Of a DNA stretch of 64,000 bases, positions 1 to 64,000 are shown piece by piece. Under the pieces are notes generated by a model that was given only the letters and a program-made list of their open reading frames with translations, was not told the DNA's origin and did no database searches. The stretch spans positions 1-64,000 of the forward strand of contig PGYR01000008.1 in NCBI GenBank assembly GCA_002839765.1, written 5' to 3'. Source of the DNA: Ignavibacteriae bacterium HGW-Ignavibacteriae-4. GTDB lineage: Bacteria; Bacteroidota; Ignavibacteria; Kapaibacteriales; UBA2268. Positions within the stretch are counted from its first letter, which is position 1. Each line of letters begins with the position of its first letter. A program made the translations under genes and the position numbers.

Positions 1-130
1 CACTCTGATAACGCCGTAGGCGTTAGAAGAGTCCAGGGGAACTTCGTAGGAGTTCAATATTAATGGGACTAAAGTCCAAGTGGTCTGGGATTGATTTCAA
101 ATCCGTTGGCTAAAGCCAACTGCAATACTA
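1..130. repeat. Composite multi-hairpin intergenic repeat, copy A
   Basis: Consecutive short inverted repeats: TAACGCC-gta-GGCGTTA (9-25), GAACTTC-gta-GGAGTTC (40-56), GGACT-aa-AGTCC (66-77), GTTGGC-taaa-GCCAAC (105-120). Same order of modules on the opposite strand at about 49067-49254. Confidence 0.75.
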
Positions 131-243
131 GTCAATTTAGGTTTTTTGATGGGTTAAAGTTAAAAAAAATATCATATTACTTTTATTTTTCTTTGAATAA
201 GATTATATTCAAACTCAACAAATAGGACATTTAGATAAAAAGC

Positions 244-1833
244 ATGAAAAAACTAATACTATTAATAATAACTACAATTATAGTTTCTTCAACTTCCTTT
301 TCACAAGACTGTGTTGATGAAGAGAATATATATGAATTTTATTATCATGGAAAGAAATATGAGTTTATCAAACAAAGTAAATGGTGGCCTCATGCTGATG
401 AATGCGCTGAGAATAGAGGTGGTTATTTAACAGTAATTGAAAGCCAGGAAGAAAATGATGCAATTTTAAATTTCCTTACTCATGAATTACCAACTAAATA
501 TGATGTTGAGTTACTTGATAATGACATAAAAACTAATCATAATATATGGATAGGTGCATTAAACTTTATAGATACATGTACATGGGTATTTCGGAATTCT
601 AAGGATTCAATAAGACACTTCTATTTTGGGATTGAAGAGAATGGAAGGGTCTTAGATGGTGGGTTTGTGAATTGGGGAGCTATTAACGGTATGCTAAATT
701 ACCCAAAACGAATTCCTGATTTATGCGGAATATCAATGACACTTGAAGCATATTATGATACTACAAAAAAAGAAAAAGTAACAGAACCTGGTCAATGGGT
801 TAACCAACGAAATCAAATATTCAACTATTTCATTATAGAGTATGATTGTTTTGATACTATAAGAGTAGAAAGTGATTTCAAAATCTGTTTTGGTGAATCT
901 ATAGTATTCGATGGAGATACTATTACTGAAGCTGGTGTATATAGTGATACTGTTGAAACTTACTCCTATTGTGATTCTATACATACTTTAATTGTATATA
1001 AAAATGAACTAGATGATGAGATAAGAGTTGATAATAAAACAATCAGATGCCTAGAAACAAATGCTGACAAATACGAATGGTTTTCGTGTGATGGATTGGA
1101 AGGGCTTGGAATATTAATTAGCGAGAATAGGATTTTATATACACCAACAAAAACTGGTAAGTACCGAGTCAAATTAACAAAAGGTCAATGTGAATATATA
1201 TCCACTTGTTATGAAGTTTGTTTTCCCACAACTAATACGCTAGATACAGTAAAATGTAAGAATGATGCTTTATCAATAAATGATATCGAATACACGAAAC
1301 AAGGGTTTTATACTCAACAACTAAAGCAAAAAGGATTTGATTGTGATTCTACATTAGAGATTGATATTCGAGATGTAGCTATAAATCTAAACGTGAAGCA
1401 ACAAAGTGGTAAACTAGTATCATCAGAAAGTGCAGGTGAATATCAATGGTATAACTGCGAGGGAGATGTACTAATTGCAGATGCCACTCAAAAAGAATAT
1501 ACACCTAAAGAAGATGGTGATTATAAATTAGAGATAACTAAAAAAGGTTGTATAGATTATTCTCAGTGCATCTCATTTTCAACTTCAACTAATAGCGTAA
1601 TAGACATACAAAACTCAGAAAACATAAGACTAGATTTAGGCAATAATCTTATTGTATTTGACAATATAAACTATAGCCAAGTAGAACTATTAGATATGAA
1701 TTCTAAGACTATCTATAAATCAGATAAATATGCTCAATCAATTAGTATTGAGTATTTAAATACTGGTGTTTACTTCTTGAAAGTCGTGATTGGAAATGAA
1801 GTTGAGATGTTTAAGTTTCTAATAACTGAATAA
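244..1833 (+). CDS. C-type lectin-like domain protein with T9SS type A C-terminal sorting domain
   Basis: Signal peptide; CTL-like block (CAENRGGYLTVIESQEENDAI...IWIGALNF...WVNQRNQIFNYFIIEY); C-terminal GVYFLKVVIGNEVEMFKFLITE typical of a T9SS CTD. Confidence 0.75.
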   Translation: MKKLILLIITTIIVSSTSFSQDCVDEENIYEFYYHGKKYEFIKQSKWWPHADECAENRGGYLTVIESQEENDAILNFLTHELPTKYDVELLDNDIKTNHNIWIGALNFIDTCTWVFRNSKDSIRHFYFGIEENGRVLDGGFVNWGAINGMLNYPKRIPDLCGISMTLEAYYDTTKKEKVTEPGQWVNQRNQIFNYFIIEYDCFDTIRVESDFKICFGESIVFDGDTITEAGVYSDTVETYSYCDSIHTLIVYKNELDDEIRVDNKTIRCLETNADKYEWFSCDGLEGLGILISENRILYTPTKTGKYRVKLTKGQCEYISTCYEVCFPTTNTLDTVKCKNDALSINDIEYTKQGFYTQQLKQKGFDCDSTLEIDIRDVAINLNVKQQSGKLVSSESAGEYQWYNCEGDVLIADATQKEYTPKEDGDYKLEITKKGCIDYSQCISFSTSTNSVIDIQNSENIRLDLGNNLIVFDNINYSQVELLDMNSKTIYKSDKYAQSISIEYLNTGVYFLKVVIGNEVEMFKFLITE

Positions 1834-1920
1834 AGGTTAACAAAGGATTCTATTTCTCATTCATCACTATATATACTTTCATTAATATTATTACTATTTT
1901 GTCTCTCTAACATGTTTTGA

Positions 1921-2340
1921 TTAATCAAAATGTTTTAATTTGTAATCAACTTTAAAATTAATCTTATTCCCAATTACTTCAGGAGAAATAAATATTACCT
2001 CACATTTATTTGCATATGAAATATTAATTTTTAAGTATTCCTTAATATCAATAACTATATCATCTTTATTCAATAATAATGACGAATAAGTTCTAGTATG
2101 ATATTTAGAAGAAAAGTTTTCTTCTAAATATTTTTTAGAATTCTCTGTAAGCTTACCATCAATTTTACTTTTAGTAAAAATTTCATATTCTAAATTATAT
2201 TTATTAAAATCAAAAAGTATAAGCTGAATTTTTTGGGGTATTAATTTATTTGCACAATCACACCCAAATTTAATTTCTCCTACATCATAATTACAACCGC
2301 AGGTACAAATAATTAGTAAAATAATAATACTATTTTTCAT
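1921..2340 (-). CDS. Small lipoprotein, candidate immunity protein for the adjacent RHS toxin tip
   Basis: Lipobox-like N-terminus (MKNSIIILLIICTCGCN); start overlaps the stop of the upstream RHS ORF (ATGA-type overlap). Confidence 0.55.
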   Translation of the reverse strand: MKNSIIILLIICTCGCNYDVGEIKFGCDCANKLIPQKIQLILFDFNKYNLEYEIFTKSKIDGKLTENSKKYLEENFSSKYHTRTYSSLLLNKDDIVIDIKEYLKINISYANKCEVIFISPEVIGNKINFKVDYKLKHFD

Positions 2341-3320
2341 TTTTTTGACTTAGTTTTTTTTTCTGTTCTATTTTTCTCATTGGATTTTTTTATCACCTTA
2401 CTCACATATTTTTGTTGTCCACTAGATACAACTCTATCAAAGTTTTCATGATTTTCTGGATACATAACATTATTTTCACTATCTTCTCTAATATCTTGTC
2501 TTATTAAGTCTTGCTGCAAAGTATTTTTCTCATCCTGTTCTGACATTATGTGAACTAACCCAGTAGGATGAGTCATATCATGTAATGATGCATTTTGTAA
2601 GCTTTTCATTGATTTCAAGTTACCTTCTAAATCTAAAAATTTCAACACTATCGTATTACTATACGAATCTGCATTTTCCCCAACTTTAACAGTTTTAGCC
2701 TCTGGGTTACTTGGGTCCCCTTTAAATTCATCAATTAATTCAAGCTTAAAAGCCGCTTCTTTATCTGTGAAAGTTATCCATTCTGGCTTCATTAAATAAT
2801 CTATGTCTTTAGTATCTCCACCACTCATCATCTCACTGAATTTTTTCTTAAATTCATCTTTGAACTGTTGAATATATTCTAAAGGTACAGCCGAACTTGT
2901 TTTATCAATCACTTGAATATAAACAAATCTTTGTATTTCAGTTTTCCCATCACTTTTTTGAACTACTTTTTCAGACCATTCTGCTCCTTCTAATTCCGCA
3001 CCATCAATTACTCTATTTTCACTAAATGCATACGGACTATTCCAAGGATAAGTAGGCGCAAGGGGATCAATCGTAAAGAACCTTCCTAATCTGGTATCAT
3101 CCATTCTATATGTATAATTTACACTATTTCCCTCCCCTTTTAACTCATCGTCTTTCTCCTGTCCTTGGAAACCATATCGATACCATTCGCTAGACCAGTT
3201 CCGATCTGGCATAAGCATACCAAATGGATAGTAGGTATTAGCAGATGATAAATCAACTTTAAATCTAGCCCCATCTTTTAATTTTAAATCGGTTATAGTT
3301 GCTCTCACATTTCCCAACAT
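2337..3320 (-). CDS. Orphan RHS repeat-associated core fragment with C-terminal metzincin-like domain
   Basis: RHS core signature (LGNVRATITD...YYPFGMLMPDR...YRYGFQGQEKDDE...YRMDDTRLGRFFTIDPLAPTYPWNSPYAFSENRVIDGAELEG) followed by a unique tip containing HDMTHPTGLVH and NNVMYPENHENFD. Lacks the long upstream RHS repeat region. Confidence 0.75.
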   Translation of the reverse strand: MLGNVRATITDLKLKDGARFKVDLSSANTYYPFGMLMPDRNWSSEWYRYGFQGQEKDDELKGEGNSVNYTYRMDDTRLGRFFTIDPLAPTYPWNSPYAFSENRVIDGAELEGAEWSEKVVQKSDGKTEIQRFVYIQVIDKTSSAVPLEYIQQFKDEFKKKFSEMMSGGDTKDIDYLMKPEWITFTDKEAAFKLELIDEFKGDPSNPEAKTVKVGENADSYSNTIVLKFLDLEGNLKSMKSLQNASLHDMTHPTGLVHIMSEQDEKNTLQQDLIRQDIREDSENNVMYPENHENFDRVVSSGQQKYVSKVIKKSNEKNRTEKKTKSKK

Positions 3321-3344
3321 TTTCCATTTGCTATAATCTTATTA

Positions 3345-3417
3345 GTGATTAACTTATCATATTGTTGGGAATAATGCAAACGAAGTTGAGATGTTTAAGT
3401 TTATGGTGGTGGAGTAG
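3345..3417 (+). pseudogene. Remnant of a T9SS C-terminal domain coding sequence
   Basis: In-frame translation LTYHIVGNNANEVEMFKFMVVE* matches the C-terminus of the 244..1833 product (IGNEVEMFKFLITE*); no intact upstream ORF. Confidence 0.6.
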
Positions 3418-3424
3418 GGAAATT

Positions 3425-3451
3425 CTACTCCTAAAGGAGTAGTTTTTTTTT
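3425..3451 (+). terminator. Hairpin plus T-tract (possible terminator, or part of the hairpin repeat cluster)
   Basis: CTACTCC-taaa-GGAGTAG followed by TTTTTTTTT. Confidence 0.45.
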
Positions 3452-3474
3452 CTAATTTTACAGCTACTAATATT

Positions 3475-3737
3475 ATATCCCTAACGGGATATTGATTGGG
3501 ATCTATTGAATTTCAATATCGTATAAATCCGTGCAATCATTAAATCCGATTAATCCTTGATTCAGAAGTTAGTCCTAATAAACAGCAACCGACGGCTAAC
3601 TGCAAAAACTCCGTAGGAGTTCAATATTAGTAGCCTGTAGTTTCCCTTAAACCAGCTACCCCGTAGGGGTAGAATAAAAAAGGAATTTTTTATACCTAAA
3701 CTCTGCTAGCTACTTATATTATATCCCTTTGGGATAT
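3475..3737. repeat. Cluster of 7-bp-stem hairpins related to the composite repeat
   Basis: ATATCCC-taac-GGGATAT (3475-3492), AACTCCGTAGGAGTT module (3607-3634), CTACCCC-gta-GGGGTAG (3656-3672), ATATCCC-ttt-GGGATAT (3721-3737). Confidence 0.7.
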
Positions 3738-3820
3738 TTTTATCGACTCTCGTCCTTTATCTATTCAATCTCACATGTCTTAGTATGTGGTATTACCAAA
3801 AGCCAATTCAAAAAATATGT

Positions 3821-3856
3821 AAAAAAAAAAAGAGACAAATTTCCATAGGTCTCTTT
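3821..3856 (-). terminator. Rho-independent terminator downstream of the DUF1573 gene
   Basis: On the minus strand AGAGAC...GTCTCT followed by a long T-run. Confidence 0.6.
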
Positions 3857-3884
3857 ATTTTTTCAATTCTATTTTCTTTGTTCT

Positions 3885-4580
3885 CTATTTTGTAGTACCG
3901 ACCATCCCTCTTACAGGAATCTCGATTAACGGATGTTTCTTGCTATTTGTAGTTAGGACTATTTTTGTATCATAAACACCTTCTGTGCCTGTCTTCAATA
4001 TACCTTCTACCGAGTTATGTGTACCAGCTTTAAAAACAAAACCTTTTTTAATGTTAGTTTTAAGATTTTGGTCTGTGATAGATACGTTTGTTACTGTTAT
4101 ATCTTTATTTGTGTGGTTCGAAAGTACAATTCTTGCTGTCATTTCTGTATTCAAATCTACAGTTCCCATATTCATAAATTTAGGGAATAGCTCAATTGGA
4201 ATTTTTACATTAGCTTTTAGCAAAAAATCTATTCTATCATTCTTTGGGTCGTTTGTTGTGAACTCTATTCCTTTGGTAATAGGGCCATTATCTTTCTCTA
4301 TTTTCAAATCAACTTTTACAGTAGCTATGTCTCCTGGATCTAATAGCTTTTTATCAATTGGAGCTGTTGTACAGCCACATCCAGGTTTTACTGCGAATAT
4401 TTCTAATAGTTTATCACCAGTATTCTTTATCTTGATAGTTGTTTTTAGAGGACCTTCGTTTTGCATTACTTTCCCCCAATCCTTTACGGGGTCGCCCACA
4501 AACTCAAATTTTGGTTGACTAAATGCTACAGATGTTATGCATAATGCAATTATTATTGGTATTACTTTTCTCATATTCAA
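3885..4580 (-). CDS. DUF1573 domain-containing protein
   Basis: Signal peptide; WGKVMQNEGPLKTTIKIKNTGDKLLEIFAVKPGCGCTTAPIDKKLLDPGDIATVKV typical of DUF1573. Confidence 0.85.
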   Translation of the reverse strand: MNMRKVIPIIIALCITSVAFSQPKFEFVGDPVKDWGKVMQNEGPLKTTIKIKNTGDKLLEIFAVKPGCGCTTAPIDKKLLDPGDIATVKVDLKIEKDNGPITKGIEFTTNDPKNDRIDFLLKANVKIPIELFPKFMNMGTVDLNTEMTARIVLSNHTNKDITVTNVSITDQNLKTNIKKGFVFKAGTHNSVEGILKTGTEGVYDTKIVLTTNSKKHPLIEIPVRGMVGTTK

Positions 4581-4679
4581 TTCTATTTGTTATTTTCAAT
4601 ATCTACTAATGGCTAATACGATAAATATTAGTAAAAAGTTTAATTATACAAATATAACTGAAAAACACATAGGTTTACA

Positions 4680-5828
4680 ATGCTTTCATTCGAATTAAAT
4701 GAACTACAAGAAACTATAAGAGATACAGCACGATCATTTGCAAACGATGTAGTAGCACCAGGTGCTTCCGACAGAGACAAAAATGCTGAATTCCCAACAG
4801 ATATAATCCAACAGGTTGGTGAGCTAGGATTTTTAGGTATGAATGTGCCCGAAGAATGGGACGGAAGTGGACTTGATAATGTAAGCCAATGTATAGTTAT
4901 TGAAGAGTTTGCGAAAGTAGATGCCAGTGTTTCTGTTATCGTATCAGTTCAAAAACTTGTAAACTCCGTATTAGTCAGATCGGCATCTGATTCTATAAAA
5001 GAAAGATACCTAAAGCCAATGGCTAGGGGAGAGATGCTTGGTGCATATTGCCTTTCTGAACCAGAAGTCGGCTCCGATGCGCGTGGTATAAAGACTATGG
5101 CTATTGATCAAGGTGACCACTATCTAATAAATGGATCAAAAAACTGGATAACAACTGGTAGCAAAGCAGGTGTCTTTCTAGTTTTCGCACAGACGAATCC
5201 AGAACTGAAGCATAAGGGAATAACGGCATTCGTAATGGATGCAAAGTCAGAGGGTGTTAGTATAGGACTAAAAGAAGATAAAATGGGACTGAGAAGCAGT
5301 GACACTGTTTCCCTTGCCTTCAATAATGTAAAAGTACCAAAAGAAAATGTTGTGGGAAAAGTCGGGGAAGGTTTCTACTTAGCAATGCAAGGACTAGCAG
5401 GTGGACGTATTGGTATTGCTTCCCAAGCATTAGGACTAGCGAAAGCAGCTTTCGACTTATCTGTAAAATACTCTAGCGAAAGGCATACTATGGGCGTTCC
5501 TATTAATCAACACCAAGCAATTCAAATCAAACTAGCTCAAATGTCTATGAAAATATCAGCAGCAGAGCTATTAGTACAAAAAGCAGCTTGGTTAGACGAT
5601 TCTGGGCAAGATGTTTCAAGACAATCATCTGAAGCAAAACTATTTGCATCTACAATTGCTAATGATATTGCACGCGAGGCGGTACAAATTCATGGTGGTT
5701 ACGGCTATGTTCGTGAATATCTTGTAGAGCGTATAATGCGTGATGCTAAGATAACTGAGATATACGAAGGTACATCTGAAATTCAGCATATAGTAATTGC
5801 AAGAGACGTGATAAAGAATGCACAATAA
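4680..5828 (+). CDS. Acyl-CoA dehydrogenase
   Basis: Full-length ACAD: YCLSEPEVGSDARGIKTMA, ITTGSKAGVFLVFAQT, AVQIHGGYGYVREYLVERIMRDAKITEIYEGTSEIQ. Confidence 0.95.
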   Translation: MLSFELNELQETIRDTARSFANDVVAPGASDRDKNAEFPTDIIQQVGELGFLGMNVPEEWDGSGLDNVSQCIVIEEFAKVDASVSVIVSVQKLVNSVLVRSASDSIKERYLKPMARGEMLGAYCLSEPEVGSDARGIKTMAIDQGDHYLINGSKNWITTGSKAGVFLVFAQTNPELKHKGITAFVMDAKSEGVSIGLKEDKMGLRSSDTVSLAFNNVKVPKENVVGKVGEGFYLAMQGLAGGRIGIASQALGLAKAAFDLSVKYSSERHTMGVPINQHQAIQIKLAQMSMKISAAELLVQKAAWLDDSGQDVSRQSSEAKLFASTIANDIAREAVQIHGGYGYVREYLVERIMRDAKITEIYEGTSEIQHIVIARDVIKNAQ

Positions 5829-6510
5829 GAAAGATATAATTCTTTTGCATGGTGCTCTTGGGACTAGTCAACAGTTCACACCATTGATTAGTCATCTTGA
5901 AGGTGAGTATAATATTCACACTTTCGATTTGCCTGCACATGGTGAGCTTGCGTATCAGGCCGATGAGCTTTCTATGTTCAGCTTTGCTAATTATGTACGT
6001 AACTATATAATCAAGAATAATCTACAAAAGCCACTTGTATTCGGGTTTAGTATGGGTGGTTTTGTTGCTCTTACACTTCAGTCCCAAACCAATATATTCA
6101 GTAAGATAATGACGCTGAATACGAAATTGGAATGGGATTTAGAGACGGCTGAACGTGAACAGAAAATGTTTGACCCAGAGATTATATTAGAGAAAGTTCC
6201 ACACTATGCTGATCTGCTGATAGCAATGCACGGTGAAGAAAACTGGAAGAGCTTACTAGCTAAACATAGAAATATGATGTTTACAATTGCGAAATCTACA
6301 CCTCTGACTGACTATGCTTTGTCGAAGATAAACATACCAGTACTACTGACAAAAGGTGATAGAGACAATATGGTGACTTCTGAGGAAACGAGAGTAGTTG
6401 TCGGTAAATTGTCAGATGCTGAATTCTATGAATTCGAGAATACCGCCCATCCGATTGAAAAAATAGATTTGAATTTACTTTCAAGTAAAATCAAAGAATT
6501 TCTTATTTAA
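5818..6510 (+). CDS. Alpha/beta hydrolase
   Basis: HGALGTSQQF, nucleophile elbow GFSMGGF, C-terminal His (ENTAHPIE). Overlaps the ACAD stop. Confidence 0.85.
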   Translation: MHNKKDIILLHGALGTSQQFTPLISHLEGEYNIHTFDLPAHGELAYQADELSMFSFANYVRNYIIKNNLQKPLVFGFSMGGFVALTLQSQTNIFSKIMTLNTKLEWDLETAEREQKMFDPEIILEKVPHYADLLIAMHGEENWKSLLAKHRNMMFTIAKSTPLTDYALSKINIPVLLTKGDRDNMVTSEETRVVVGKLSDAEFYEFENTAHPIEKIDLNLLSSKIKEFLI

Positions 6511-6961
6511 AATATTTGCTTATCATTTCTTCTCTAAAATCGAATATGCCATCGACTTTCTTCCCAATAAATAGCTTATCAAGTATAGGCCCCAATATAC
6601 CTTTGCCTATGTCATAAGTAAGTATGTCTGTCATTTCTGTTGTATTCTCATCTACTTTACGGAAGTGATGCTCGTGATGCCACATTCTATATGGCCCAAT
6701 TCTTTGCTCATCCACAAAATATTCCTTTTCACTGATTTTAGTAATCTCAGTTACCCAATTGAACTTCATTAATGGGAGAGGGGAGACCTTGTATCTGATT
6801 ATCATTCCTTCATACATTTTCTTACCTTTAGTATCAGTAAGGAATTGGAATTTCATATCATCAGGAGTGATTTCGTTTAGGTTTTCGGGTCTAGAGAAAA
6901 AATCCCATACCTTATCTATGTTCTGGGGGACTATTGAAGTCCAAGTTTTTGTAGTTGGCAT
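6503..6961 (-). CDS. SRPBCC family protein (polyketide cyclase/START-like)
   Basis: DKVWDFFSRPENLNEITPDDMKFQFL...GMIIRYKVSPLPLMKFNWVTEI pattern. Confidence 0.8.
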   Translation of the reverse strand: MPTTKTWTSIVPQNIDKVWDFFSRPENLNEITPDDMKFQFLTDTKGKKMYEGMIIRYKVSPLPLMKFNWVTEITKISEKEYFVDEQRIGPYRMWHHEHHFRKVDENTTEMTDILTYDIGKGILGPILDKLFIGKKVDGIFDFREEMISKYFK

Positions 6962-8992
6962 TTATTTTTTTACTGGGGTAATTGCTTTTATTGTTACGGT
7001 TCTAGAGTAGAAACGTCCTTCTGGCAAATTATTGTTGTAGATTATAATGGATTCACCGTAAGGGAAAAGCTCTTTTTTATTATTTGGGAATTGTGCCGAA
7101 ACGGACTCTGTTCTCTTTTTCGAAAGAGTTTTATTGTAATCTGATTCACCAATTTTATCAGAATAGCCTGATATTTCTAAGCTCGAATTATTAGTAATAT
7201 TATCTTTTACGATATCGAGAATTTCCGAATTTTTCTTACTTAACTCGTATTTATCAAAGTCAAATAGAATTAGGCTATATTTATCTATTCGTACATCACT
7301 TATTTTGTCTCTTTCTTTTTTCTTAAGTGAGTTGATTGTTACATTTATTCGACCAGTAACATTTTCTCTTTCTTCTTTAGCATTTATCAAATCAAATCTG
7401 TAAGTCAATTCGTTTTTATCTTTAATTTGGTAAGCTATATCTTCTGTTATTTTAAAATGTGTTTTAAGCGGTGGATCTAATCGTCCACTCTCTTCAAAAT
7501 AAGGCGAATTCTCATCGTTGAATACCTTAAAATTCCAAGAAAAGTCCTTTACATTAGTATCTAACACTGTATAGAAGTTAATTTCTTTAGTTATTGGAGT
7601 ATATAGTGTGTCATTTAATAATAATGGTTCTAATAAATTATCATCACTAGAGTAAAGCTCTACTCTCTGGTTTTCTTCTATTGATTCTAATTCTGAGCTT
7701 GTAGATGGTATAGTTGGTTTGTCAATAGATGATATGACTAATCTTTTTTCGGCGATTCCCCAAGTATTTGTGAGATAATCTCGAACGGTTTTTGCTCTCT
7801 CTATTGGAAGAATTTTAGCTAAATCACCAATTTCATTCACAGATTTAGTCCCAACTATATTCAATTTCGATTTGGGGTTAGCCATCATTCTTTCACCGAT
7901 TATATTCAATAGATGATGATATATATCTAAAGTATTAACTTCAAATAAATTATTCGAATTGAAACTATAAGATTCTTTTTTATTCAGGGTGCTATACCTA
8001 ATTGGCATAGCAGTAGAGTCTTTATCGAAGAAAATATAATTAAGTAACGGAACCATTCTAATAGATTTCACTTCATCTATTACTACTTCATTTCGGTCTT
8101 GGCGTTTATCATTTTTATCAATTGTTACCGGACGAATTATAACTTTTGGAGTGTCCGTTTTATTCACCGCTAAATTAGTAGTAACAGTGTCATCAATAAC
8201 TATCTCTAGTAGCTTAGGTTCAATATTTTTTTCTAGAGCAACTTCATTAGCTGATGCTCCAGCAAAATTATAAGCCCAATCCACCCCAAAGTTGATACTA
8301 TTTGGAGTCAAATTCATTTCTTCGTTTGTAGAGTTCAGCCCTATATTGAAGCTAATATTTGGATTAAGGTACGTTGTTTTATTTTTACTTGTGTATAAAC
8401 GATAAGCAAACTTACCAACTAGACTGTGGTATATGCTATTAGCTAAAACTCCACTGACATCTGTACGAGTTCTACTTCCAGATTCTTGGAAAACTCCATC
8501 GCTGGGAGCAAGCAAAATCTCAGTTTGGCGGTAACTCAAATCATTTGGTAGGCCTAATCTATAACCAAATGAGGCATCGAATGATTCGAATAATTCAAAT
8601 ATAGCTCCTAAGCTAATACCTATAGAACTAAGTTCTGAAACAACTTTCTGTTCAATTGTTGCGTCTTCCTTATTAGTACCAAGTAAATTTATTTGCTCTG
8701 ATTCATTAATAATGAAATTAGACTTCATATTTGTATAATCTAATCCTAAAAATATCCAAGTAGTTTCGCCGACAAGATAGTTATACCCAGCGCCGAAGTT
8801 CAAACCAGTACTGAAACCAGAAGTAAACCCAGGACAACATGTATTTGCATTTCCTAGATTCTTGAAATCAGAGCCATATAAATTCAGACCGAAGTTAGTA
8901 CCTACATAAACGGTATGTTCATTAGCTTCTTCTTTAGAACTAAGTCCAAAAGAGCCAATTATGATTAATAATATGGTGAGTATGCTTTTCAA
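6962..8992 (-). CDS. OmpA-family outer membrane protein with OmpA-like C-terminal domain(s)
   Basis: LILFDFDKYELSKKNSEILDIV...LEISGYSDKIGESDYNKTLSKKRTESV. The ORF is open to 9070, but the signal peptide begins at a TTG (LKSILTILLIIIGSFGLSS, nt 8992), 1 nt after the upstream gene's stop. Confidence 0.75.
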   Translation of the reverse strand: MKSILTILLIIIGSFGLSSKEEANEHTVYVGTNFGLNLYGSDFKNLGNANTCCPGFTSGFSTGLNFGAGYNYLVGETTWIFLGLDYTNMKSNFIINESEQINLLGTNKEDATIEQKVVSELSSIGISLGAIFELFESFDASFGYRLGLPNDLSYRQTEILLAPSDGVFQESGSRTRTDVSGVLANSIYHSLVGKFAYRLYTSKNKTTYLNPNISFNIGLNSTNEEMNLTPNSINFGVDWAYNFAGASANEVALEKNIEPKLLEIVIDDTVTTNLAVNKTDTPKVIIRPVTIDKNDKRQDRNEVVIDEVKSIRMVPLLNYIFFDKDSTAMPIRYSTLNKKESYSFNSNNLFEVNTLDIYHHLLNIIGERMMANPKSKLNIVGTKSVNEIGDLAKILPIERAKTVRDYLTNTWGIAEKRLVISSIDKPTIPSTSSELESIEENQRVELYSSDDNLLEPLLLNDTLYTPITKEINFYTVLDTNVKDFSWNFKVFNDENSPYFEESGRLDPPLKTHFKITEDIAYQIKDKNELTYRFDLINAKEERENVTGRINVTINSLKKKERDKISDVRIDKYSLILFDFDKYELSKKNSEILDIVKDNITNNSSLEISGYSDKIGESDYNKTLSKKRTESVSAQFPNNKKELFPYGESIIIYNNNLPEGRFYSRTVTIKAITPVKK

Positions 8993-8993
8993 T

Positions 8994-11900
8994 CTATTTA
9001 GTAATAGTGAATATTTTTGTAATGATATCAGTTGGTGTTTCCAACCTGAGGATATAATTTCCGTTTGCAATATTCTTTGTATTAATTTCAGTTTGGTGCT
9101 CTCCTTTTCCCAAGTCTTTTGCAGCTAAAGTAGTTACTAATTTGCCTTTAATATCATAGACGGATAAGTTAGTAAATCCATCTTCTACCAAATTATAATC
9201 TACAAAAAAATCTCCATTTTCTGCTATAATGTCTATTCTATTTGGAGGACTTTCATCATACAATCGGTATTGACCATCAGAAAGACAAACACCGTCAAGT
9301 GTGAAAAGTCCGTCGTTTTCTTCTATTTTCTTTTGTAATATTTCCTCGTCTCGGCTATTATATGCTCTAACATCTACAATATCTAAAACAGTAGTAATAG
9401 CATTGCCAATTGTTGGCAAAAAGCGGTTCTCAACTAAATTACTCATTATCTCTTCATTGCCAATTTTAAATGTAATCTGGCGAACTTTATTAACGACAAT
9501 CCCTTCGTCATTTAGGCGGAATGGCAGTAAAAGAGTTGCATTGTATTCTAAGTCAACTTCCAATCGCGTCAAATCCAACGAGTTAGGATTATCAGTTATG
9601 TTAATCTTCACTGGAATTAAAGTCAAATTCCCAGGGAATGCACTTAAAGTGTCAATTGAAACAGTCATACGGACTGAATCTTTACTTATACCATTACCGA
9701 GTAGTTTTACTATGACGGGCTCTCTTCTAACATCTAAATAGAAATGAACTTCGGCGTTGCTAGCACCAGCAACTTTTGGTGTGTAAGTGAATTCTGATTT
9801 CAGAGTATCAAATGCATATATATGGCTCTTAGTAGTTGTAATGTTATAACTATACTCGTTGTTTATATCATTTACAATGATCACACTATCAATTCCAATC
9901 GATGCTACACTTTTATTACGAACTACCCAATCATCTTCTGTTTTTTGGAGGGAAATATCTACGTTACCAAAATCAATAACTGGTTCTTTGTATGACCAAA
10001 GGAAAGTCGAGTTATCACCTATTTCTTCAGAAAGTAAATAAAAATAGAATTTACCTTGAGTAGTTTCAATCGTTCCTCTTGCTATGTTGCTTCCTGACAT
10101 ATCAGAGTTGAATCTGAATCTAACATCTATTTTGTCTTGTAAATCAACAGGCCCTACGAAATCAGTTTCATATCTTATATCGTCGATTGTAATATTAATG
10201 ATAGTAACATCACCGGGTAGTACTCTAGTTATGAAGTCGAGTACTAAGCTGTCTTTCCTGCTGTTTATATATACTTTACCGAAGTCAATAGTGTCAATAT
10301 AGTCAAATGAAGCTTCTTTAATAGACCAAAGTGAGTCTGAAATGTCCGAGTTGATGGTGTTATATTCCAAAGACCAAATAAACTCCTTCACATAATTAGA
10401 GTTATATACTATGTCACTTTGAAAATTATTCCCGAAATCTAGGCTGTCATTTATATTACCAGTTAGTACAACTCTATTTTCAGAAGTAAAGAGATTACCT
10501 GTGTAAACCGGCTTTTCAAGGTATCTCGTCCAATTTATTTCACCATTATATAGATTTGCAGAAGTTAGGAATATTGTGTTTGATCTACTCCTTGGTATTG
10601 TATCAGAACCAATTAATATACGCTCATTAGTTCTACCAGCTAGTATTATCGTACTATTGTCAAAAACATCTATATTCTTATCCAACATAAATTTATCATA
10701 TTGTCTATCCCATAATAATTCATTATTATCATTAATTGCTAATAAACGAACTGATGATTCCTCTTCTCCCATGAATTTCGTTTCACCATCATAATAGGTA
10801 GTATCAGTAGTTCGAACTAAATAATAATTAATATCTTTATATGATTTATAATCCAAAGTAGTTTGATCAAAACTTTCATCGTAGGATATATAATTTTTCA
10901 ATTTCAATTCTGGGTTGTTATAATCGTTTTCTACAGCCATAACTCTGCTGAAGTTAGTGTCCAATTTCAGATGACCAGCTCCAGTTCCAGTCCCCCATAG
11001 TACAACTTTATCATCTGATATAGGTTGCATTCCTCTATAATCAAAGCTCAGACTATCTAGCTTATAATCCCAATAATTAACTTTCTCAAAGTTCAAATCT
11101 GCATCAATTCGAGCTAAGTAATTAATACGATTATATTCTAGTCTGTTTATTACGTTAGTAGAGTCATAACTTAATTCACCATTAGTATTTCCAAATAAGT
11201 GTAATTTGTTATCAGATGCTTCTAATCCCTTGAAGTATGTAATTCCTGATACAAGTTGAAAATGATTTTCTATTAATTTATAAGAATCTAGATTTAGATT
11301 CTTATCTATTTTTAGTAATACTCCAGTAGAATAACTTGGGCGTTCATGTTTATAATTAAGATTATCAAATTCTATTGAATTAGCACTAATACATAATAGA
11401 AATATATGATCTTTAATGCTAGTCATAAGATAGTTAATCTCTTGTGTGTAAAACACGCGATGACTCACCGGATCCAAATTTTCGTCAAGTATTATCAGTA
11501 CAGTTCGTAAAGCATCCTTATAATCTCGTATTTGTCCTATTGTATCTAACTTAAGATTTCTATATTCAAACTTATCTTTAAATTTGGTTAACATTATGTA
11601 TTGTTTATCACCGAATTTGATTATACTATTTACTTTAGATTGCGAAGTTGAGTCTATTAGCCCCAAGCTATGAGTTTGAATTCTATTCTGAACTTTACTT
11701 GCCTCAGTTACCTTAAGCAAAGCTTCTTCCGTTGGTGTATCGGGAATCTTCTCCCAGGGGAAATCTAAGGCGTTATAATTCGATACGATCTTATTCCAAC
11801 TAAAACCAGCATCAGCTGAATATTCGACATTGTAACTCAAATTACCTTCTGAATTTTCCCATCTAAGACTAGTGGCATTGCCTACATAATATTGCTCCCC

Positions 11901-13124
11901 ACCATTGGGAATAACAACTTCCAGATTGTTTTCTTCTGGTATATACTTGACTACTATATCTTGATCTTCGCATGAGTTTGATACTACTCTTATCACATCG
12001 CTAAAGTCAGTTATACCGTTCGGATTTGCAATTCTAATTCTCAATCGCTCTCCAATTGCTAGTTTAATTGGATAATCAGTTTTTGCAGGTTCCATAACCT
12101 CAAAACCTGAATAAAGCGAATAAATATCATTAATGACTAATGTATCTTTCTTTGATAATATATTAGTATAATATACTTGAGTATTTCCTTTGTAAAATGT
12201 TATATTTTTAGGGTTAGTGTTGTATTCTATTAGTTGGTCTTTCGAAAGTATGAATCGCGTACTGTCTGAATATGTACCTTGATAGAATAAATCAATATCT
12301 CGGTCTCTTCCACAATTTTCTGAAATATAATATAGCCTACAAACATCTAATCCAGAAGTAAGGTTAGCTAATGCTTGGAACACCGATTCTATCTTATCTT
12401 CACCCTGTAGATTATCAAAAGCAATGCCGCCTGTTTCATTAGATATTTCTACTAACTCTCTATCCATATTAGTATATATAGAAACAGCATAAAGGGTTAT
12501 ATCTTCATCCACAAATGATTTTAACAAATCAAACTTATTAAGGAAAGTATCTTCACCATCTGTAAGAAATACAATGATTTTCTTATACTTAGCCCCATTA
12601 GTAGATGCAATAGAGCCATCGGCATGATTAAGTGCCTTGTTAATGTCAGTTCCGCCACCGTTAAGTGGAATATCTTTGATAGTTTGCTTAGCTAGGTTTT
12701 TATCAGTACTATAATTTAGGACACGGTATGTATCTGCACCAAAGTGTGTAATTGCTATTTCTGTATCGGGATGTAGTAGATCAATAAATTTGATAGCTGC
12801 GTTTCTAATTACTTCTAATCTCGATTTACCGTTAGAAGTTAATTGATTCATCGAATTAGAATTGTCAATAGTCAAGACTACGGAAATAGGTACTGGACTT
12901 TTATGATTCTCACAGCTCAAACTATTTATTATTTGATCTATTCCATTTTCTTTTAAGCTCATTTCACTTTTGTCTGGAGCTATTTTTTTTCCATTTTCAT
13001 CTAGGACTATATACTCACAATTCAACGTAGGATATGCTTCAGTTCCAACCTTCGTTATTACAACCGATTGACTTAGCAGGGGGATAGGAAGTATGTAAAG
13101 TAAAATCAGTAAATAGAATTTCAT
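8994..13124 (-). CDS. Large VWA-domain protein with T9SS type A sorting domain
   Basis: MIDAS-like DNSNSM, VWA fold (IVFLTDGEDTF); C-term LSVYDIKGKLVTTLAAKDLGKGEHQTEINTKNIANGNYILRLETPTDIITKIFTITK. Start chosen at MKFYLLILLYILPIPLLSQS (13124) instead of 13145 because the signal peptide begins there and the upstream promoter-like motif lies at 13150-13185. Confidence 0.8.
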   Translation of the reverse strand: MKFYLLILLYILPIPLLSQSVVITKVGTEAYPTLNCEYIVLDENGKKIAPDKSEMSLKENGIDQIINSLSCENHKSPVPISVVLTIDNSNSMNQLTSNGKSRLEVIRNAAIKFIDLLHPDTEIAITHFGADTYRVLNYSTDKNLAKQTIKDIPLNGGGTDINKALNHADGSIASTNGAKYKKIIVFLTDGEDTFLNKFDLLKSFVDEDITLYAVSIYTNMDRELVEISNETGGIAFDNLQGEDKIESVFQALANLTSGLDVCRLYYISENCGRDRDIDLFYQGTYSDSTRFILSKDQLIEYNTNPKNITFYKGNTQVYYTNILSKKDTLVINDIYSLYSGFEVMEPAKTDYPIKLAIGERLRIRIANPNGITDFSDVIRVVSNSCEDQDIVVKYIPEENNLEVVIPNGGEQYYVGNATSLRWENSEGNLSYNVEYSADAGFSWNKIVSNYNALDFPWEKIPDTPTEEALLKVTEASKVQNRIQTHSLGLIDSTSQSKVNSIIKFGDKQYIMLTKFKDKFEYRNLKLDTIGQIRDYKDALRTVLIILDENLDPVSHRVFYTQEINYLMTSIKDHIFLLCISANSIEFDNLNYKHERPSYSTGVLLKIDKNLNLDSYKLIENHFQLVSGITYFKGLEASDNKLHLFGNTNGELSYDSTNVINRLEYNRINYLARIDADLNFEKVNYWDYKLDSLSFDYRGMQPISDDKVVLWGTGTGAGHLKLDTNFSRVMAVENDYNNPELKLKNYISYDESFDQTTLDYKSYKDINYYLVRTTDTTYYDGETKFMGEEESSVRLLAINDNNELLWDRQYDKFMLDKNIDVFDNSTIILAGRTNERILIGSDTIPRSRSNTIFLTSANLYNGEINWTRYLEKPVYTGNLFTSENRVVLTGNINDSLDFGNNFQSDIVYNSNYVKEFIWSLEYNTINSDISDSLWSIKEASFDYIDTIDFGKVYINSRKDSLVLDFITRVLPGDVTIINITIDDIRYETDFVGPVDLQDKIDVRFRFNSDMSGSNIARGTIETTQGKFYFYLLSEEIGDNSTFLWSYKEPVIDFGNVDISLQKTEDDWVVRNKSVASIGIDSVIIVNDINNEYSYNITTTKSHIYAFDTLKSEFTYTPKVAGASNAEVHFYLDVRREPVIVKLLGNGISKDSVRMTVSIDTLSAFPGNLTLIPVKINITDNPNSLDLTRLEVDLEYNATLLLPFRLNDEGIVVNKVRQITFKIGNEEIMSNLVENRFLPTIGNAITTVLDIVDVRAYNSRDEEILQKKIEENDGLFTLDGVCLSDGQYRLYDESPPNRIDIIAENGDFFVDYNLVEDGFTNLSVYDIKGKLVTTLAAKDLGKGEHQTEINTKNIANGNYILRLETPTDIITKIFTITK

Positions 13125-13149
13125 ACTTTTCCAACTTTTGTACATCTAC

Positions 13150-13185
13150 TATATATAAAGACACATGAAACGCAAAAACGTCTCA
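13150..13185 (-). promoter_or_regulatory. Promoter-like motif TGAGAC-N17-GTCTTTATATATA
   Basis: Closely similar block (about 35/41) at 43990-44030 and related one at 40211-40256; spacer is 17 nt in each. Confidence 0.55.
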
Positions 13186-13202
13186 AAAATAGTGAAGTTT
13201 TT

Positions 13203-13571
13203 TTAGTCGCGGAACTGACCGCACCCTAGAAATTTATCACCATTGAGCCGAATTATGACTTGAAAAGTCTCAGTTTTCTCTTTTGTATAGTTGTGACATT
13301 CTCTTTCTAGTATATTGAACTCCAATAATGTATTGCCTTCTTGGTGCTTATGCAATGACTCCGTATATTTTTCATCGCCCATATTATATACTATTTCTTT
13401 GTCCATTCCTTTCATCGAGAAACGTACATCTTTTTCTTTCGAAATAGAAAGGTTCCACATCGGATTATCACCCGACGCGCTGAATGATTGGTCAATATTT
13501 TCGCTACAACTTGCTAATAATAAAGTACTTATAATTATCAATAATACTCTTTTCATCTTAAACTTCTCCAC
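13203..13571 (-). CDS. Small hypothetical lipoprotein
   Basis: [20 protein letters not shown] lipobox after a short N-terminal extension. Confidence 0.6.
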
Positions 13572-14656
13572 TTAATAATACAGCTTTTATCAATTCATCT
13601 AGGTCGCCATCCATCACAGACGTAATATCTGATGTTTTGTATTCTACTCTTGCGTCATTCACCATAGTATATGGTTGGAATACATACGAGCGAATTTGGC
13701 TCCCCCATTCTATTTTTTTCTTAGCCCCTTCTATCTTGGCTTTCTCAGCATCTTCTTCTTCTGTTCTCTTTTTGTAAAGAGCAGATTTTAGCATTTTCAT
13801 GGCTAGTTCTCTATTCGCTAATTGCGAACGTTCTTTCTGACAAGCTACAACTATGCCCGATGGTTTATGTCTAAGTCTAACAGCTGTTTCTACTTTGTTG
13901 ACGTTCTGTCCACCTTTACCGCCAGCTCTGAAAGTGTCTAATTCTACATCTGCTGGATTTATCTCAATCTCAACATCATCTTCTACTTCTGGATATATAT
14001 ATACACTAGCAAATGAGGTGTGTCTTCGTGCATTCGAATCGAAAGGGGAGATACGAACCAATCTATGGACACCATTTTCAGCTTTCAAATACCCATAAGC
14101 ATAGTTACCTTCAATCTGGATAGTAGCCGACTTTAGACCTGCTACCTCGCCTTCTTGCTCGTCGAGCAATCTAGTAGTAAATCCTTTTCTTTCTGCCCAA
14201 CGTAAATACATTCTTAATAACATATCCGCCCAATCGCAAGCCTCTGTACCGCCCGCACCAGCGTTAACTGTTAGTATCGCGTTGCTCGGGTCATCTTTAC
14301 CAGAAAGCATATTGATTACTTCTAACTCATTTACGGTTTTTATCGCTTTGTTTAGCTCCTTATCTATATCATCAGATAAGCTCTGATCTGATAGTTCATC
14401 AGCTAAACTTACTATTGCTTCTGTGTCATCAACTGTACTAATAGCAGCATAGTAAGTATCTATCCAATTCTTTCTTTCGGATAGTTGCTTCATTACCCGC
14501 TTTGCATTATTTGAATCATCCCAAAACCCAGGAGTCTCGGACATATCTTTTAACTCTTTAAGCTCACGCTCTTTGACCTCTACGTCAAAGATACCTCCTT
14601 AAATGCTCCACTTTCTCTTTTAGCTTACTTAACTCTTCTTTTTGAACATCAAACAT
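13558..14656 (-). CDS. prfB: Peptide chain release factor 2 with programmed +1 frameshift
   Basis: 0-frame [26 protein letters not shown] at AGG AGG TAT CTT TGA C (stop at 14585-14587), then +1 frame [25 protein letters not shown]...; GGQ motif ([22 protein letters not shown]). The ORF track shows only the 3' part (14544). Confidence 0.93.
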
Positions 14657-14863
14657 GTTTTTCTCGTTATATGATTAGGTATAATGTGTAATTTAACGTA
14701 TTTGTTACCTTTTAAAAAGTATTGTTGTTGAAAACTAATCAACGTTTTTTTAATCTAAAACTTGAATTCGTTAATATGTAATTTTATATTACATTTATTG
14801 CAGCAAATAATAGAAATAAATACTCGTCTATATTAATACCTAAGGAAAAAAATTGCATTTTTT

Positions 14864-14897
14864 TGTAACTGTTTCCTATTAAAACGGTCTATATATA
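14864..14897 (+). promoter_or_regulatory. ECF-like promoter candidate for clpC: TGTAAC-N17-GTCTATATATA
   Basis: Same spacing and -10-like block as the three related minus-strand elements; 29 nt before the clpC ATG. Confidence 0.5.
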
Positions 14898-14925
14898 AAA
14901 GAGAAAAACCAAGAAGGTAAATAAA

Positions 14926-17508
14926 ATGGAAGGAAATTTTTCAAGTAGGGTCAACGACGTAATCAAGCTAAGTAGAGAGGAAGCTCTCCGACTAGGACAC
15001 GACTACATCGGCACCGAACACCTTCTGCTAGGAATTATCAGAGATGGCGAAGGAATCGCAGTTAAAGTCCTTAGAAATTTGGATGTTGATTTGTATAAGC
15101 TAAAAAAAGGTATAGAGGAGACTGTCAGACCTAGCGGTTCGACTATTACTTCGGGGAATATACCACTGACTAAACAAGCAGAAAAAGTTTTAAAAATTAC
15201 ATATTTGGAAGCTAAACTGTATAAATCTCAAAAGATTGGTACTGAGCATTTACTTCTTTCTTTACTAAGAGATGAAGAAAATATAGCTGCTCAAATATTA
15301 GAGCAATTTAATGTTAATTACGATTTGGTAAGAAACGAACTAGATAGCATTATCAAAGGTGAGAAACCTACTGATAGTGGTGAATCCTCGTACATACCTC
15401 GTAAAACAGAGAAAACTGCTCAATCGAAACAAAAAGAAAGAGCTAAAACTCCGGTACTAGATAACTTTGGTCGCGATTTGACTAAAATGGCTGCTGAAAA
15501 GAAGCTAGATCCAGTAATAGGAAGACAAAAAGAAATCGAAAGATTATCTCAAGTTCTATCTCGAAGAAAGAAAAACAACCCTGTACTAATCGGTGAACCT
15601 GGTGTTGGTAAAACAGCGATTGTAGAAGGACTTGCACTTCGTATAGTTCAGAAAAAAGTATCTCGTGCATTGTACGAGAAGCGAATAATAACTCTCGATA
15701 TCGCTTCGCTTGTGGCTGGTACTAAGTACCGTGGCCAATTCGAAGAGAGAATGAAAGCAGTCATCAATGAGCTTGAAAAAGCTGATGACGTTATATTATT
15801 CATCGATGAGATACATACTATAGTCGGTGCCGGTGGAGCTTCTGGCTCGCTTGATGCATCGAATATGTTCAAACCGGCTTTGGCTAGGGGAGACATACAA
15901 TGTATTGGTGCTACTACTCTCGATGAGTATAGAGAAAACATAGAGAAAGACGGTGCTCTAGAGCGTAGGTTCCAGAAAATATTAGTAGAGCCACCTTCTG
16001 CACTTGAAACTCTCAAAATAATCGAAAAAATAAAGGATGCTTACGAGAAGCATCACCACGTTATCTACACTGATGAAGCAATTCAGACAGCTGTTCGCTT
16101 AGCAGATAGATATATCTCGGAAAGAAATTTCCCAGATAAAGCTATTGACATAATAGATGAAGCTGGAGCGAAAGTCCATCTGGAGAATATTGACGTTCCT
16201 ATTAGTGTTATCAATCTTGAAAAAGAAATCAAGAAGATAAATGAAGAAAAGAATATAGTAGTCAAAAAGCAAAATTTCGAAGAAGCTGCTAGATTACGTG
16301 ACTTAGAGAAAAACAAGCAACAAGAACTAGTTACTGCCAAAGAAGAATGGGAAAAACAATCAGATAAACTGGTATTCCCAGTAACTGAAACAGACATTTC
16401 GGATGTAGTTTCTATGATGACTGGTGTTCCAGTTTCAAGAGTTGCAGAATCTGAGTCTATCAAACTTCTCTCTCTAGCAGATGAGCTAAAAGGCACAGTA
16501 GTAGGACAAGAGCAAGCTATTGAGCATTTAACAAGAGCTATCAGACGTGCTAGAGCTGGACTAAAAGATCCTAAGAGACCAATCGGGTCATTTATGTTCT
16601 TAGGCCCAACGGGTGTAGGTAAAACTGAGCTTGCAAAATCGCTATCGAAAGCTATGTTTGACACTGAAGATGCAATTATCCGTATAGATATGAGTGAGTA
16701 TATGGAGAAATTCTCTGTATCTAGACTAGTCGGTTCGCCTCCGGGTTACGTTGGCTATGAGCAAGGTGGTCAGCTAACTGAGAAAGTTAGAAGAAAGCCA
16801 TACTCTATCATATTGCTTGATGAGATAGAAAAAGCTCATCCGGATGTTTATAATATCTTACTTCAAGTATTTGATGATGGTATATTGACTGATGGATTGG
16901 GAAGAAAGATTGACTTCAAAAATACTATTATAATAATGACTTCTAACGCTGGTACTAAGGATTTGAAACCGGGCGGTAGAATTGGGTTCACTGATATAGA
17001 ATCAGAAAACGATTACGAAGAGCTAAAAAGTTCAATCGAAGAGTCAACTAAATCTATATTTAGTCCAGAGTTCATCAATAGAATAGATGATTTCATTATC
17101 TTCCGTAAGCTGACTAAAGAAAACATCAAGGAAATTATTGATATCCAATTGAAGTTAGTACAAGAAAGAATGAACCTGCACCAAATGACTTTAGAGATAA
17201 ACGATGCAGCGAAAGATTTCATTGTTGAGAAAGGATTCGACGAGAAGTATGGTGCTAGACCACTGAAACGTGCGCTCCAAAAGTACGTGGAAGACGAGCT
17301 AGCAGATGAGATACTGAAAGGACATCTTTTGAACGGTGCTGTAGTCAAAGTTCAATACGACAAGAAAAACGAGAAGCTGAAATTCAAATTCGTTGGTGGA
17401 GAAAAGAAAATCGACGAAAAAGAATTGGTAAAGCCGAAAATAGATATCGATGACGAGATAGACGACAACCCAGAAATCAACATTGACGAGGACGTTAGCA
17501 ACAACTAA
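14926..17508 (+). CDS. clpC: ATP-dependent Clp protease ATP-binding subunit ClpC
   Basis: Clp N repeats, two AAA+ modules ([29 protein letters not shown]), UVR-like middle region, ClpB D2-small domain. Confidence 0.96.
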
Positions 17509-17533
17509 TGTCTGATTGAGATAAGAATAAAAT

Positions 17534-17563
17534 CAAAGCCAAGTGGAAACACTTGGCTTTTTT
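17534..17563 (+). terminator. Rho-independent terminator after clpC
   Basis: GCCAAGTG-gaaa-CACTTGGC followed by TTTTTT. Confidence 0.85.
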
Positions 17564-17581
17564 GGTTTTGAATACAGTATT

Positions 17582-19333
17582 TTATTCCTCTAAATTAAGT
17601 TTATAATTTCCAAGTTTTAATAATGCTGTGATAAGCAAAAGCATAGTACTAGCTAAATAATTTTTTGTTTGATAAAAACAATGAGCAACATTATTTCTTA
17701 AATTCATCCCATCAGATGTAAAAAGAAATTTAAAAAATGCAATGTCATCTTCAGGAATAATTTCATTAAGCTTGACGTTATCTAATAACTTTTCGAATGA
17801 TATTCTCTCTTGAGTAGCATTCTCTTTAATCTCAATAGTTTGTGCACCAATATGTTTTGAAAATTCTCTTAGTAGTCCTTCAAATTTTATTACCAATGAA
17901 TCTATTGGTAGTATATAGCCTATACTACTATTTTTATTTTGTTTTATATCAATTTCAATTTGGTTGAAAAAGCTAAAAAGTGAAGGAGATAATAATTCAA
18001 TCCAGTTAAAACCTTCCACTTGACCTTCAGTATTTACGGATGTAAAATCTTGACCATACCAAGAATTCTCTTTTAAGAAATCAATTATTGTGTTGAGAGT
18101 CACTTTTCCTTTTTTGAAACCCTTTGAAATTATCATCCAAAGATAGTTTATAGAAAAACTTTGAATATAAATTGAATAAGGATCAATTCCACTTTTCTTA
18201 TTGCCTGTGACATTCTTATTAATATCAAAATTCATTACACTTACAAGATCTAGTGCAACTGGTCGTATTTCTTCATACAGTACTGCTGCATTAGGGAATA
18301 TTTTATCACAAAGTATTAAGTATGTATATATTCCCTTGCTATCATATTTATCTATTATTTCATCAGTTTCTTTATTAAATAAATCCCAAATTTTTTGGAA
18401 TTCTTCATCTGTATTTTCAACTTCTAATAATTCGAAATTTAAGTTCTTTTTAGCCTTTTCAATTAATACTGTGACATCTTCAATTTTTTCTTTATTACCA
18501 GCTTTTTTATACTGTACCAATGCTTTTAAATAAAAGTCGTGGACAATAAAGCTTCCTTTATGTTCTTCTGATTTAGTGATATAAAATTCAGCAAGTCTAT
18601 TATGAAATGGTTTAGGGGGAACACTTATTTTTTGACTTAGAATAATTTGTAAACCTAAGTATTCTTCTAATAATTCAGGATAGGTTTTATTTTCAATTAT
18701 GCATTTAGAATATTCAAAAAAAGTGTTAAAATTAGAAATATCTATTTTTTTTCCTTTCTTGACAATGAAATTCACTAATGAATATTCTGTATAGCTATTT
18801 ATAATATACTTACCTAAATGAGAAATTAGAAATTGTATTACCTCATCTTTTTTAAAGTTTGAATATTGTGAAAGAATAAAAAGATTTTGAAAATAACTTC
18901 CAAAGGATTGATTTGATAAACTATCCTGATAATTAAATGATACAGTTTTTAGAAAAGCTAAATAGTTATCTATTGCCAAGGTAGCGAAAGAGCGATGTTT
19001 GTGTTCACTATTCCAAAGTAGATGATTGTATTTTGCTTTGTATTTGGGATTTACTGTTTTCTCTGCGCGTATTTTTATATAGTCTAAATCGTCATTAAAT
19101 AAATCTAAATTTGGATAGGATGATCTGTCTATATCATGATATTTGGGATTTGAATTTCCATCTCTAAATATGTAATCGTTAAAAAATAACTCATAAGAAC
19201 AATATTTTTTTAGATCAGCATCCTCAATTTTATCCCTTAGTTCTAATAATGAATTTGAGATACTAATATCAATGATCAAACTATTATCACTTTCGAGATA
19301 ATTATAATATTCGTCTAAGTTTTCAAACTTCAT
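17582..19333 (-). CDS. DUF4209-like protein, companion of the Shedu-like gene
   Basis: C-terminal FTSDGMNLRNNVAHCFY...ASTMLLLITALLKLGNYKL resembles the DUF4209 lRNxxAH block; 30 bp downstream of the DUF4263 gene on the same strand. Confidence 0.6.
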   Translation of the reverse strand: MKFENLDEYYNYLESDNSLIIDISISNSLLELRDKIEDADLKKYCSYELFFNDYIFRDGNSNPKYHDIDRSSYPNLDLFNDDLDYIKIRAEKTVNPKYKAKYNHLLWNSEHKHRSFATLAIDNYLAFLKTVSFNYQDSLSNQSFGSYFQNLFILSQYSNFKKDEVIQFLISHLGKYIINSYTEYSLVNFIVKKGKKIDISNFNTFFEYSKCIIENKTYPELLEEYLGLQIILSQKISVPPKPFHNRLAEFYITKSEEHKGSFIVHDFYLKALVQYKKAGNKEKIEDVTVLIEKAKKNLNFELLEVENTDEEFQKIWDLFNKETDEIIDKYDSKGIYTYLILCDKIFPNAAVLYEEIRPVALDLVSVMNFDINKNVTGNKKSGIDPYSIYIQSFSINYLWMIISKGFKKGKVTLNTIIDFLKENSWYGQDFTSVNTEGQVEGFNWIELLSPSLFSFFNQIEIDIKQNKNSSIGYILPIDSLVIKFEGLLREFSKHIGAQTIEIKENATQERISFEKLLDNVKLNEIIPEDDIAFFKFLFTSDGMNLRNNVAHCFYQTKNYLASTMLLLITALLKLGNYKLNLEE

Positions 19334-19363
19334 TCTTACTCATTTATTTTGATTTATTGTTGT

Positions 19364-20623
19364 TTATCTTTTCATAACTTTTTGCAGACTTTCAATTTTT
19401 GTATTCAACTCGTCAAAAGTTAAGATTTCAACATCTCTACTATTACTTCTATATAATTCAAAACTATATCTTTGTTCGTTGGAAAGTGTTTTTAAAGTTC
19501 CAACTAATACTACACATTTTGAATTAAATGTTTCGACAGCTGTTTTACTTTTTCCTTTTAGTGCCCAAAATTCTTTCTGAAAGTTGTCTCTTTGGTTTAG
19601 AACTTGATTTATACTTCCTGTTAAGTCTTTTCCAACACTAAAAACGTCAGAACCTCGATAGGTTGTTTTTTCCATTAGTTTTGTCTTATGAGTCTTAATT
19701 TCTAAAAATGAAACATTATCACTTAAACTATTCTGTATCAGAAAGTCGTTAAACTTTCCATTTTTATTGTCGATTGTTTTTCCTCCTACATAAGCTTCGT
19801 TTTGATATAAAATTACAGGTTGAGCAAATATTGATGAAAATATCCAACTATTGTCTTTTAAAAACAATTGCCATAACTTTTCAAGACTTTCACTACTTGT
19901 TTTAAGGGACATTAATTCCTTGTATCTTTTCAATGTCTGCTGAATATATCTATTATCAACAATCTCTTTAGTCTTTGCTAATGCATCTTTGGTAAAAAAA
20001 TCTTGTGTAATCGAAAGTTTATCAAATAAATCTTTAATCGCACTTTTATCAGAATCTGAAAATTCATCTATTGAATTCCCCCAACTAGATAAAGATACTG
20101 CCAAAGCGTTTGGAATAAATGTTTTTTCAGGTTTTGTTATAACATTCGGAAATAGAGAATATAGGTTTAATTTCAATACAAAATTGACTTCTTCTTTGTT
20201 CTTTTTGAAAATGACTGTAAAAGCATTTAAAAGATCTTTTAGACTTTTTTCATTCAAGAATAGTTTTTTATTTGATAAATCTAATTCAACTTTTCCAGTC
20301 TTATTTATTATTACTTCTTCAATTTCATAATTATCATTAATATGATATGCGAATGGATTGAGTGTTTTCGTAAATCCCCAACCAAAATTTACAGACTTCA
20401 CAACACCAACAGGTAATTTCCCATTAAAGCCATTATATATAAATTTTTTAATAGTTTTATACTTCTGACCACCTTCAAAACCTCTTGGATAGTGAATGAT
20501 ACGGTCATTATTTTTATATATCTCACTTGAAATTTGCTTTATACTATTTTCGGTATCATAAAAAAACAATACTTTTTTAGTTGGTAATTCACTTTCTAAT
20601 TTTTCACCTTTAAAAACTGTCAT
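19364..20623 (-). CDS. Shedu-like DUF4263 (PD-(D/E)XK nuclease-like) anti-phage protein
   Basis: LWQLFLKDNSWIFSSIFAQPVILYQNEAYVGGKTIDNKNGKFNDFLIQNSLSDNVSFLEIKTHKTKLM...YRGSDVFSVGKDLTGSINQVLNQRDNF: characteristic DUF4263 block with D...ExK catalytic residues and a separate N-terminal domain. Confidence 0.8.
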   Translation of the reverse strand: MTVFKGEKLESELPTKKVLFFYDTENSIKQISSEIYKNNDRIIHYPRGFEGGQKYKTIKKFIYNGFNGKLPVGVVKSVNFGWGFTKTLNPFAYHINDNYEIEEVIINKTGKVELDLSNKKLFLNEKSLKDLLNAFTVIFKKNKEEVNFVLKLNLYSLFPNVITKPEKTFIPNALAVSLSSWGNSIDEFSDSDKSAIKDLFDKLSITQDFFTKDALAKTKEIVDNRYIQQTLKRYKELMSLKTSSESLEKLWQLFLKDNSWIFSSIFAQPVILYQNEAYVGGKTIDNKNGKFNDFLIQNSLSDNVSFLEIKTHKTKLMEKTTYRGSDVFSVGKDLTGSINQVLNQRDNFQKEFWALKGKSKTAVETFNSKCVVLVGTLKTLSNEQRYSFELYRSNSRDVEILTFDELNTKIESLQKVMKR

Positions 20624-20742
20624 AATCTTCTAATATTGATTTAAGTAAAATTTATGTACTTTCCGAACCCAAAATACAAAAAAATCTCTCCTTACATCAA
20701 CTAAAAAACAAAAAGGACCGCTCAATAATATAAAAAACATTA

Positions 20743-20800
20743 TTTGTTGTTAATATATTAGTAAAAGAGATAAACAAATTAGTTTGTTGTTAAAGTATTA
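20743..20800. repeat. Pair of 18-bp direct repeats upstream of the Shedu-like gene
   Basis: TTTGTTGTTAATATATTA (20743-20760) and TTTGTTGTTAAAGTATTA (20783-20800), 40-nt periodicity. Confidence 0.65.
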
Positions 20801-20865
20801 ACATCAAAAGTCGTTGTCGCTCATAATTATGAAAATGTGAGCAACAAAGGTTAAGGGATGATACC

Positions 20866-21624
20866 CTACTTCACATTAATCAAAAACTCAGATGCTACTT
20901 TCTGGCAAAGTTCAACGTCGATAGCATTCTCCCAAAATAATATTACTTGTTCTCCATTCGCATCTTTTATTCTGTAATCCGTTCGTAGATTAGATGGTAC
21001 TTCACCTGTGAATTTACCAACAAAAAGACAAGCATTTAGGAAAGCTCCTAGATCGTTTTGATGGCTTCCGTCTGGCATATATAACCCAATATCTGGTCTA
21101 ATCGTTCGAGCTAGTTTCCAAGCTTCTCCTACCATAATAAGATCACATTTGTTTTCTTTGGCTGCTTCTACGTATGTACTAGTTATATAATCTTGAATAT
21201 GTTGGTATTTTTGACGCGACCATGTAACGTATAAATAAGGTGATGCACCAGATTCTTTAACAAGGTCGCAAAGCAATTTCGAATACTTAAGAAAGTCATT
21301 CTTATTCTCAATCGTCTCTAAACTATGACCTTGTATTACTACTTTATCGTATAAGCCGTTACAGATAATATCTTTTGTTTTTAGTTCCTTTTCTCCATTC
21401 CAATGGTTGCTTAGAGTAGCTCCACCTGCTGTACTTTTTGAAGTTATTAATTTTACTTTAGTACTGTCCGATATCAGAGATGCCAGATGAGGCATATTAG
21501 AAATCGATGTATAGCTATTGCCAACAAATAATATACGTAAAGTGTCTTTTCCAGACTGGGCGATACCTTCACTATATATACCGAAAATGAAGAGAATAAT
21601 TAGTAGATTTTTGATGGATTTCAT
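20866..21624 (-). CDS. SGNH/GDSL-like hydrolase, secreted
   Basis: Signal peptide; ILFVGNSYTSISNMPHLA, C-term LYMPDGSHQNDLGAFLNA (D..H catalytic block). Confidence 0.8.
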   Translation of the reverse strand: MKSIKNLLIILFIFGIYSEGIAQSGKDTLRILFVGNSYTSISNMPHLASLISDSTKVKLITSKSTAGGATLSNHWNGEKELKTKDIICNGLYDKVVIQGHSLETIENKNDFLKYSKLLCDLVKESGASPYLYVTWSRQKYQHIQDYITSTYVEAAKENKCDLIMVGEAWKLARTIRPDIGLYMPDGSHQNDLGAFLNACLFVGKFTGEVPSNLRTDYRIKDANGEQVILFWENAIDVELCQKVASEFLINVK

Positions 21625-21713
21625 TAATTTTTTTAAATAAAGCTAGTGATAAAATATAAATTCAAACTACAAAAAATAATATTTAAATTAATCGCCATAT
21701 TCCAACAAAAACA

Positions 21714-21744
21714 AAAGGGCTGCTCATTTATTTGAACAGCCCTT
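21714..21744 (-). terminator. Rho-independent terminator after osmC-like gene
   Basis: Minus strand GGGCTGTTC...GAGCAGCCC followed by TTTTGTTTTTG. Confidence 0.75.
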
Positions 21745-21770
21745 CGGTATATTTAGTGTTTAATCTTACG

Positions 21771-22187
21771 TTACTTAAGTGTAGCAGTTAATGTAATATC
21801 CGCGTTTAATAATTTTGATATAGGGCAAACAGCTTTCGCGTTGTTCGCTATTTCTTCAAACGTAGATTGATCAATACCTTTAATTGATCCTACTAAATCT
21901 AAATTGATACTAGTAACACTTCCATCTTCAAAATTAACTTTTGCGTCAGTAGTTAGGTCTTTATCATTGAATCCTTTTTCGTCTAATAAAAAACTCAATT
22001 GCATAGTAAAACAACCAGAAAGTGCTGCGCCAATAAGCTCTTCTGGATTAGTGCCCGCTGCATTTTCGAAACGTGTTGAGAATGAATAGTGTGAATCTTT
22101 TAGTACAGAGCTATCTGTTGTTAATGTTCCTGTTCCTTCTTTACCAGTACCTTTCCAATTTGCGTTTGCGTTTCTTGAGAATTTCAT
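21771..22187 (-). CDS. OsmC family protein
   Basis: MKFSRNANANWKGTGKEGTGTLTT...GTNPEELIGAALSGCFTMQLSFLL...AKAVCPISKLLNADITLTATL. Confidence 0.93.
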   Translation of the reverse strand: MKFSRNANANWKGTGKEGTGTLTTDSSVLKDSHYSFSTRFENAAGTNPEELIGAALSGCFTMQLSFLLDEKGFNDKDLTTDAKVNFEDGSVTSINLDLVGSIKGIDQSTFEEIANNAKAVCPISKLLNADITLTATLK

Positions 22188-22312
22188 TTTTTTATCCTTT
22201 AATATTGAGTGGTTAATGTCGTGAAATAAACGAAATGATAAGGAATTTGTTGTTAGTAGGGGAGGGAATGATATTAGACTTTGTTCTTATTTACTTTCTT
22301 CATTATTCAATC

Positions 22313-22682
22313 TCAAAATCTCTTGAATAATATTATCTTTGCTTTATGAATAATTCCAAGAGTTCCTGTTATTTTTAAATTCAATTTATTAGCTAATTTT
22401 CTGGCTTTCATATCATCAAGTAACAATAAAACATCGTCATATTCTTTTGCTAATGCAATTGCACTTGCCTCTCCTATTATTTACCTGAGTTTCAAGGAGC
22501 ATTTGATATTTTTTATCATTAACTGATTCTACTTTAATCCAATTAGGAAGCTCTTCTCCGTATTCTTCAGCTATCTCTGGAGTGGTTACAAGTTCTATAT
22601 AAAGTTTCTGCAACAGGTCAAGTTGTTCAATTTTCTGAAGGATTATTAATGTACTTGTATCTGATATTACAATTTTAGGCAT
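22313..22682 (-). pseudogene. DUF3368 / PIN-like toxin, disrupted by an apparent single-base insertion
   Basis: N-part MPKIVISDTSTLIILQKIEQLDLLQKLY...LLETQVN in one frame; skipping one base near 22478 restores IGEASAIALAKEYDDVLLLLDDMKARKLANKLNLKITGTLGIIHKAKIILFKRF*. Confidence 0.8.
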
Positions 22683-22902
22683 TTTCTATATCTGATTGTA
22701 GGTCTGTAACTGAACTGCTAAAAATGGAAACGCCATATTTCCCAAGTAATTCTATAAATGTTCTTTTTGTTATTCCTACCATTTTAGCGGCTTGACCTAG
22801 GGAGAGTTTTTTTTCCTCATACAATTTTGATGCAATCATCATTGAAAAATCGTAATCAGACATTTCGACACTATCAGGTATATTCAAATGTAATGTTCTC
22901 AT
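22675..22902 (-). CDS. UPF0175-like antitoxin
   Basis: MRTLHLNIPDSVEMSDYDFSMMIASKLYEEKKLSLGQAAKMVGITKRTFIELLGKYGVSIF: UPF0175 pattern; overlaps toxin start. Confidence 0.85.
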   Translation of the reverse strand: MRTLHLNIPDSVEMSDYDFSMMIASKLYEEKKLSLGQAAKMVGITKRTFIELLGKYGVSIFSSSVTDLQSDIENA

Positions 22903-23028
22903 AGTATAATTCTATTTTATATAAGTTATAATATATTAACGTAAAGCCTTTGAAATCTATTGTTTTCTAATAATTATTTGTGCTTTATATTCTTCAATTT
23001 ACAATAAATATACTTAATATTAAAACTT

Positions 23029-23433
23029 TTAGAACTCCCTAATCACATTCCTTACTACACCCCAGATGGAGAATTCATCGAGGTCGGTGATTCGTATGTC
23101 TTCGTAGTCTTCGTTTTCAGAGTGGAGAATTGTTCTATCGTCTGTGAATAATATTCTTTTCACGAATGGTTTCCCGTTCAATGCACCTACGACAATTGAT
23201 TCATTCGAGATTGGGTAGTTGCTATTCACAAGTACTTTATCCCCCGAATTAATTCCGATATTTATCATCGAATTACCCGAAACTTCAACTAGAAATACAT
23301 AACCATCATCGCCTAGAATCTCTTCGTTTAGGTCGAATTTCGTACGGCTCAATCTTTTCAGAAAGTCCGTGTTATTAAGTATTTTAGAAGAGTTGTTGCG
23401 TTTTTGCAACCTCGAATACAATGTCATAAACAC
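23029..23433 (-). CDS. S24/LexA-UmuD-like peptidase without an N-terminal HTH
   Basis: EVSGNSMINIGINSGDKVLVN...GALNGKPFVKRI: Ser55/Lys92 catalytic dyad with UmuD-like spacing. Confidence 0.8.
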   Translation of the reverse strand: MFMTLYSRLQKRNNSSKILNNTDFLKRLSRTKFDLNEEILGDDGYVFLVEVSGNSMINIGINSGDKVLVNSNYPISNESIVVGALNGKPFVKRILFTDDRTILHSENEDYEDIRITDLDEFSIWGVVRNVIREF

Positions 23434-23587
23434 ATAGAAAAATAGTAAAACATACTAGCTTAACTACATTTACTATGCCATTTTTAACTATTGGGGATTC
23501 ATAGGATTATGGGGGAGACTTTATTACATTAGAGTAAGTAAGTAATAAAAACCAACTTTTAGTTTCTAAAATTTTATAATTTGCATT

Positions 23588-23968
23588 ATGAAAACAATCC
23601 AATATATAACGCATATACTTTTTTATATCAGCTGTGTATTAGTGGTACTACCTTTTTGGAAAGATCTATTTAGTGAAACTGGGTATGAATTAAATACATG
23701 GTTTTTCAACTTTAGTATTGTTATGCTCTGCCTAGTGAATATGGTAGATTGGTTTTCAGTTGATAAGAAAGTATTCAGAATATCTGCTATTTCACTCTTT
23801 GTTGTGTTAGTATCAATGATTATTGAGTTCTTTTCTTCACCAGGAATATTAGCAAGTATATCAATAACGATGAAGTCATTATCTTTTATTGTTATGACTT
23901 TCTATTTCTTTAATATGCTATACGTTAGAACTAAAAGTGAAATGGCAATTACATACCGCTCTAATTAG
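23588..23968 (+). CDS. Hypothetical small membrane protein
   Basis: Four hydrophobic segments; no recognised family. Confidence 0.6.
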   Translation: MKTIQYITHILFYISCVLVVLPFWKDLFSETGYELNTWFFNFSIVMLCLVNMVDWFSVDKKVFRISAISLFVVLVSMIIEFFSSPGILASISITMKSLSFIVMTFYFFNMLYVRTKSEMAITYRSN

Positions 23969-24149
23969 CCCAAGACTTCTTAAATCTGCATTTATAAACT
24001 TGAAGTTCTTAAGATTGTTGATATCTTAAACCTCGTATTTATTACATTTTCGTATCTTATATTGAATGTATCCGTACATTAGCATTGAAAACTATGCTAA
24101 ATTTTTTCTAATTTTGCGTATTGCAATAATATAAAACAAGAGCAAACAA

Positions 24150-25982
24150 ATGTGTGGAATCGTAGGTTACATAGGTAAGCAAAAAGCATCTCATATATTA
24201 CTAAATGGTCTGAAGCGTATGGAGTACCGAGGGTACGACTCTGCTGGATGGGCTATGATAGAGAATGAGAAACTAAATCTATTGAAGAATATCGGTAAAG
24301 TAGCTCACCTAGATAGACTTACTCCACATGATATGCTAGAGGCAACTGTTGGTATAGCACATACTAGATGGGCTACACATGGTTTCCCAAATCATCTCAA
24401 TGCTCACCCGCACTTAGATAATTCGGAAAATATTGCTGTAGTTCACAATGGAATCATCGAGAACTATACTGCATTGAAAACGAAATTACAAAAGGATGGA
24501 TATTTCTTCAATTCAGATACAGATACCGAAGTCCTTGCTGTCTTTATTGGTGCTATATACGAGAAAGTCCATGATTTAGAGAAAGCAGTTAGAATAGCTC
24601 TATCAGAGATAGATGGTACTTTTGGTATTGCAGTGCTTTCCTCTTATGAACCAGAGAAGATAATATGTGCCCGTCACGGTAGCCCAATGGTATTGGGAAT
24701 AGGTGAAGGTGAATATATAGTAGCTTCGGATGCAGCTGCTATTATTCAACATACTAATCAAGTGGTTTACCTAAACGATAAAGAAATGGCAATCATCACT
24801 AGAGATGGTTTCATAACTAAAACAATCGATAATGAAATTACAGATCCAATAATCGAAGAGATAAATTTCGATTTGGCACAAATAGAAAAAGGTGGTTACG
24901 ATCACTTTATGCTAAAAGAAATACACGAACAGCCCGAGACTGTCTTTAACTCATTCCGTGGTCGATTACTTGCTGATGTGGGTAATGTGAAACTAGGTGG
25001 TTTGAATAATATGATGGATAAGTTACGTAAAACAAAACGTATTATCATCACGGCTTGTGGTACTTCGTGGCATGCTGGATTGGTAGGTGAGTATATGATA
25101 GAACAGTTGGCTCAAATATCTGTTGAGGTTGAGTATGCGTCTGAGTTCAGATATCGTAACCCAATTATAGGGCCAGATGATGTAGTATTTGCTATCTCAC
25201 AATCTGGTGAAACACTAGATACTTTAGCTGCAATCAAAGAAGCTCGTCAGAAAGGTGCAACTGTAATAGGTATAGTCAACGTAGTTGGCTCTACAATAGC
25301 TAGGGAAACAGAAGCAGGTGTTTATATACACGCAGGCCCAGAGATTGGTGTTGCCTCTACAAAGGCGTTTACATCGCAAATAACAGTGCTTGCACTTATT
25401 GCTCTACTATTGGGTAGAATGCGAAATCTATCACAACCAGAAGGACAAGCTATAGCAGAAGCTATGATGGAGCTCCCTGATAAAATCCGTCAAGTATTAG
25501 CAACCGAAAAAGAAATAAAAGCGATAGCTGAGAAATATTACGAAAATAAAAATTTCCTCTACTTGGGTCGAGGGTTTAATTATCCATTGGCGCTAGAAGG
25601 TGCATTAAAACTAAAAGAAATATCATATATACATGCAGAAGGTTATCCTGCTGCGGAAATGAAACACGGGCCAATAGCTCTTATAGATGAGAATATGCCA
25701 GTAGTTTTCATAGCGACAAAAGATACAATCTACGATAAGGTGTTTTCAAACATAGAAGAAGTAAAAGCTCGTAAGGGTAAGATAATAGCAATAGCTACAG
25801 AAGGTGATGAACGTATCAAGAGAGTTGCTGACCACGTTATCTATGTACCTGAAGTTATGCCGATGCTAAACCCTATATTGTCGGCAGTGCCATTGCAATT
25901 GCTAGCATATCACATTGCTCTTAAACTAGAGTGCGATGTGGATCAACCTCGTAACTTGGCCAAGTCTGTTACTGTTGAATGA
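24150..25982 (+). CDS. glmS: Glutamine--fructose-6-phosphate aminotransferase (isomerizing)
   Basis: MCGIVGYIG, SIS domains, C-term PRNLAKSVTVE. Confidence 0.98.
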   Translation: MCGIVGYIGKQKASHILLNGLKRMEYRGYDSAGWAMIENEKLNLLKNIGKVAHLDRLTPHDMLEATVGIAHTRWATHGFPNHLNAHPHLDNSENIAVVHNGIIENYTALKTKLQKDGYFFNSDTDTEVLAVFIGAIYEKVHDLEKAVRIALSEIDGTFGIAVLSSYEPEKIICARHGSPMVLGIGEGEYIVASDAAAIIQHTNQVVYLNDKEMAIITRDGFITKTIDNEITDPIIEEINFDLAQIEKGGYDHFMLKEIHEQPETVFNSFRGRLLADVGNVKLGGLNNMMDKLRKTKRIIITACGTSWHAGLVGEYMIEQLAQISVEVEYASEFRYRNPIIGPDDVVFAISQSGETLDTLAAIKEARQKGATVIGIVNVVGSTIARETEAGVYIHAGPEIGVASTKAFTSQITVLALIALLLGRMRNLSQPEGQAIAEAMMELPDKIRQVLATEKEIKAIAEKYYENKNFLYLGRGFNYPLALEGALKLKEISYIHAEGYPAAEMKHGPIALIDENMPVVFIATKDTIYDKVFSNIEEVKARKGKIIAIATEGDERIKRVADHVIYVPEVMPMLNPILSAVPLQLLAYHIALKLECDVDQPRNLAKSVTVE

Positions 25983-26027
25983 TGTAACCCATTGGTGCAA
26001 GAGCGATTAGTGAAAAAAATACATCAT

Positions 26028-26056
26028 AAAAGGCAAGAGGTAATTCTTGCCTTTTA
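26028..26056 (+). terminator. Rho-independent terminator after glmS
   Basis: AAAAGGCAAGA-ggtaat-TCTTGCCTTTT. Confidence 0.8.
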
Positions 26057-26060
26057 TGGT

Positions 26061-27695
26061 TTATTCTTTAACTATTTTCTTTGAATATATTATGTTACTC
26101 ATCATATCAAAAAGATTAACTATATAAACCCCTTTTGGTAATCTTTCAAAATTTATAGTATGTGTGCTATTATCATTAAATTCTTTCTGTTGATGCACTT
26201 CTTGACCTAATAAATCAAAAACATTAATTGAATTTATTTTCTTATCTGTTTTAATAATAATATTAGAATGAGTTGGGTTCGGGAAAAATGAAATACTACT
26301 TTCATCTATATAATCTTCAACAGAACTAATTGAATATTTTAAAGCATTGAAGGCATTTACTCTACCATAACCATGATATATATCAAACCCAGGAGTATCC
26401 TCAAAACTTCTCCCAACTTGATCTTCAGAAGAATTTCTTATGATAGTTCTTATTTCATCAGGAGACCTATTAGGATTCTGAGCAAAGAGCAGTGCGCATA
26501 TACCCGAGACTAGTGGCGTAGCTTGTGATGTACCTCCCCAATAAGTATTGTAATTGACATCCGAACTATAACTCAAACCATATATATAATTACCAGGTGC
26601 AACGACATCTATATGTTGACCAAAGCAACTTCCACTAGTCTTACTCCAGAAAAATGGGCTTGAGCGTTGATCATTTGCGTCGGTAGAGCCTACTGCTATA
26701 GTAGTCTCATATCCAGCTGGATAATACGTAACATCATTATTCTCATTCATCATACATGCAACTACTACAACACCATGATCATAGGCATATTTAATAGCAT
26801 CTCGAAAAGTTATAGATTGTCCACTACCTCCAACCGACATATTTATAACATTGGCTCCATTGTCAACGGCATAATATACTCCTTCTGCGAACCATGTATA
26901 ACTACCAGAATTGCTACTATTTAATATTTTTCCTACCATTAACTTGCAATGCCAATCAACACCCGCATAACCTATACTATTATTAGCATTTGCACCAATT
27001 ATACCAGTTACATTAGTCCCGTGCCCATGGTCATCAGTGGGGTCATTGTTATTGTATGAGAAATTCCAACCGTAAATATCATCTATATATCCGTTTTGAT
27101 CATCGTCTATTCCATTTGCAATTTCAGCTTTATTCTGCCAGATTCGTCCGTTGAATTCAGGATGTTTGAATCTAAGACCAGCATCTAAAATAGCAACTAC
27201 AATTGTAGAATCACCTGTTTCTATATCCCAAGCTAATTCCATATCTGTATCAGCATCTGTTAGTGCTGGAGAAAGTGAAAATGAACCATCATTATAAAGT
27301 CCGTATTGACGAGAGAATAAAGGATCATTTGGAAATGTTTCCAAACTTCCCATTCCACCACTACCACTTCCGATATAGTTAGGTTCTACATATTCGAATA
27401 AGCCAGTTTGCATGTATGTATCAACTAATAGACCTATATCTTGAGTCTGATTAAATCGAATTAGATATGTATTATTTAATTTCTTATTCCCAGTTAGAGT
27501 TATACTGCTTACTTTGAATTCTTTGTTCAAGGAATCAAATTCTGATAAATTATGTTTATTACTAGTGTAATTATTGAGGTTAGTAATAGAATTAAATTTG
27601 ACTATTAATTCATCTTGTATATAATTAATTGGCTCAACCGAATATGATATTTTCAGAACAAATAGAAATATTATTGAAATATAAATGCTTTTCAT
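26061..27695 (-). CDS. S8 family serine peptidase with T9SS type A sorting domain
   Basis: VAILDAGLRFKHPEFNG (Asp), DDHGHGTNVTGIIGA (His), YWGGTSQATPLVSG (Ser); CTD SISFFPNPTHSNIIIKTDKKINSINVFDLLGQEV. Confidence 0.93.
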   Translation of the reverse strand: MKSIYISIIFLFVLKISYSVEPINYIQDELIVKFNSITNLNNYTSNKHNLSEFDSLNKEFKVSSITLTGNKKLNNTYLIRFNQTQDIGLLVDTYMQTGLFEYVEPNYIGSGSGGMGSLETFPNDPLFSRQYGLYNDGSFSLSPALTDADTDMELAWDIETGDSTIVVAILDAGLRFKHPEFNGRIWQNKAEIANGIDDDQNGYIDDIYGWNFSYNNNDPTDDHGHGTNVTGIIGANANNSIGYAGVDWHCKLMVGKILNSSNSGSYTWFAEGVYYAVDNGANVINMSVGGSGQSITFRDAIKYAYDHGVVVVACMMNENNDVTYYPAGYETTIAVGSTDANDQRSSPFFWSKTSGSCFGQHIDVVAPGNYIYGLSYSSDVNYNTYWGGTSQATPLVSGICALLFAQNPNRSPDEIRTIIRNSSEDQVGRSFEDTPGFDIYHGYGRVNAFNALKYSISSVEDYIDESSISFFPNPTHSNIIIKTDKKINSINVFDLLGQEVHQQKEFNDNSTHTINFERLPKGVYIVNLFDMMSNIIYSKKIVKE

Positions 27696-27786
27696 AATTT
27701 AAAACCCCACTAGTTAATTTTCTTGCCTTTCTTGTTTATATAGTAGATTCCAATTTACAGTTTATTACTAGTAATAATAGTTCTTC

Positions 27787-28515
27787 CTATACTTTACCAC
27801 TAAGGTGATTATAGTCTGTAAGTAGAGTAGAGAGGAATTCGACTGGTGACATATCACTTTTTATACTAAGTTTTTTAAGATATATATTCTTTAGCTTATT
27901 AGTAGCATCTATTAGTTGATAAGTAAGTTGATCACCATTATTCTTAGCTAATAATTCTCTTATTATATTAGCATCTTTGTCGGTCAAATATCGTGCTTGT
28001 GGGAACACAGGAATATAATTCTCGTCAGTAGCTACATAAATTGTATCTTCCAATTTTAATTCTTTCTCAAGTTTCACGACTGAAGTTTTCCCAATCATAT
28101 CTCCAATTCTTTGTGATTTACTTGATACTAATATAGTTATAAGTGCTACTACTCCGCCAGTCATAGTAATCTCAACTAACCCCAAAAGCCAACGTGAAAA
28201 ATAATCAATAACAGATGGCCTAGTTCCATCGACTTTTATTACTTTAATTTTCCTTGCTTTTTTACCAATACTTTGACCACCTAGAAATAATTCACATAGA
28301 AAGTGGTAGAATATAAAAGGGATGTAAAGACCAACAAGTATCCAAAGTGGAGGGTAAGTATCTTTAAATGTAAATGCTATGAATATCATATACCCGAATA
28401 GGATAAGTATATCAATTATATGAGCTAATATCCTATCACCTACACCCGCAATCTTATATTGTATGTCTATATTCTGTGTGGTTTCTATATTTAGTAGTTC
28501 GTAAGAATTATCCAT
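27787..28515 (-). CDS. RDD family membrane protein
   Basis: AGVGDRILAHIIDILILFGYMI...GGQSIGKKARKIKVIKVDGTRPSVIDYFSRWLLGLVE. Confidence 0.88.
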   Translation of the reverse strand: MDNSYELLNIETTQNIDIQYKIAGVGDRILAHIIDILILFGYMIFIAFTFKDTYPPLWILVGLYIPFIFYHFLCELFLGGQSIGKKARKIKVIKVDGTRPSVIDYFSRWLLGLVEITMTGGVVALITILVSSKSQRIGDMIGKTSVVKLEKELKLEDTIYVATDENYIPVFPQARYLTDKDANIIRELLAKNNGDQLTYQLIDATNKLKNIYLKKLSIKSDMSPVEFLSTLLTDYNHLSGKV

Positions 28516-28607
28516 AATCGTATGATTTTAGTAGAAAATTTTCAAAAAAGTATTATCTTTACCAATACAAAGGTATCAATAAAAATTAAATTATAGCAAC
28601 TTGATTA

Positions 28608-29597
28608 ATGAAAGAAGTTCAGTTTCTAAATAATAATTCAGATAAATGGAAAAAATTTGAATCACAACTATCTCGCAAATCTGACCCAAAGAGCGATGAG
28701 AACTCTGATACTTTCATAGAAATACTAGACGATTTATCTTACGCTAAGACCTATTTTCCCAAAGGGAAAACGCATCATTACCTAAACTCAATATCAGCAA
28801 GAGTACAACAAAAGATATATAAAAACAACAAGGAAACTTGGAAAGGAATAGTCGAATTTTGGAAACGAGATTTGCCTTTGATCTACTCATCTGTTCAGAA
28901 AGAATTGCTGATTTCACTTTTGATTATGGTCTTTGGGGTTGGAATTGGGTTTATATCTTCATTGAATGATGATACTTTTGTTCGGCTTATACTTGGTGAT
29001 GGTTACGTTAATATGACTGAAAATTTTATTGAGGATGGAAATCCTATGGCTGTGTATGAGAAAAGCAGACAAAGTGATATGTTCTTCGGCATTACATTCA
29101 ATAATATAATGGTGTCGTTTTATGCTTTTATTCTTGGTATCTTTTTCTCTTTAGGTACGGCTTATATTATATTTTCGAATGCTATTATGTTGGGCTCATT
29201 CCACGCCTTCTTTTATCAGAAGGGAATGTTCTGGGAGACTTTTCTCACGATTTGGATACATGGTTCACTTGAAATATCTGCGATAGTTATAGCAGGTGCT
29301 GCTGGCTTTGTGTTAAGTAGGTCGTTTATGTTCCCTGGTACTTATAGTAGAAAAGAAGCATTCGTATCAGGTGGGAAGAAAGGAATAAGGATGATATCTG
29401 GATTGATACCCATATTTATAATGGCTGGGTTTCTAGAATCTTTCGTTACCCGATATCACGAAATGAGTATAATAATTAAATTGATTATAATAATAAGTTC
29501 TCTGTCTTACATAGCTTGGTTTTTTGTGATAAACCCAAGAAAGGTAAGAGCAAGAATAGATATTCAAGAAATTATAGAAACTAATAACTTAATATAG
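28608..29597 (+). CDS. Stage II sporulation protein M (SpoIIM) family membrane protein
   Basis: NNIMVSFYAFILGIFFSLGTAYIIFSNAIMLGSFHAFFYQKG...WIHGSLEISAIVIAGAAGFVLSRSFMFPGTYSR. Confidence 0.9.
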   Translation: MKEVQFLNNNSDKWKKFESQLSRKSDPKSDENSDTFIEILDDLSYAKTYFPKGKTHHYLNSISARVQQKIYKNNKETWKGIVEFWKRDLPLIYSSVQKELLISLLIMVFGVGIGFISSLNDDTFVRLILGDGYVNMTENFIEDGNPMAVYEKSRQSDMFFGITFNNIMVSFYAFILGIFFSLGTAYIIFSNAIMLGSFHAFFYQKGMFWETFLTIWIHGSLEISAIVIAGAAGFVLSRSFMFPGTYSRKEAFVSGGKKGIRMISGLIPIFIMAGFLESFVTRYHEMSIIIKLIIIISSLSYIAWFFVINPRKVRARIDIQEIIETNNLI

Positions 29598-29609
29598 GAC
29601 TAAAGTAAT

Positions 29610-30464
29610 ATGGAAAATTTTGGCAGAATTAATTTCAAGCAGGAGAGAGATTTCTCTAGCTTACTGAACGCTACCTTTGAGTTTCTAAAGCAAGAATTCA
29701 AACCATTGTTGAAGCTTTTGCTAATTAGATTAGCTCCATTTCTTATTCTTATTGGTGTCTTTAGTGCTTTGAGTATGGATAATATTGCAAATAATATGGG
29801 CTCTAATCCATTTGCTATATTCTCTTTCTATTACATTGCACAAATGCTACTCACTGTATTTGCTATGGTTTACCTGCAATCATTAACCCTCCACTATATC
29901 AAGCATTATAATTCTGACTCAATGGAATCTAGAGAAGAATATGTGAAGAACAATGCGTTGTCAAAAGTAATTGAATTGATTGGAGTAAATATTGGTTATG
30001 GTTTCCTCGTTGGATTAGCTACACTTTTATTTATAATTCCAGGTATTTATGTATTTGTTATATTCTCATTAGTATATGTGATAACAGTGTTAGGGGATGG
30101 AGAACCGGGTGTATTTAAAAAGTCATCCACTCTAATTAAAAATCATTGGTGGGAGACATTTGGTGGTCTTATTGTTGTTTTCATAGTATATTATATAATA
30201 ACTTTAATTTTCGCTCTTCCAAATTCAATGATATTTTTATTTGATGCTTTTACAGGTGCTTATGATGGAGCTATTTCAACTAGTAATAATATAGTTTTAG
30301 ACATAATACTCAATATAATTGCTGCATTTGGCATACTATCAGCAATCATAATGTATATTTATCTTTCTTTCAATTATTATAGTTTGATGGAGCAAAAAGA
30401 AGCTACAGGATTGTTGGATCAGATTGATCAAATGGAGCAAGATCTTTCTGAGGATAATGCCTAA
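29610..30464 (+). CDS. Multi-pass membrane protein in the SpoIIM/MoxR/DUF58 operon
   Basis: Several hydrophobic helices; position in operon. Confidence 0.65.
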   Translation: MENFGRINFKQERDFSSLLNATFEFLKQEFKPLLKLLLIRLAPFLILIGVFSALSMDNIANNMGSNPFAIFSFYYIAQMLLTVFAMVYLQSLTLHYIKHYNSDSMESREEYVKNNALSKVIELIGVNIGYGFLVGLATLLFIIPGIYVFVIFSLVYVITVLGDGEPGVFKKSSTLIKNHWWETFGGLIVVFIVYYIITLIFALPNSMIFLFDAFTGAYDGAISTSNNIVLDIILNIIAAFGILSAIIMYIYLSFNYYSLMEQKEATGLLDQIDQMEQDLSEDNA

Positions 30465-31239
30465 ACTTATATTATATATACTGATATTCACTTTTTCGAC
30501 GTATTTGCATAGCGAAGAAGATACTACCTCAATTGATTCAGTTGAGATGATATATCTAGATACAGCTAATATTGAGATTGACTCTGCATTAACAATCAAT
30601 TATGATACGACTGATGTTGAAGTTCTATCTATTCCACAAGTAAAAATTGACTCTCTGAAAGCTACAGGTGATTACATATACCTAACTGATGAAGAAAGAG
30701 AGAATATGGGTCTATGGGATTGGCTGAAAATGAAGTTTCTGCAATGGTTCTACGGTATATTTAATACAATAGGTGAATATGGCTTATTGGATTTACTTGG
30801 TTTGATTTTTGGTGTTATAGTTATTGGGTTTATCATATTTAAAATTGCAAATCGAGGACTCAGTTTTGGATTTGTTGGTTCTGGTGAAGAAAGGTCAGAT
30901 GGCAATTTGGTAGTTTCTATAAAGAAAGATGAATTCGATAAGTTGATAGAAACGGCTAGAAACAATGGTAATAGGAACGAAATAATACGACTTTCTTTCT
31001 TGAAAATAATATCAGAACTCAACAACAAGAACATAATAAAATATTCGGAAGATAAAACCAATAGAGACTATTACTACGAGATAAGTGATGAGAATATAAA
31101 GTCTCAGTTCAAAAAAGTATCAAATATATTTGACTATACATTCTATGGTGAATTTGAAATAACGGATTCACATCTTAATCAATATGAACCAATCTTTCTT
31201 AACTTGTATAACTCTCTTCCGAAAGGAGTTATCAAGTGA
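30457..31239 (+). CDS. DUF4129-like membrane protein
   Basis: MPKLILYILIFTFS signal/TM start; C-terminal NKNIIKYSEDKTNRDYYYEI...FDYTFYGEFEIT characteristic of DUF4129. ORF-track start at 30424 is probably too early. Confidence 0.7.
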   Translation: MPKLILYILIFTFSTYLHSEEDTTSIDSVEMIYLDTANIEIDSALTINYDTTDVEVLSIPQVKIDSLKATGDYIYLTDEERENMGLWDWLKMKFLQWFYGIFNTIGEYGLLDLLGLIFGVIVIGFIIFKIANRGLSFGFVGSGEERSDGNLVVSIKKDEFDKLIETARNNGNRNEIIRLSFLKIISELNNKNIIKYSEDKTNRDYYYEISDENIKSQFKKVSNIFDYTFYGEFEITDSHLNQYEPIFLNLYNSLPKGVIK

Positions 31240-32426
31240 AAAAGAATAAGAATATATTAGTTTTCGTATTGATTCTAGTTGTTATATTTTTGATTGAGGT
31301 ATCGAATAGAGATATGACGGATTGGACTGCTACTTTCAACAAAGAAGACAAAATTCCTTTTGGAACTAAGGTTTTAGATGAGCTTTTACCCGAGTTATTC
31401 AGTAATAGTAAAATCACATATAATGACGTAAGTTTATATGAATTATTAGATACTAATAAGACTAATCAAACATTAATTATCGCGTATGATAATTTGTACG
31501 GAAGAGCTAAAGTAAATATTGACTTTAAAAGTTTGGAAAGACTAATAGCTTGGGTAAACAATGGAAATACCGCCTTTCTCAATATATGTGGACAGGTAGA
31601 GTTTGACACATTAAACTTAGGTATTAGTACGACTTATGTTTTTAACGAGACTAACAAAAAGAATATAAATTTTTATAATGAAAAACTTCAGTTTGATAAG
31701 GATTTGAAATTAGACAAAGGTTCATATTCTTCTTACTTCTCTACAATTGATACAAGTAATGTAGAATTAATTGCTCATTATGATAACCAGGCTCGTTTTA
31801 TCAAACAGAAAATTGGAAAAGGCAATATTTATATATCGACAATTCCTTATGCTTTCACTAACTATAATTTACTTTACGGAAGTCCGGAGTTAGCTATCAA
31901 AATGCTATCGTATTTACCGAAAGACAATGATATAATAGTTGATGAATATTATAAAATTGGTTCAGATAAATCAAGCCACCACTTACGATATATACTATCG
32001 CAAAAGTCACTCAAATGGGGTTATTATACTCTCTTGATGACAGTATTCTTCGCAATAGTTATCAATCTAAAAAGAAAGCAGAAAGCTATACCAGTCATTA
32101 GAAAGAAGAAGAACTCTTCTCTGGAATTTATTAAAACTATAAGTAATCTATACTTAGAAGAAAATGATAATAAGTTCATAGCAGACAAGAAAATAAAGCA
32201 TTTTAGAAATTATCTTAGACAGAAGCTAAATCTAAAAGCAAATTCTTTTGAAATAGATATTATGGAATATATAGCAAAAAGAACTGGCGTTGATGTAGAG
32301 CTTTTAGAGGAAATATTCAGACGAATAAGAGCAGTAGAAATAACAAATGATGTCAGTTTTCAGCAATTAGAACAACTAAATTCATGTATTGATAAATTTT
32401 ATTTGAAGGTAAGAAATGGAAAATGA
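31236..32426 (+). CDS. DUF4350 domain-containing protein
   Basis: N-terminal TM, GTKVLDELLPELF, LERLIAWVNNGNTAFLN, GKGNIYISTIPYAFTNYNLL; operon position between DUF4129 and MoxR. Confidence 0.75.
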   Translation: MKKNKNILVFVLILVVIFLIEVSNRDMTDWTATFNKEDKIPFGTKVLDELLPELFSNSKITYNDVSLYELLDTNKTNQTLIIAYDNLYGRAKVNIDFKSLERLIAWVNNGNTAFLNICGQVEFDTLNLGISTTYVFNETNKKNINFYNEKLQFDKDLKLDKGSYSSYFSTIDTSNVELIAHYDNQARFIKQKIGKGNIYISTIPYAFTNYNLLYGSPELAIKMLSYLPKDNDIIVDEYYKIGSDKSSHHLRYILSQKSLKWGYYTLLMTVFFAIVINLKRKQKAIPVIRKKKNSSLEFIKTISNLYLEENDNKFIADKKIKHFRNYLRQKLNLKANSFEIDIMEYIAKRTGVDVELLEEIFRRIRAVEITNDVSFQQLEQLNSCIDKFYLKVRNGK

Positions 32427-33399
32427 GAATATGGAATTTCAATCAAGAGTTGATTTGACTAAGATACAATCGAAAGTCGAATTGATAAAAAAAGAAATAT
32501 CGAAATCGCTAATTGGTCAAGAACAGATGGTGGAGCTAATACTCACTGCTATTCTAACTGGTGGGCACGTACTAATAGAAGGTGTACCAGGAGTAGCTAA
32601 GACATTGACCGCTAAGCTAGTATCTAAAGTAATCAATGCTGATTATGGTAGGATTCAATTTACTCCTGATCTTATGCCTTCTGACATATTAGGAACATCA
32701 ATTTACAATCCTAAATTAGGTGAATTTGAGTTCAAGAAAGGCCCTATCTTCAAAAATCTAGTCCTGATAGATGAGATTAATCGTGCCCCTGCTAAAACGC
32801 AGTCGGCTCTTTTTGAAGTTATGGAAGAACAGCAAATCTCAATGGACGGTGTGAAATACACTCTAACACCTCCTTTCTTTGTTATGGCGACTCAAAATCC
32901 AGTAGAACACGAAGGTACATATAGATTGCCAGAAGCACAGCTCGACAGATTCCTATTTAAGATAAATGTTGATTATCCGAGCATGGAAAATGAACTAAAC
33001 ATTCTGAAAAACAAATCACAGAATAAGTTTGATAATCCGATGACAGCTGTTAATCAGGTAATTAGCTCACAAGAAATAGAAGAGTTCAAAGCACTATTAG
33101 ATGATGTTGTTGTAGATGATGTGATCTATAAATACATTGTAGAGATTATTCAATTATCTAGAAATTTCCATTCTGTGTATTTAGGAGCTTCTCCTAGAGC
33201 TGGTATTATGCTTTTACGTTCGGCGCAGGCCTTTGCTATACTCAATGGGCGTGATTTTGTTACTCCTGAAGATATACAAACTCTATGTGTGCCGTTACTT
33301 TCGCATAGATTAATACTTACTCCTGAGAAAGAAATGGAAGGTATAACAACAGCTGATGTAATCAAAGATTTACTGCACGCGGTAGAGGTACCTAGATGA
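32416..33399 (+). CDS. MoxR family AAA+ ATPase
   Basis: HVLIEGVPGVAKTLTAKL, DEINRAPAKTQSALFEVMEEQQ, ATQNPVEHEGTYRLPEAQLDRFLF. Confidence 0.96.
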   Translation: MENENMEFQSRVDLTKIQSKVELIKKEISKSLIGQEQMVELILTAILTGGHVLIEGVPGVAKTLTAKLVSKVINADYGRIQFTPDLMPSDILGTSIYNPKLGEFEFKKGPIFKNLVLIDEINRAPAKTQSALFEVMEEQQISMDGVKYTLTPPFFVMATQNPVEHEGTYRLPEAQLDRFLFKINVDYPSMENELNILKNKSQNKFDNPMTAVNQVISSQEIEEFKALLDDVVVDDVIYKYIVEIIQLSRNFHSVYLGASPRAGIMLLRSAQAFAILNGRDFVTPEDIQTLCVPLLSHRLILTPEKEMEGITTADVIKDLLHAVEVPR

Positions 33400-34730
33400 T
33401 AAAGCTGTATAAATCTTTATTTCTAAATAAACGATTTTATATACTTATCTCAATTATTACTGCTCTTTTCTTTATAGGGCAGTACATTGGATTTCTGTTT
33501 TATGTTGCGTTAAGTATGCTTATACTGTTCGTAGGTGCTGTACTTTATGATATTATCCTTCTCTATGTTAACAAGAATAGGTTAGAGGTGAGTCGCGAAC
33601 TGGGGGGCAGACTGTCAAATGGTGACGACAATCCAATAATCATAAAAGTAAGAAACAACGCTGACCAAAATTTTGATTGTATAATCATAGATGAGATTCC
33701 TGAGCAATTTCAGATGAGGGAAAATGAAATTAATTTTCAGATTGCTTCTAAAGAATCATTGACTCTGACTTATCTATTGCGACCAACAGAGCGAGGGGAA
33801 TACAAGTTCTCTAATATTAACCTTTTCATTTCTTCAAAAGTTGGATTAGTACAATGTAAGATTGTATTCCAAGCCGAGCAGAGCGTTGTAGTACTCCCAT
33901 CGTTCTTACAATTGAAGAAGTTTGCTTTTCTAGCTATATCAAATAGATTAGATGAATATGGAGTAAAGAAAATAAGAAAAAGAGGTCGCTCACTAGAATT
34001 TGAACAGATTAAAGAATACACGACTGGTGACGATTATAGAGCGATTAACTGGAAGGCATCTGCTAAGCGAAGTAACCTCATGATAAATCAATATCAAGAC
34101 GAACGATCGCAAAACATAATCAATATAATAGACAAAGGCAGGAATATGGAAATGCCATTCGAAGGTATGTCGCTGATGGATTATGCCATTAACTCATCAT
34201 TGATTTTGTCTAATATTGCGGTTCAAAAACACGACAATGCTGGGCTAATTACATTCTCAAAAGAAATAGATACTATTCAACTACCAAGCAAGAAAAAAAC
34301 TCAGATTTCGAATTTACAACATAGTTTATATACTCAGAAAACAGATTTTCAAGAGCCAAATTATGAGAAGCTATTTCTTGCTTTGAGGCATTATATAAAG
34401 CAACGTAGTTTGTTATTGATATATACTAACTTCGAGACAGTTTCGAATATGAAACGAAATCTGAAATATATACAAGCAATTGCTAAGTACCATGTAGTAG
34501 TGGTTATAATCTTTGAGAATACTGAAATATCAAGAATATTGACGGAGAAAGCTGAATCTAAGAGTGAGATATACCGCAAAGTAACAGCAGAAAAGTATGC
34601 TCAAGAGAAAGCAAATATTGTTGAGCTTTTCAACTCAATGGGCATACATACGGTTTTAACTAAGCCAAACGACCTAACCGTAAATACTATAAACAAGTAT
34701 TTAGAGATTAAATCTAAGCGATTAGTTTAA
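33396..34730 (+). CDS. DUF58 domain-containing protein
   Basis: RGRSLEFEQIKEYTTGDDYRAINWKASAKRSNLMINQYQDERSQ. Confidence 0.93.
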   Translation: MIKLYKSLFLNKRFYILISIITALFFIGQYIGFLFYVALSMLILFVGAVLYDIILLYVNKNRLEVSRELGGRLSNGDDNPIIIKVRNNADQNFDCIIIDEIPEQFQMRENEINFQIASKESLTLTYLLRPTERGEYKFSNINLFISSKVGLVQCKIVFQAEQSVVVLPSFLQLKKFAFLAISNRLDEYGVKKIRKRGRSLEFEQIKEYTTGDDYRAINWKASAKRSNLMINQYQDERSQNIINIIDKGRNMEMPFEGMSLMDYAINSSLILSNIAVQKHDNAGLITFSKEIDTIQLPSKKKTQISNLQHSLYTQKTDFQEPNYEKLFLALRHYIKQRSLLLIYTNFETVSNMKRNLKYIQAIAKYHVVVVIIFENTEISRILTEKAESKSEIYRKVTAEKYAQEKANIVELFNSMGIHTVLTKPNDLTVNTINKYLEIKSKRLV

Positions 34731-34764
34731 ATATAAGATAAGTTATAGAGTAATCTTTTATTAT

Positions 34765-35682
34765 TTACGCTTCTACTGACTCTTGAGATTTGCTCCATTC
34801 TGCAATTGCAGCTTTCACTTTTTCCAAGTACCATTGTGGAGTAGATGTAGCGCCAGTTATACCAACTATATTACAACCTTCAAACCAGTCCCATTCAATT
34901 TCTTCTACATCTTCTATATAGTGCATATTCTCATTGAATTGCTTCATGTGCTTGAATAAACTCTTACCATTCGATGAGTTACGACCAGCTACGAAGATTA
35001 CTATGTCATTGTCTTTTGCAAATTGTACTACTTCTTCGTCTCTTCCCCAAACTTCTTTACAAAGTGAGTTCTTGAATTGAAAATGATCTTTGGTGTCTCC
35101 ACCTTCGACGAAGTTTCGGACTTTACTTTCTATCACATCACGAATTTTGTGATATACGTATTTTTCCATTGTAGTTTGTGAGAACAGTACTGTTGGCTTA
35201 GTAAAGTCAACTTTCTCCAAAGCTTCTTCTTCAGTTAGGATTATAACGCAATTATCATTTACCATACCACGCAATCCGATTACTTCCGCGTGATTCGGCT
35301 TTCCGTATATTACTACTTGATAACCCTTGTCATAGTATCTCTTTACTCGGTTTTGTAAACCAGTAACAAGAGGGCAAGTTGCATCTACTAACCTTACTCC
35401 CAAATCTTCTGCCATTTGAAATGTAGCAGGCGGCTCACCGTGTGCTCTGATAAGTACAGTTGCCTTTTCGTCAGTTTTTGCTAACTGCTCTATACCCAAG
35501 TGGTCTATTGTTTTTAGACCTTTAGCAGCTAATCTTTCTATTTCTTTTGGGTTATGGATAATATCACCTAAGACATAAACCGTCTCATTCTCAGTAGCTG
35601 CAGCTAATGTTTTCTCTGTGATATCTATTGTTCTTACTACGCCCCAGCAAAATCCAGCTGAGTTATCTATTTTTATTTGCAT
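34765..35682 (-). CDS. ispH: 4-hydroxy-3-methylbut-2-enyl diphosphate reductase
   Basis: SAGFCWGVVRTI, VLGDIIHNPKE, RAHGEPP, DATCPLV, GRNSSNGKSL, ITGATSTPQW. Confidence 0.95.
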   Translation of the reverse strand: MQIKIDNSAGFCWGVVRTIDITEKTLAAATENETVYVLGDIIHNPKEIERLAAKGLKTIDHLGIEQLAKTDEKATVLIRAHGEPPATFQMAEDLGVRLVDATCPLVTGLQNRVKRYYDKGYQVVIYGKPNHAEVIGLRGMVNDNCVIILTEEEALEKVDFTKPTVLFSQTTMEKYVYHKIRDVIESKVRNFVEGGDTKDHFQFKNSLCKEVWGRDEEVVQFAKDNDIVIFVAGRNSSNGKSLFKHMKQFNENMHYIEDVEEIEWDWFEGCNIVGITGATSTPQWYLEKVKAAIAEWSKSQESVEA

Positions 35683-35737
35683 TTTCGACCTAAGTTTTTT
35701 CTTTTTTGACGTAAAGCCAAGTTTTTCTATTGCAAAT

Positions 35738-36409
35738 TTATGAGTTAATTATCTTATTTGCTAAATCAATTACTAAATTTGTTTGTTCTTCAATAGTGAT
35801 ATTCGATGTATCAATTACTTGAGCATCATCTGCTTTTCTAAGTGGGCTAATCTCACGACTACTATCGAAATCATCTCTATCTGATATTAGCTTTGCTATT
35901 TCTTCGACGGTAACTTGCGAACCAGCGGCTATCAGTTCTTTTGTTCTACGTTCAGCCCTTGCTTCTATAGATGCGTGCATATACAGCTTCAAATCCGCGT
36001 TAGGGAATACGACAGTACCAATGTCACGTCCATCCATAACAACACCGCCTTGCTTGCCTAACTCACGTTGTTGGTCAACTAATTTCTCTCTGACTATACC
36101 AACAGCAGCTACAGGACTTGCTAATTTCGTAACTTCAGCTGTTCTTATTTCCTTGCTTACATCTTCACCATTGAGCAAAGTACGTTGACCCGACTCACTT
36201 GGTTCTAGTTCTATTTTGATATTACTCATTAGAGAGTCAAAATCGAATCCTTCTAGCTCTTTACCACTCCTGATGTATGCTAGAGTGGTAGCTCGGTACA
36301 TAGCACCAGTGTCTATGTATATATAATTCAATTTTTTTGCGACTTCTCTTGCAGTAGTTGTCTTACCTGACCCAGCTGGTCCATCTAGTGCGATTATTAT
36401 TTTTTTCAT
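35738..36409 (-). CDS. cmk: Cytidylate kinase
   Basis: IALDGPAGSGKTTTAREVAKKLNYIYIDTGAMYRA, VMDGRDIGTVVFPNADLKLYM. Confidence 0.96.
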   Translation of the reverse strand: MKKIIIALDGPAGSGKTTTAREVAKKLNYIYIDTGAMYRATTLAYIRSGKELEGFDFDSLMSNIKIELEPSESGQRTLLNGEDVSKEIRTAEVTKLASPVAAVGIVREKLVDQQRELGKQGGVVMDGRDIGTVVFPNADLKLYMHASIEARAERRTKELIAAGSQVTVEEIAKLISDRDDFDSSREISPLRKADDAQVIDTSNITIEEQTNLVIDLANKIINS

Positions 36410-37110
36410 CAGTTATATATCCTTTCCATCTCATTATAAAATTGATCTATGTCTAAAAAGTCCGTAATTAATGAATCTGCATTCTGCTCTTGAAAAGCAG
36501 GATAATCTTCAATCTTTGCTATTATAATTGCTTTCATATTATTGGTCTTTGCGGCTAGTAAATCACTGTTTGTATCGCCGATTATTACTGTGTTGTTGTT
36601 CGAGTAAATTGAATCACCAACTCGGTGATTTACTCTGTCCAAAGCGATAGGGGGGAGCAAGTTCCTATCCGAATTATCATTACCGAAAGCCCCATCAGTG
36701 AAATATCTATCTAGTTGATATGACGATAACTTCTGAAATGCATTTTTAATACTATTGCCAGTTACTAATGATAACTCATACTCGTCATTACTTTTGAGTG
36801 ATTCTAATAGCTTATCTATACCTGGAATAAGCTCTATAAACTCTGTCGTGCAGTACTGCTTGAATCTATCTAATTTTAAATTCCAAAAGTCTTCTACTTT
36901 CTGAGCTACTAATTCTCTGTCAAATCCAATTGCATCAGCCATCTGGTTAAGGATTTGCAAATCCGTATTACCAGAAAAACGAGGCATTTGTTCTATCGAA
37001 ATAGATTGCCCATATATATCAAAAAAAGTGTCAATGAAAATATTCTTTGACACTCCCATTTTCATGTTAAGTATAGTACCGTCTATATCAAAAAGTAGTA
37101 ATCTTTTCAT
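36409..37110 (-). CDS. HAD family hydrolase
   Basis: LLFDIDGTIL, LVTGNSIKNAFQKL, VIIGDTNSDLLAAK. Confidence 0.9.
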   Translation of the reverse strand: MKRLLLFDIDGTILNMKMGVSKNIFIDTFFDIYGQSISIEQMPRFSGNTDLQILNQMADAIGFDRELVAQKVEDFWNLKLDRFKQYCTTEFIELIPGIDKLLESLKSNDEYELSLVTGNSIKNAFQKLSSYQLDRYFTDGAFGNDNSDRNLLPPIALDRVNHRVGDSIYSNNNTVIIGDTNSDLLAAKTNNMKAIIIAKIEDYPAFQEQNADSLITDFLDIDQFYNEMERIYN

Positions 37111-37557
37111 TTAGAACGGAACATCGTCATCAAATTCTTCGCTCGAATCTTTATCATCAAAGCTATCATAGTTCGGAGAAGATTCACCAGCATGACTAGG
37201 GCCACTATTACCACCGCTACTCATAGCTGAATCAATTAGAATAATATTATTACCCAAAACTTCAGTTATATACTTAGTAGCGCCAGATTGATCTTCATAA
37301 GAGCGAGTTTTCAGCTTGCCTTCGATCATTACTTTGCTACCTTTTTTCAGATGCTTTTCTGCTGTATCTGCTCTGAAATCCCAAAGAACAACTCTATGCC
37401 AATCAGTCGTTTCTTGCCACTGGCCTGATTTGTCTTTGTAGTTTTCAGTAGTTGCAAGATTAAGTGTACATACTTTCTTGCCTTGGGGAGTTGTACGAAT
37501 TTCCGGGTCTCTACCCAAGTTACCCAATAGTGTTACTTGATTATAACTTCTTGCCAT
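37111..37557 (-). CDS. ssb: Single-stranded DNA-binding protein
   Basis: YNQVTLLGNLGRDPEIRTTPQGKKV...; acidic tail ending DDDVPF. Confidence 0.96.
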   Translation of the reverse strand: MARSYNQVTLLGNLGRDPEIRTTPQGKKVCTLNLATTENYKDKSGQWQETTDWHRVVLWDFRADTAEKHLKKGSKVMIEGKLKTRSYEDQSGATKYITEVLGNNIILIDSAMSSGGNSGPSHAGESSPNYDSFDDKDSSEEFDDDVPF

Positions 37558-37577
37558 GATTTATGTCCTAATTTATT

Positions 37578-38513
37578 TTAGAAATAATAGATTTGTGTAC
37601 CAATACCAATATAAGAATCTTTTTGATTAAAAAACATACCGTGCATAGATAATCCATCATAAAGATATACACCTACGAATATAGCTCTGTTTTTAGTAAA
37701 GTTATATAATATACCGGCTTGACCTGAATTTACACCATAATAAGTGTCGTCAAGCCCTTTGAGTGTGAAGTTATAACCAGCTTCTATACTAATATTATCA
37801 GTTAACCCCTTTCTATATTCTATACCTGATATCAGCTCAAAACTTTCAATATTTCTCGGAATTTTTGAGAAAATGTAATTAACACCAATATATGGTGAAA
37901 TGCTTGTATAATTGGTATAATAATCATGATCTACTTTATAAATGACTTCAAGAAATTCTCTACTATACACAAAAGGGGGGGTAATGAATTCATTATCTGT
38001 AGTATAACCATCTATAAGGTGTGATGATATATGTGCTAACCTAATTCTAAGTTTTTCAACCCCATTAAATATTCTTCCAAATATTGCATCTCCATAAAAA
38101 CTAAATGCCGAGTTAACACCAAAATAATAGTCTGTTGTTTCAACGGGAAATTTGAACCGACCTTCACTTCTCAGGCGAGTATAGGTCATCATATCTATAC
38201 CAAAAGTACCTTGCTTACTCAATTTGAATAAATCAAACGATGCACCTATATCCATTCGTAATCGTTCTTCGGAGGGTTGACCTATAAAACCAATTCTTGC
38301 CTCATAAGGATTCGCAATAAGAGGATTAAAATTTAATCGTGAAATTACATTAATTTTATTTTCTTCCCGTATTTCAGGGGCATAATATTGATTTCCCCAA
38401 CAACCAACAAATTGATTTCCTGAATCTAATGAATCCATTTCATTTTCTTGTGTACCATCTTGAGCAAAAGAAAAGCTTGCAGAAAGTATCAATATTGCGA
38501 TGACTATTCGCAT
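37578..38513 (-). CDS. DUF1207-like outer membrane protein
   Basis: NPLIANPYEARIGFI...IGASFDLFKLSKQGTFGIDMMTYTRL...LRIRLAHISSHLIDGY. Confidence 0.55.
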   Translation of the reverse strand: MRIVIAILILSASFSFAQDGTQENEMDSLDSGNQFVGCWGNQYYAPEIREENKINVISRLNFNPLIANPYEARIGFIGQPSEERLRMDIGASFDLFKLSKQGTFGIDMMTYTRLRSEGRFKFPVETTDYYFGVNSAFSFYGDAIFGRIFNGVEKLRIRLAHISSHLIDGYTTDNEFITPPFVYSREFLEVIYKVDHDYYTNYTSISPYIGVNYIFSKIPRNIESFELISGIEYRKGLTDNISIEAGYNFTLKGLDDTYYGVNSGQAGILYNFTKNRAIFVGVYLYDGLSMHGMFFNQKDSYIGIGTQIYYF

Positions 38514-39998
38514 TTACCCACCCTTACCAGTGATTACTACTTTGATAGTTTTAGCTAGTATATATAGATCCAAGAACATAGACCAGTTTCTAATATAATA
38601 AATATCGATCATTATTCTTTCTTCGAAGCTGCTGTCGTTTCTATCTGTTACTTGCCACAGACCACTGATACCTGGCTTTACCTGCAATATCATCTCGTCA
38701 TTGCCGTTCATCTTGATTTTTTCCCAAGGGATATACGCACGAGGGCCAATTAGTGACATCTCACCTTTGATGACATTCCAGAATTGTGGTAACTCATCGA
38801 AGCTATACTTACGTAGGAACTTACCGATTTTAGTCATTCTGGGGTCATCGTTCAGCTTATGATATATCTCATATTCCGCTTTGAGCTTAGGATTCTTCTC
38901 TAACAATTCTGTTAGCCTTTCTTCTGCATCAGTATGCATAGTTCTGAATTTGATAATCTTGAATCTGCTATCTTTAATACCCATTCTTGTTTGTTTGAAT
39001 AGTATTTTTCCTTTTGAATCTAGCCATATATGCACGGCTAATACACCGAATATAGGAATAGCTAAGAATGTAAGAGCTGTTGCTAATACAATATCAAATA
39101 CTCTTTTCTGTAACTGGGCAGTTTTTCTTAGTAATTTTTGTTTGACTTCTAACCCTAGGATACCACCGAATTCACGAGAAGATACCCATATAGTTGAGAT
39201 ACCAAATAAATAGGGAATAACGATTGTATTTTCGAAATACTTAGAGTACTTCAATATTATCTTTCTTTGTAACTCTGATTGTACATTAGGCATTGCAACT
39301 ATCGATTGCTCTATATTCAATTTCTTCTGTAATTCGGGGATTACATCTAATCCACCAATAACAGGTATATCTTCTATATAGCCCCAAGTATCTACATTAT
39401 CATCAACAGCGAATATAGGTCTAAGTCCCAGCTTCTTATTCTTACGTAATGAGTTTATGACTTCCTTACCGGCATTCCCAGCTCCTATTATCACCACAGG
39501 AATTCCCCACCAAGACTTTTCACAAAGTATCTTCTTAACAACTGAGCGGCCCAGCGGTATCATAGCAAAAGTAATACCCCAAGATAACAAGAAGGATAAT
39601 CGAGAAAAATCCCAAAAATCATTTACAAAGAAAGTGAATCCAGCCATTAGCCCATAGATTAAGGAATTAGTATAGAATATATTTCTTACTTCCTCTATGG
39701 CATCTACACCAAATCCGGGGTAAAGCCCCCTCATGTAGAATGCTAATAAGAATAGTGGCACTATAACCGGAAGTATCTTGAGATATAAATCAAAAGAAGC
39801 TAGCGGAGTAAAGAAAAGATTTCGAATAAAAACAGAAGCTAACACTGATAGTACAATCATCAATGAATCAGAACTCATAAGAATAGCAGACGCTATGAGC
39901 TTACGAGGAGCAACTTTCTTTATTGAATAACCATTTTCCTGATTTGACTTCAGAAGTTCTGATAATTCGTTAAGTGTTGGAGTTTGCATACTTATCAA
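38514..39998 (-). CDS. Undecaprenyl-phosphate sugar phosphotransferase (WbaP/exopolysaccharide polyprenyl glycosylphosphotransferase type)
   Basis: N-terminal TM/CoA-binding-like domain (VIIGAGNAGKEVI) and bacterial sugar transferase domain (KRVFDIVLA...FKIIKFRTM...LRKYSFDELPQFWNVIKGEMSLIGPRAY...VKPGISGLWQVTDRN). Confidence 0.9.
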   Translation of the reverse strand: MISMQTPTLNELSELLKSNQENGYSIKKVAPRKLIASAILMSSDSLMIVLSVLASVFIRNLFFTPLASFDLYLKILPVIVPLFLLAFYMRGLYPGFGVDAIEEVRNIFYTNSLIYGLMAGFTFFVNDFWDFSRLSFLLSWGITFAMIPLGRSVVKKILCEKSWWGIPVVIIGAGNAGKEVINSLRKNKKLGLRPIFAVDDNVDTWGYIEDIPVIGGLDVIPELQKKLNIEQSIVAMPNVQSELQRKIILKYSKYFENTIVIPYLFGISTIWVSSREFGGILGLEVKQKLLRKTAQLQKRVFDIVLATALTFLAIPIFGVLAVHIWLDSKGKILFKQTRMGIKDSRFKIIKFRTMHTDAEERLTELLEKNPKLKAEYEIYHKLNDDPRMTKIGKFLRKYSFDELPQFWNVIKGEMSLIGPRAYIPWEKIKMNGNDEMILQVKPGISGLWQVTDRNDSSFEERIMIDIYYIRNWSMFLDLYILAKTIKVVITGKGG

Positions 39999-40210
39999 TC
40001 AAATTAATGAAACTTACCTATTTATTAGGTATAAACAGTGCATGTAATAGCTCTTGGATAAAGTTAGACAATTCTTGTGCCTAAATATAAATCAACTTTG
40101 CTTTCACAATTTAAAAGCTCGCAAGTTAATATATTTTAGACATTAATTCAATAGAAATGAGTTAATAAGAATTCCAGATTTTGGTTAGTTTTTTATTCCT
40201 GTCATAGACC

Positions 40211-40256
40211 TATATATATAGATACTTGAATAACAAGAACGTCTCCTGCATAGCAA
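40211..40256 (-). promoter_or_regulatory. Promoter-like motif GGAGAC-N17-ATCTATATATATA with adjacent palindrome
   Basis: Aligns with 13150-13197 including flanking AAAAAACTT..CTAT; 17-nt spacer retained; next to CATAGCAAA-gttt-TTTGCTATG (40249-40270). Confidence 0.45.
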
Positions 40257-40315
40257 AGTTTTTTGCTATGTATATAATACGCATCTGGAAATAAAAGGTT
40301 CAAAAAATGTAAAAA

Positions 40316-41089
40316 TTATCTGAGAATTCCACGCTTGGAATTATTAATAAAGTCTATACATTCTTGTATTTCTGGAGTTACTTCGTTGTTTTGAGAATAT
40401 TTTGAAATACCATCACGGTTATTGTACCCAGAGAAAAGAACTATATTGTAGAAGTTCTGTATTTCTTTTATTTTCTCTTGAGTGAATCCACGGCGACTAA
40501 GACCGACTTTGTTTATACCTTCTACTTGGGCAGGTATTCTACCAAGTAAACAATATGGTGCAACATCTTTTGTTATTTTAGCATCTGCACCGAGCATAGT
40601 GTGCTTACCTATTGTACAGAACTGAGTTATCTTCACAACTCCGCCTATTACTACCCAATCATCAATACTAACATGACCAGCTAGCTGAGTAGCGTTCGCC
40701 ATTACTATATTATCACCTAACTTACAGTCATGTGCTATATGACAGTACGCCATGATTAGGTTATTACTTCCTACTGTTGTTCTCTCAGTAGCAGTAGTAC
40801 CACGGTGTATAGTAGCGTATTCGCGGATTACGTTATCGTTACCGATATATGTTTTTGTGGGCTCATCATTATATTTCAAATCTTGGGGAGCAGCAGATAT
40901 AACAGCACCAGGGAAAAATCGGTTATTATTTCCGATTCGGGCACCATTGTATATTACTACATTAGCATGAATATCTACATTGTCACCTATTATTACATCG
41001 TCATATATTACGACATAAGGTCCAATCTTTGCATTTTTACCAATCGTTGCTTTATCTGATATTATTGCAGTAGGATGTATCATACTCAT
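40316..41089 (-). CDS. lpxA: Acyl-[ACP]--UDP-N-acetylglucosamine O-acyltransferase
   Basis: Left-handed beta-helix hexapeptides; IHPTAIIS, PQDLKYNDEPTKTYIGNDNVIREYATIHRGT, MAYCHIAHDCKLG. Confidence 0.97.
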   Translation of the reverse strand: MSMIHPTAIISDKATIGKNAKIGPYVVIYDDVIIGDNVDIHANVVIYNGARIGNNNRFFPGAVISAAPQDLKYNDEPTKTYIGNDNVIREYATIHRGTTATERTTVGSNNLIMAYCHIAHDCKLGDNIVMANATQLAGHVSIDDWVVIGGVVKITQFCTIGKHTMLGADAKITKDVAPYCLLGRIPAQVEGINKVGLSRRGFTQEKIKEIQNFYNIVLFSGYNNRDGISKYSQNNEVTPEIQECIDFINNSKRGILR

Positions 41090-41095
41090 CTAAAC

Positions 41096-42496
41096 TTACC
41101 TTTTTACTAATGCTGCAGAAAATTCTGCTTCTGTTGCTAATTTACCATCTACATAAGCTTTACCTTCGAAAGAGTAAACGCCCATTCTTGAATTTATTAT
41201 CTTTACTTCTATTACTAACTGGTCACCAGGAACTACTGGTGCACGGAACTTTGCATTCTTGATACCAGAGAATAATCCAATTTTTTCTTCTGGATTGACA
41301 TTATCTGCAAGCATCATACATAAGCCACCAATCTGTGCCATTGCTTCTGCTATTAGAACTCCCGGCATAATCGGTTTCCCAGGGAAATGACCATTGAAAA
41401 AAGGCTCATTTATGGTTACATTCTTGTATCCAAGTATTCTTCGTTCTTCTGCGTCAAACTCAACTACTCTATCTACTAATAGGAAAGGATATCTATGAGG
41501 AAGGAAATCCATAATTTGATTAATATCTAGACTATAGTTCTTATTCTTTTTCATATTATACTTATCAGCAGCTTTCTTTTTCAGATAGATAGCACGAAGT
41601 TTTTTTGCTAATTCTATATTCGCCGCATGACCGGGTCTTGCAGCTAATATCTGTGCTTTCATTGGTGCACCAACTAGAGTTAGATCACCTATCATATCTA
41701 ATAATTTATGACGTGCTGGCTCATTTTTATAACGTAGAGTACGATTGTCTAAAATACCAGAATCACCACGTTTTGGTTTAGTATCTAATTTGAATATTTC
41801 TTGTATTTTCTCTAAATTTTCATCCTGTAAATCTTCGTCAACTATTACTATCGCACTTTCTAAGCTACCACCTTTAATAAGGTTTTGGCTATGAAGTTCG
41901 AATAATTCATGCGAAAAACAGAAAGTACGAGCCGGAGCAAATTCTGCTCTAAATTCTTTTTCAAAATCAAAAATACCGGTATGTTGACTTCCCAAAGCTG
42001 GGTTAGCATAGTCCACTAGCACAGTTAATCGGTAATCATCATTAGGCAAGGCAACCAAATCAACTCCACGAGCATCTTCGGTATAGCGTATATTTTCATC
42101 AACTATGAAGTACTCACGTTCTGCTTCTAGTTCTACTATTTTTGTTTGGTCTAGTACATCGACATACGGCTTTGAACTACCATCGCCAACAGGCGGTTCA
42201 TTATTAGTTAGCTCTATACGGCAATTATCAATTCGCAATCCAACAAGTGCAGCTAAAACATGCTCTACAGTATGTACCTCAACTCCATCTATTCCAAGTG
42301 TAGTACCACGAGAAAGATCAACTACATTTTCAACAACAGCTTCAATTTCCAGCTCAGGATTCACATCCATACGTATGAACTTATAGCCGTAATCAGCAGG
42401 TGCTGGGCAGAATGTAATTTTACTTTTGTTACCCGTGTGAAGCCCTATACCTTCTAGGGAAACTGGGTTTGTTATTGTTGTTTGCTTTTCCATCAA
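41096..42496 (-). CDS. lpxC/fabZ: Bifunctional UDP-3-O-acyl-N-acetylglucosamine deacetylase / 3-hydroxyacyl-ACP dehydratase (LpxC-FabZ fusion)
   Basis: LpxC half (GIGLHTG, TVEHVLAALVGL, HKLLDMIGDLTLVG) and FabZ half (IMDFLPHRYPFLLVDRV, FFNGHFPGKPIMPGVLIAEAMAQ). Confidence 0.97.
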   Translation of the reverse strand: MMEKQTTITNPVSLEGIGLHTGNKSKITFCPAPADYGYKFIRMDVNPELEIEAVVENVVDLSRGTTLGIDGVEVHTVEHVLAALVGLRIDNCRIELTNNEPPVGDGSSKPYVDVLDQTKIVELEAEREYFIVDENIRYTEDARGVDLVALPNDDYRLTVLVDYANPALGSQHTGIFDFEKEFRAEFAPARTFCFSHELFELHSQNLIKGGSLESAIVIVDEDLQDENLEKIQEIFKLDTKPKRGDSGILDNRTLRYKNEPARHKLLDMIGDLTLVGAPMKAQILAARPGHAANIELAKKLRAIYLKKKAADKYNMKKNKNYSLDINQIMDFLPHRYPFLLVDRVVEFDAEERRILGYKNVTINEPFFNGHFPGKPIMPGVLIAEAMAQIGGLCMMLADNVNPEEKIGLFSGIKNAKFRAPVVPGDQLVIEVKIINSRMGVYSFEGKAYVDGKLATEAEFSAALVKR

Positions 42497-42513
42497 CTAA
42501 GTGCCGTAATTAA

Positions 42514-42546
42514 AAAAAAAGGGATTGATAAAATACCAATCCTCAA
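42514..42546 (-). terminator. Rho-independent terminator of the 42605 gene
   Basis: Minus strand AGGATTG-gtattttat-CAATCCC then TTTTTTTTT. Confidence 0.75.
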
Positions 42547-42604
42547 AAATAAGTAAAAATACTTAAAAGGCGATAAAGTGGGGAATATTTAGTAGTTAGT
42601 TTGT

Positions 42605-43966
42605 TTATTTCTTTACAAATTTATCTATGATTACTTCACCTGCAGTCGTTTTTATTTCTATAACATACACATCATTAGGGATGTTGTCAATATTTATTGA
42701 AATAGATCTAGTGGGTATTATAAATTCCCCAAAAAAGAGTTTTCCTTCTGAATTCAATATCTTGTAACTATTAGCCAATTTATTTTTATGAAGGTTTATG
42801 TTAATTGAAGCTGTTGCTGGATTAGGGAATAGTGAATATTGAGATTTTGGGACTAGGTTTACACCACTAACTTCTGGACGGAAATAACGAATTCCAAACA
42901 TATTATAATTCCCCGATACTATGAATAAATCGTGCCATTCAGAGTAAAGTACGTTCATTTCCAGAGGAAGTGTAGAACCCCAGGGTTTAAAGTACTCACT
43001 GCTATCAGCATCAAGATTAAATATATTCAAGATTCTTTCATTAAATCTTAGTATTCGTTTCTCGTTATCAAAAAACATTAGCTTCTGAGTATCTATTTCT
43101 AAACCTTGTGATATCTCCTTTATTATATCATTTTCACTTATACTGTATTTGAATATACCTCTTCTTTGATTTGATTGATAACCCCGCATCCCTAGTATAT
43201 AAATAATATCTGAGTCAATAGTCGAGAACTTGACATCAACAGGGGTTGTGAAATTGTTTAGTGAGGTTTGCCTGCTTTTTGGAGGGAAACTTGTAACTAA
43301 CTCCATCGTATTCAAATCCCAGACCTTAATATACTCAAGACCAGTGGAATAAGTGACAATTTGAGATTCATCAGGCGAAAGAGCAATATTAACTTTCTCG
43401 TTATTCCCGAATTCGTAGGGGATGCGATTTATTTCTTTCCCTGTCTTTATATCATATACGACAACGACTGATGTATCTATACTGAAATCATTTTTTATTA
43501 CTGTATATAATTTCTCATTTTTAGTATCAATAATTGAACGTATGAAATTGATAAGTCTTTTTTCAAATAATGAATCAGCTATATTAGTATCATATAAAAA
43601 ATGTTTTTGCTCTATTAAATCTAGTTTACCAGTATCATAATATTCGAGATAAAACCCAGTATTGTTTGTATCACCAGTCATATAGATAATAATATTATCA
43701 TCGATAGTTTTTAGTAATGTATTAGTATGACTATACCATTTCGGATTTGGTTTTACCGATCTCTCTGCTTCTATAATACCGGTCGAAGAACTAATTTTTG
43801 TCAATGTACCAGCAGTACCATTGGTGAAATAAGCAATAACATAATCGTCATTCTCAACGAATACCATGTCCTTCGGGCTGTAACCTTTCTCCCATTGTTT
43901 ATAAATGGATTGAGAAAAACAGAAGAAAGTGGTAGTGAAAAATATTGCAATTAAAATAGTTTTCAT
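42605..43966 (-). CDS. WD40/beta-propeller-like secreted protein with T9SS sorting domain
   Basis: Signal peptide MKTILIAIFFTTTFFCFSQS at 43966; repeats such as LSPDESQIVTYSTGLEYIKVWDLNTMELV; CTD YSLFPNPATASININLHKN...VYVIEIKTTAGEVIIDKFVKK. The upstream ORF start at 44020 would lie within the promoter-like motif. Confidence 0.8.
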   Translation of the reverse strand: MKTILIAIFFTTTFFCFSQSIYKQWEKGYSPKDMVFVENDDYVIAYFTNGTAGTLTKISSSTGIIEAERSVKPNPKWYSHTNTLLKTIDDNIIIYMTGDTNNTGFYLEYYDTGKLDLIEQKHFLYDTNIADSLFEKRLINFIRSIIDTKNEKLYTVIKNDFSIDTSVVVVYDIKTGKEINRIPYEFGNNEKVNIALSPDESQIVTYSTGLEYIKVWDLNTMELVTSFPPKSRQTSLNNFTTPVDVKFSTIDSDIIYILGMRGYQSNQRRGIFKYSISENDIIKEISQGLEIDTQKLMFFDNEKRILRFNERILNIFNLDADSSEYFKPWGSTLPLEMNVLYSEWHDLFIVSGNYNMFGIRYFRPEVSGVNLVPKSQYSLFPNPATASININLHKNKLANSYKILNSEGKLFFGEFIIPTRSISINIDNIPNDVYVIEIKTTAGEVIIDKFVKK

Positions 43967-43989
43967 AAATATGTAATCTCCATATACTC

Positions 43990-44030
43990 TAAAGACACAT
44001 GAACACGAAAAACGTCTCAAGAAAAGTGAA
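43990..44030 (-). promoter_or_regulatory. Promoter-like motif TGAGAC-N17-GTCTTTAGAGTATA
   Basis: Near-duplicate of 13156-13196; 27 nt upstream of the inferred start at 43966. Confidence 0.55.
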
Positions 44031-44068
44031 AATAAATTGAAAATTAAGTATTTGATTTGTTATTATTC

Positions 44069-44962
44069 TCACTCACCAGTATAAAATCTAGTAGTAGGAT
44101 ATGCGAATTTGATATTTGGGTCGGCATTGTATTGTTCTAGTATGGACTCTGATATAGCTGCTTCGCTAGCTGTGCGGTTGTATATACTACAGAAGTAGCG
44201 GACTCTCAGCTCTACGCCGTTTTCTACTATTCTAGTGAAAACTGTTGGTTCAAATTCTACATTGAATATTTCGTGGGCGCGTAGGGTCTTGTATGCATCG
44301 AACGTAGCTTGTGTATCTTGATAATTGCTGTTTTCTTTAGCTATTTCAAGAAGTATTTCCTTAGCTTTTTTCCAATCACTTTCGAAAGTGACAGTAACTT
44401 TGGTTTCGTTCCATATAGATTTGTAACCAGAACTATAGTTGGAGTTGGCGAAATTGAATACTTTTGCATTCGGTATGGAGATTATCCTACCTGTGTATAG
44501 GTCGCCATCTATCCAATTTCGAATTTCGAACATATCAAAATGGAAAGGTGTTAGCTCTATCACATCACCATAATGGTTGTCTATTTCTATTCGGTCGCCT
44601 GTTTTGATAGGGCCTCGCCATACTATATATACCCACCCGAATAGGTTGACTATCGGCTCTTTGAGCGCGAAGGCAATACCAGCTGCTATTAGCCCAATTA
44701 AGGTTAGTACATTGTTGAATCCTTTGAACCAAAGGTCAAATATTATTATTAGGGAGATACCAAAGAAAACATAGTAGCTGTATTTATTCCAAACGAATTT
44801 AGTACGTTCTTTCGTAGCTTTTTTACGAACAAACCTTAGAACGATTTTCCTGATAATCCAGACAATAGAAATGAAAAGAATAGTAAAAAACATTCTTTCG
44901 GCAAGTTCAATACTTGCATTTTCTATAAGTGCTTGTAGATATTTGGAATTATCCCCGAACAT
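44069..44962 (-). CDS. Mechanosensitive ion channel (MscS) family protein
   Basis: GLIAAGIAFALKEPIVNLFGWVYIVWRGPIKTGDRIEIDNHYGDVIELTPFHFDMFEI...SIPNAKVFN. Confidence 0.93.
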   Translation of the reverse strand: MFGDNSKYLQALIENASIELAERMFFTILFISIVWIIRKIVLRFVRKKATKERTKFVWNKYSYYVFFGISLIIIFDLWFKGFNNVLTLIGLIAAGIAFALKEPIVNLFGWVYIVWRGPIKTGDRIEIDNHYGDVIELTPFHFDMFEIRNWIDGDLYTGRIISIPNAKVFNFANSNYSSGYKSIWNETKVTVTFESDWKKAKEILLEIAKENSNYQDTQATFDAYKTLRAHEIFNVEFEPTVFTRIVENGVELRVRYFCSIYNRTASEAAISESILEQYNADPNIKFAYPTTRFYTGE

Positions 44963-45626
44963 TTTTGGTAGCTATTATCCTGTAGTATTGATAATTATGT
45001 TTGATACAATCCATCTCTTTATTAGTAGTCGGATAATCCCATGGCTCATCCAGACTTACAGCTCGATAATCAAATTTACCGAATTTTGCGAGTGTATCCA
45101 AATGATAACGTTGAACGTCTTCTATATCTGTTTGTAGTAGTAACTCTCCACCGTTCTCTAATGCTTCGTAGCAGAAGTGCAAAAACTCCAAATCGAATGC
45201 TCTTCGTTTATAATGTTTTTTCTTGAACCAAGGGTCTGGGAAAAAGTAAAATATTTTCTTAATGCTATCTTTCTCTAAGAAATCTAATCCATTCCCAACA
45301 CTATACCAGAAGATAGCCATATTGGGTAGTTCTTCGGCATCTATAACACCTTGAGCATAAGCTACAGCTTTGTCACGAACTTCTATGCCGAGTACATTAT
45401 CTTTCACTATTGAGGAAAAATCCATAGCGAACCAACCGAAACCACAGCCAATATCTAAGTATTTAGGTGGTTTACCATCAGCATAGTACTTCTTCCAATC
45501 TACATTTTCGTAAAGTGGGGGATAGTTGAATGGTTCGTATTTTAGTTCTTTTCTCGCAAAATAATTATTTGCCGATAGGTGATGTCTAAACCTATCGGGA
45601 AGGGGGTGTTTGTCCCAATCTATCAT
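44949..45626 (-). CDS. trmB: tRNA (guanine(46)-N7)-methyltransferase TrmB
   Basis: LDIGCGFGWFAMDFS, GIEVRDKAVAYAQ, KIFYFFPDPWFKKKHYKRR. Confidence 0.9.
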   Translation of the reverse strand: MIDWDKHPLPDRFRHHLSANNYFARKELKYEPFNYPPLYENVDWKKYYADGKPPKYLDIGCGFGWFAMDFSSIVKDNVLGIEVRDKAVAYAQGVIDAEELPNMAIFWYSVGNGLDFLEKDSIKKIFYFFPDPWFKKKHYKRRAFDLEFLHFCYEALENGGELLLQTDIEDVQRYHLDTLAKFGKFDYRAVSLDEPWDYPTTNKEMDCIKHNYQYYRIIATKNVRG

Positions 45627-46393
45627 AGTAAATACCCTAGTAATGCATCTAAAATCAAAATAGTAGCTGCTGACATTGTAAATGCTCGTACAGTACTTTT
45701 ACCAACGCCCTCTGCGCCGCCAGTAGTGGTGAAACCTACGTGCACACCTATTAGTGCCGTAACTCCACCGAAAATCAAGGACTTGAAAAGCCCTATAAAT
45801 ACGTCGAATGAGTTAAAATAAACTCTAATGGATTCGAAGAACGTAAATGCTGAGAAATCAAATTTCGCTGCTGTTAGTATGAATCCACCAAGTATAGCCA
45901 CAACATTAGAAAATACAGCTAATATTGGCATCATAACCAATGCCGAGATAACTCTAGGCATAGCCAAATAACGGTTACGGTCTATCGCCATCATCTCTAG
46001 TGCGTCTATCTGCTCTGTTACTTTCATAGTCCCTAATTGTGCGGCCATTGCTCCCCCAACTCTACCAGCTATTACTATAGCCGTCAGTACAGGAGTTAGC
46101 TCTGTGAATACCACAGTCGCTATAGATGACCCGAGGAAAGGTGTTGCTATACCAATTAAATTAAATTTATCAAAAAGGTTTGTTGCTTGCAGTGCAGCAA
46201 TTGCACCCGTGAACGATCCAATCAGCACTACCAATGGTAATGAATCAGAACCAACTATACTCATTTGCTCTAGTACCAAAGCTCTGTCTTTACCAATTCT
46301 GGGTACATACCTTAGTATCTTACCCATTAGCAGAGTGATTTGCCCAATCTCTCGGACGAAACCTATTATTAACCTGCCTAATCTACTTATCAT
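45623..46393 (-). CDS. MlaE-family ABC transporter permease
   Basis: MSIVGSDSLPLVVLIGSFTGAIAALQAT...AGRVGGAMAAQLGTMKVTEQIDALEMMAIDRNRYLAMPRV. Confidence 0.93.
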   Translation of the reverse strand: MISRLGRLIIGFVREIGQITLLMGKILRYVPRIGKDRALVLEQMSIVGSDSLPLVVLIGSFTGAIAALQATNLFDKFNLIGIATPFLGSSIATVVFTELTPVLTAIVIAGRVGGAMAAQLGTMKVTEQIDALEMMAIDRNRYLAMPRVISALVMMPILAVFSNVVAILGGFILTAAKFDFSAFTFFESIRVYFNSFDVFIGLFKSLIFGGVTALIGVHVGFTTTGGAEGVGKSTVRAFTMSAATILILDALLGYLL

Positions 46394-46402
46394 GTTCTAT
46401 CC

Positions 46403-46795
46403 TTAATTTTCTACTTCTGGTGATACGAGATAAAATCGTTCTATTTTTGCTTGGAATTCAGTTCCGTCATTTCTTAGCATCAGGAAAGTTCCTTCCATAG
46501 TTCCCCACGGAGTTTCCAAAGGGCAATAGCTTGTATATTTGAATTCATCACCAGGGTTCAGTTTGGGCTGTCTTCCTATTACTCCTTCACCAATTACATT
46601 ATCTGCTTTCCCTTCCGAATCTATAATAATCCAATGTCGGGAAATTAGCTGAGCTGGAATGTCGCCTTCGTTTACAATCCGTACCCTATATGAAAATAAG
46701 TATTTACCATTTGCTGAAACAAGCTCACCCGGAATATATTCTGGGTCAACAGTTACTCTTATTCCTTGCGTTATACAGTTTGAATTTTTATTCAT
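46403..46795 (-). CDS. apaG: ApaG protein
   Basis: YLFSYRVRIVNEGDIPAQLISRHWIIIDSEGK...GEGVIGRQPKLNPGDEFKYTSYCPLETPWGTMEGTF. Confidence 0.95.
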   Translation of the reverse strand: MNKNSNCITQGIRVTVDPEYIPGELVSANGKYLFSYRVRIVNEGDIPAQLISRHWIIIDSEGKADNVIGEGVIGRQPKLNPGDEFKYTSYCPLETPWGTMEGTFLMLRNDGTEFQAKIERFYLVSPEVEN

Positions 46796-46828
46796 TATTA
46801 GGTAAAAATAGAAAATACTGTTAAAAAA

Positions 46829-46860
46829 TGTAACAGAATTGTAAAAATATTGTCATATTA
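46829..46860 (+). promoter_or_regulatory. Promoter-like motif TGTAAC-N17-GTCATATTA
   Basis: Same half-sites and 17-nt spacer as the clpC site; about 33 nt upstream of the 46894 ATG. Confidence 0.45.
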
Positions 46861-46893
46861 GATATTAATTAGAATATAATTTAAAAAGAATTT

Positions 46894-48624
46894 ATGAAAA
46901 TGCTACGATTAGCCCTATTATTTTTATTAGTAGCGACTATTACTTCGGCACAAGATGCTAAGCAATTTGCTATAATGATAGAATCCAAAATAGACGACAC
47001 AGGGTTTGCACCCCAGGTTGTACTTAGTTGGCAAAATGACACTACTGCGAGTAGATATGTGGTTTACAAAAGACTCTACGAAGTAGATAAATTCGAGAAA
47101 TTGGCGGAAGTAAGCGGTGGAGCAAACACATTTTCCGATTTGGATCCTATGTATGGTAAAGTAGCTGAGTATAAAGTTGAAAAAGTATTCAGTGATGGCA
47201 AACAGCTAATATCTACTTACGCTTACAAAGCATTAGCTTGGGATGCTAACCTAGTAAGTGAAGATTGGAAGACTTTGTTGATATTAGTAGATAATACTCT
47301 TGCTTTTTCAATTTCATCTAAGTTAGAAATGTATAGAAGAGAAATTGAAAAACAGGGCTGGAGAGCTATATACAAATATGTACCTAGAGTAGAATCATTC
47401 AATGCGAAAGCAGTTCTTAATAATAAAGAAATGATAAAAGCGGTATATAAGCAAACTCCTAATTTGAAGGCTATCCTTATATTGGGAAGAGTTGCAATAC
47501 CTTACTCTGGTAATACTGCCCCCGATGGTCATGGAGACGATAACCCATTGCCACACAAAGGAGCTTACCCAGCTGATGTATTCTACGGAGATTTGGACAC
47601 AAGAGATTGGACAGATAATAAGGTTAGCAATGATAAATCTGCATTCCCTAGACAGCACAATTACATAAACGACGGCAAATGGGACGATTCGAATATCCCA
47701 AGTAAAGTTGAATTAGCAGTAGGAAGAGTGGACTTCTTTGATTTGCCTTTTTTCAAAGAAAGTGAAGCCGAAATGATAAATAATTATCTCCAAAAAGATA
47801 TAGACTATCGCAGTGGAGTGATGAAAGCAGATAATGATGCTATACTCTATGATGGATTTGATTCGCGTCAGGCGGGTTATGCTGCCGATGGATGGAATAA
47901 TCTAACTTCGCTATACGGTAGAGACAATGTAGTAGAAATGAGAGTGAGAGAGGAAATAATTAAAAACTCTTATGAAATGGTATATGCTAACGCAAATGGT
48001 GGGATTGACAATATATCAGACGCAATATATTCAGGTGAAATAGCTGAGAAAGGCTATAAAGGAATACATAATATGATATTCGGTTCATATAATGTGGATT
48101 GGGATTCCGAGAGCAATCTTCTCCGCTCTATAATTGCTTCTAAACCAATGGCTCTAACATCAGTATGGGCGACCCGACCTTTCTGGACATACTTCAAATT
48201 GGGATTGGGCGAGACCTTCGGTGAGGCACTACTCAGCACCCAGAACAATCGCTCGGAATACGTATATCCGTCCGTAGTTTACAATGGGGGAGTGCATATA
48301 GCTTTGATGGGCGACCCAACACTAAGTCTGATTAATGAAAATGTTTTAGATTCAGTTGTAAGAATTTATGAAAATGACAAATTAGTTAGTATTAATGTAA
48401 ATATAAAAGAAGAAACTAGAATATATGGCTATCAGATATTAGCTCTACAAAAAGTCGTGAAAACAATCTTATTTAATGAGAGCAAGGACGCAGGTTTTAT
48501 TATTGACCTAACCGATATAGATTCTTCTTTTGAAAATAGACCCTATATAGTAAGACCAATAATTAAGATTGAAAACAAATCAGGTAGATTTCTATACCTT
48601 GGTAATGGGAAAGTTATACAATGA
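46894..48624 (+). CDS. Secreted gingipain (C25)-like protein, possibly catalytically degenerate
   Basis: Signal peptide; WKTLLILVDNTLA..., LKAILILGRVAIPYSG, YPADVFYGDLDTRDWTDN, VELAVGRVDFFDLP, HIALMGDPTLSLI pattern as in C25-like proteins; canonical YHGHG / catalytic Cys regions not evident. Confidence 0.5.
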   Translation: MKMLRLALLFLLVATITSAQDAKQFAIMIESKIDDTGFAPQVVLSWQNDTTASRYVVYKRLYEVDKFEKLAEVSGGANTFSDLDPMYGKVAEYKVEKVFSDGKQLISTYAYKALAWDANLVSEDWKTLLILVDNTLAFSISSKLEMYRREIEKQGWRAIYKYVPRVESFNAKAVLNNKEMIKAVYKQTPNLKAILILGRVAIPYSGNTAPDGHGDDNPLPHKGAYPADVFYGDLDTRDWTDNKVSNDKSAFPRQHNYINDGKWDDSNIPSKVELAVGRVDFFDLPFFKESEAEMINNYLQKDIDYRSGVMKADNDAILYDGFDSRQAGYAADGWNNLTSLYGRDNVVEMRVREEIIKNSYEMVYANANGGIDNISDAIYSGEIAEKGYKGIHNMIFGSYNVDWDSESNLLRSIIASKPMALTSVWATRPFWTYFKLGLGETFGEALLSTQNNRSEYVYPSVVYNGGVHIALMGDPTLSLINENVLDSVVRIYENDKLVSINVNIKEETRIYGYQILALQKVVKTILFNESKDAGFIIDLTDIDSSFENRPYIVRPIIKIENKSGRFLYLGNGKVIQ

Positions 48625-48631
48625 GGGAAAT

Positions 48632-49015
48632 ATGAATAATGATATTATTGAAAATATAAACGAAGGACCAAAGAATGGTGGAAGGTTTGGTACAACTATA
48701 ATCCTTGTAATTGATTTATTGCTTATTGCATTTAGTTTCCTAATTTTTAATACAGCTCCTAGTTTGGGATACCTTGTTATTTTATACGGTGCAATTGCAG
48801 TATTAGTACTAGGAGTAATAATTTCTTTAGCCTGCCGAGATAAAATTAAGGAAAGAGCAATAGGCCTTATATCAATTGGCGTTGGAATCGCTATTGGAGT
48901 TGCAAGTGGAATAGATATTGACAATAATGAAGTTATCATGACCATCGGGCAAATTGTTACTGGGGTTTCATTTTTTCTAATTTCTTACTTGATTTATATA
49001 TTATGGAGAAAATAA
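48632..49015 (+). CDS. Hypothetical small membrane protein
   Basis: Four hydrophobic segments; likely start MNNDIIENINEGPKNGG (48632), after the stop of the previous gene. Confidence 0.6.
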   Translation: MNNDIIENINEGPKNGGRFGTTIILVIDLLLIAFSFLIFNTAPSLGYLVILYGAIAVLVLGVIISLACRDKIKERAIGLISIGVGIAIGVASGIDIDNNEVIMTIGQIVTGVSFFLISYLIYILWRK

Positions 49016-49066
49016 CTCATTCTTTATCTTTACTTCTGCCAGCTCATATCAAATAGTACATATCTG

Positions 49067-49254
49067 TGTATTGCCGTTGGCTTCAGCCAACGGATATTCA
49101 GACATCACATCCTCAAATTGGACTTCAAGTCCTATATTTATTTAAGTCTTAGCGGAGTTGTTTTGTTATTATTCGATGTCAGTTGCTACTAATATTGAAC
49201 TCCTACGGAGTTCTCCTGGACTCTTCGCTAACTTCGTTAGCTCTGAGTGACGGT
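49067..49254. repeat. Composite multi-hairpin intergenic repeat, copy B (inverted relative to copy A)
   Basis: Reverse complement reads GCTAAC-gaa-GTTAGC, GAAGAGTCCAGGAGAACTCC-gta-GGAGTTCAATATTAGTAGC, GGACTTGAAGTCC, CCGTTGGC-tgaa-GCCAACGG in the same order as 1-130. Confidence 0.8.
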
Positions 49255-49326
49255 TTTTTTGTTAAAAAATTAATAACCAGTGCAATCCATAAATCAGTTT
49301 AATCAATGATTCAGAAAATCATCACA

Positions 49327-51672
49327 CTACTGAAATAAAGGCGAAGAAACGTTGATTCCAAAGCCAAAGTTCCCTTTACCCAATTCACCTATTCCCCAAC
49401 GGAAGCCAGCTTCAAGTTGGATAAGTGGACTGATGAAAGTGGGAATTTTTGTAATATTGAACCCAACTTCATTGTAGAATTTCTCGCTTGTTCCACTATA
49501 TAAATTGTACTCGTCTTGCTTGTAGTAACCCGCGGAGTAGTTCAGTTCTAACCCCAACCCACGTCCACGATATTTCGGCAAACCAGCTGCTCGCCATAGA
49601 AAATCTGAAAAGTCAAAACCAGTGTGCAGTTCCAGAAATTCTGAGCCACCGAATCGTGTATAATCGGGCGAAATAAATCTATCTCTGATTTTGAAAACTA
49701 CTATTTGTGTATTCATACGGTAAAGTAGATGTTGGGGCATATTGTTTGATATTCCACTTTTCACTGTTGCGTATAAATTACCCGGTTCGAACCCAGTGCT
49801 GATAATAGGCACTGCCGCACCTAACTCCCCAAATAGATAATCATATTTTTTATCAATCGTTAAGCTTTTGCCTGTTTGGTATTCTGCTCGTACGTGGTAT
49901 TCCAATCGGCTGTGCTTTACATTACCATCATTTTTATATGCCGCTTCAATTCCATATTGCTCATATCGTCCTCCGTCTATTATGCGGTTCTCTCTCCATT
50001 TGTACTCGGAGAAAAGTTTAGGATTGTTGTTCGGGATATTACTTATCAGTTCATTTCTATAACTAGCTCGGATAAGTAGGTTATCGTATCTGAAGTTTAG
50101 TCCACCATCAATTCTATCAGACAAATACCAATCATAGTAATCACGAACAAATAACGATGTGGCAGTAGATAGTAGAATGTCAGAATTATTATTAACTGAT
50201 AGGGGATAAGTGTTTCTTTCAAATCCGATATCAGCTTGTAAATAGTCTAATATTCTCGATTTTGCTTTAGCTCCAAAGTACAAATTCTCAGAAGTTATAG
50301 CATAAGCACCAAAGAACTCAGGATTGAAATAGCGACTAATTTCTATTTTTGGGGATAGACCTAAAGTGAAACCATCAACTCTATTCAATCGGAAATATGG
50401 ATCATAACTGAATTTGAAGCTTCCTTCTTTTACACTATCTTTAGCCGCGAACTCTTTTGCCAATGAGTCAGTTTTGGCGTAGATTTCTCGCTCTTTGTCT
50501 GTTGTATTTATTAGTGAGGTATTCGCCCAAAATTCAGTTGTAGCACTGTCAGCTTCAGGTGCAGCTACTACTCTTTGCTCTGGATTGTTGTATATAGAAT
50601 CTGGTAAAGGTTGATTGATTTTCAAATCTTCAACCACAGTCATTGCACTTGCCGTAGCAGTGAAATCAAACATTCCCGATAATATTTCAACTTTTAGTTG
50701 ACCAGTAGTGTTGAGTAATGTCGGATACCAATAATCTGAGTTCATCTTCTCGAATTTCTCTTCAAATTCGATATTAGATATAAACTCAATCAAATCATCG
50801 CTTGTTGGTTTTGCTTTGATATATGTTAGTTCATAGCTATCTTCGAGTATACTCATAGTACCGACGAAGCCAGGGTATATGTTGCTTATGGATTTGAAAT
50901 CAATTACATAAATAAATTTGTCATCATATAACTCACGTGAGACTAACTTGAACTCATATTCTCCAAGAGCATCCTCACTGAGTGGGCTAGTAAATTGGGT
51001 ATTGTTAATACCTATTTCATCAGCATAGAAATTCACAAAAGAAGATAACGAAATAAGATTATATTGTTGTTTGAAATTGGCCGTATTTCTACGCTTTAGT
51101 ATAATATCTTTTGAGATATTCTTATCGAAATCTTTATAGCTTTTCGAGTATGTCTCAGCGATTATATTCTCAAATAAATCTCGCTCTAATTCTTTGTCTT
51201 CTGTTCCAGGTAGGGGATTCTGAAATTCATAAAGCTCACCGCCCAACTCCACTTTCACCTTAGAAAAAAGTGTTTGCTCTACCGTTTTTATTTTCTGTTG
51301 ATTGGCTTCTTTATTAGCAACGGCCCGCTTTATTATCTCCTCTACACTTATATCATCTGTCACAGTAGCTTCAGACATTTTCACACTTTCGGGTACAAGT
51401 TTGATTTCCAAATTCGTCACATTAGCTATAGTTATGGTCTCACTTTGGTAGCCAATAGCTGTGAATTTCAGCTTGTCTCCTTTGTTCACACCCGGTAATT
51501 TGAATATACCATCACGATTTGCATAAGTGCCTTTACTAGTACCTACTAACCTTACAGAAGCGGACACCACTGATTCTTTCGATTTGGAATCAATGACACG
51601 ACCAGTTATAACTTCGGCAGTAGTTATATTAAAAGTAAAGAATGTAAATAGGACGATAAATGTGATTTTCAT
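49327..51672 (-). CDS. DUF5686 / carboxypeptidase-like regulatory domain outer membrane protein
   Basis: Signal peptide MKITFIVLFTFFTFNITTA at 51672; VITGRVIDSKSKESVVSASVRLVGTSKGTYANRDGIFKL; C-terminal beta-barrel. Confidence 0.85.
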   Translation of the reverse strand: MKITFIVLFTFFTFNITTAEVITGRVIDSKSKESVVSASVRLVGTSKGTYANRDGIFKLPGVNKGDKLKFTAIGYQSETITIANVTNLEIKLVPESVKMSEATVTDDISVEEIIKRAVANKEANQQKIKTVEQTLFSKVKVELGGELYEFQNPLPGTEDKELERDLFENIIAETYSKSYKDFDKNISKDIILKRRNTANFKQQYNLISLSSFVNFYADEIGINNTQFTSPLSEDALGEYEFKLVSRELYDDKFIYVIDFKSISNIYPGFVGTMSILEDSYELTYIKAKPTSDDLIEFISNIEFEEKFEKMNSDYWYPTLLNTTGQLKVEILSGMFDFTATASAMTVVEDLKINQPLPDSIYNNPEQRVVAAPEADSATTEFWANTSLINTTDKEREIYAKTDSLAKEFAAKDSVKEGSFKFSYDPYFRLNRVDGFTLGLSPKIEISRYFNPEFFGAYAITSENLYFGAKAKSRILDYLQADIGFERNTYPLSVNNNSDILLSTATSLFVRDYYDWYLSDRIDGGLNFRYDNLLIRASYRNELISNIPNNNPKLFSEYKWRENRIIDGGRYEQYGIEAAYKNDGNVKHSRLEYHVRAEYQTGKSLTIDKKYDYLFGELGAAVPIISTGFEPGNLYATVKSGISNNMPQHLLYRMNTQIVVFKIRDRFISPDYTRFGGSEFLELHTGFDFSDFLWRAAGLPKYRGRGLGLELNYSAGYYKQDEYNLYSGTSEKFYNEVGFNITKIPTFISPLIQLEAGFRWGIGELGKGNFGFGINVSSPLFQ

Positions 51673-51691
51673 TTTATTATGAGTTATATTT

Positions 51692-53419
51692 TTAATGTTC
51701 AACGCCAGTTATTTCACCAGTTTCTGTATTTATATCTATATCCATAAATGAAGGGCGAGTTGCTAATCCGGGCATTGTGCTAATGCTACCAGTGAGAGGA
51801 TATAAGAACCCTGCTCCCACACTTGCTCTAACCTCTGAAATAGGTACTGTGAAGCCAGTTGGAACCCCTTTTAGACGAGCATCGTGACTTAAGCTCAAAG
51901 GCGTTTTTGCCATACAAATTGGTATTTTGTCGAATCCCAAACGAGTGAAGTCAGCTATCTGTTTTTCAGCTTTCTCTGAGTATTCTACTCCGTCTGCTCC
52001 ATACATTTTCTTAGCGATGGTTTCTATTTTCTCTTTAATCGGTATATCCAATTCATAAAGATATTCGAAATTTGAGCCAACTTCAGCTGCTTTGATAACT
52101 GCTTCAGCTAGGTTCGAAGCACCAATACCACCTTCACCAAAGTGAGTTGTACCAACTGCATCTAATGCTCCATTCTCTATCGAATACTTACGAATCATTT
52201 CAACTTCAGCTGCTGTATCTTCAGGGAATTGGTTGATAGCAACTACCACTGAGACTCCATATTGCCTTGCATTTTTAATATGTGCCCCTAGATTTGCTAA
52301 ACCTTTTTCCAATAATTCCAGATTTTCAGATGTATAAACTGGATCAAGTTTGCCAGGAGTTACAGCTGGTCCACCACCGTGTAGTTTCAATGCTCTTACA
52401 GTTGCAACCATTACTACTGCATCAGGGGAAAGACCTGAATAACGACATTTTATATTAAAGAATTTTTCCATCCCCATATCAGCAGCAAATCCTGCTTCTG
52501 TAATTACATAATCTGCTAATTTCAGAGCAATCTTATCTGCTATAATAGAAGAATTACCATGTGCAATATTAGCGAAAGGCCCTGTATGTACTAGCACTGG
52601 CTGACCTTCTAAAGTCTGCACTAATGTTGGTTTGATAGCATTTACAAGCAAAGCAGCAACTGCACCAGCTACTTGTAAGTCTTCTAATGTGATTGGTTCT
52701 CCAGCTTTGGAAAGGGCAATAACAGCTCGACCTATTCTAGTTCTTAGGTCTTTCAGATCAATCGCAAGTGCTAAAATAGCCATTAACTCACTAGCTACGG
52801 TCAAATCGAAAAGTGTTTTTCTTGGGAATATATCACTCGGTACACCGTCTCTGGCCTCTGTATCATCTAAACCTATATTTATATTTCGCAATGAACGATC
52901 GCATACATCTACTACTCTATTCCAGATTATAGTATTTGGGTCAACGTCTAATCTTTTATTAATTCCTCGCGATTTCAAAGCTTCATCATCTTGCCTTGTC
53001 TCATGCCACATACGAGTATCGAGTGCGGCCATTGCTAGGTTATGAGCAGCTCCTATAGCGTGTATATCACCAGTTAGACCTAGGTTTATCTCATCTACAG
53101 GTATAGCCAAACTTTTACCACCACCAGCTCCACCACCTTTGATATTGAATGTTGGTGCCATGCTTGGCTGTCGGATACAAGCTATTACATTTTTATTATG
53201 CGCAGTCCCAAATGCCTGTGTTAACCCTAACAATGTAGTAGTCTTACCTTCACCTAGAGGTGTCGGGGTAATAGCCGTTACAAGAATATATTTCCCATTC
53301 TTTTTGTTTTCTAATCTTTTGTTTATTTCTAACTTAATTTTTGCTTTAGTATTACCATATAATTCCAGTTCATCTTCATTGATACCAGCCTTATTAGCTA
53401 TTTCTCTTATATCTTTCAT
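51692..53419 (-). CDS. fhs: Formate--tetrahydrofolate ligase
   Basis: YILVTAITPTPLGEGKTTTLLGLTQAFG, RQPSMAPTFNIKGGGAGGG, C-term LPGLATRPSFMDIDINTETGEITG. Confidence 0.97.
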   Translation of the reverse strand: MKDIREIANKAGINEDELELYGNTKAKIKLEINKRLENKKNGKYILVTAITPTPLGEGKTTTLLGLTQAFGTAHNKNVIACIRQPSMAPTFNIKGGGAGGGKSLAIPVDEINLGLTGDIHAIGAAHNLAMAALDTRMWHETRQDDEALKSRGINKRLDVDPNTIIWNRVVDVCDRSLRNINIGLDDTEARDGVPSDIFPRKTLFDLTVASELMAILALAIDLKDLRTRIGRAVIALSKAGEPITLEDLQVAGAVAALLVNAIKPTLVQTLEGQPVLVHTGPFANIAHGNSSIIADKIALKLADYVITEAGFAADMGMEKFFNIKCRYSGLSPDAVVMVATVRALKLHGGGPAVTPGKLDPVYTSENLELLEKGLANLGAHIKNARQYGVSVVVAINQFPEDTAAEVEMIRKYSIENGALDAVGTTHFGEGGIGASNLAEAVIKAAEVGSNFEYLYELDIPIKEKIETIAKKMYGADGVEYSEKAEKQIADFTRLGFDKIPICMAKTPLSLSHDARLKGVPTGFTVPISEVRASVGAGFLYPLTGSISTMPGLATRPSFMDIDINTETGEITGVEH

Positions 53420-53556
53420 CTAATTGGTTCTCTTTTTTCATAATTTGAATTCACAATATAATAATTTAGACATTCAAAGTCATCATTATTCTGAGTTTAG
53501 GCTTGTGATAATACACAACCAACTATTACGTTAATAGGAAAAAAAAGATAAGTAAT

Positions 53557-54834
53557 ATGATAACAGACTTCCTTTACGAAATATATGTTCTCTTTATAGA
53601 AATGTCTCCTTACTTGATGATAGGGCTGGCGTTCGTGGCCATCCTAAACATCTATATGACCAAAGAATTTGTTAAAAAACAAATTGGGAAAGATAGTATT
53701 TGGTCAATTTTCAAAGCTGCATTATTCGGTGTACCACTTCCTTTATGTTCTTGCGGTGTAATACCAACTACGGTATATATGGCTGATAGCAAGGCTTCGA
53801 AAGGTGCTGTAACATCGTTCCTTATTTCTACTCCTCAAACAGGAATAGACAGCATAATAGCTACTTATGGAATGATGGGTCCAGTTTTCGGGATATTTAG
53901 ACCAATATCCGCTCTAATAATGGGTATCATCGGAGGGCTATTCATAAACGCTACAAACAAAGATAAACCTCTTCCTGAAAAGAAAAATCTTTCATTGAAT
54001 GTGATTGCCGCTCCAACTAAAATGGCTGAAATAAAAGCAGACAAACCTTTCTCAGTTAAAGCTAAATCATCATTAAAATATGCATTCGCTGATTTCCTAG
54101 ATGATATAGTCGTCGAATTTTTAATAGGATTGGTCATAGCTGGAGCTATTACTTATTTTCTTCCTACTGAGTTTCTCGAAGGAACTGGGTTGAAATCTGG
54201 TATTTTAGGTATGTTGGTTATGATACTAATCGGAGTTCCGATGTATGTATGTGCAACAGCATCTATACCAATTGCAGTATCGCTAATTTTGAAGGGGTTT
54301 TCTCCAGGTGTGGCATTTGTTTTTCTTGCTGTTGGCCCTGCTACAAATGCCGCAAGCATTGGAATCCTATCTAAGAGTTTAGGCAAAAAGCTAATTACTT
54401 ATTATCTATTCGCACTTATTGTGATGTCTATTGGCTTCGGTTACCTACTAGATTTTGTATTTGCTTATACAGGTATAAACCCGCAAAAGCAATTAGCAAC
54501 TCACGCTCATCACGAACATTCGGGACTAATTCCTTATGAAGTTCAATTAGTTCTAGCTACTATTTTTGCATTACTTGTGGTGTCTTCATTATATAGGAAG
54601 TACGGTGCAAAATACTTCAGAAATACCTCCAAAGTTGATAATCGAGAATTTGTGAATGTAGAAGGTATGACATGCAACCACTGCGTAGCAACCGTAACTA
54701 ATGCCGTCAATAAAATAGATGGTATTAAAGATGTTGAAGTGGATTTGTCTGCTGGAAAAGCATATTATAGTGGTGATATAGATAAATCAACAGTTAAATC
54801 TGCTGTAGAAAGTTGCGGATATACAGTGGGTTAA
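53557..54834 (+). CDS. Permease (SO_0444-like efflux family) with C-terminal HMA domain
   Basis: KAALFGVPLPLCSCGVIPTTVYMADSKASKGAVTSFLISTPQTGIDSI; C-term VEGMTCNHCVATVTNAVNKIDGIKDVEVDLSAGKAYYSG. Confidence 0.85.
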   Translation: MITDFLYEIYVLFIEMSPYLMIGLAFVAILNIYMTKEFVKKQIGKDSIWSIFKAALFGVPLPLCSCGVIPTTVYMADSKASKGAVTSFLISTPQTGIDSIIATYGMMGPVFGIFRPISALIMGIIGGLFINATNKDKPLPEKKNLSLNVIAAPTKMAEIKADKPFSVKAKSSLKYAFADFLDDIVVEFLIGLVIAGAITYFLPTEFLEGTGLKSGILGMLVMILIGVPMYVCATASIPIAVSLILKGFSPGVAFVFLAVGPATNAASIGILSKSLGKKLITYYLFALIVMSIGFGYLLDFVFAYTGINPQKQLATHAHHEHSGLIPYEVQLVLATIFALLVVSSLYRKYGAKYFRNTSKVDNREFVNVEGMTCNHCVATVTNAVNKIDGIKDVEVDLSAGKAYYSGDIDKSTVKSAVESCGYTVG

Positions 54835-54845
54835 TATATATCAGC

Positions 54846-56297
54846 TCAATTTACAAACGTTCTTTCGAATATTTCAAATCTCATGTCTAAATCTTCTATT
54901 AGTCTTAATTTATCTTTTTGGTTCATAAATGAATAATTAATACTATTATAGACTATCTTTTTAAGATCCAAGTAGTTGAAATTGGAGAATGTTTGGAATA
55001 GTTTAATATACTGCTCTGTCATGTCAGTTCTTAGTACACCTGCATCATCAGTAGAGATTACTATAGGTACATTGTAATCAAAATAAAGAGATATGGGGTG
55101 AGATGATCCTTTTACTCCAAGGATAAATTCATTACTTGTTAGGTTGATTTCCACAGGTATTTGATTTTCAGCCATATATTTAAGTACACTATCAGAATTA
55201 CTTTCATAAGCAATATCAACTCCGTGTCCTATTCTATCAGCCTTACCCTCAAATACTGATTCTTTGATATGCCAGGATAAATCTTCTGGCTTTACTAATC
55301 CAAGTGTTAGTTCGCCAGCGTGCATTGCCGTCTTTACGTTCTTATATTTATTCTTTAGGAATCGAAAGAATTGATTATGTAGCCAATAATCCCTCATAGA
55401 AATAGTGTTGTTCTCGGGTGCAACTATATTCACTCCTACAATCAAATCGGAATTTGATGCAGATTCAAATGATAGAATCAAGTCTTTGAAAACAGAAGTT
55501 GGATTCAGAACTCTAACAACATAATTCTGATATCGAATCGTAAATTTATAATCATCTAGTTTTAATACTTTATGTAGTGAATCTACTTTCTGGTTGTGTG
55601 TATTTGCAATAGATTTATAAGAACTTTGACTTGAATAATATTTAAACATTATCTCTAAAGAGTCTTGTATAGCTTTGTCTTTAGTTTCTTGAAGCTTGAA
55701 AAGTGTTGAATCAAAGATTTGATCTATTTCATATTTCGGCAGTTTACCAACACTAATAAACATAGATTCTATGTAACTAACATTTTCATTTATCGCTCTT
55801 TCCCTTAATTCTATAAGTCCTTCACTTATAGTATTTTTTTTAGGTATATCGAATTTTTCAAATGTAGCAAAAAAATGCTCATCTGTTGGCTCTGAGACAT
55901 AGTTGTAATATAGGATTGACCAAGATTCTATTATCTTGACTTTAGTATTTTGCCAATTTCCATCTGCCTTGATTGAGCTAATTTTTGACCATTCATTACT
56001 CTCAAGATTTGGAGGTGTCTGATCAATTATTTCATAATTAATCTTATTTACCCATAGATCATTATCTTCGATATACTTGAGATATGTTTCTGCATAAATG
56101 GAGCCACTATAGTGATGATGCAAATCCCCACCTTTAGGCATTCTTTGAAAAATCTGTCTGAGTTTGACATTATTATTTCTGTACATATTTAGAGTTGTAT
56201 CTATTCTTGCAATTGATTCGAGCTCACTTCCTTCAGCTGGGATTATGACGATATATATGATAATTGTCATTAAAACTATATTATAAATCTTTCGCAT
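54846..56297 (-). CDS. Secreted adenosine deaminase-like protein
   Basis: MPKGGDLHHHYSGSIYAETYLKYI (HxH), KTAMHAGELTLG, RIGHGVDIAYE, PISLYFDYNVPIVISTDDAGVLRTDMTEQY; predicted signal peptide from MRKIYNIVLMTIIIYIVIIPAEGS. Confidence 0.85.
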   Translation of the reverse strand: MRKIYNIVLMTIIIYIVIIPAEGSELESIARIDTTLNMYRNNNVKLRQIFQRMPKGGDLHHHYSGSIYAETYLKYIEDNDLWVNKINYEIIDQTPPNLESNEWSKISSIKADGNWQNTKVKIIESWSILYYNYVSEPTDEHFFATFEKFDIPKKNTISEGLIELRERAINENVSYIESMFISVGKLPKYEIDQIFDSTLFKLQETKDKAIQDSLEIMFKYYSSQSSYKSIANTHNQKVDSLHKVLKLDDYKFTIRYQNYVVRVLNPTSVFKDLILSFESASNSDLIVGVNIVAPENNTISMRDYWLHNQFFRFLKNKYKNVKTAMHAGELTLGLVKPEDLSWHIKESVFEGKADRIGHGVDIAYESNSDSVLKYMAENQIPVEINLTSNEFILGVKGSSHPISLYFDYNVPIVISTDDAGVLRTDMTEQYIKLFQTFSNFNYLDLKKIVYNSINYSFMNQKDKLRLIEDLDMRFEIFERTFVN

Positions 56298-56444
56298 TGT
56301 CTTCTCTAAATATTTTTCTCTTCGACTCAAATCTAAATAAAAAAGTTGCTATTTCATTATTATTTGAAAATTCTGTGAACCTTTTATTCCAATTTTCGTT
56401 TTTAGAAATAAGAATATTTTTAAATAATAAATTGAGAGAATATA

Positions 56445-56735
56445 ATGAAAAAATTAACAGTCCTTTTAGCAGCTCTAGTCATGACTAGTATATCATCATT
56501 TGCAGCAGTAAACATAAATGTCGATGCAAAGAAAAATAAAATAGAATTACGGTCAGACAAAAATAGTATAGTCGAAGTGAATTTGAATCGATTAGATGGT
56601 GGTTTGTACGAACCAAGTTTTGTACCATCTAATAATCTGAATATCAGTACTAAGAATTTAATTCCAGGTGTTTATAAAATAGAAGTAATTAGTTTACAAG
56701 AAGCAAAAACTGTACAGTTCTTGATTATCAACTAG
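56445..56735 (+). CDS. Small secreted protein consisting almost only of a T9SS-CTD-like domain
   Basis: Signal peptide MKKLTVLLAALVMTSISSFA; C-term ISTKNLIPGVYKIEVISLQEAKTVQFLIIN resembles type A CTD strands. Confidence 0.55.
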   Translation: MKKLTVLLAALVMTSISSFAAVNINVDAKKNKIELRSDKNSIVEVNLNRLDGGLYEPSFVPSNNLNISTKNLIPGVYKIEVISLQEAKTVQFLIIN

Positions 56736-56771
56736 TATTACTATTGCTAGAAATTGGATTTAAAATTTAGC

Positions 56772-56810
56772 AAAAAAAAATCCTTTCTCAATTAAGAGAA
56801 AGGATTTTCT
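56772..56810. terminator. Bidirectional terminator between the 56445 gene and the tRNA
   Basis: AAAATCCTTTCTC-aatta-GAGAAAGGATTTT; long T-run on the minus strand. Confidence 0.75.
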
Positions 56811-56816
56811 GTTTTG

Positions 56817-56889
56817 TAGCGGGGACAAGACTCGAACTTGCAACCTTCGGGTTATGAGCCCGACGAGCTACCTATTGCTCCACCCCGCG
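56817..56889 (-). tRNA. tRNA-fMet (CAT)
   Basis: CGCGGGGTGGAGCAATAGGTAGCTCGTCGGGCTCATAACCCGAAGGTTGCAAGTTCGAGTCTTGTCCCCGCTA: cloverleaf, anticodon CAT, GGG/CCC anticodon-stem pairs and unpaired 1:72 consistent with an initiator tRNA. Confidence 0.93.
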
Positions 56890-56949
56890 ATCATTAGACT
56901 ACAAACATAAGGACATTTTTCCTTATTTCAAAATTATTCTATTCATTTA

Positions 56950-59094
56950 TTATTGCACTACCAACTTCTTAGACGTATTAATACCATCTAAATTGATATT
57001 TACTATGTATATACCTTTAGCTAGCTCATTTGTAAATATTTTGTACCCAATGCTACTTGGGTTCAATCTTCCATTATAAATTGACTGCATTCTGTTTCCT
57101 AGTAAATCAACTAGTTCGATTCTAGCATTTTGAACTGTGTTTTTAATGTTCATATTCAGTTGAGAAATACCATAAGTCGAAGGATTGGGGTATAGCTCCA
57201 AATCTCCGACATAGTCTTCTATTTGCACCGATGTAATCACTGAGTTAAGAGTTTTATGTAAGACACTAAGCGGGTCTATTTCAACTTTAGTAGGAAAGAA
57301 ATCTAATTCAAAATTGAATGATTGTTCTTTTGAATTATTTATAAATAACTCACTTAATTCGTAGTTATCATCATCTTTGTAAAGTTTGAATCTTACAGGA
57401 GTTGTGAATACTTTTGTAACATCTGGGTTTGCAGCTGTATTCTGTTCTTGTAGCTGATTCAGAGTTGCTTTTATACCAAATTTATTTTCTTCTAATATGT
57501 CAACTCTTGTTCTAATATCATATTCTGGATGTCCAGGGCTATAAACCCATTGGTCGAAGAATGTGTCTATATCTACTAATGGATTTTCTGCTTTCGATTT
57601 CCAAGCTGCTTTATATTCAGCAGTTGTTACTGATTGATATCTGAATTCTGCTAGTATTTCTTTTAATACTCTAAAGAACTGCTTATCACCTAAATTGAGT
57701 CTCATTTGATGTAGAACAATAGATCCTTTATCATATATCAAGAATGCATTATCAGCAAAGAATGAGCTGATAGGTATAGCATATATAGAAATAGATGCAT
57801 TATTTGGATTCCTTTTTAATACTTCTTTTACTTGTCTTTCTATTACATTTCTATAACTTTGCTTACCCTCTAGATTTTCTAGATAAATTGCTTCTGTATA
57901 TGAAGCTCCACCTTCGTTCATCCATATATCTGCCCAAGTAGCACAAGTCATAGCATCACCGAACCAATGATGCCCCATTTCGTGGACAAACCCTGCGTCC
58001 TGCTCATCGTTTAGCCAATATCTATTCTGAGTTACCATAGTCTGATGTTCCATACCGCCATAAGGGAAAGGGAATACAGATACTGTACCATAACTAGAGA
58101 AAGGATATTGACCATAATTGTCTATTAGTATATCCATCATCTGCGGATGAGTCTCAAGAGAGTTCACTGCTGTAAAATAGTCCGTGTCTCTATCTTCTGG
58201 CCAGAAATAATGAGTCGATGGTATAGTGTCGCCATCTTTTATATAAGTCTGCTGTAAAGTATCAAAAATAGAAGTTGCAAAACACATTAAATAAGTAGCA
58301 ATAGGTTCTTTGTTAATCCATTTGCTATAAATTTTATTATCAACACTTGTACCTGATTCAAAAGTTGTATCTATAACACCATTAGAGGCTGTCGTGAACC
58401 CAATAGGTACTCCTAGTATAATTGAACTTGTTGCTTTATCATAAGGTCTGTCGTTGCATGGCATCCAATATCTCGCTAATTCAGGTTCAGACATGGAGTA
58501 TGCTATATTGTGTTCAACTATTACAGGTCTTCCAAATCTATCTTTGTTTCCTAAATCATAGCCTTTGTGGTATATATGCATACCTCGATTTTTCCAAAAG
58601 CCATCTTCATCATCTGCAATTGAAACATATAATATTCGTATGTCTAAAGTATCACCTTTCTTATAACCCTCAACATTTACATTAAGAATGTTATTAACAG
58701 CTTGAGGAACTTCATCAATCGGAATTTTATTAACATCAACTTTTCTAATTGTCATATTTGCTGCATCAAATTCTATGTTCGAAACATCTTCTGTTAATAA
58801 TACTTTAATTATAATATTTCCAACAAATTCCTTTCTTTGATTAACAGTAGCATTGAGATTAGCACTTAAAGCAGAACTCAAATCGAGGAATAAATCATAA
58901 TTAAGCACATCATAGTTTCTTCTTTCTACATCACCGTAATCCTGTACTCTGTTATTCTTATGATAATAAGTACCCGAGGTAGTATTTTCTACATCGAATT
59001 GCTTGGTCTCTGCTCTAAGGTATTCAGGGAGTTCTTGCGAAGTTGAAGTGCTTATAGCTACAACTAAAAGTATAAGTATTATTTGTTTAATCAT
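56950..59094 (-). CDS. M1 family aminopeptidase with T9SS type A sorting domain
   Basis: GGMEHQTMV (GxMEN-like), HEMGHHWFGDAMTCATWADIWMNEG (HExxHx18E); CTD LELYPNPSTYGISQLNMNIKNTVQNARIELVDLLGNRM. Start moved to the signal peptide MIKQIILILLVVAISTSTS (59094). Confidence 0.92.
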   Translation of the reverse strand: MIKQIILILLVVAISTSTSQELPEYLRAETKQFDVENTTSGTYYHKNNRVQDYGDVERRNYDVLNYDLFLDLSSALSANLNATVNQRKEFVGNIIIKVLLTEDVSNIEFDAANMTIRKVDVNKIPIDEVPQAVNNILNVNVEGYKKGDTLDIRILYVSIADDEDGFWKNRGMHIYHKGYDLGNKDRFGRPVIVEHNIAYSMSEPELARYWMPCNDRPYDKATSSIILGVPIGFTTASNGVIDTTFESGTSVDNKIYSKWINKEPIATYLMCFATSIFDTLQQTYIKDGDTIPSTHYFWPEDRDTDYFTAVNSLETHPQMMDILIDNYGQYPFSSYGTVSVFPFPYGGMEHQTMVTQNRYWLNDEQDAGFVHEMGHHWFGDAMTCATWADIWMNEGGASYTEAIYLENLEGKQSYRNVIERQVKEVLKRNPNNASISIYAIPISSFFADNAFLIYDKGSIVLHQMRLNLGDKQFFRVLKEILAEFRYQSVTTAEYKAAWKSKAENPLVDIDTFFDQWVYSPGHPEYDIRTRVDILEENKFGIKATLNQLQEQNTAANPDVTKVFTTPVRFKLYKDDDNYELSELFINNSKEQSFNFELDFFPTKVEIDPLSVLHKTLNSVITSVQIEDYVGDLELYPNPSTYGISQLNMNIKNTVQNARIELVDLLGNRMQSIYNGRLNPSSIGYKIFTNELAKGIYIVNINLDGINTSKKLVVQ

Positions 59095-59174
59095 TATTAT
59101 TGCCTTATTAATATTATATTTGTCATTACATACGTTATACAAAGAAACATATTCTAACAAAAAAGTTACACAAG

Positions 59175-60002
59175 ATGAGCAATTTAAGTAAAAATAAAGA
59201 TTTAGTATTGAATAATGGGGTAGAAATACCTTGGATTGGTTTAGGTACATATCAAATGCACGGATATGAATTAGAAAAAGCATTGGAAACAGCTTTAGAA
59301 GCTGGTTATAGACATATAGACACTGCTGCACTATATGGTAATGAAGAAGAAATTGGAAATGTGCTTCAGAATACTGGAGTAAAAAGAGAAGACATATTCT
59401 TAACTACTAAAGTATGGAACGATGATCAAGGTTATGATAATACTATGGCTGCTATAGATGTTAGCTTAGATAAACTTCAAACAGATTATGTAGATTTATA
59501 TTTAGTTCATTGGCCAATCCCTGAAAAAAGAGAATCAACTTGGGAAGCAATGATTCAACTTTACGATGAGCGTAAGGCTCGTTCGATAGGGGTGAGTAAC
59601 TATACGGAAAAGCATATTGATGAACTAATGAAAAAATCTCCGATTACTCCGGCTGTCAACCAAATAGAGATTACGCCATTCTTATACCAGAAAGAATTAG
59701 CTGCTAAATGCGAGTCTTATGATATAAAAATACAAGCACATTCGCCGCTAGTTAGAGGCACTAGATTAAACAACCCTATACTTAAAGAAATAGCTGAGCA
59801 ATATGTAAAATCAACAGCACAGGTTCTTATCCGCTGGTCTTTGGAGAAAGGATTTATAGTTATTCCCAAATCAGCGAACCCAGAAAGAATTAAACAAAAC
59901 ATTGATGTATTTGATTTTGAGTTGACTAGTGCCGATATAAGTAAAATAGATGCACTAGATAGTAAAATGCGAATTTCTTGGGATCCATCGGAGTTAGATT
60001 AA
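59175..60002 (+). CDS. Aldo/keto reductase
   Basis: WIGLGTYQMHGYELEKALETALEAGYRHIDTAALYGNEEEIG, YVDLYLVHWPIPEKRESTWEAM, VIPKSANPERIKQNIDVFDFEL. Confidence 0.95.
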   Translation: MSNLSKNKDLVLNNGVEIPWIGLGTYQMHGYELEKALETALEAGYRHIDTAALYGNEEEIGNVLQNTGVKREDIFLTTKVWNDDQGYDNTMAAIDVSLDKLQTDYVDLYLVHWPIPEKRESTWEAMIQLYDERKARSIGVSNYTEKHIDELMKKSPITPAVNQIEITPFLYQKELAAKCESYDIKIQAHSPLVRGTRLNNPILKEIAEQYVKSTAQVLIRWSLEKGFIVIPKSANPERIKQNIDVFDFELTSADISKIDALDSKMRISWDPSELD

Positions 60003-61015
60003 TGTCCAAAGCAGGTAGAATAGATACTTCTAATAGAATTGTAACTGATAGTTACTCTTCTCGTGGTGGTAGATATTTGCCTGTAAATAATGCCCCAAAG
60101 AAAAAGGCCTCTATAAAGCTGAGGAAAGGGGAGATTGTATTAGGACAAATCTTAGAAAAAGTTAGTAAAGAAGTTTTCAAAATCAAATTACCAAATGGTA
60201 TTTTCAAAGCGATTATCCACCCAAGTTTGAAACAAGGTGATCGACTTTACTTTCTAATAAAAGAGATAGAACCATCATTAGTTATTTCTGTTCATTCAAC
60301 TGATTTGATATTAACCAATGGTAAAATAGATATAGAAGAGATATTAAGAGTTCTGGATATCCCAGAAAGCGATGTTACAAGTAGTACAATACATGAGTAT
60401 TCCCTCAGAGTCAATAGGCTACTCAGGCATGTTATAATAGATATAGTGGAACTGACAGAGGAATACAGAAAGCAAAAGAAAAAATATAATCTAACTCACA
60501 ATATAGAATTCATTCTGATTGATTTATATTTAACTGGCTATAATATACAGGATAAGAATATACTAAACTTAGTCCTAAATTATATTTCTCCATCCTCTAT
60601 CAGATTAGAAGTTGGCTCAATAATCCCAAACATTAATAAAATAGACGAATTAGCTAAATACAATTCCTCTTTTGTTGATGCACTTTATGTTAGAAATTTG
60701 GCAGCAAAACTTAATGATGCCCAGACAGTTTACTATGTTAATATAAAAGGGAATAATTATAGAATTGAGCTTTTCAAAAAACATAAAATCCTCCAAGCTA
60801 TCATTTCGGATGAGAAAAATATAGATATAAAAATAGTAATTAATGAGCGGGATGGAAGAGCTAAAGTTTACTATAAGAAACTCTACATAAATATCAGAAA
60901 AATTGAAAAAATCGCTAACTATGATGTTAGTTATGAGCTTTCAGATAAGATTTTCATTAATTCTTACTCCGAAAGTATGGATGGTCAAAACCAGAAAATA
61001 ACCTATGTTATTTAA
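60002..61015 (+). CDS. Hypothetical protein
   Basis: Start MSKAGRIDTSNR overlaps the AKR stop (TAATG). No recognised family. Confidence 0.65.
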   Translation: MSKAGRIDTSNRIVTDSYSSRGGRYLPVNNAPKKKASIKLRKGEIVLGQILEKVSKEVFKIKLPNGIFKAIIHPSLKQGDRLYFLIKEIEPSLVISVHSTDLILTNGKIDIEEILRVLDIPESDVTSSTIHEYSLRVNRLLRHVIIDIVELTEEYRKQKKKYNLTHNIEFILIDLYLTGYNIQDKNILNLVLNYISPSSIRLEVGSIIPNINKIDELAKYNSSFVDALYVRNLAAKLNDAQTVYYVNIKGNNYRIELFKKHKILQAIISDEKNIDIKIVINERDGRAKVYYKKLYINIRKIEKIANYDVSYELSDKIFINSYSESMDGQNQKITYVI

Positions 61016-61089
61016 TATTACGTCTCACACAAATCGATAACTTATTTCGTATATTGTAAATGAAAATTATGCAATAATCAGAATAGAAT

Positions 61090-63375
61090 ATGAAAATCAG
61101 GAAAGAAGACGCATTAAACTATCATTCCAAATCACCAGCTGGAAAAATAGAAGTCGTACCAACAAAACCATTTATAACTCAAAGAGATCTATCACTTGCT
61201 TACTCTCCCGGAGTGGCTTATCCTTGTTTAGAAATCGAAAAGAACCCCGATGATGTTTACAAATACACAAATAAAGGGAACTTAGTTGCTGTAATTACTA
61301 ATGGAACAGCTGTACTTGGACTTGGTGATATAGGAGCTGCCGCTGGAAAACCAGTAATGGAAGGTAAAGGTGGATTGTTCAAAGTATTTGCAGATATAGA
61401 TGTATTCGATATTGAGTTGAATTCGACTAATACCGAAGATTTGATCAAGGCTATTGAAATGATGGGCCCTACATTTGGTGGGATTAACCTAGAAGATTTC
61501 AAAGCTCCAGAATCATTCATAATAGAAACGGAATTACAAAAAAGATTAGATATTCCTGTATTCCACGATGATCAACACGGTACAGCCATCATTTCTGGTG
61601 CCGCATTATTAAATGCCGTAGAAATAGCGGGTAAGAAACTAGATGAAATCAAAATAGTATATAATGGTGCTGGTGCAGCTGCAATTGCTTGTTCCAAGTT
61701 CCACATGGCTCTTGGCGTTAAGCCAGAGAATGTATTAATGTGTGACCGACAAGGTGTAATCTACACTGGCCGCGAAGAAGAAATGAATGAGTACAAAAAA
61801 GAATTTGAAATAGAAACAAACAAACGTTCATTAGCAGATGCTATGAATGGGGCAGATGTATTTATTGGGCTATCTGTTGGTGGAGTTGTTGATAAAGCGA
61901 TGGTGAAATCTATGGCTAAAACTCCTATTATCTTCGCAATGGCTAACCCAGATCCAGAAATTACTTATGATGATGCAAAATCTGTTCGTAAAGATTTGAT
62001 AATGGCTACTGGTCGTTCTGACTTTCCGAATCAGGTTAACAATGTATTGGGTTTCCCTTTCATATTTCGTGGTGCTTTGGACGTACATGCTAGTGCAATT
62101 AATCTAGAAATGAAAAAAGCTGCAGCTTTTGCGCTTGCTGAACTTGCTCGTGAAGAAGTGCCTGAAAGTGTTAAATCTGCTTATGGTGTAAAAGAGATGT
62201 CATTTGGACCAGATTATATAATCCCTAAACCATTTGATCAAAGAGTTCTGACTTCAGTATCTCCAGCTGTTGCGAAAGCAGCTATGGATTCTGGTGTAGC
62301 TCGTATCAAAATCAAAGATTTCGATGAATATAAGCGAAGTCTTAATATTCGTATGGGGCGTACTCAGAGCTTTATGTCGCTAATGTACAAGAAAGCTCGT
62401 ACAACTCCGAAAAGAGTTGTATTTCCAGAAGGAGATAATGCTAGAATTATCCGTGCTGCCCAATTATCTGTTGAAGAGGGGATAGCAAAACCTATTCTTC
62501 TTGGTGTTGAGGAAGATATTCAAAGAGTAGCTGATCAATTTGGTTATGAATTAGATGGAATTAAAATAATAAATCCAGCTACTTCGAAGAAAACTAAAAA
62601 ATATATAGATGAATACTATAAGCTAAGACAAAGAAAAGGCATCAATAAACATGACGCTGAAAAGAGAATGATAAACCATAGAAATTACTTTGGTTCTATG
62701 ATGGTAGCTATGGGTGATGCTGATTGTATGCTAAGTGGACTTAATACTAATTATGCTTCTACTATACGTCCTGCTTTAGAAACTATAGGTCATGATCCAA
62801 GATTCAATAAAGTTGCAGGTTTGTATATAGTATCTTCAAAACAGAAAACATTTTTCTTAGCCGATACAACAGTTAATATAAACCCGAACGCTCAAGAGAT
62901 AGCAGATATAGCTATCCAAGCGGCTGAAACTGCTCAACACTTTGAAGTTACTCCTAAGATTGCACTACTTTCTTATGGTAACTTTGGCTCTGCTCAAGGC
63001 GAGTCTCCTAAGAAAATGAGAGAAGCAAGAAATATAATCAAAACTAAGAGACCTGATTTGATAGTTGATGGGGAAATGCAAGCAGACACAGCTGTAAGAC
63101 CTGACATTATCGAATCTACTTTTCCTTTCAGTGATATAAAAGGTGGGGCAAATGTTCTTATCTTTCCTGATTTGAATTCAGGTAATATCACATATAAGCT
63201 ACTTTCTAAAATTGGAAATTTGAACCTGATTGGTCCTATCTTAATAGGTATGTCAAAACCTGTTCATATACTTGAACAAGGAAGTGATGTGAATGAGATA
63301 TTGGATATGGTCGCTATTGCAGTAGTTGATTCACAAGAAGATAATTTGTCTAAGCAAATTAAAAAAACAAAGTAA
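61090..63375 (+). CDS. maeB: NADP-dependent malic enzyme with C-terminal phosphotransacetylase-like domain
   Basis: Malic enzyme half ([34 protein letters not shown]) and PTA-like half ([17 protein letters not shown]...). Confidence 0.95.
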
Positions 63376-63403
63376 AAGCAATTTAAATATAGAATATTAT
63401 AAA

Positions 63404-63432
63404 TAGACGATCGAATTAGGGTCGTCTTTTTT
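63404..63432 (+). terminator. Rho-independent terminator after maeB
   Basis: AGACGA-...-TCGTCT followed by TTTTTTT. Confidence 0.7.
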
Positions 63433-63474
63433 TTAAATTTAAACTTATAGTTACTTTGTCAAGGGGGATTTGAG

Positions 63475-63678
63475 GACTGCCTAAAAAGTAATTTCAATTT
63501 ACTGGACTTATATTTATATGATTAGCTGAAAGAAATAGTTAATCATTATAAACACTCCTTCAGTTACGCTTTGCGTGTCTGCCACCCCTGTTTCGCAAAA
63601 CTTAGTTCTACTTAAAAAGGGGAATTAAATTGTATATTTCCCGAAAAGTTGAATATCATCCTACCTTTTTAGACAGTC
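63475..63678. mobile_element. Possible MITE / IS remnant with imperfect terminal inverted repeats
   Basis: GACTGCCTAAAAAGTA (63475-63490) versus TACCTTTTTAGACAGTC (63662-63678), imperfect inverted match; no ORF inside. Confidence 0.5.
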
Positions 63679-63714
63679 TATACAATTCTTAATGTGACAC
63701 ACAAAAGAATAGAA

Positions 63715-63748
63715 CACAAAAAAAGGGAACAATTTCTTGTCCCCTTAG
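63715..63748 (-). terminator. Terminator for the nuoN-containing transcript
   Basis: Minus strand AAGGGGACAA-gaaa-TTGTTCCCTTTTTTT. Confidence 0.65.
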
Positions 63749-63774
63749 AGTTTTTCTTTTCTAAATCGGCTTTA

Positions 63775-64000
63775 CTAAAGAGCAGATTTAATGAATGAGA
63801 GCATACCACCGGGGTTAAGCCCTATTATTAATACTACCGCACTAGTTACGAATATAAGTATTCTAGAAGCATTCCAAGGTAATGATTTACCCAATACATC
63901 TTCAGAATCTGTAAAGTACATTTTAACAATCAAACCAATGTAGAATACAACTGAGATGATAGATGAAACTACTGCTACTAATGCTAACCAAAGATGCCCT
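63775..64000 (-). CDS. nuoN: NADH-quinone oxidoreductase subunit N, C-terminal part (runs off the window)
   Basis: Minus-strand translation GHLWLALVAVVSSIISVVFYIGLIVKMYFTDSEDVLGKSLPWNASRILIFVTSAVVLIIGLNPGGMLSFIKSAL* fits the NuoN C-terminus. Confidence 0.8.
   Translation of the reverse strand, partial: GHLWLALVAVVSSIISVVFYIGLIVKMYFTDSEDVLGKSLPWNASRILIFVTSAVVLIIGLNPGGMLSFIKSAL

What the first reader, a model, noticed from the sequence alone, without database searches (positions are those of the whole stretch)
17582..20623. Two-gene Shedu-like (DUF4263) + DUF4209 cassette: candidate anti-phage defence system
Seen: two same-strand genes 30 bp apart. The first has the DUF4263 block with a D...EIK catalytic pattern and its own N-terminal domain. 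The second is a 583-aa protein with a DUF4209-like C-terminal RN..AH block. They sit between housekeeping clpC (convergent, own terminator) and an SGNH hydrolase. Established: DUF4263 is the domain of the Shedu (SduA) defence protein, usually described as a single gene. Inference: the DUF4209 partner may be a second component (sensor, regulator or effector) of a Shedu variant. The N-terminal domain of the nuclease may be the trigger module.
Basis: partly seen in the sequence, partly recalled or inferred. Interest (0 to 1): 0.72.

Follow-up and report, generated by a model that had tools for sequence, protein, structure and literature searches.

The report
Shedu nuclease beside a HEPN-type defence gene
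Two neighbouring genes, a known type of phage-DNA-cutting enzyme (Shedu) and a predicted RNA-cutting partner, sit together as a small imported defence cargo; each family is already known on its own, and their pairing was found nowhere else, so it looks like a one-off combination of two defence genes rather than a new two-part system.

Summary
Gene 1 (19364-20623, minus strand, 419 aa) is a genuine Shedu/SduA nuclease with every PD-(D/E)XK residue conserved. Gene 2 (17582-19333, minus strand, 583 aa) is a DUF4209 protein: a TPR-like helical part plus a C-terminal domain with an invariant R-x4-H motif. That matches the published HEPN-RNase family 'C6orf70/DUF4209' and PADLOC's candidate PDC-S39. 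The 30-bp gap, matching low GC (26-27%) and absence from the same clpC-SGNH slot in two congeners indicate an acquired, probably co-transcribed cargo.

The inferred two-component Shedu variant is not supported. The only loci holding both families were copies of this one, among about 90 DUF4209 and about 45 Shedu loci examined. Close DUF4209 relatives (46-59% identity) are solo (two in integron-like cassette arrays) or beside restriction genes; a 33% relative lies inside a type I hsd operon. The closest full-length Shedu relative (49%) lies between hsdS and hsdR. Both are modular accessories, often tied to restriction systems, here placed side by side.

Most likely function: layered defence, a DNA nuclease plus a HEPN RNase back-up, each self-sufficient. 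Coupling is unproven. New member of a known kind; modest interest.

The parts
19364..20623 (-). Shedu (SduA) nuclease gene, 419 aa
   Evidence: PF14082 2.9e-24; PADLOC SduA PDLC00384 1.5e-69 over residues 68-418; PDB 8ti8 2.1e-37
19907..20623 (-). Shedu N-terminal part (about residues 1-239), the presumed sensor/regulatory domain
   Evidence: Outside the SduA_C match (246-406); aligned to the N-terminal parts of full-length relatives, with P71, G81 and G83 invariant; sensor role inferred from the literature
19694..19702 (-). E308-I309-K310, catalytic EIK of the PD-(D/E)XK site
   Evidence: Invariant in 14/14 aligned sequences; aligned with the EIK of 8ti8, which reads AIK in chain 8ti9
19745..19747 (-). 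D293, catalytic aspartate of the PD-(D/E)XK site
   Evidence: Invariant in 14/14 aligned sequences
17582..19333 (-). DUF4209 (PDC-S39) gene, 583 aa; start codon 30 bp after the Shedu stop
   Evidence: PF13910 1.4e-8; PADLOC PDC-S39 1.2e-12; all 49 aligned members match PDC-S39
18194..19333 (-). TPR-like alpha-helical N-terminal region of the DUF4209 protein (about residues 1-380)
   Evidence: AlphaFold2 model, mean pLDDT 88.7, paired helices; weak, non-significant Foldseek matches include kinesin light chain TPR domains
17585..18187 (-). C-terminal predicted HEPN domain (residues 383-583)
   Evidence: DUF4209 is the C6orf70 HEPN family in PMC3710099; AlphaFold2 model pLDDT 90.2, pTM 0.87; PDB fold search gave no significant match
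17681..17698 (-). R546-N-N-V-A-H551, HEPN-type R-x4-H motif
   Evidence: R and H conserved in 60/60 family members that cover it; invariant in alignments A3 and A4
17535..17560 (.). Bidirectional intrinsic terminator between clpC and the DUF4209 gene
   Evidence: Stem of 11 pairs with T tails on both strands; 2 sites found against 0.6 expected; conserved in congeners
17574..20701 (.). Species-specific insert in the clpC-SGNH slot; contains exactly the two genes
   Evidence: Homology to congeners G310 and G267 stops at about 17573 and resumes at 20702-20849 (G267 only) and at 20864 (both); G310 carries three unrelated small genes in the slot, G267 one short ORF next to clpC

Best explanation
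The locus is a small acquired defence cargo made of two autonomous, individually mobile effectors that are probably co-transcribed. The first is a Shedu nuclease: its N-terminal domain is expected to sense invading DNA (free ends, by analogy with E. coli SduA), which would release its PD-(D/E)XK domain to nick or cut that DNA. The second is a DUF4209/PDC-S39 protein: a TPR-like part linked to a HEPN RNase, expected to cut RNA and cause dormancy or death if infection proceeds. Together they would give layered defence (first DNA, then RNA), as in the published model of HEPN RNases backing up restriction systems (PrrC type). Shown here: gene identities, conserved catalytic residues, acquisition at a variable slot, and non-recurrence of the pair. 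Inferred: co-transcription, activity, triggers, RNA target and layering.
For: Family hits and conserved catalytic residues for both proteins. Same strand, 30-bp gap, matching GC and GC3 (26.0/27.3% and 17.8/18.6%). Slot variable among congeners. DUF4209 relatives are solo (for example L085, L088, L089, L093, L099) or next to varied restriction genes: type IIG-like (L092, L095, L098), type I (L053, L057, L102, L144), type II (L008, L054). Two solo DUF4209 genes lie in integron-like cassette arrays (L086, L087). Full-length Shedu relatives are solo, beside ATPase genes, or in type I operons. Literature: DUF4209/C6orf70 HEPN 'fused to TPR', 'occurs in R-M related operons'; HEPN and R-M as multi-pronged defence.
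Against: No activity or expression data. The HEPN fold was not confirmed: neither the fold search nor the profile search of PDB sequences found a HEPN structure. Promoter predictions are no better than chance (23 found, 22 expected), so co-transcription rests on the short gap alone. A single occurrence cannot separate functional layering from mere adjacency.
Confidence: 0.57

Rival explanations
1. Obligate two-component Shedu variant: the DUF4209 protein is activated by, or regulates, the Shedu nuclease, and both are needed.
For: Adjacent, same strand, 30-bp gap and the same base composition; nothing else lies in the insert.
Against: No other locus carries the pair: profile searches of all loci fetched found both families only in copies of the window locus. 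In 394 class genomes, 14 have DUF4209 and 25 have Shedu, with only this genome adjacent. In 398 phylum genomes no other genome has both a DUF4209 match and a relative of this Shedu. Close relatives of each gene stand alone or with other partners.
Confidence: 0.12
2. Unrelated neighbours: two independent defence genes that landed in the same cargo slot with no functional link.
For: The slot is variable and takes several unrelated same-strand genes in congener G310; each family is mobile alone.
Against: Matching composition and a 30-bp gap fit a joint, co-transcribed arrival better than two separate insertions; this is weak evidence.
Confidence: 0.2
3. Leftover of a type I restriction operon: both proteins were accessories in the hsdS-hsdR slot and remained after hsdM, hsdS and hsdR were lost.
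For: The closest full-length Shedu relative is in hsdM-hsdS-Shedu-hsdR (L169); three plasmid relatives have the same order with one more gene before hsdR (L179, L180, L187). DUF4209 relatives occupy hsdM-hsdS-DUF4209-hsdR (L053, L102, L144).
Against: No hsd fragments were seen in the 3.1-kb insert, which the two genes fill; no type I operon with both accessories was found; the three type I hsdM loci of this genome lie on other contigs.
Confidence: 0.08
4. Toxin-antitoxin-like pair, one protein restraining the other.
For: HEPN RNases are often toxins of such pairs (PMC3710099); some distant DUF4209 genes overlap or abut a small downstream gene (L139-L143, L145, L146, L151).
Against: Both partners are large predicted enzymes, each found without the other; no small antitoxin-like gene is present here.
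Confidence: 0.03

Closest known systems
Shedu (SduA), Pfam SduA_C PF14082; solved structures 8ti8/8ti9/8tia
   Same: Same C-terminal PD-(D/E)XK domain with D293, E308, K310; an N-terminal domain shared with annotated 'Shedu immune nuclease family' proteins on plasmids
   Different: N-terminal part not matched to 8ti8 in the sequence search (only residues 240-417 matched); the gene sits beside a DUF4209 gene
PDC-S39 (PADLOC phage-defence candidate) / DUF4209, the C6orf70 HEPN family
   Same: DUF4209 domain, invariant R-x4-H motif, helical TPR-like N-terminus; solo occurrence in close relatives
   Different: Here directly behind a Shedu gene, a context not found in any of about 90 relatives
PrrC-type restriction plus HEPN RNase back-up
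   Same: DNA-cutting enzyme next to a predicted HEPN RNase gene; DUF4209 relatives lie in type I hsd operons, as prrC does (own knowledge)
   Different: Here the DNA cutter is Shedu and no restriction-modification genes are present; coupling is untested

Membership tests
Shedu (SduA) | SduA_C (DUF4263) domain over the curated cut-off | tested here: met
   86.5 bits against a cut-off of 27; PADLOC SduA 1.5e-69
Shedu (SduA) | PD-(D/E)XK catalytic residues | tested here: met
   D293, E308, K310, with E248 and Q344, invariant in 14/14 aligned sequences
Shedu (SduA) | PD-(D/E)XK fold by structure | not tested
Shedu (SduA) | Own N-terminal regulatory domain | tested here: met
   Presence only: PDLC00384 match spans residues 68-418; N-terminal residues conserved in relatives. 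Regulatory role not tested
Shedu (SduA) | DNA-end sensing, oligomer, anti-phage activity | not testable with these tools
   Needs experiments; reported for E. coli SduA (PMC12904381)
DUF4209 / PDC-S39 | DUF4209 domain over the curated cut-off and PDC-S39 match | tested here: met
   35.1 bits against 22.3; 1.2e-12
HEPN superfamily (C6orf70 family) | Conserved R-x4-6-H motif | tested here: met
   R546-x4-H551 in 60/60 members; family assignment from PMC3710099
HEPN superfamily (C6orf70 family) | HEPN fold | tested here: inconclusive
   Confident, mostly helical model with the motif at a helix, but no PDB match at E <= 0.001
HEPN superfamily (C6orf70 family) | RNase activity | not testable with these tools
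   Needs experiments
Two-gene Shedu + DUF4209 system | Recurrent pairing across genomes | tested here: not met
   Pair found only at the window locus
Type I R-M accessory module | Located inside an hsd operon | tested here: not met
   No hsd genes in the window, although relatives of both genes are so located

The most novel reading that the evidence does not exclude
A compound Shedu-HEPN defence unit in which the DNA-sensing nuclease and a TPR-HEPN RNase act in sequence or by direct activation, without any restriction-modification system; a newly assembled lineage-specific combination.
Probability: 0.15. Interest if true: 0.5.

Novelty: new member of a known kind. Interest (0 to 1): 0.3.

Why it matters
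It shows how defence cargo is assembled from interchangeable parts: Shedu and DUF4209-HEPN proteins both occupy the same accessory slot (between hsdS and hsdR) of type I restriction operons, both also stand alone, and here they are joined without any restriction system. It also gives a concrete prediction for the uncharacterised PDC-S39/DUF4209 family: a HEPN RNase with a TPR-like sensor part. If the pair proved to act together it would be a small example of layered DNA-then-RNA defence.

Tried and rejected
Close-relative scan of genome contigs with the DUF4209 protein alone gave nothing; the alignment-based scan gave 68 loci. That scan used one degenerate peptide pattern, so the list is incomplete. 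The viral-contig scan failed on the machine and was not repeated. No relatives of either protein were found in phage records. PDB fold searches with the whole DUF4209 model and with its C-terminal domain gave no significant match, and a profile search of PDB sequences gave only chance hits, so the HEPN assignment rests on the motif and the 2013 paper. The Pfam Piezo_cap and NCBIfam PCNA-inhibitor matches are below their cut-offs and were dismissed. PF13910 matches in G051 and G242 (L058, L059) were set aside as weak or broken. I considered whether the cassette carries an integron attC site like L086/L087: none was recognised by eye at 17574-20701; no systematic attC search was run. A mis-joined contig was considered and rejected: clpC, the SGNH gene and further neighbours keep the same order in congeners. 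The two main Shedu papers (Loeff 2025, Gu 2025) are not held, so their content is taken from citing papers.

Full report
OBSERVATION. The two genes are real and placed as described: 19364-20623 (419 aa) and 17582-19333 (583 aa), both minus strand, 30 bp apart. The first is a Shedu nuclease by every sequence test: SduA_C 2.9e-24, PADLOC SduA 1.5e-69 over residues 68-418, and solved SduA chains 8ti8 and 8ti9 at about 2e-37 over residues 240-417. In an alignment of 14 sequences (the window protein and 13 relatives) E248, D293, E308-I309-K310 and Q344 are invariant. The second carries DUF4209 (1.4e-8) and matches PADLOC's candidate PDC-S39 (1.2e-12). The neighbours are as described: convergent clpC with a bidirectional terminator at 17535-17560, and an SGNH-like gene with a just sub-threshold DUF4886 match.

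WHAT GENE 2 IS. Anantharaman et al. 2013 (PMC3710099) had already placed DUF4209 in the HEPN superfamily as the C6orf70 family: motif conserved, fused to TPR, 'occurs in R-M related operons'. The AlphaFold2 model agrees with that architecture: a confident (pLDDT 88.7) array of paired helices followed by a mostly helical C-terminal domain. The C-terminal domain modelled alone is also confident (pLDDT 90.2, pTM 0.87), but PDB fold searches returned nothing significant, so the fold-level test of HEPN membership is inconclusive.

ACQUISITION. The two genes have GC 26.0% and 27.3% and GC3 about 18%, against 34.6 +/- 3.8% and 27.4 +/- 5.6% for 48 other ORFs of the window. In two congeners the same clpC-SGNH interval holds other content: three unrelated small genes in G310, one short ORF in G267. 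DNA homology stops just past the clpC terminator (about 17573) and resumes upstream of the Shedu gene (20702-20849, in G267 only) and at the SGNH 3' end. The insert therefore consists of exactly these two genes in a variable cargo slot. Gene order around it is conserved in congeners, which argues against a mis-joined contig. No other clear defence genes were recognised in the window apart from a truncated PIN-like ORF, so this is not a defence island in the usual sense.

IS THE PAIR A SYSTEM? In 394 genomes of the class, 14 carry DUF4209 and 25 carry SduA_C; three carry both, and only the window genome has them adjacent. In 398 genomes of the phylum, no genome other than this one appears both among those with a DUF4209 match (13) and among those with a relative of this Shedu protein (11). 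A scan of a collection of 85,462 species genomes gave 68 DUF4209 relatives; none has Shedu in the fetched flanks (up to 10 kb per side). The counts of about 90 DUF4209 and about 45 Shedu loci are my estimates after removing duplicates by hand.

WHAT THE RELATIVES DO INSTEAD. The nearest DUF4209 relatives (46-59% identity, mostly Flavobacteriia) are often solo genes between unrelated genes (for example L085, L088, L089, L093, L099). In L086 and L087 the gene sits in an array whose units are separated by repeats resembling integron attC sites, which would make it a self-contained mobile cassette. Others directly follow or overlap a type IIG-like restriction gene (L092, L095, L098). More distant ones sit in type I operons between hsdS and hsdR (L053, L057, L102, L144), after hsdR (L007, L009), with GIY-YIG or HpaII-like systems (L008, L054), or behind a 417-aa nuclease-like gene in Hymenobacter (L006, L133-L136, L147). 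These R-M labels outside annotated records are by eye and by similarity to seed proteins, not by curated profiles. The closest full-length Shedu relative (49% identity) lies in a hsdM-hsdS-Shedu-hsdR operon (L169). Of 12 plasmid relatives inspected, three have the same type I arrangement (L179, L180, L187), one follows a methyltransferase and S subunit (L182), and the rest are solo or beside ATPases and other genes. So both proteins use the same accessory slot of type I systems and both also live alone. The genome has three type I hsdM loci on other contigs, none with either gene.

MECHANISM. Most likely the cargo encodes two self-sufficient effectors. Shedu: N-terminal sensing and C-terminal DNA cleavage; for E. 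coli SduA the literature reports DNA-end binding by an N-terminal clamp and nicking at a fixed distance (PMC12904381). DUF4209: a HEPN RNase controlled by its helical part, acting on RNA as a second line that causes dormancy or death, as argued for HEPN genes in restriction operons. Demonstrated here: identities, catalytic residues, acquisition, non-recurrence. Inferred: activity, triggers, co-transcription, order of action.

VERDICT. Correct observation, sound family assignment, over-extended interpretation. New member of known kinds in an unusual but apparently unique combination; interest 0.3.

Noticed in passing
L197 (G000:C65:21000-38000), 5935-9992, minus strand: A type I restriction operon of the same genome carries, between hsdS and hsdR, a 416-aa cyclase-like protein (motif FIDIAGSTDMN) and a 175-aa membrane-like protein, and another cyclase-like gene between hsdM and hsdS; possibly a cyclic-nucleotide (Pycsar-like) defence module nested in the operon.
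   Followed up: no
L086 and L087 (Olleya, Tenacibaculum), about 1-9000: Arrays of small genes separated by repeats with RYYYAAC/GTTRRRY-like ends that resemble integron attC sites; DUF4209 is one of the cassettes.
   Followed up: partly
L139-L143, L145, L146, L151, L056: A DUF4209 subfamily whose stop codon overlaps or abuts a small downstream gene (about 90-190 aa); could be a toxin-antitoxin-like partner.
   Followed up: no
L006 7644-8894; also L133-L136, L147: In Hymenobacter a 417-aa nuclease-like gene (D...FEVEK pattern) lies directly upstream of DUF4209, recurrently; this pairing, unlike the Shedu one, is conserved.
   Followed up: partly
window 22437-22682 and 23029-23433, minus strand: A short PIN-domain-like ORF (81 aa, matches PADLOC PDC-S70 at 2.5e-9, apparently truncated) and an S24-peptidase-like gene near the cargo; the surrounding SGNH-glmS stretch also differs between congeners.
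   Followed up: partly
L183 2740-4945 (Agrobacterium plasmid): A full-length Shedu relative whose gene overlaps a DUF5677 gene by 14 bp; another candidate Shedu neighbour.
   Followed up: no
L100 7125-11449: A DUF4209 gene interrupted by an IS21-like insertion in Galbibacter.
   Followed up: no
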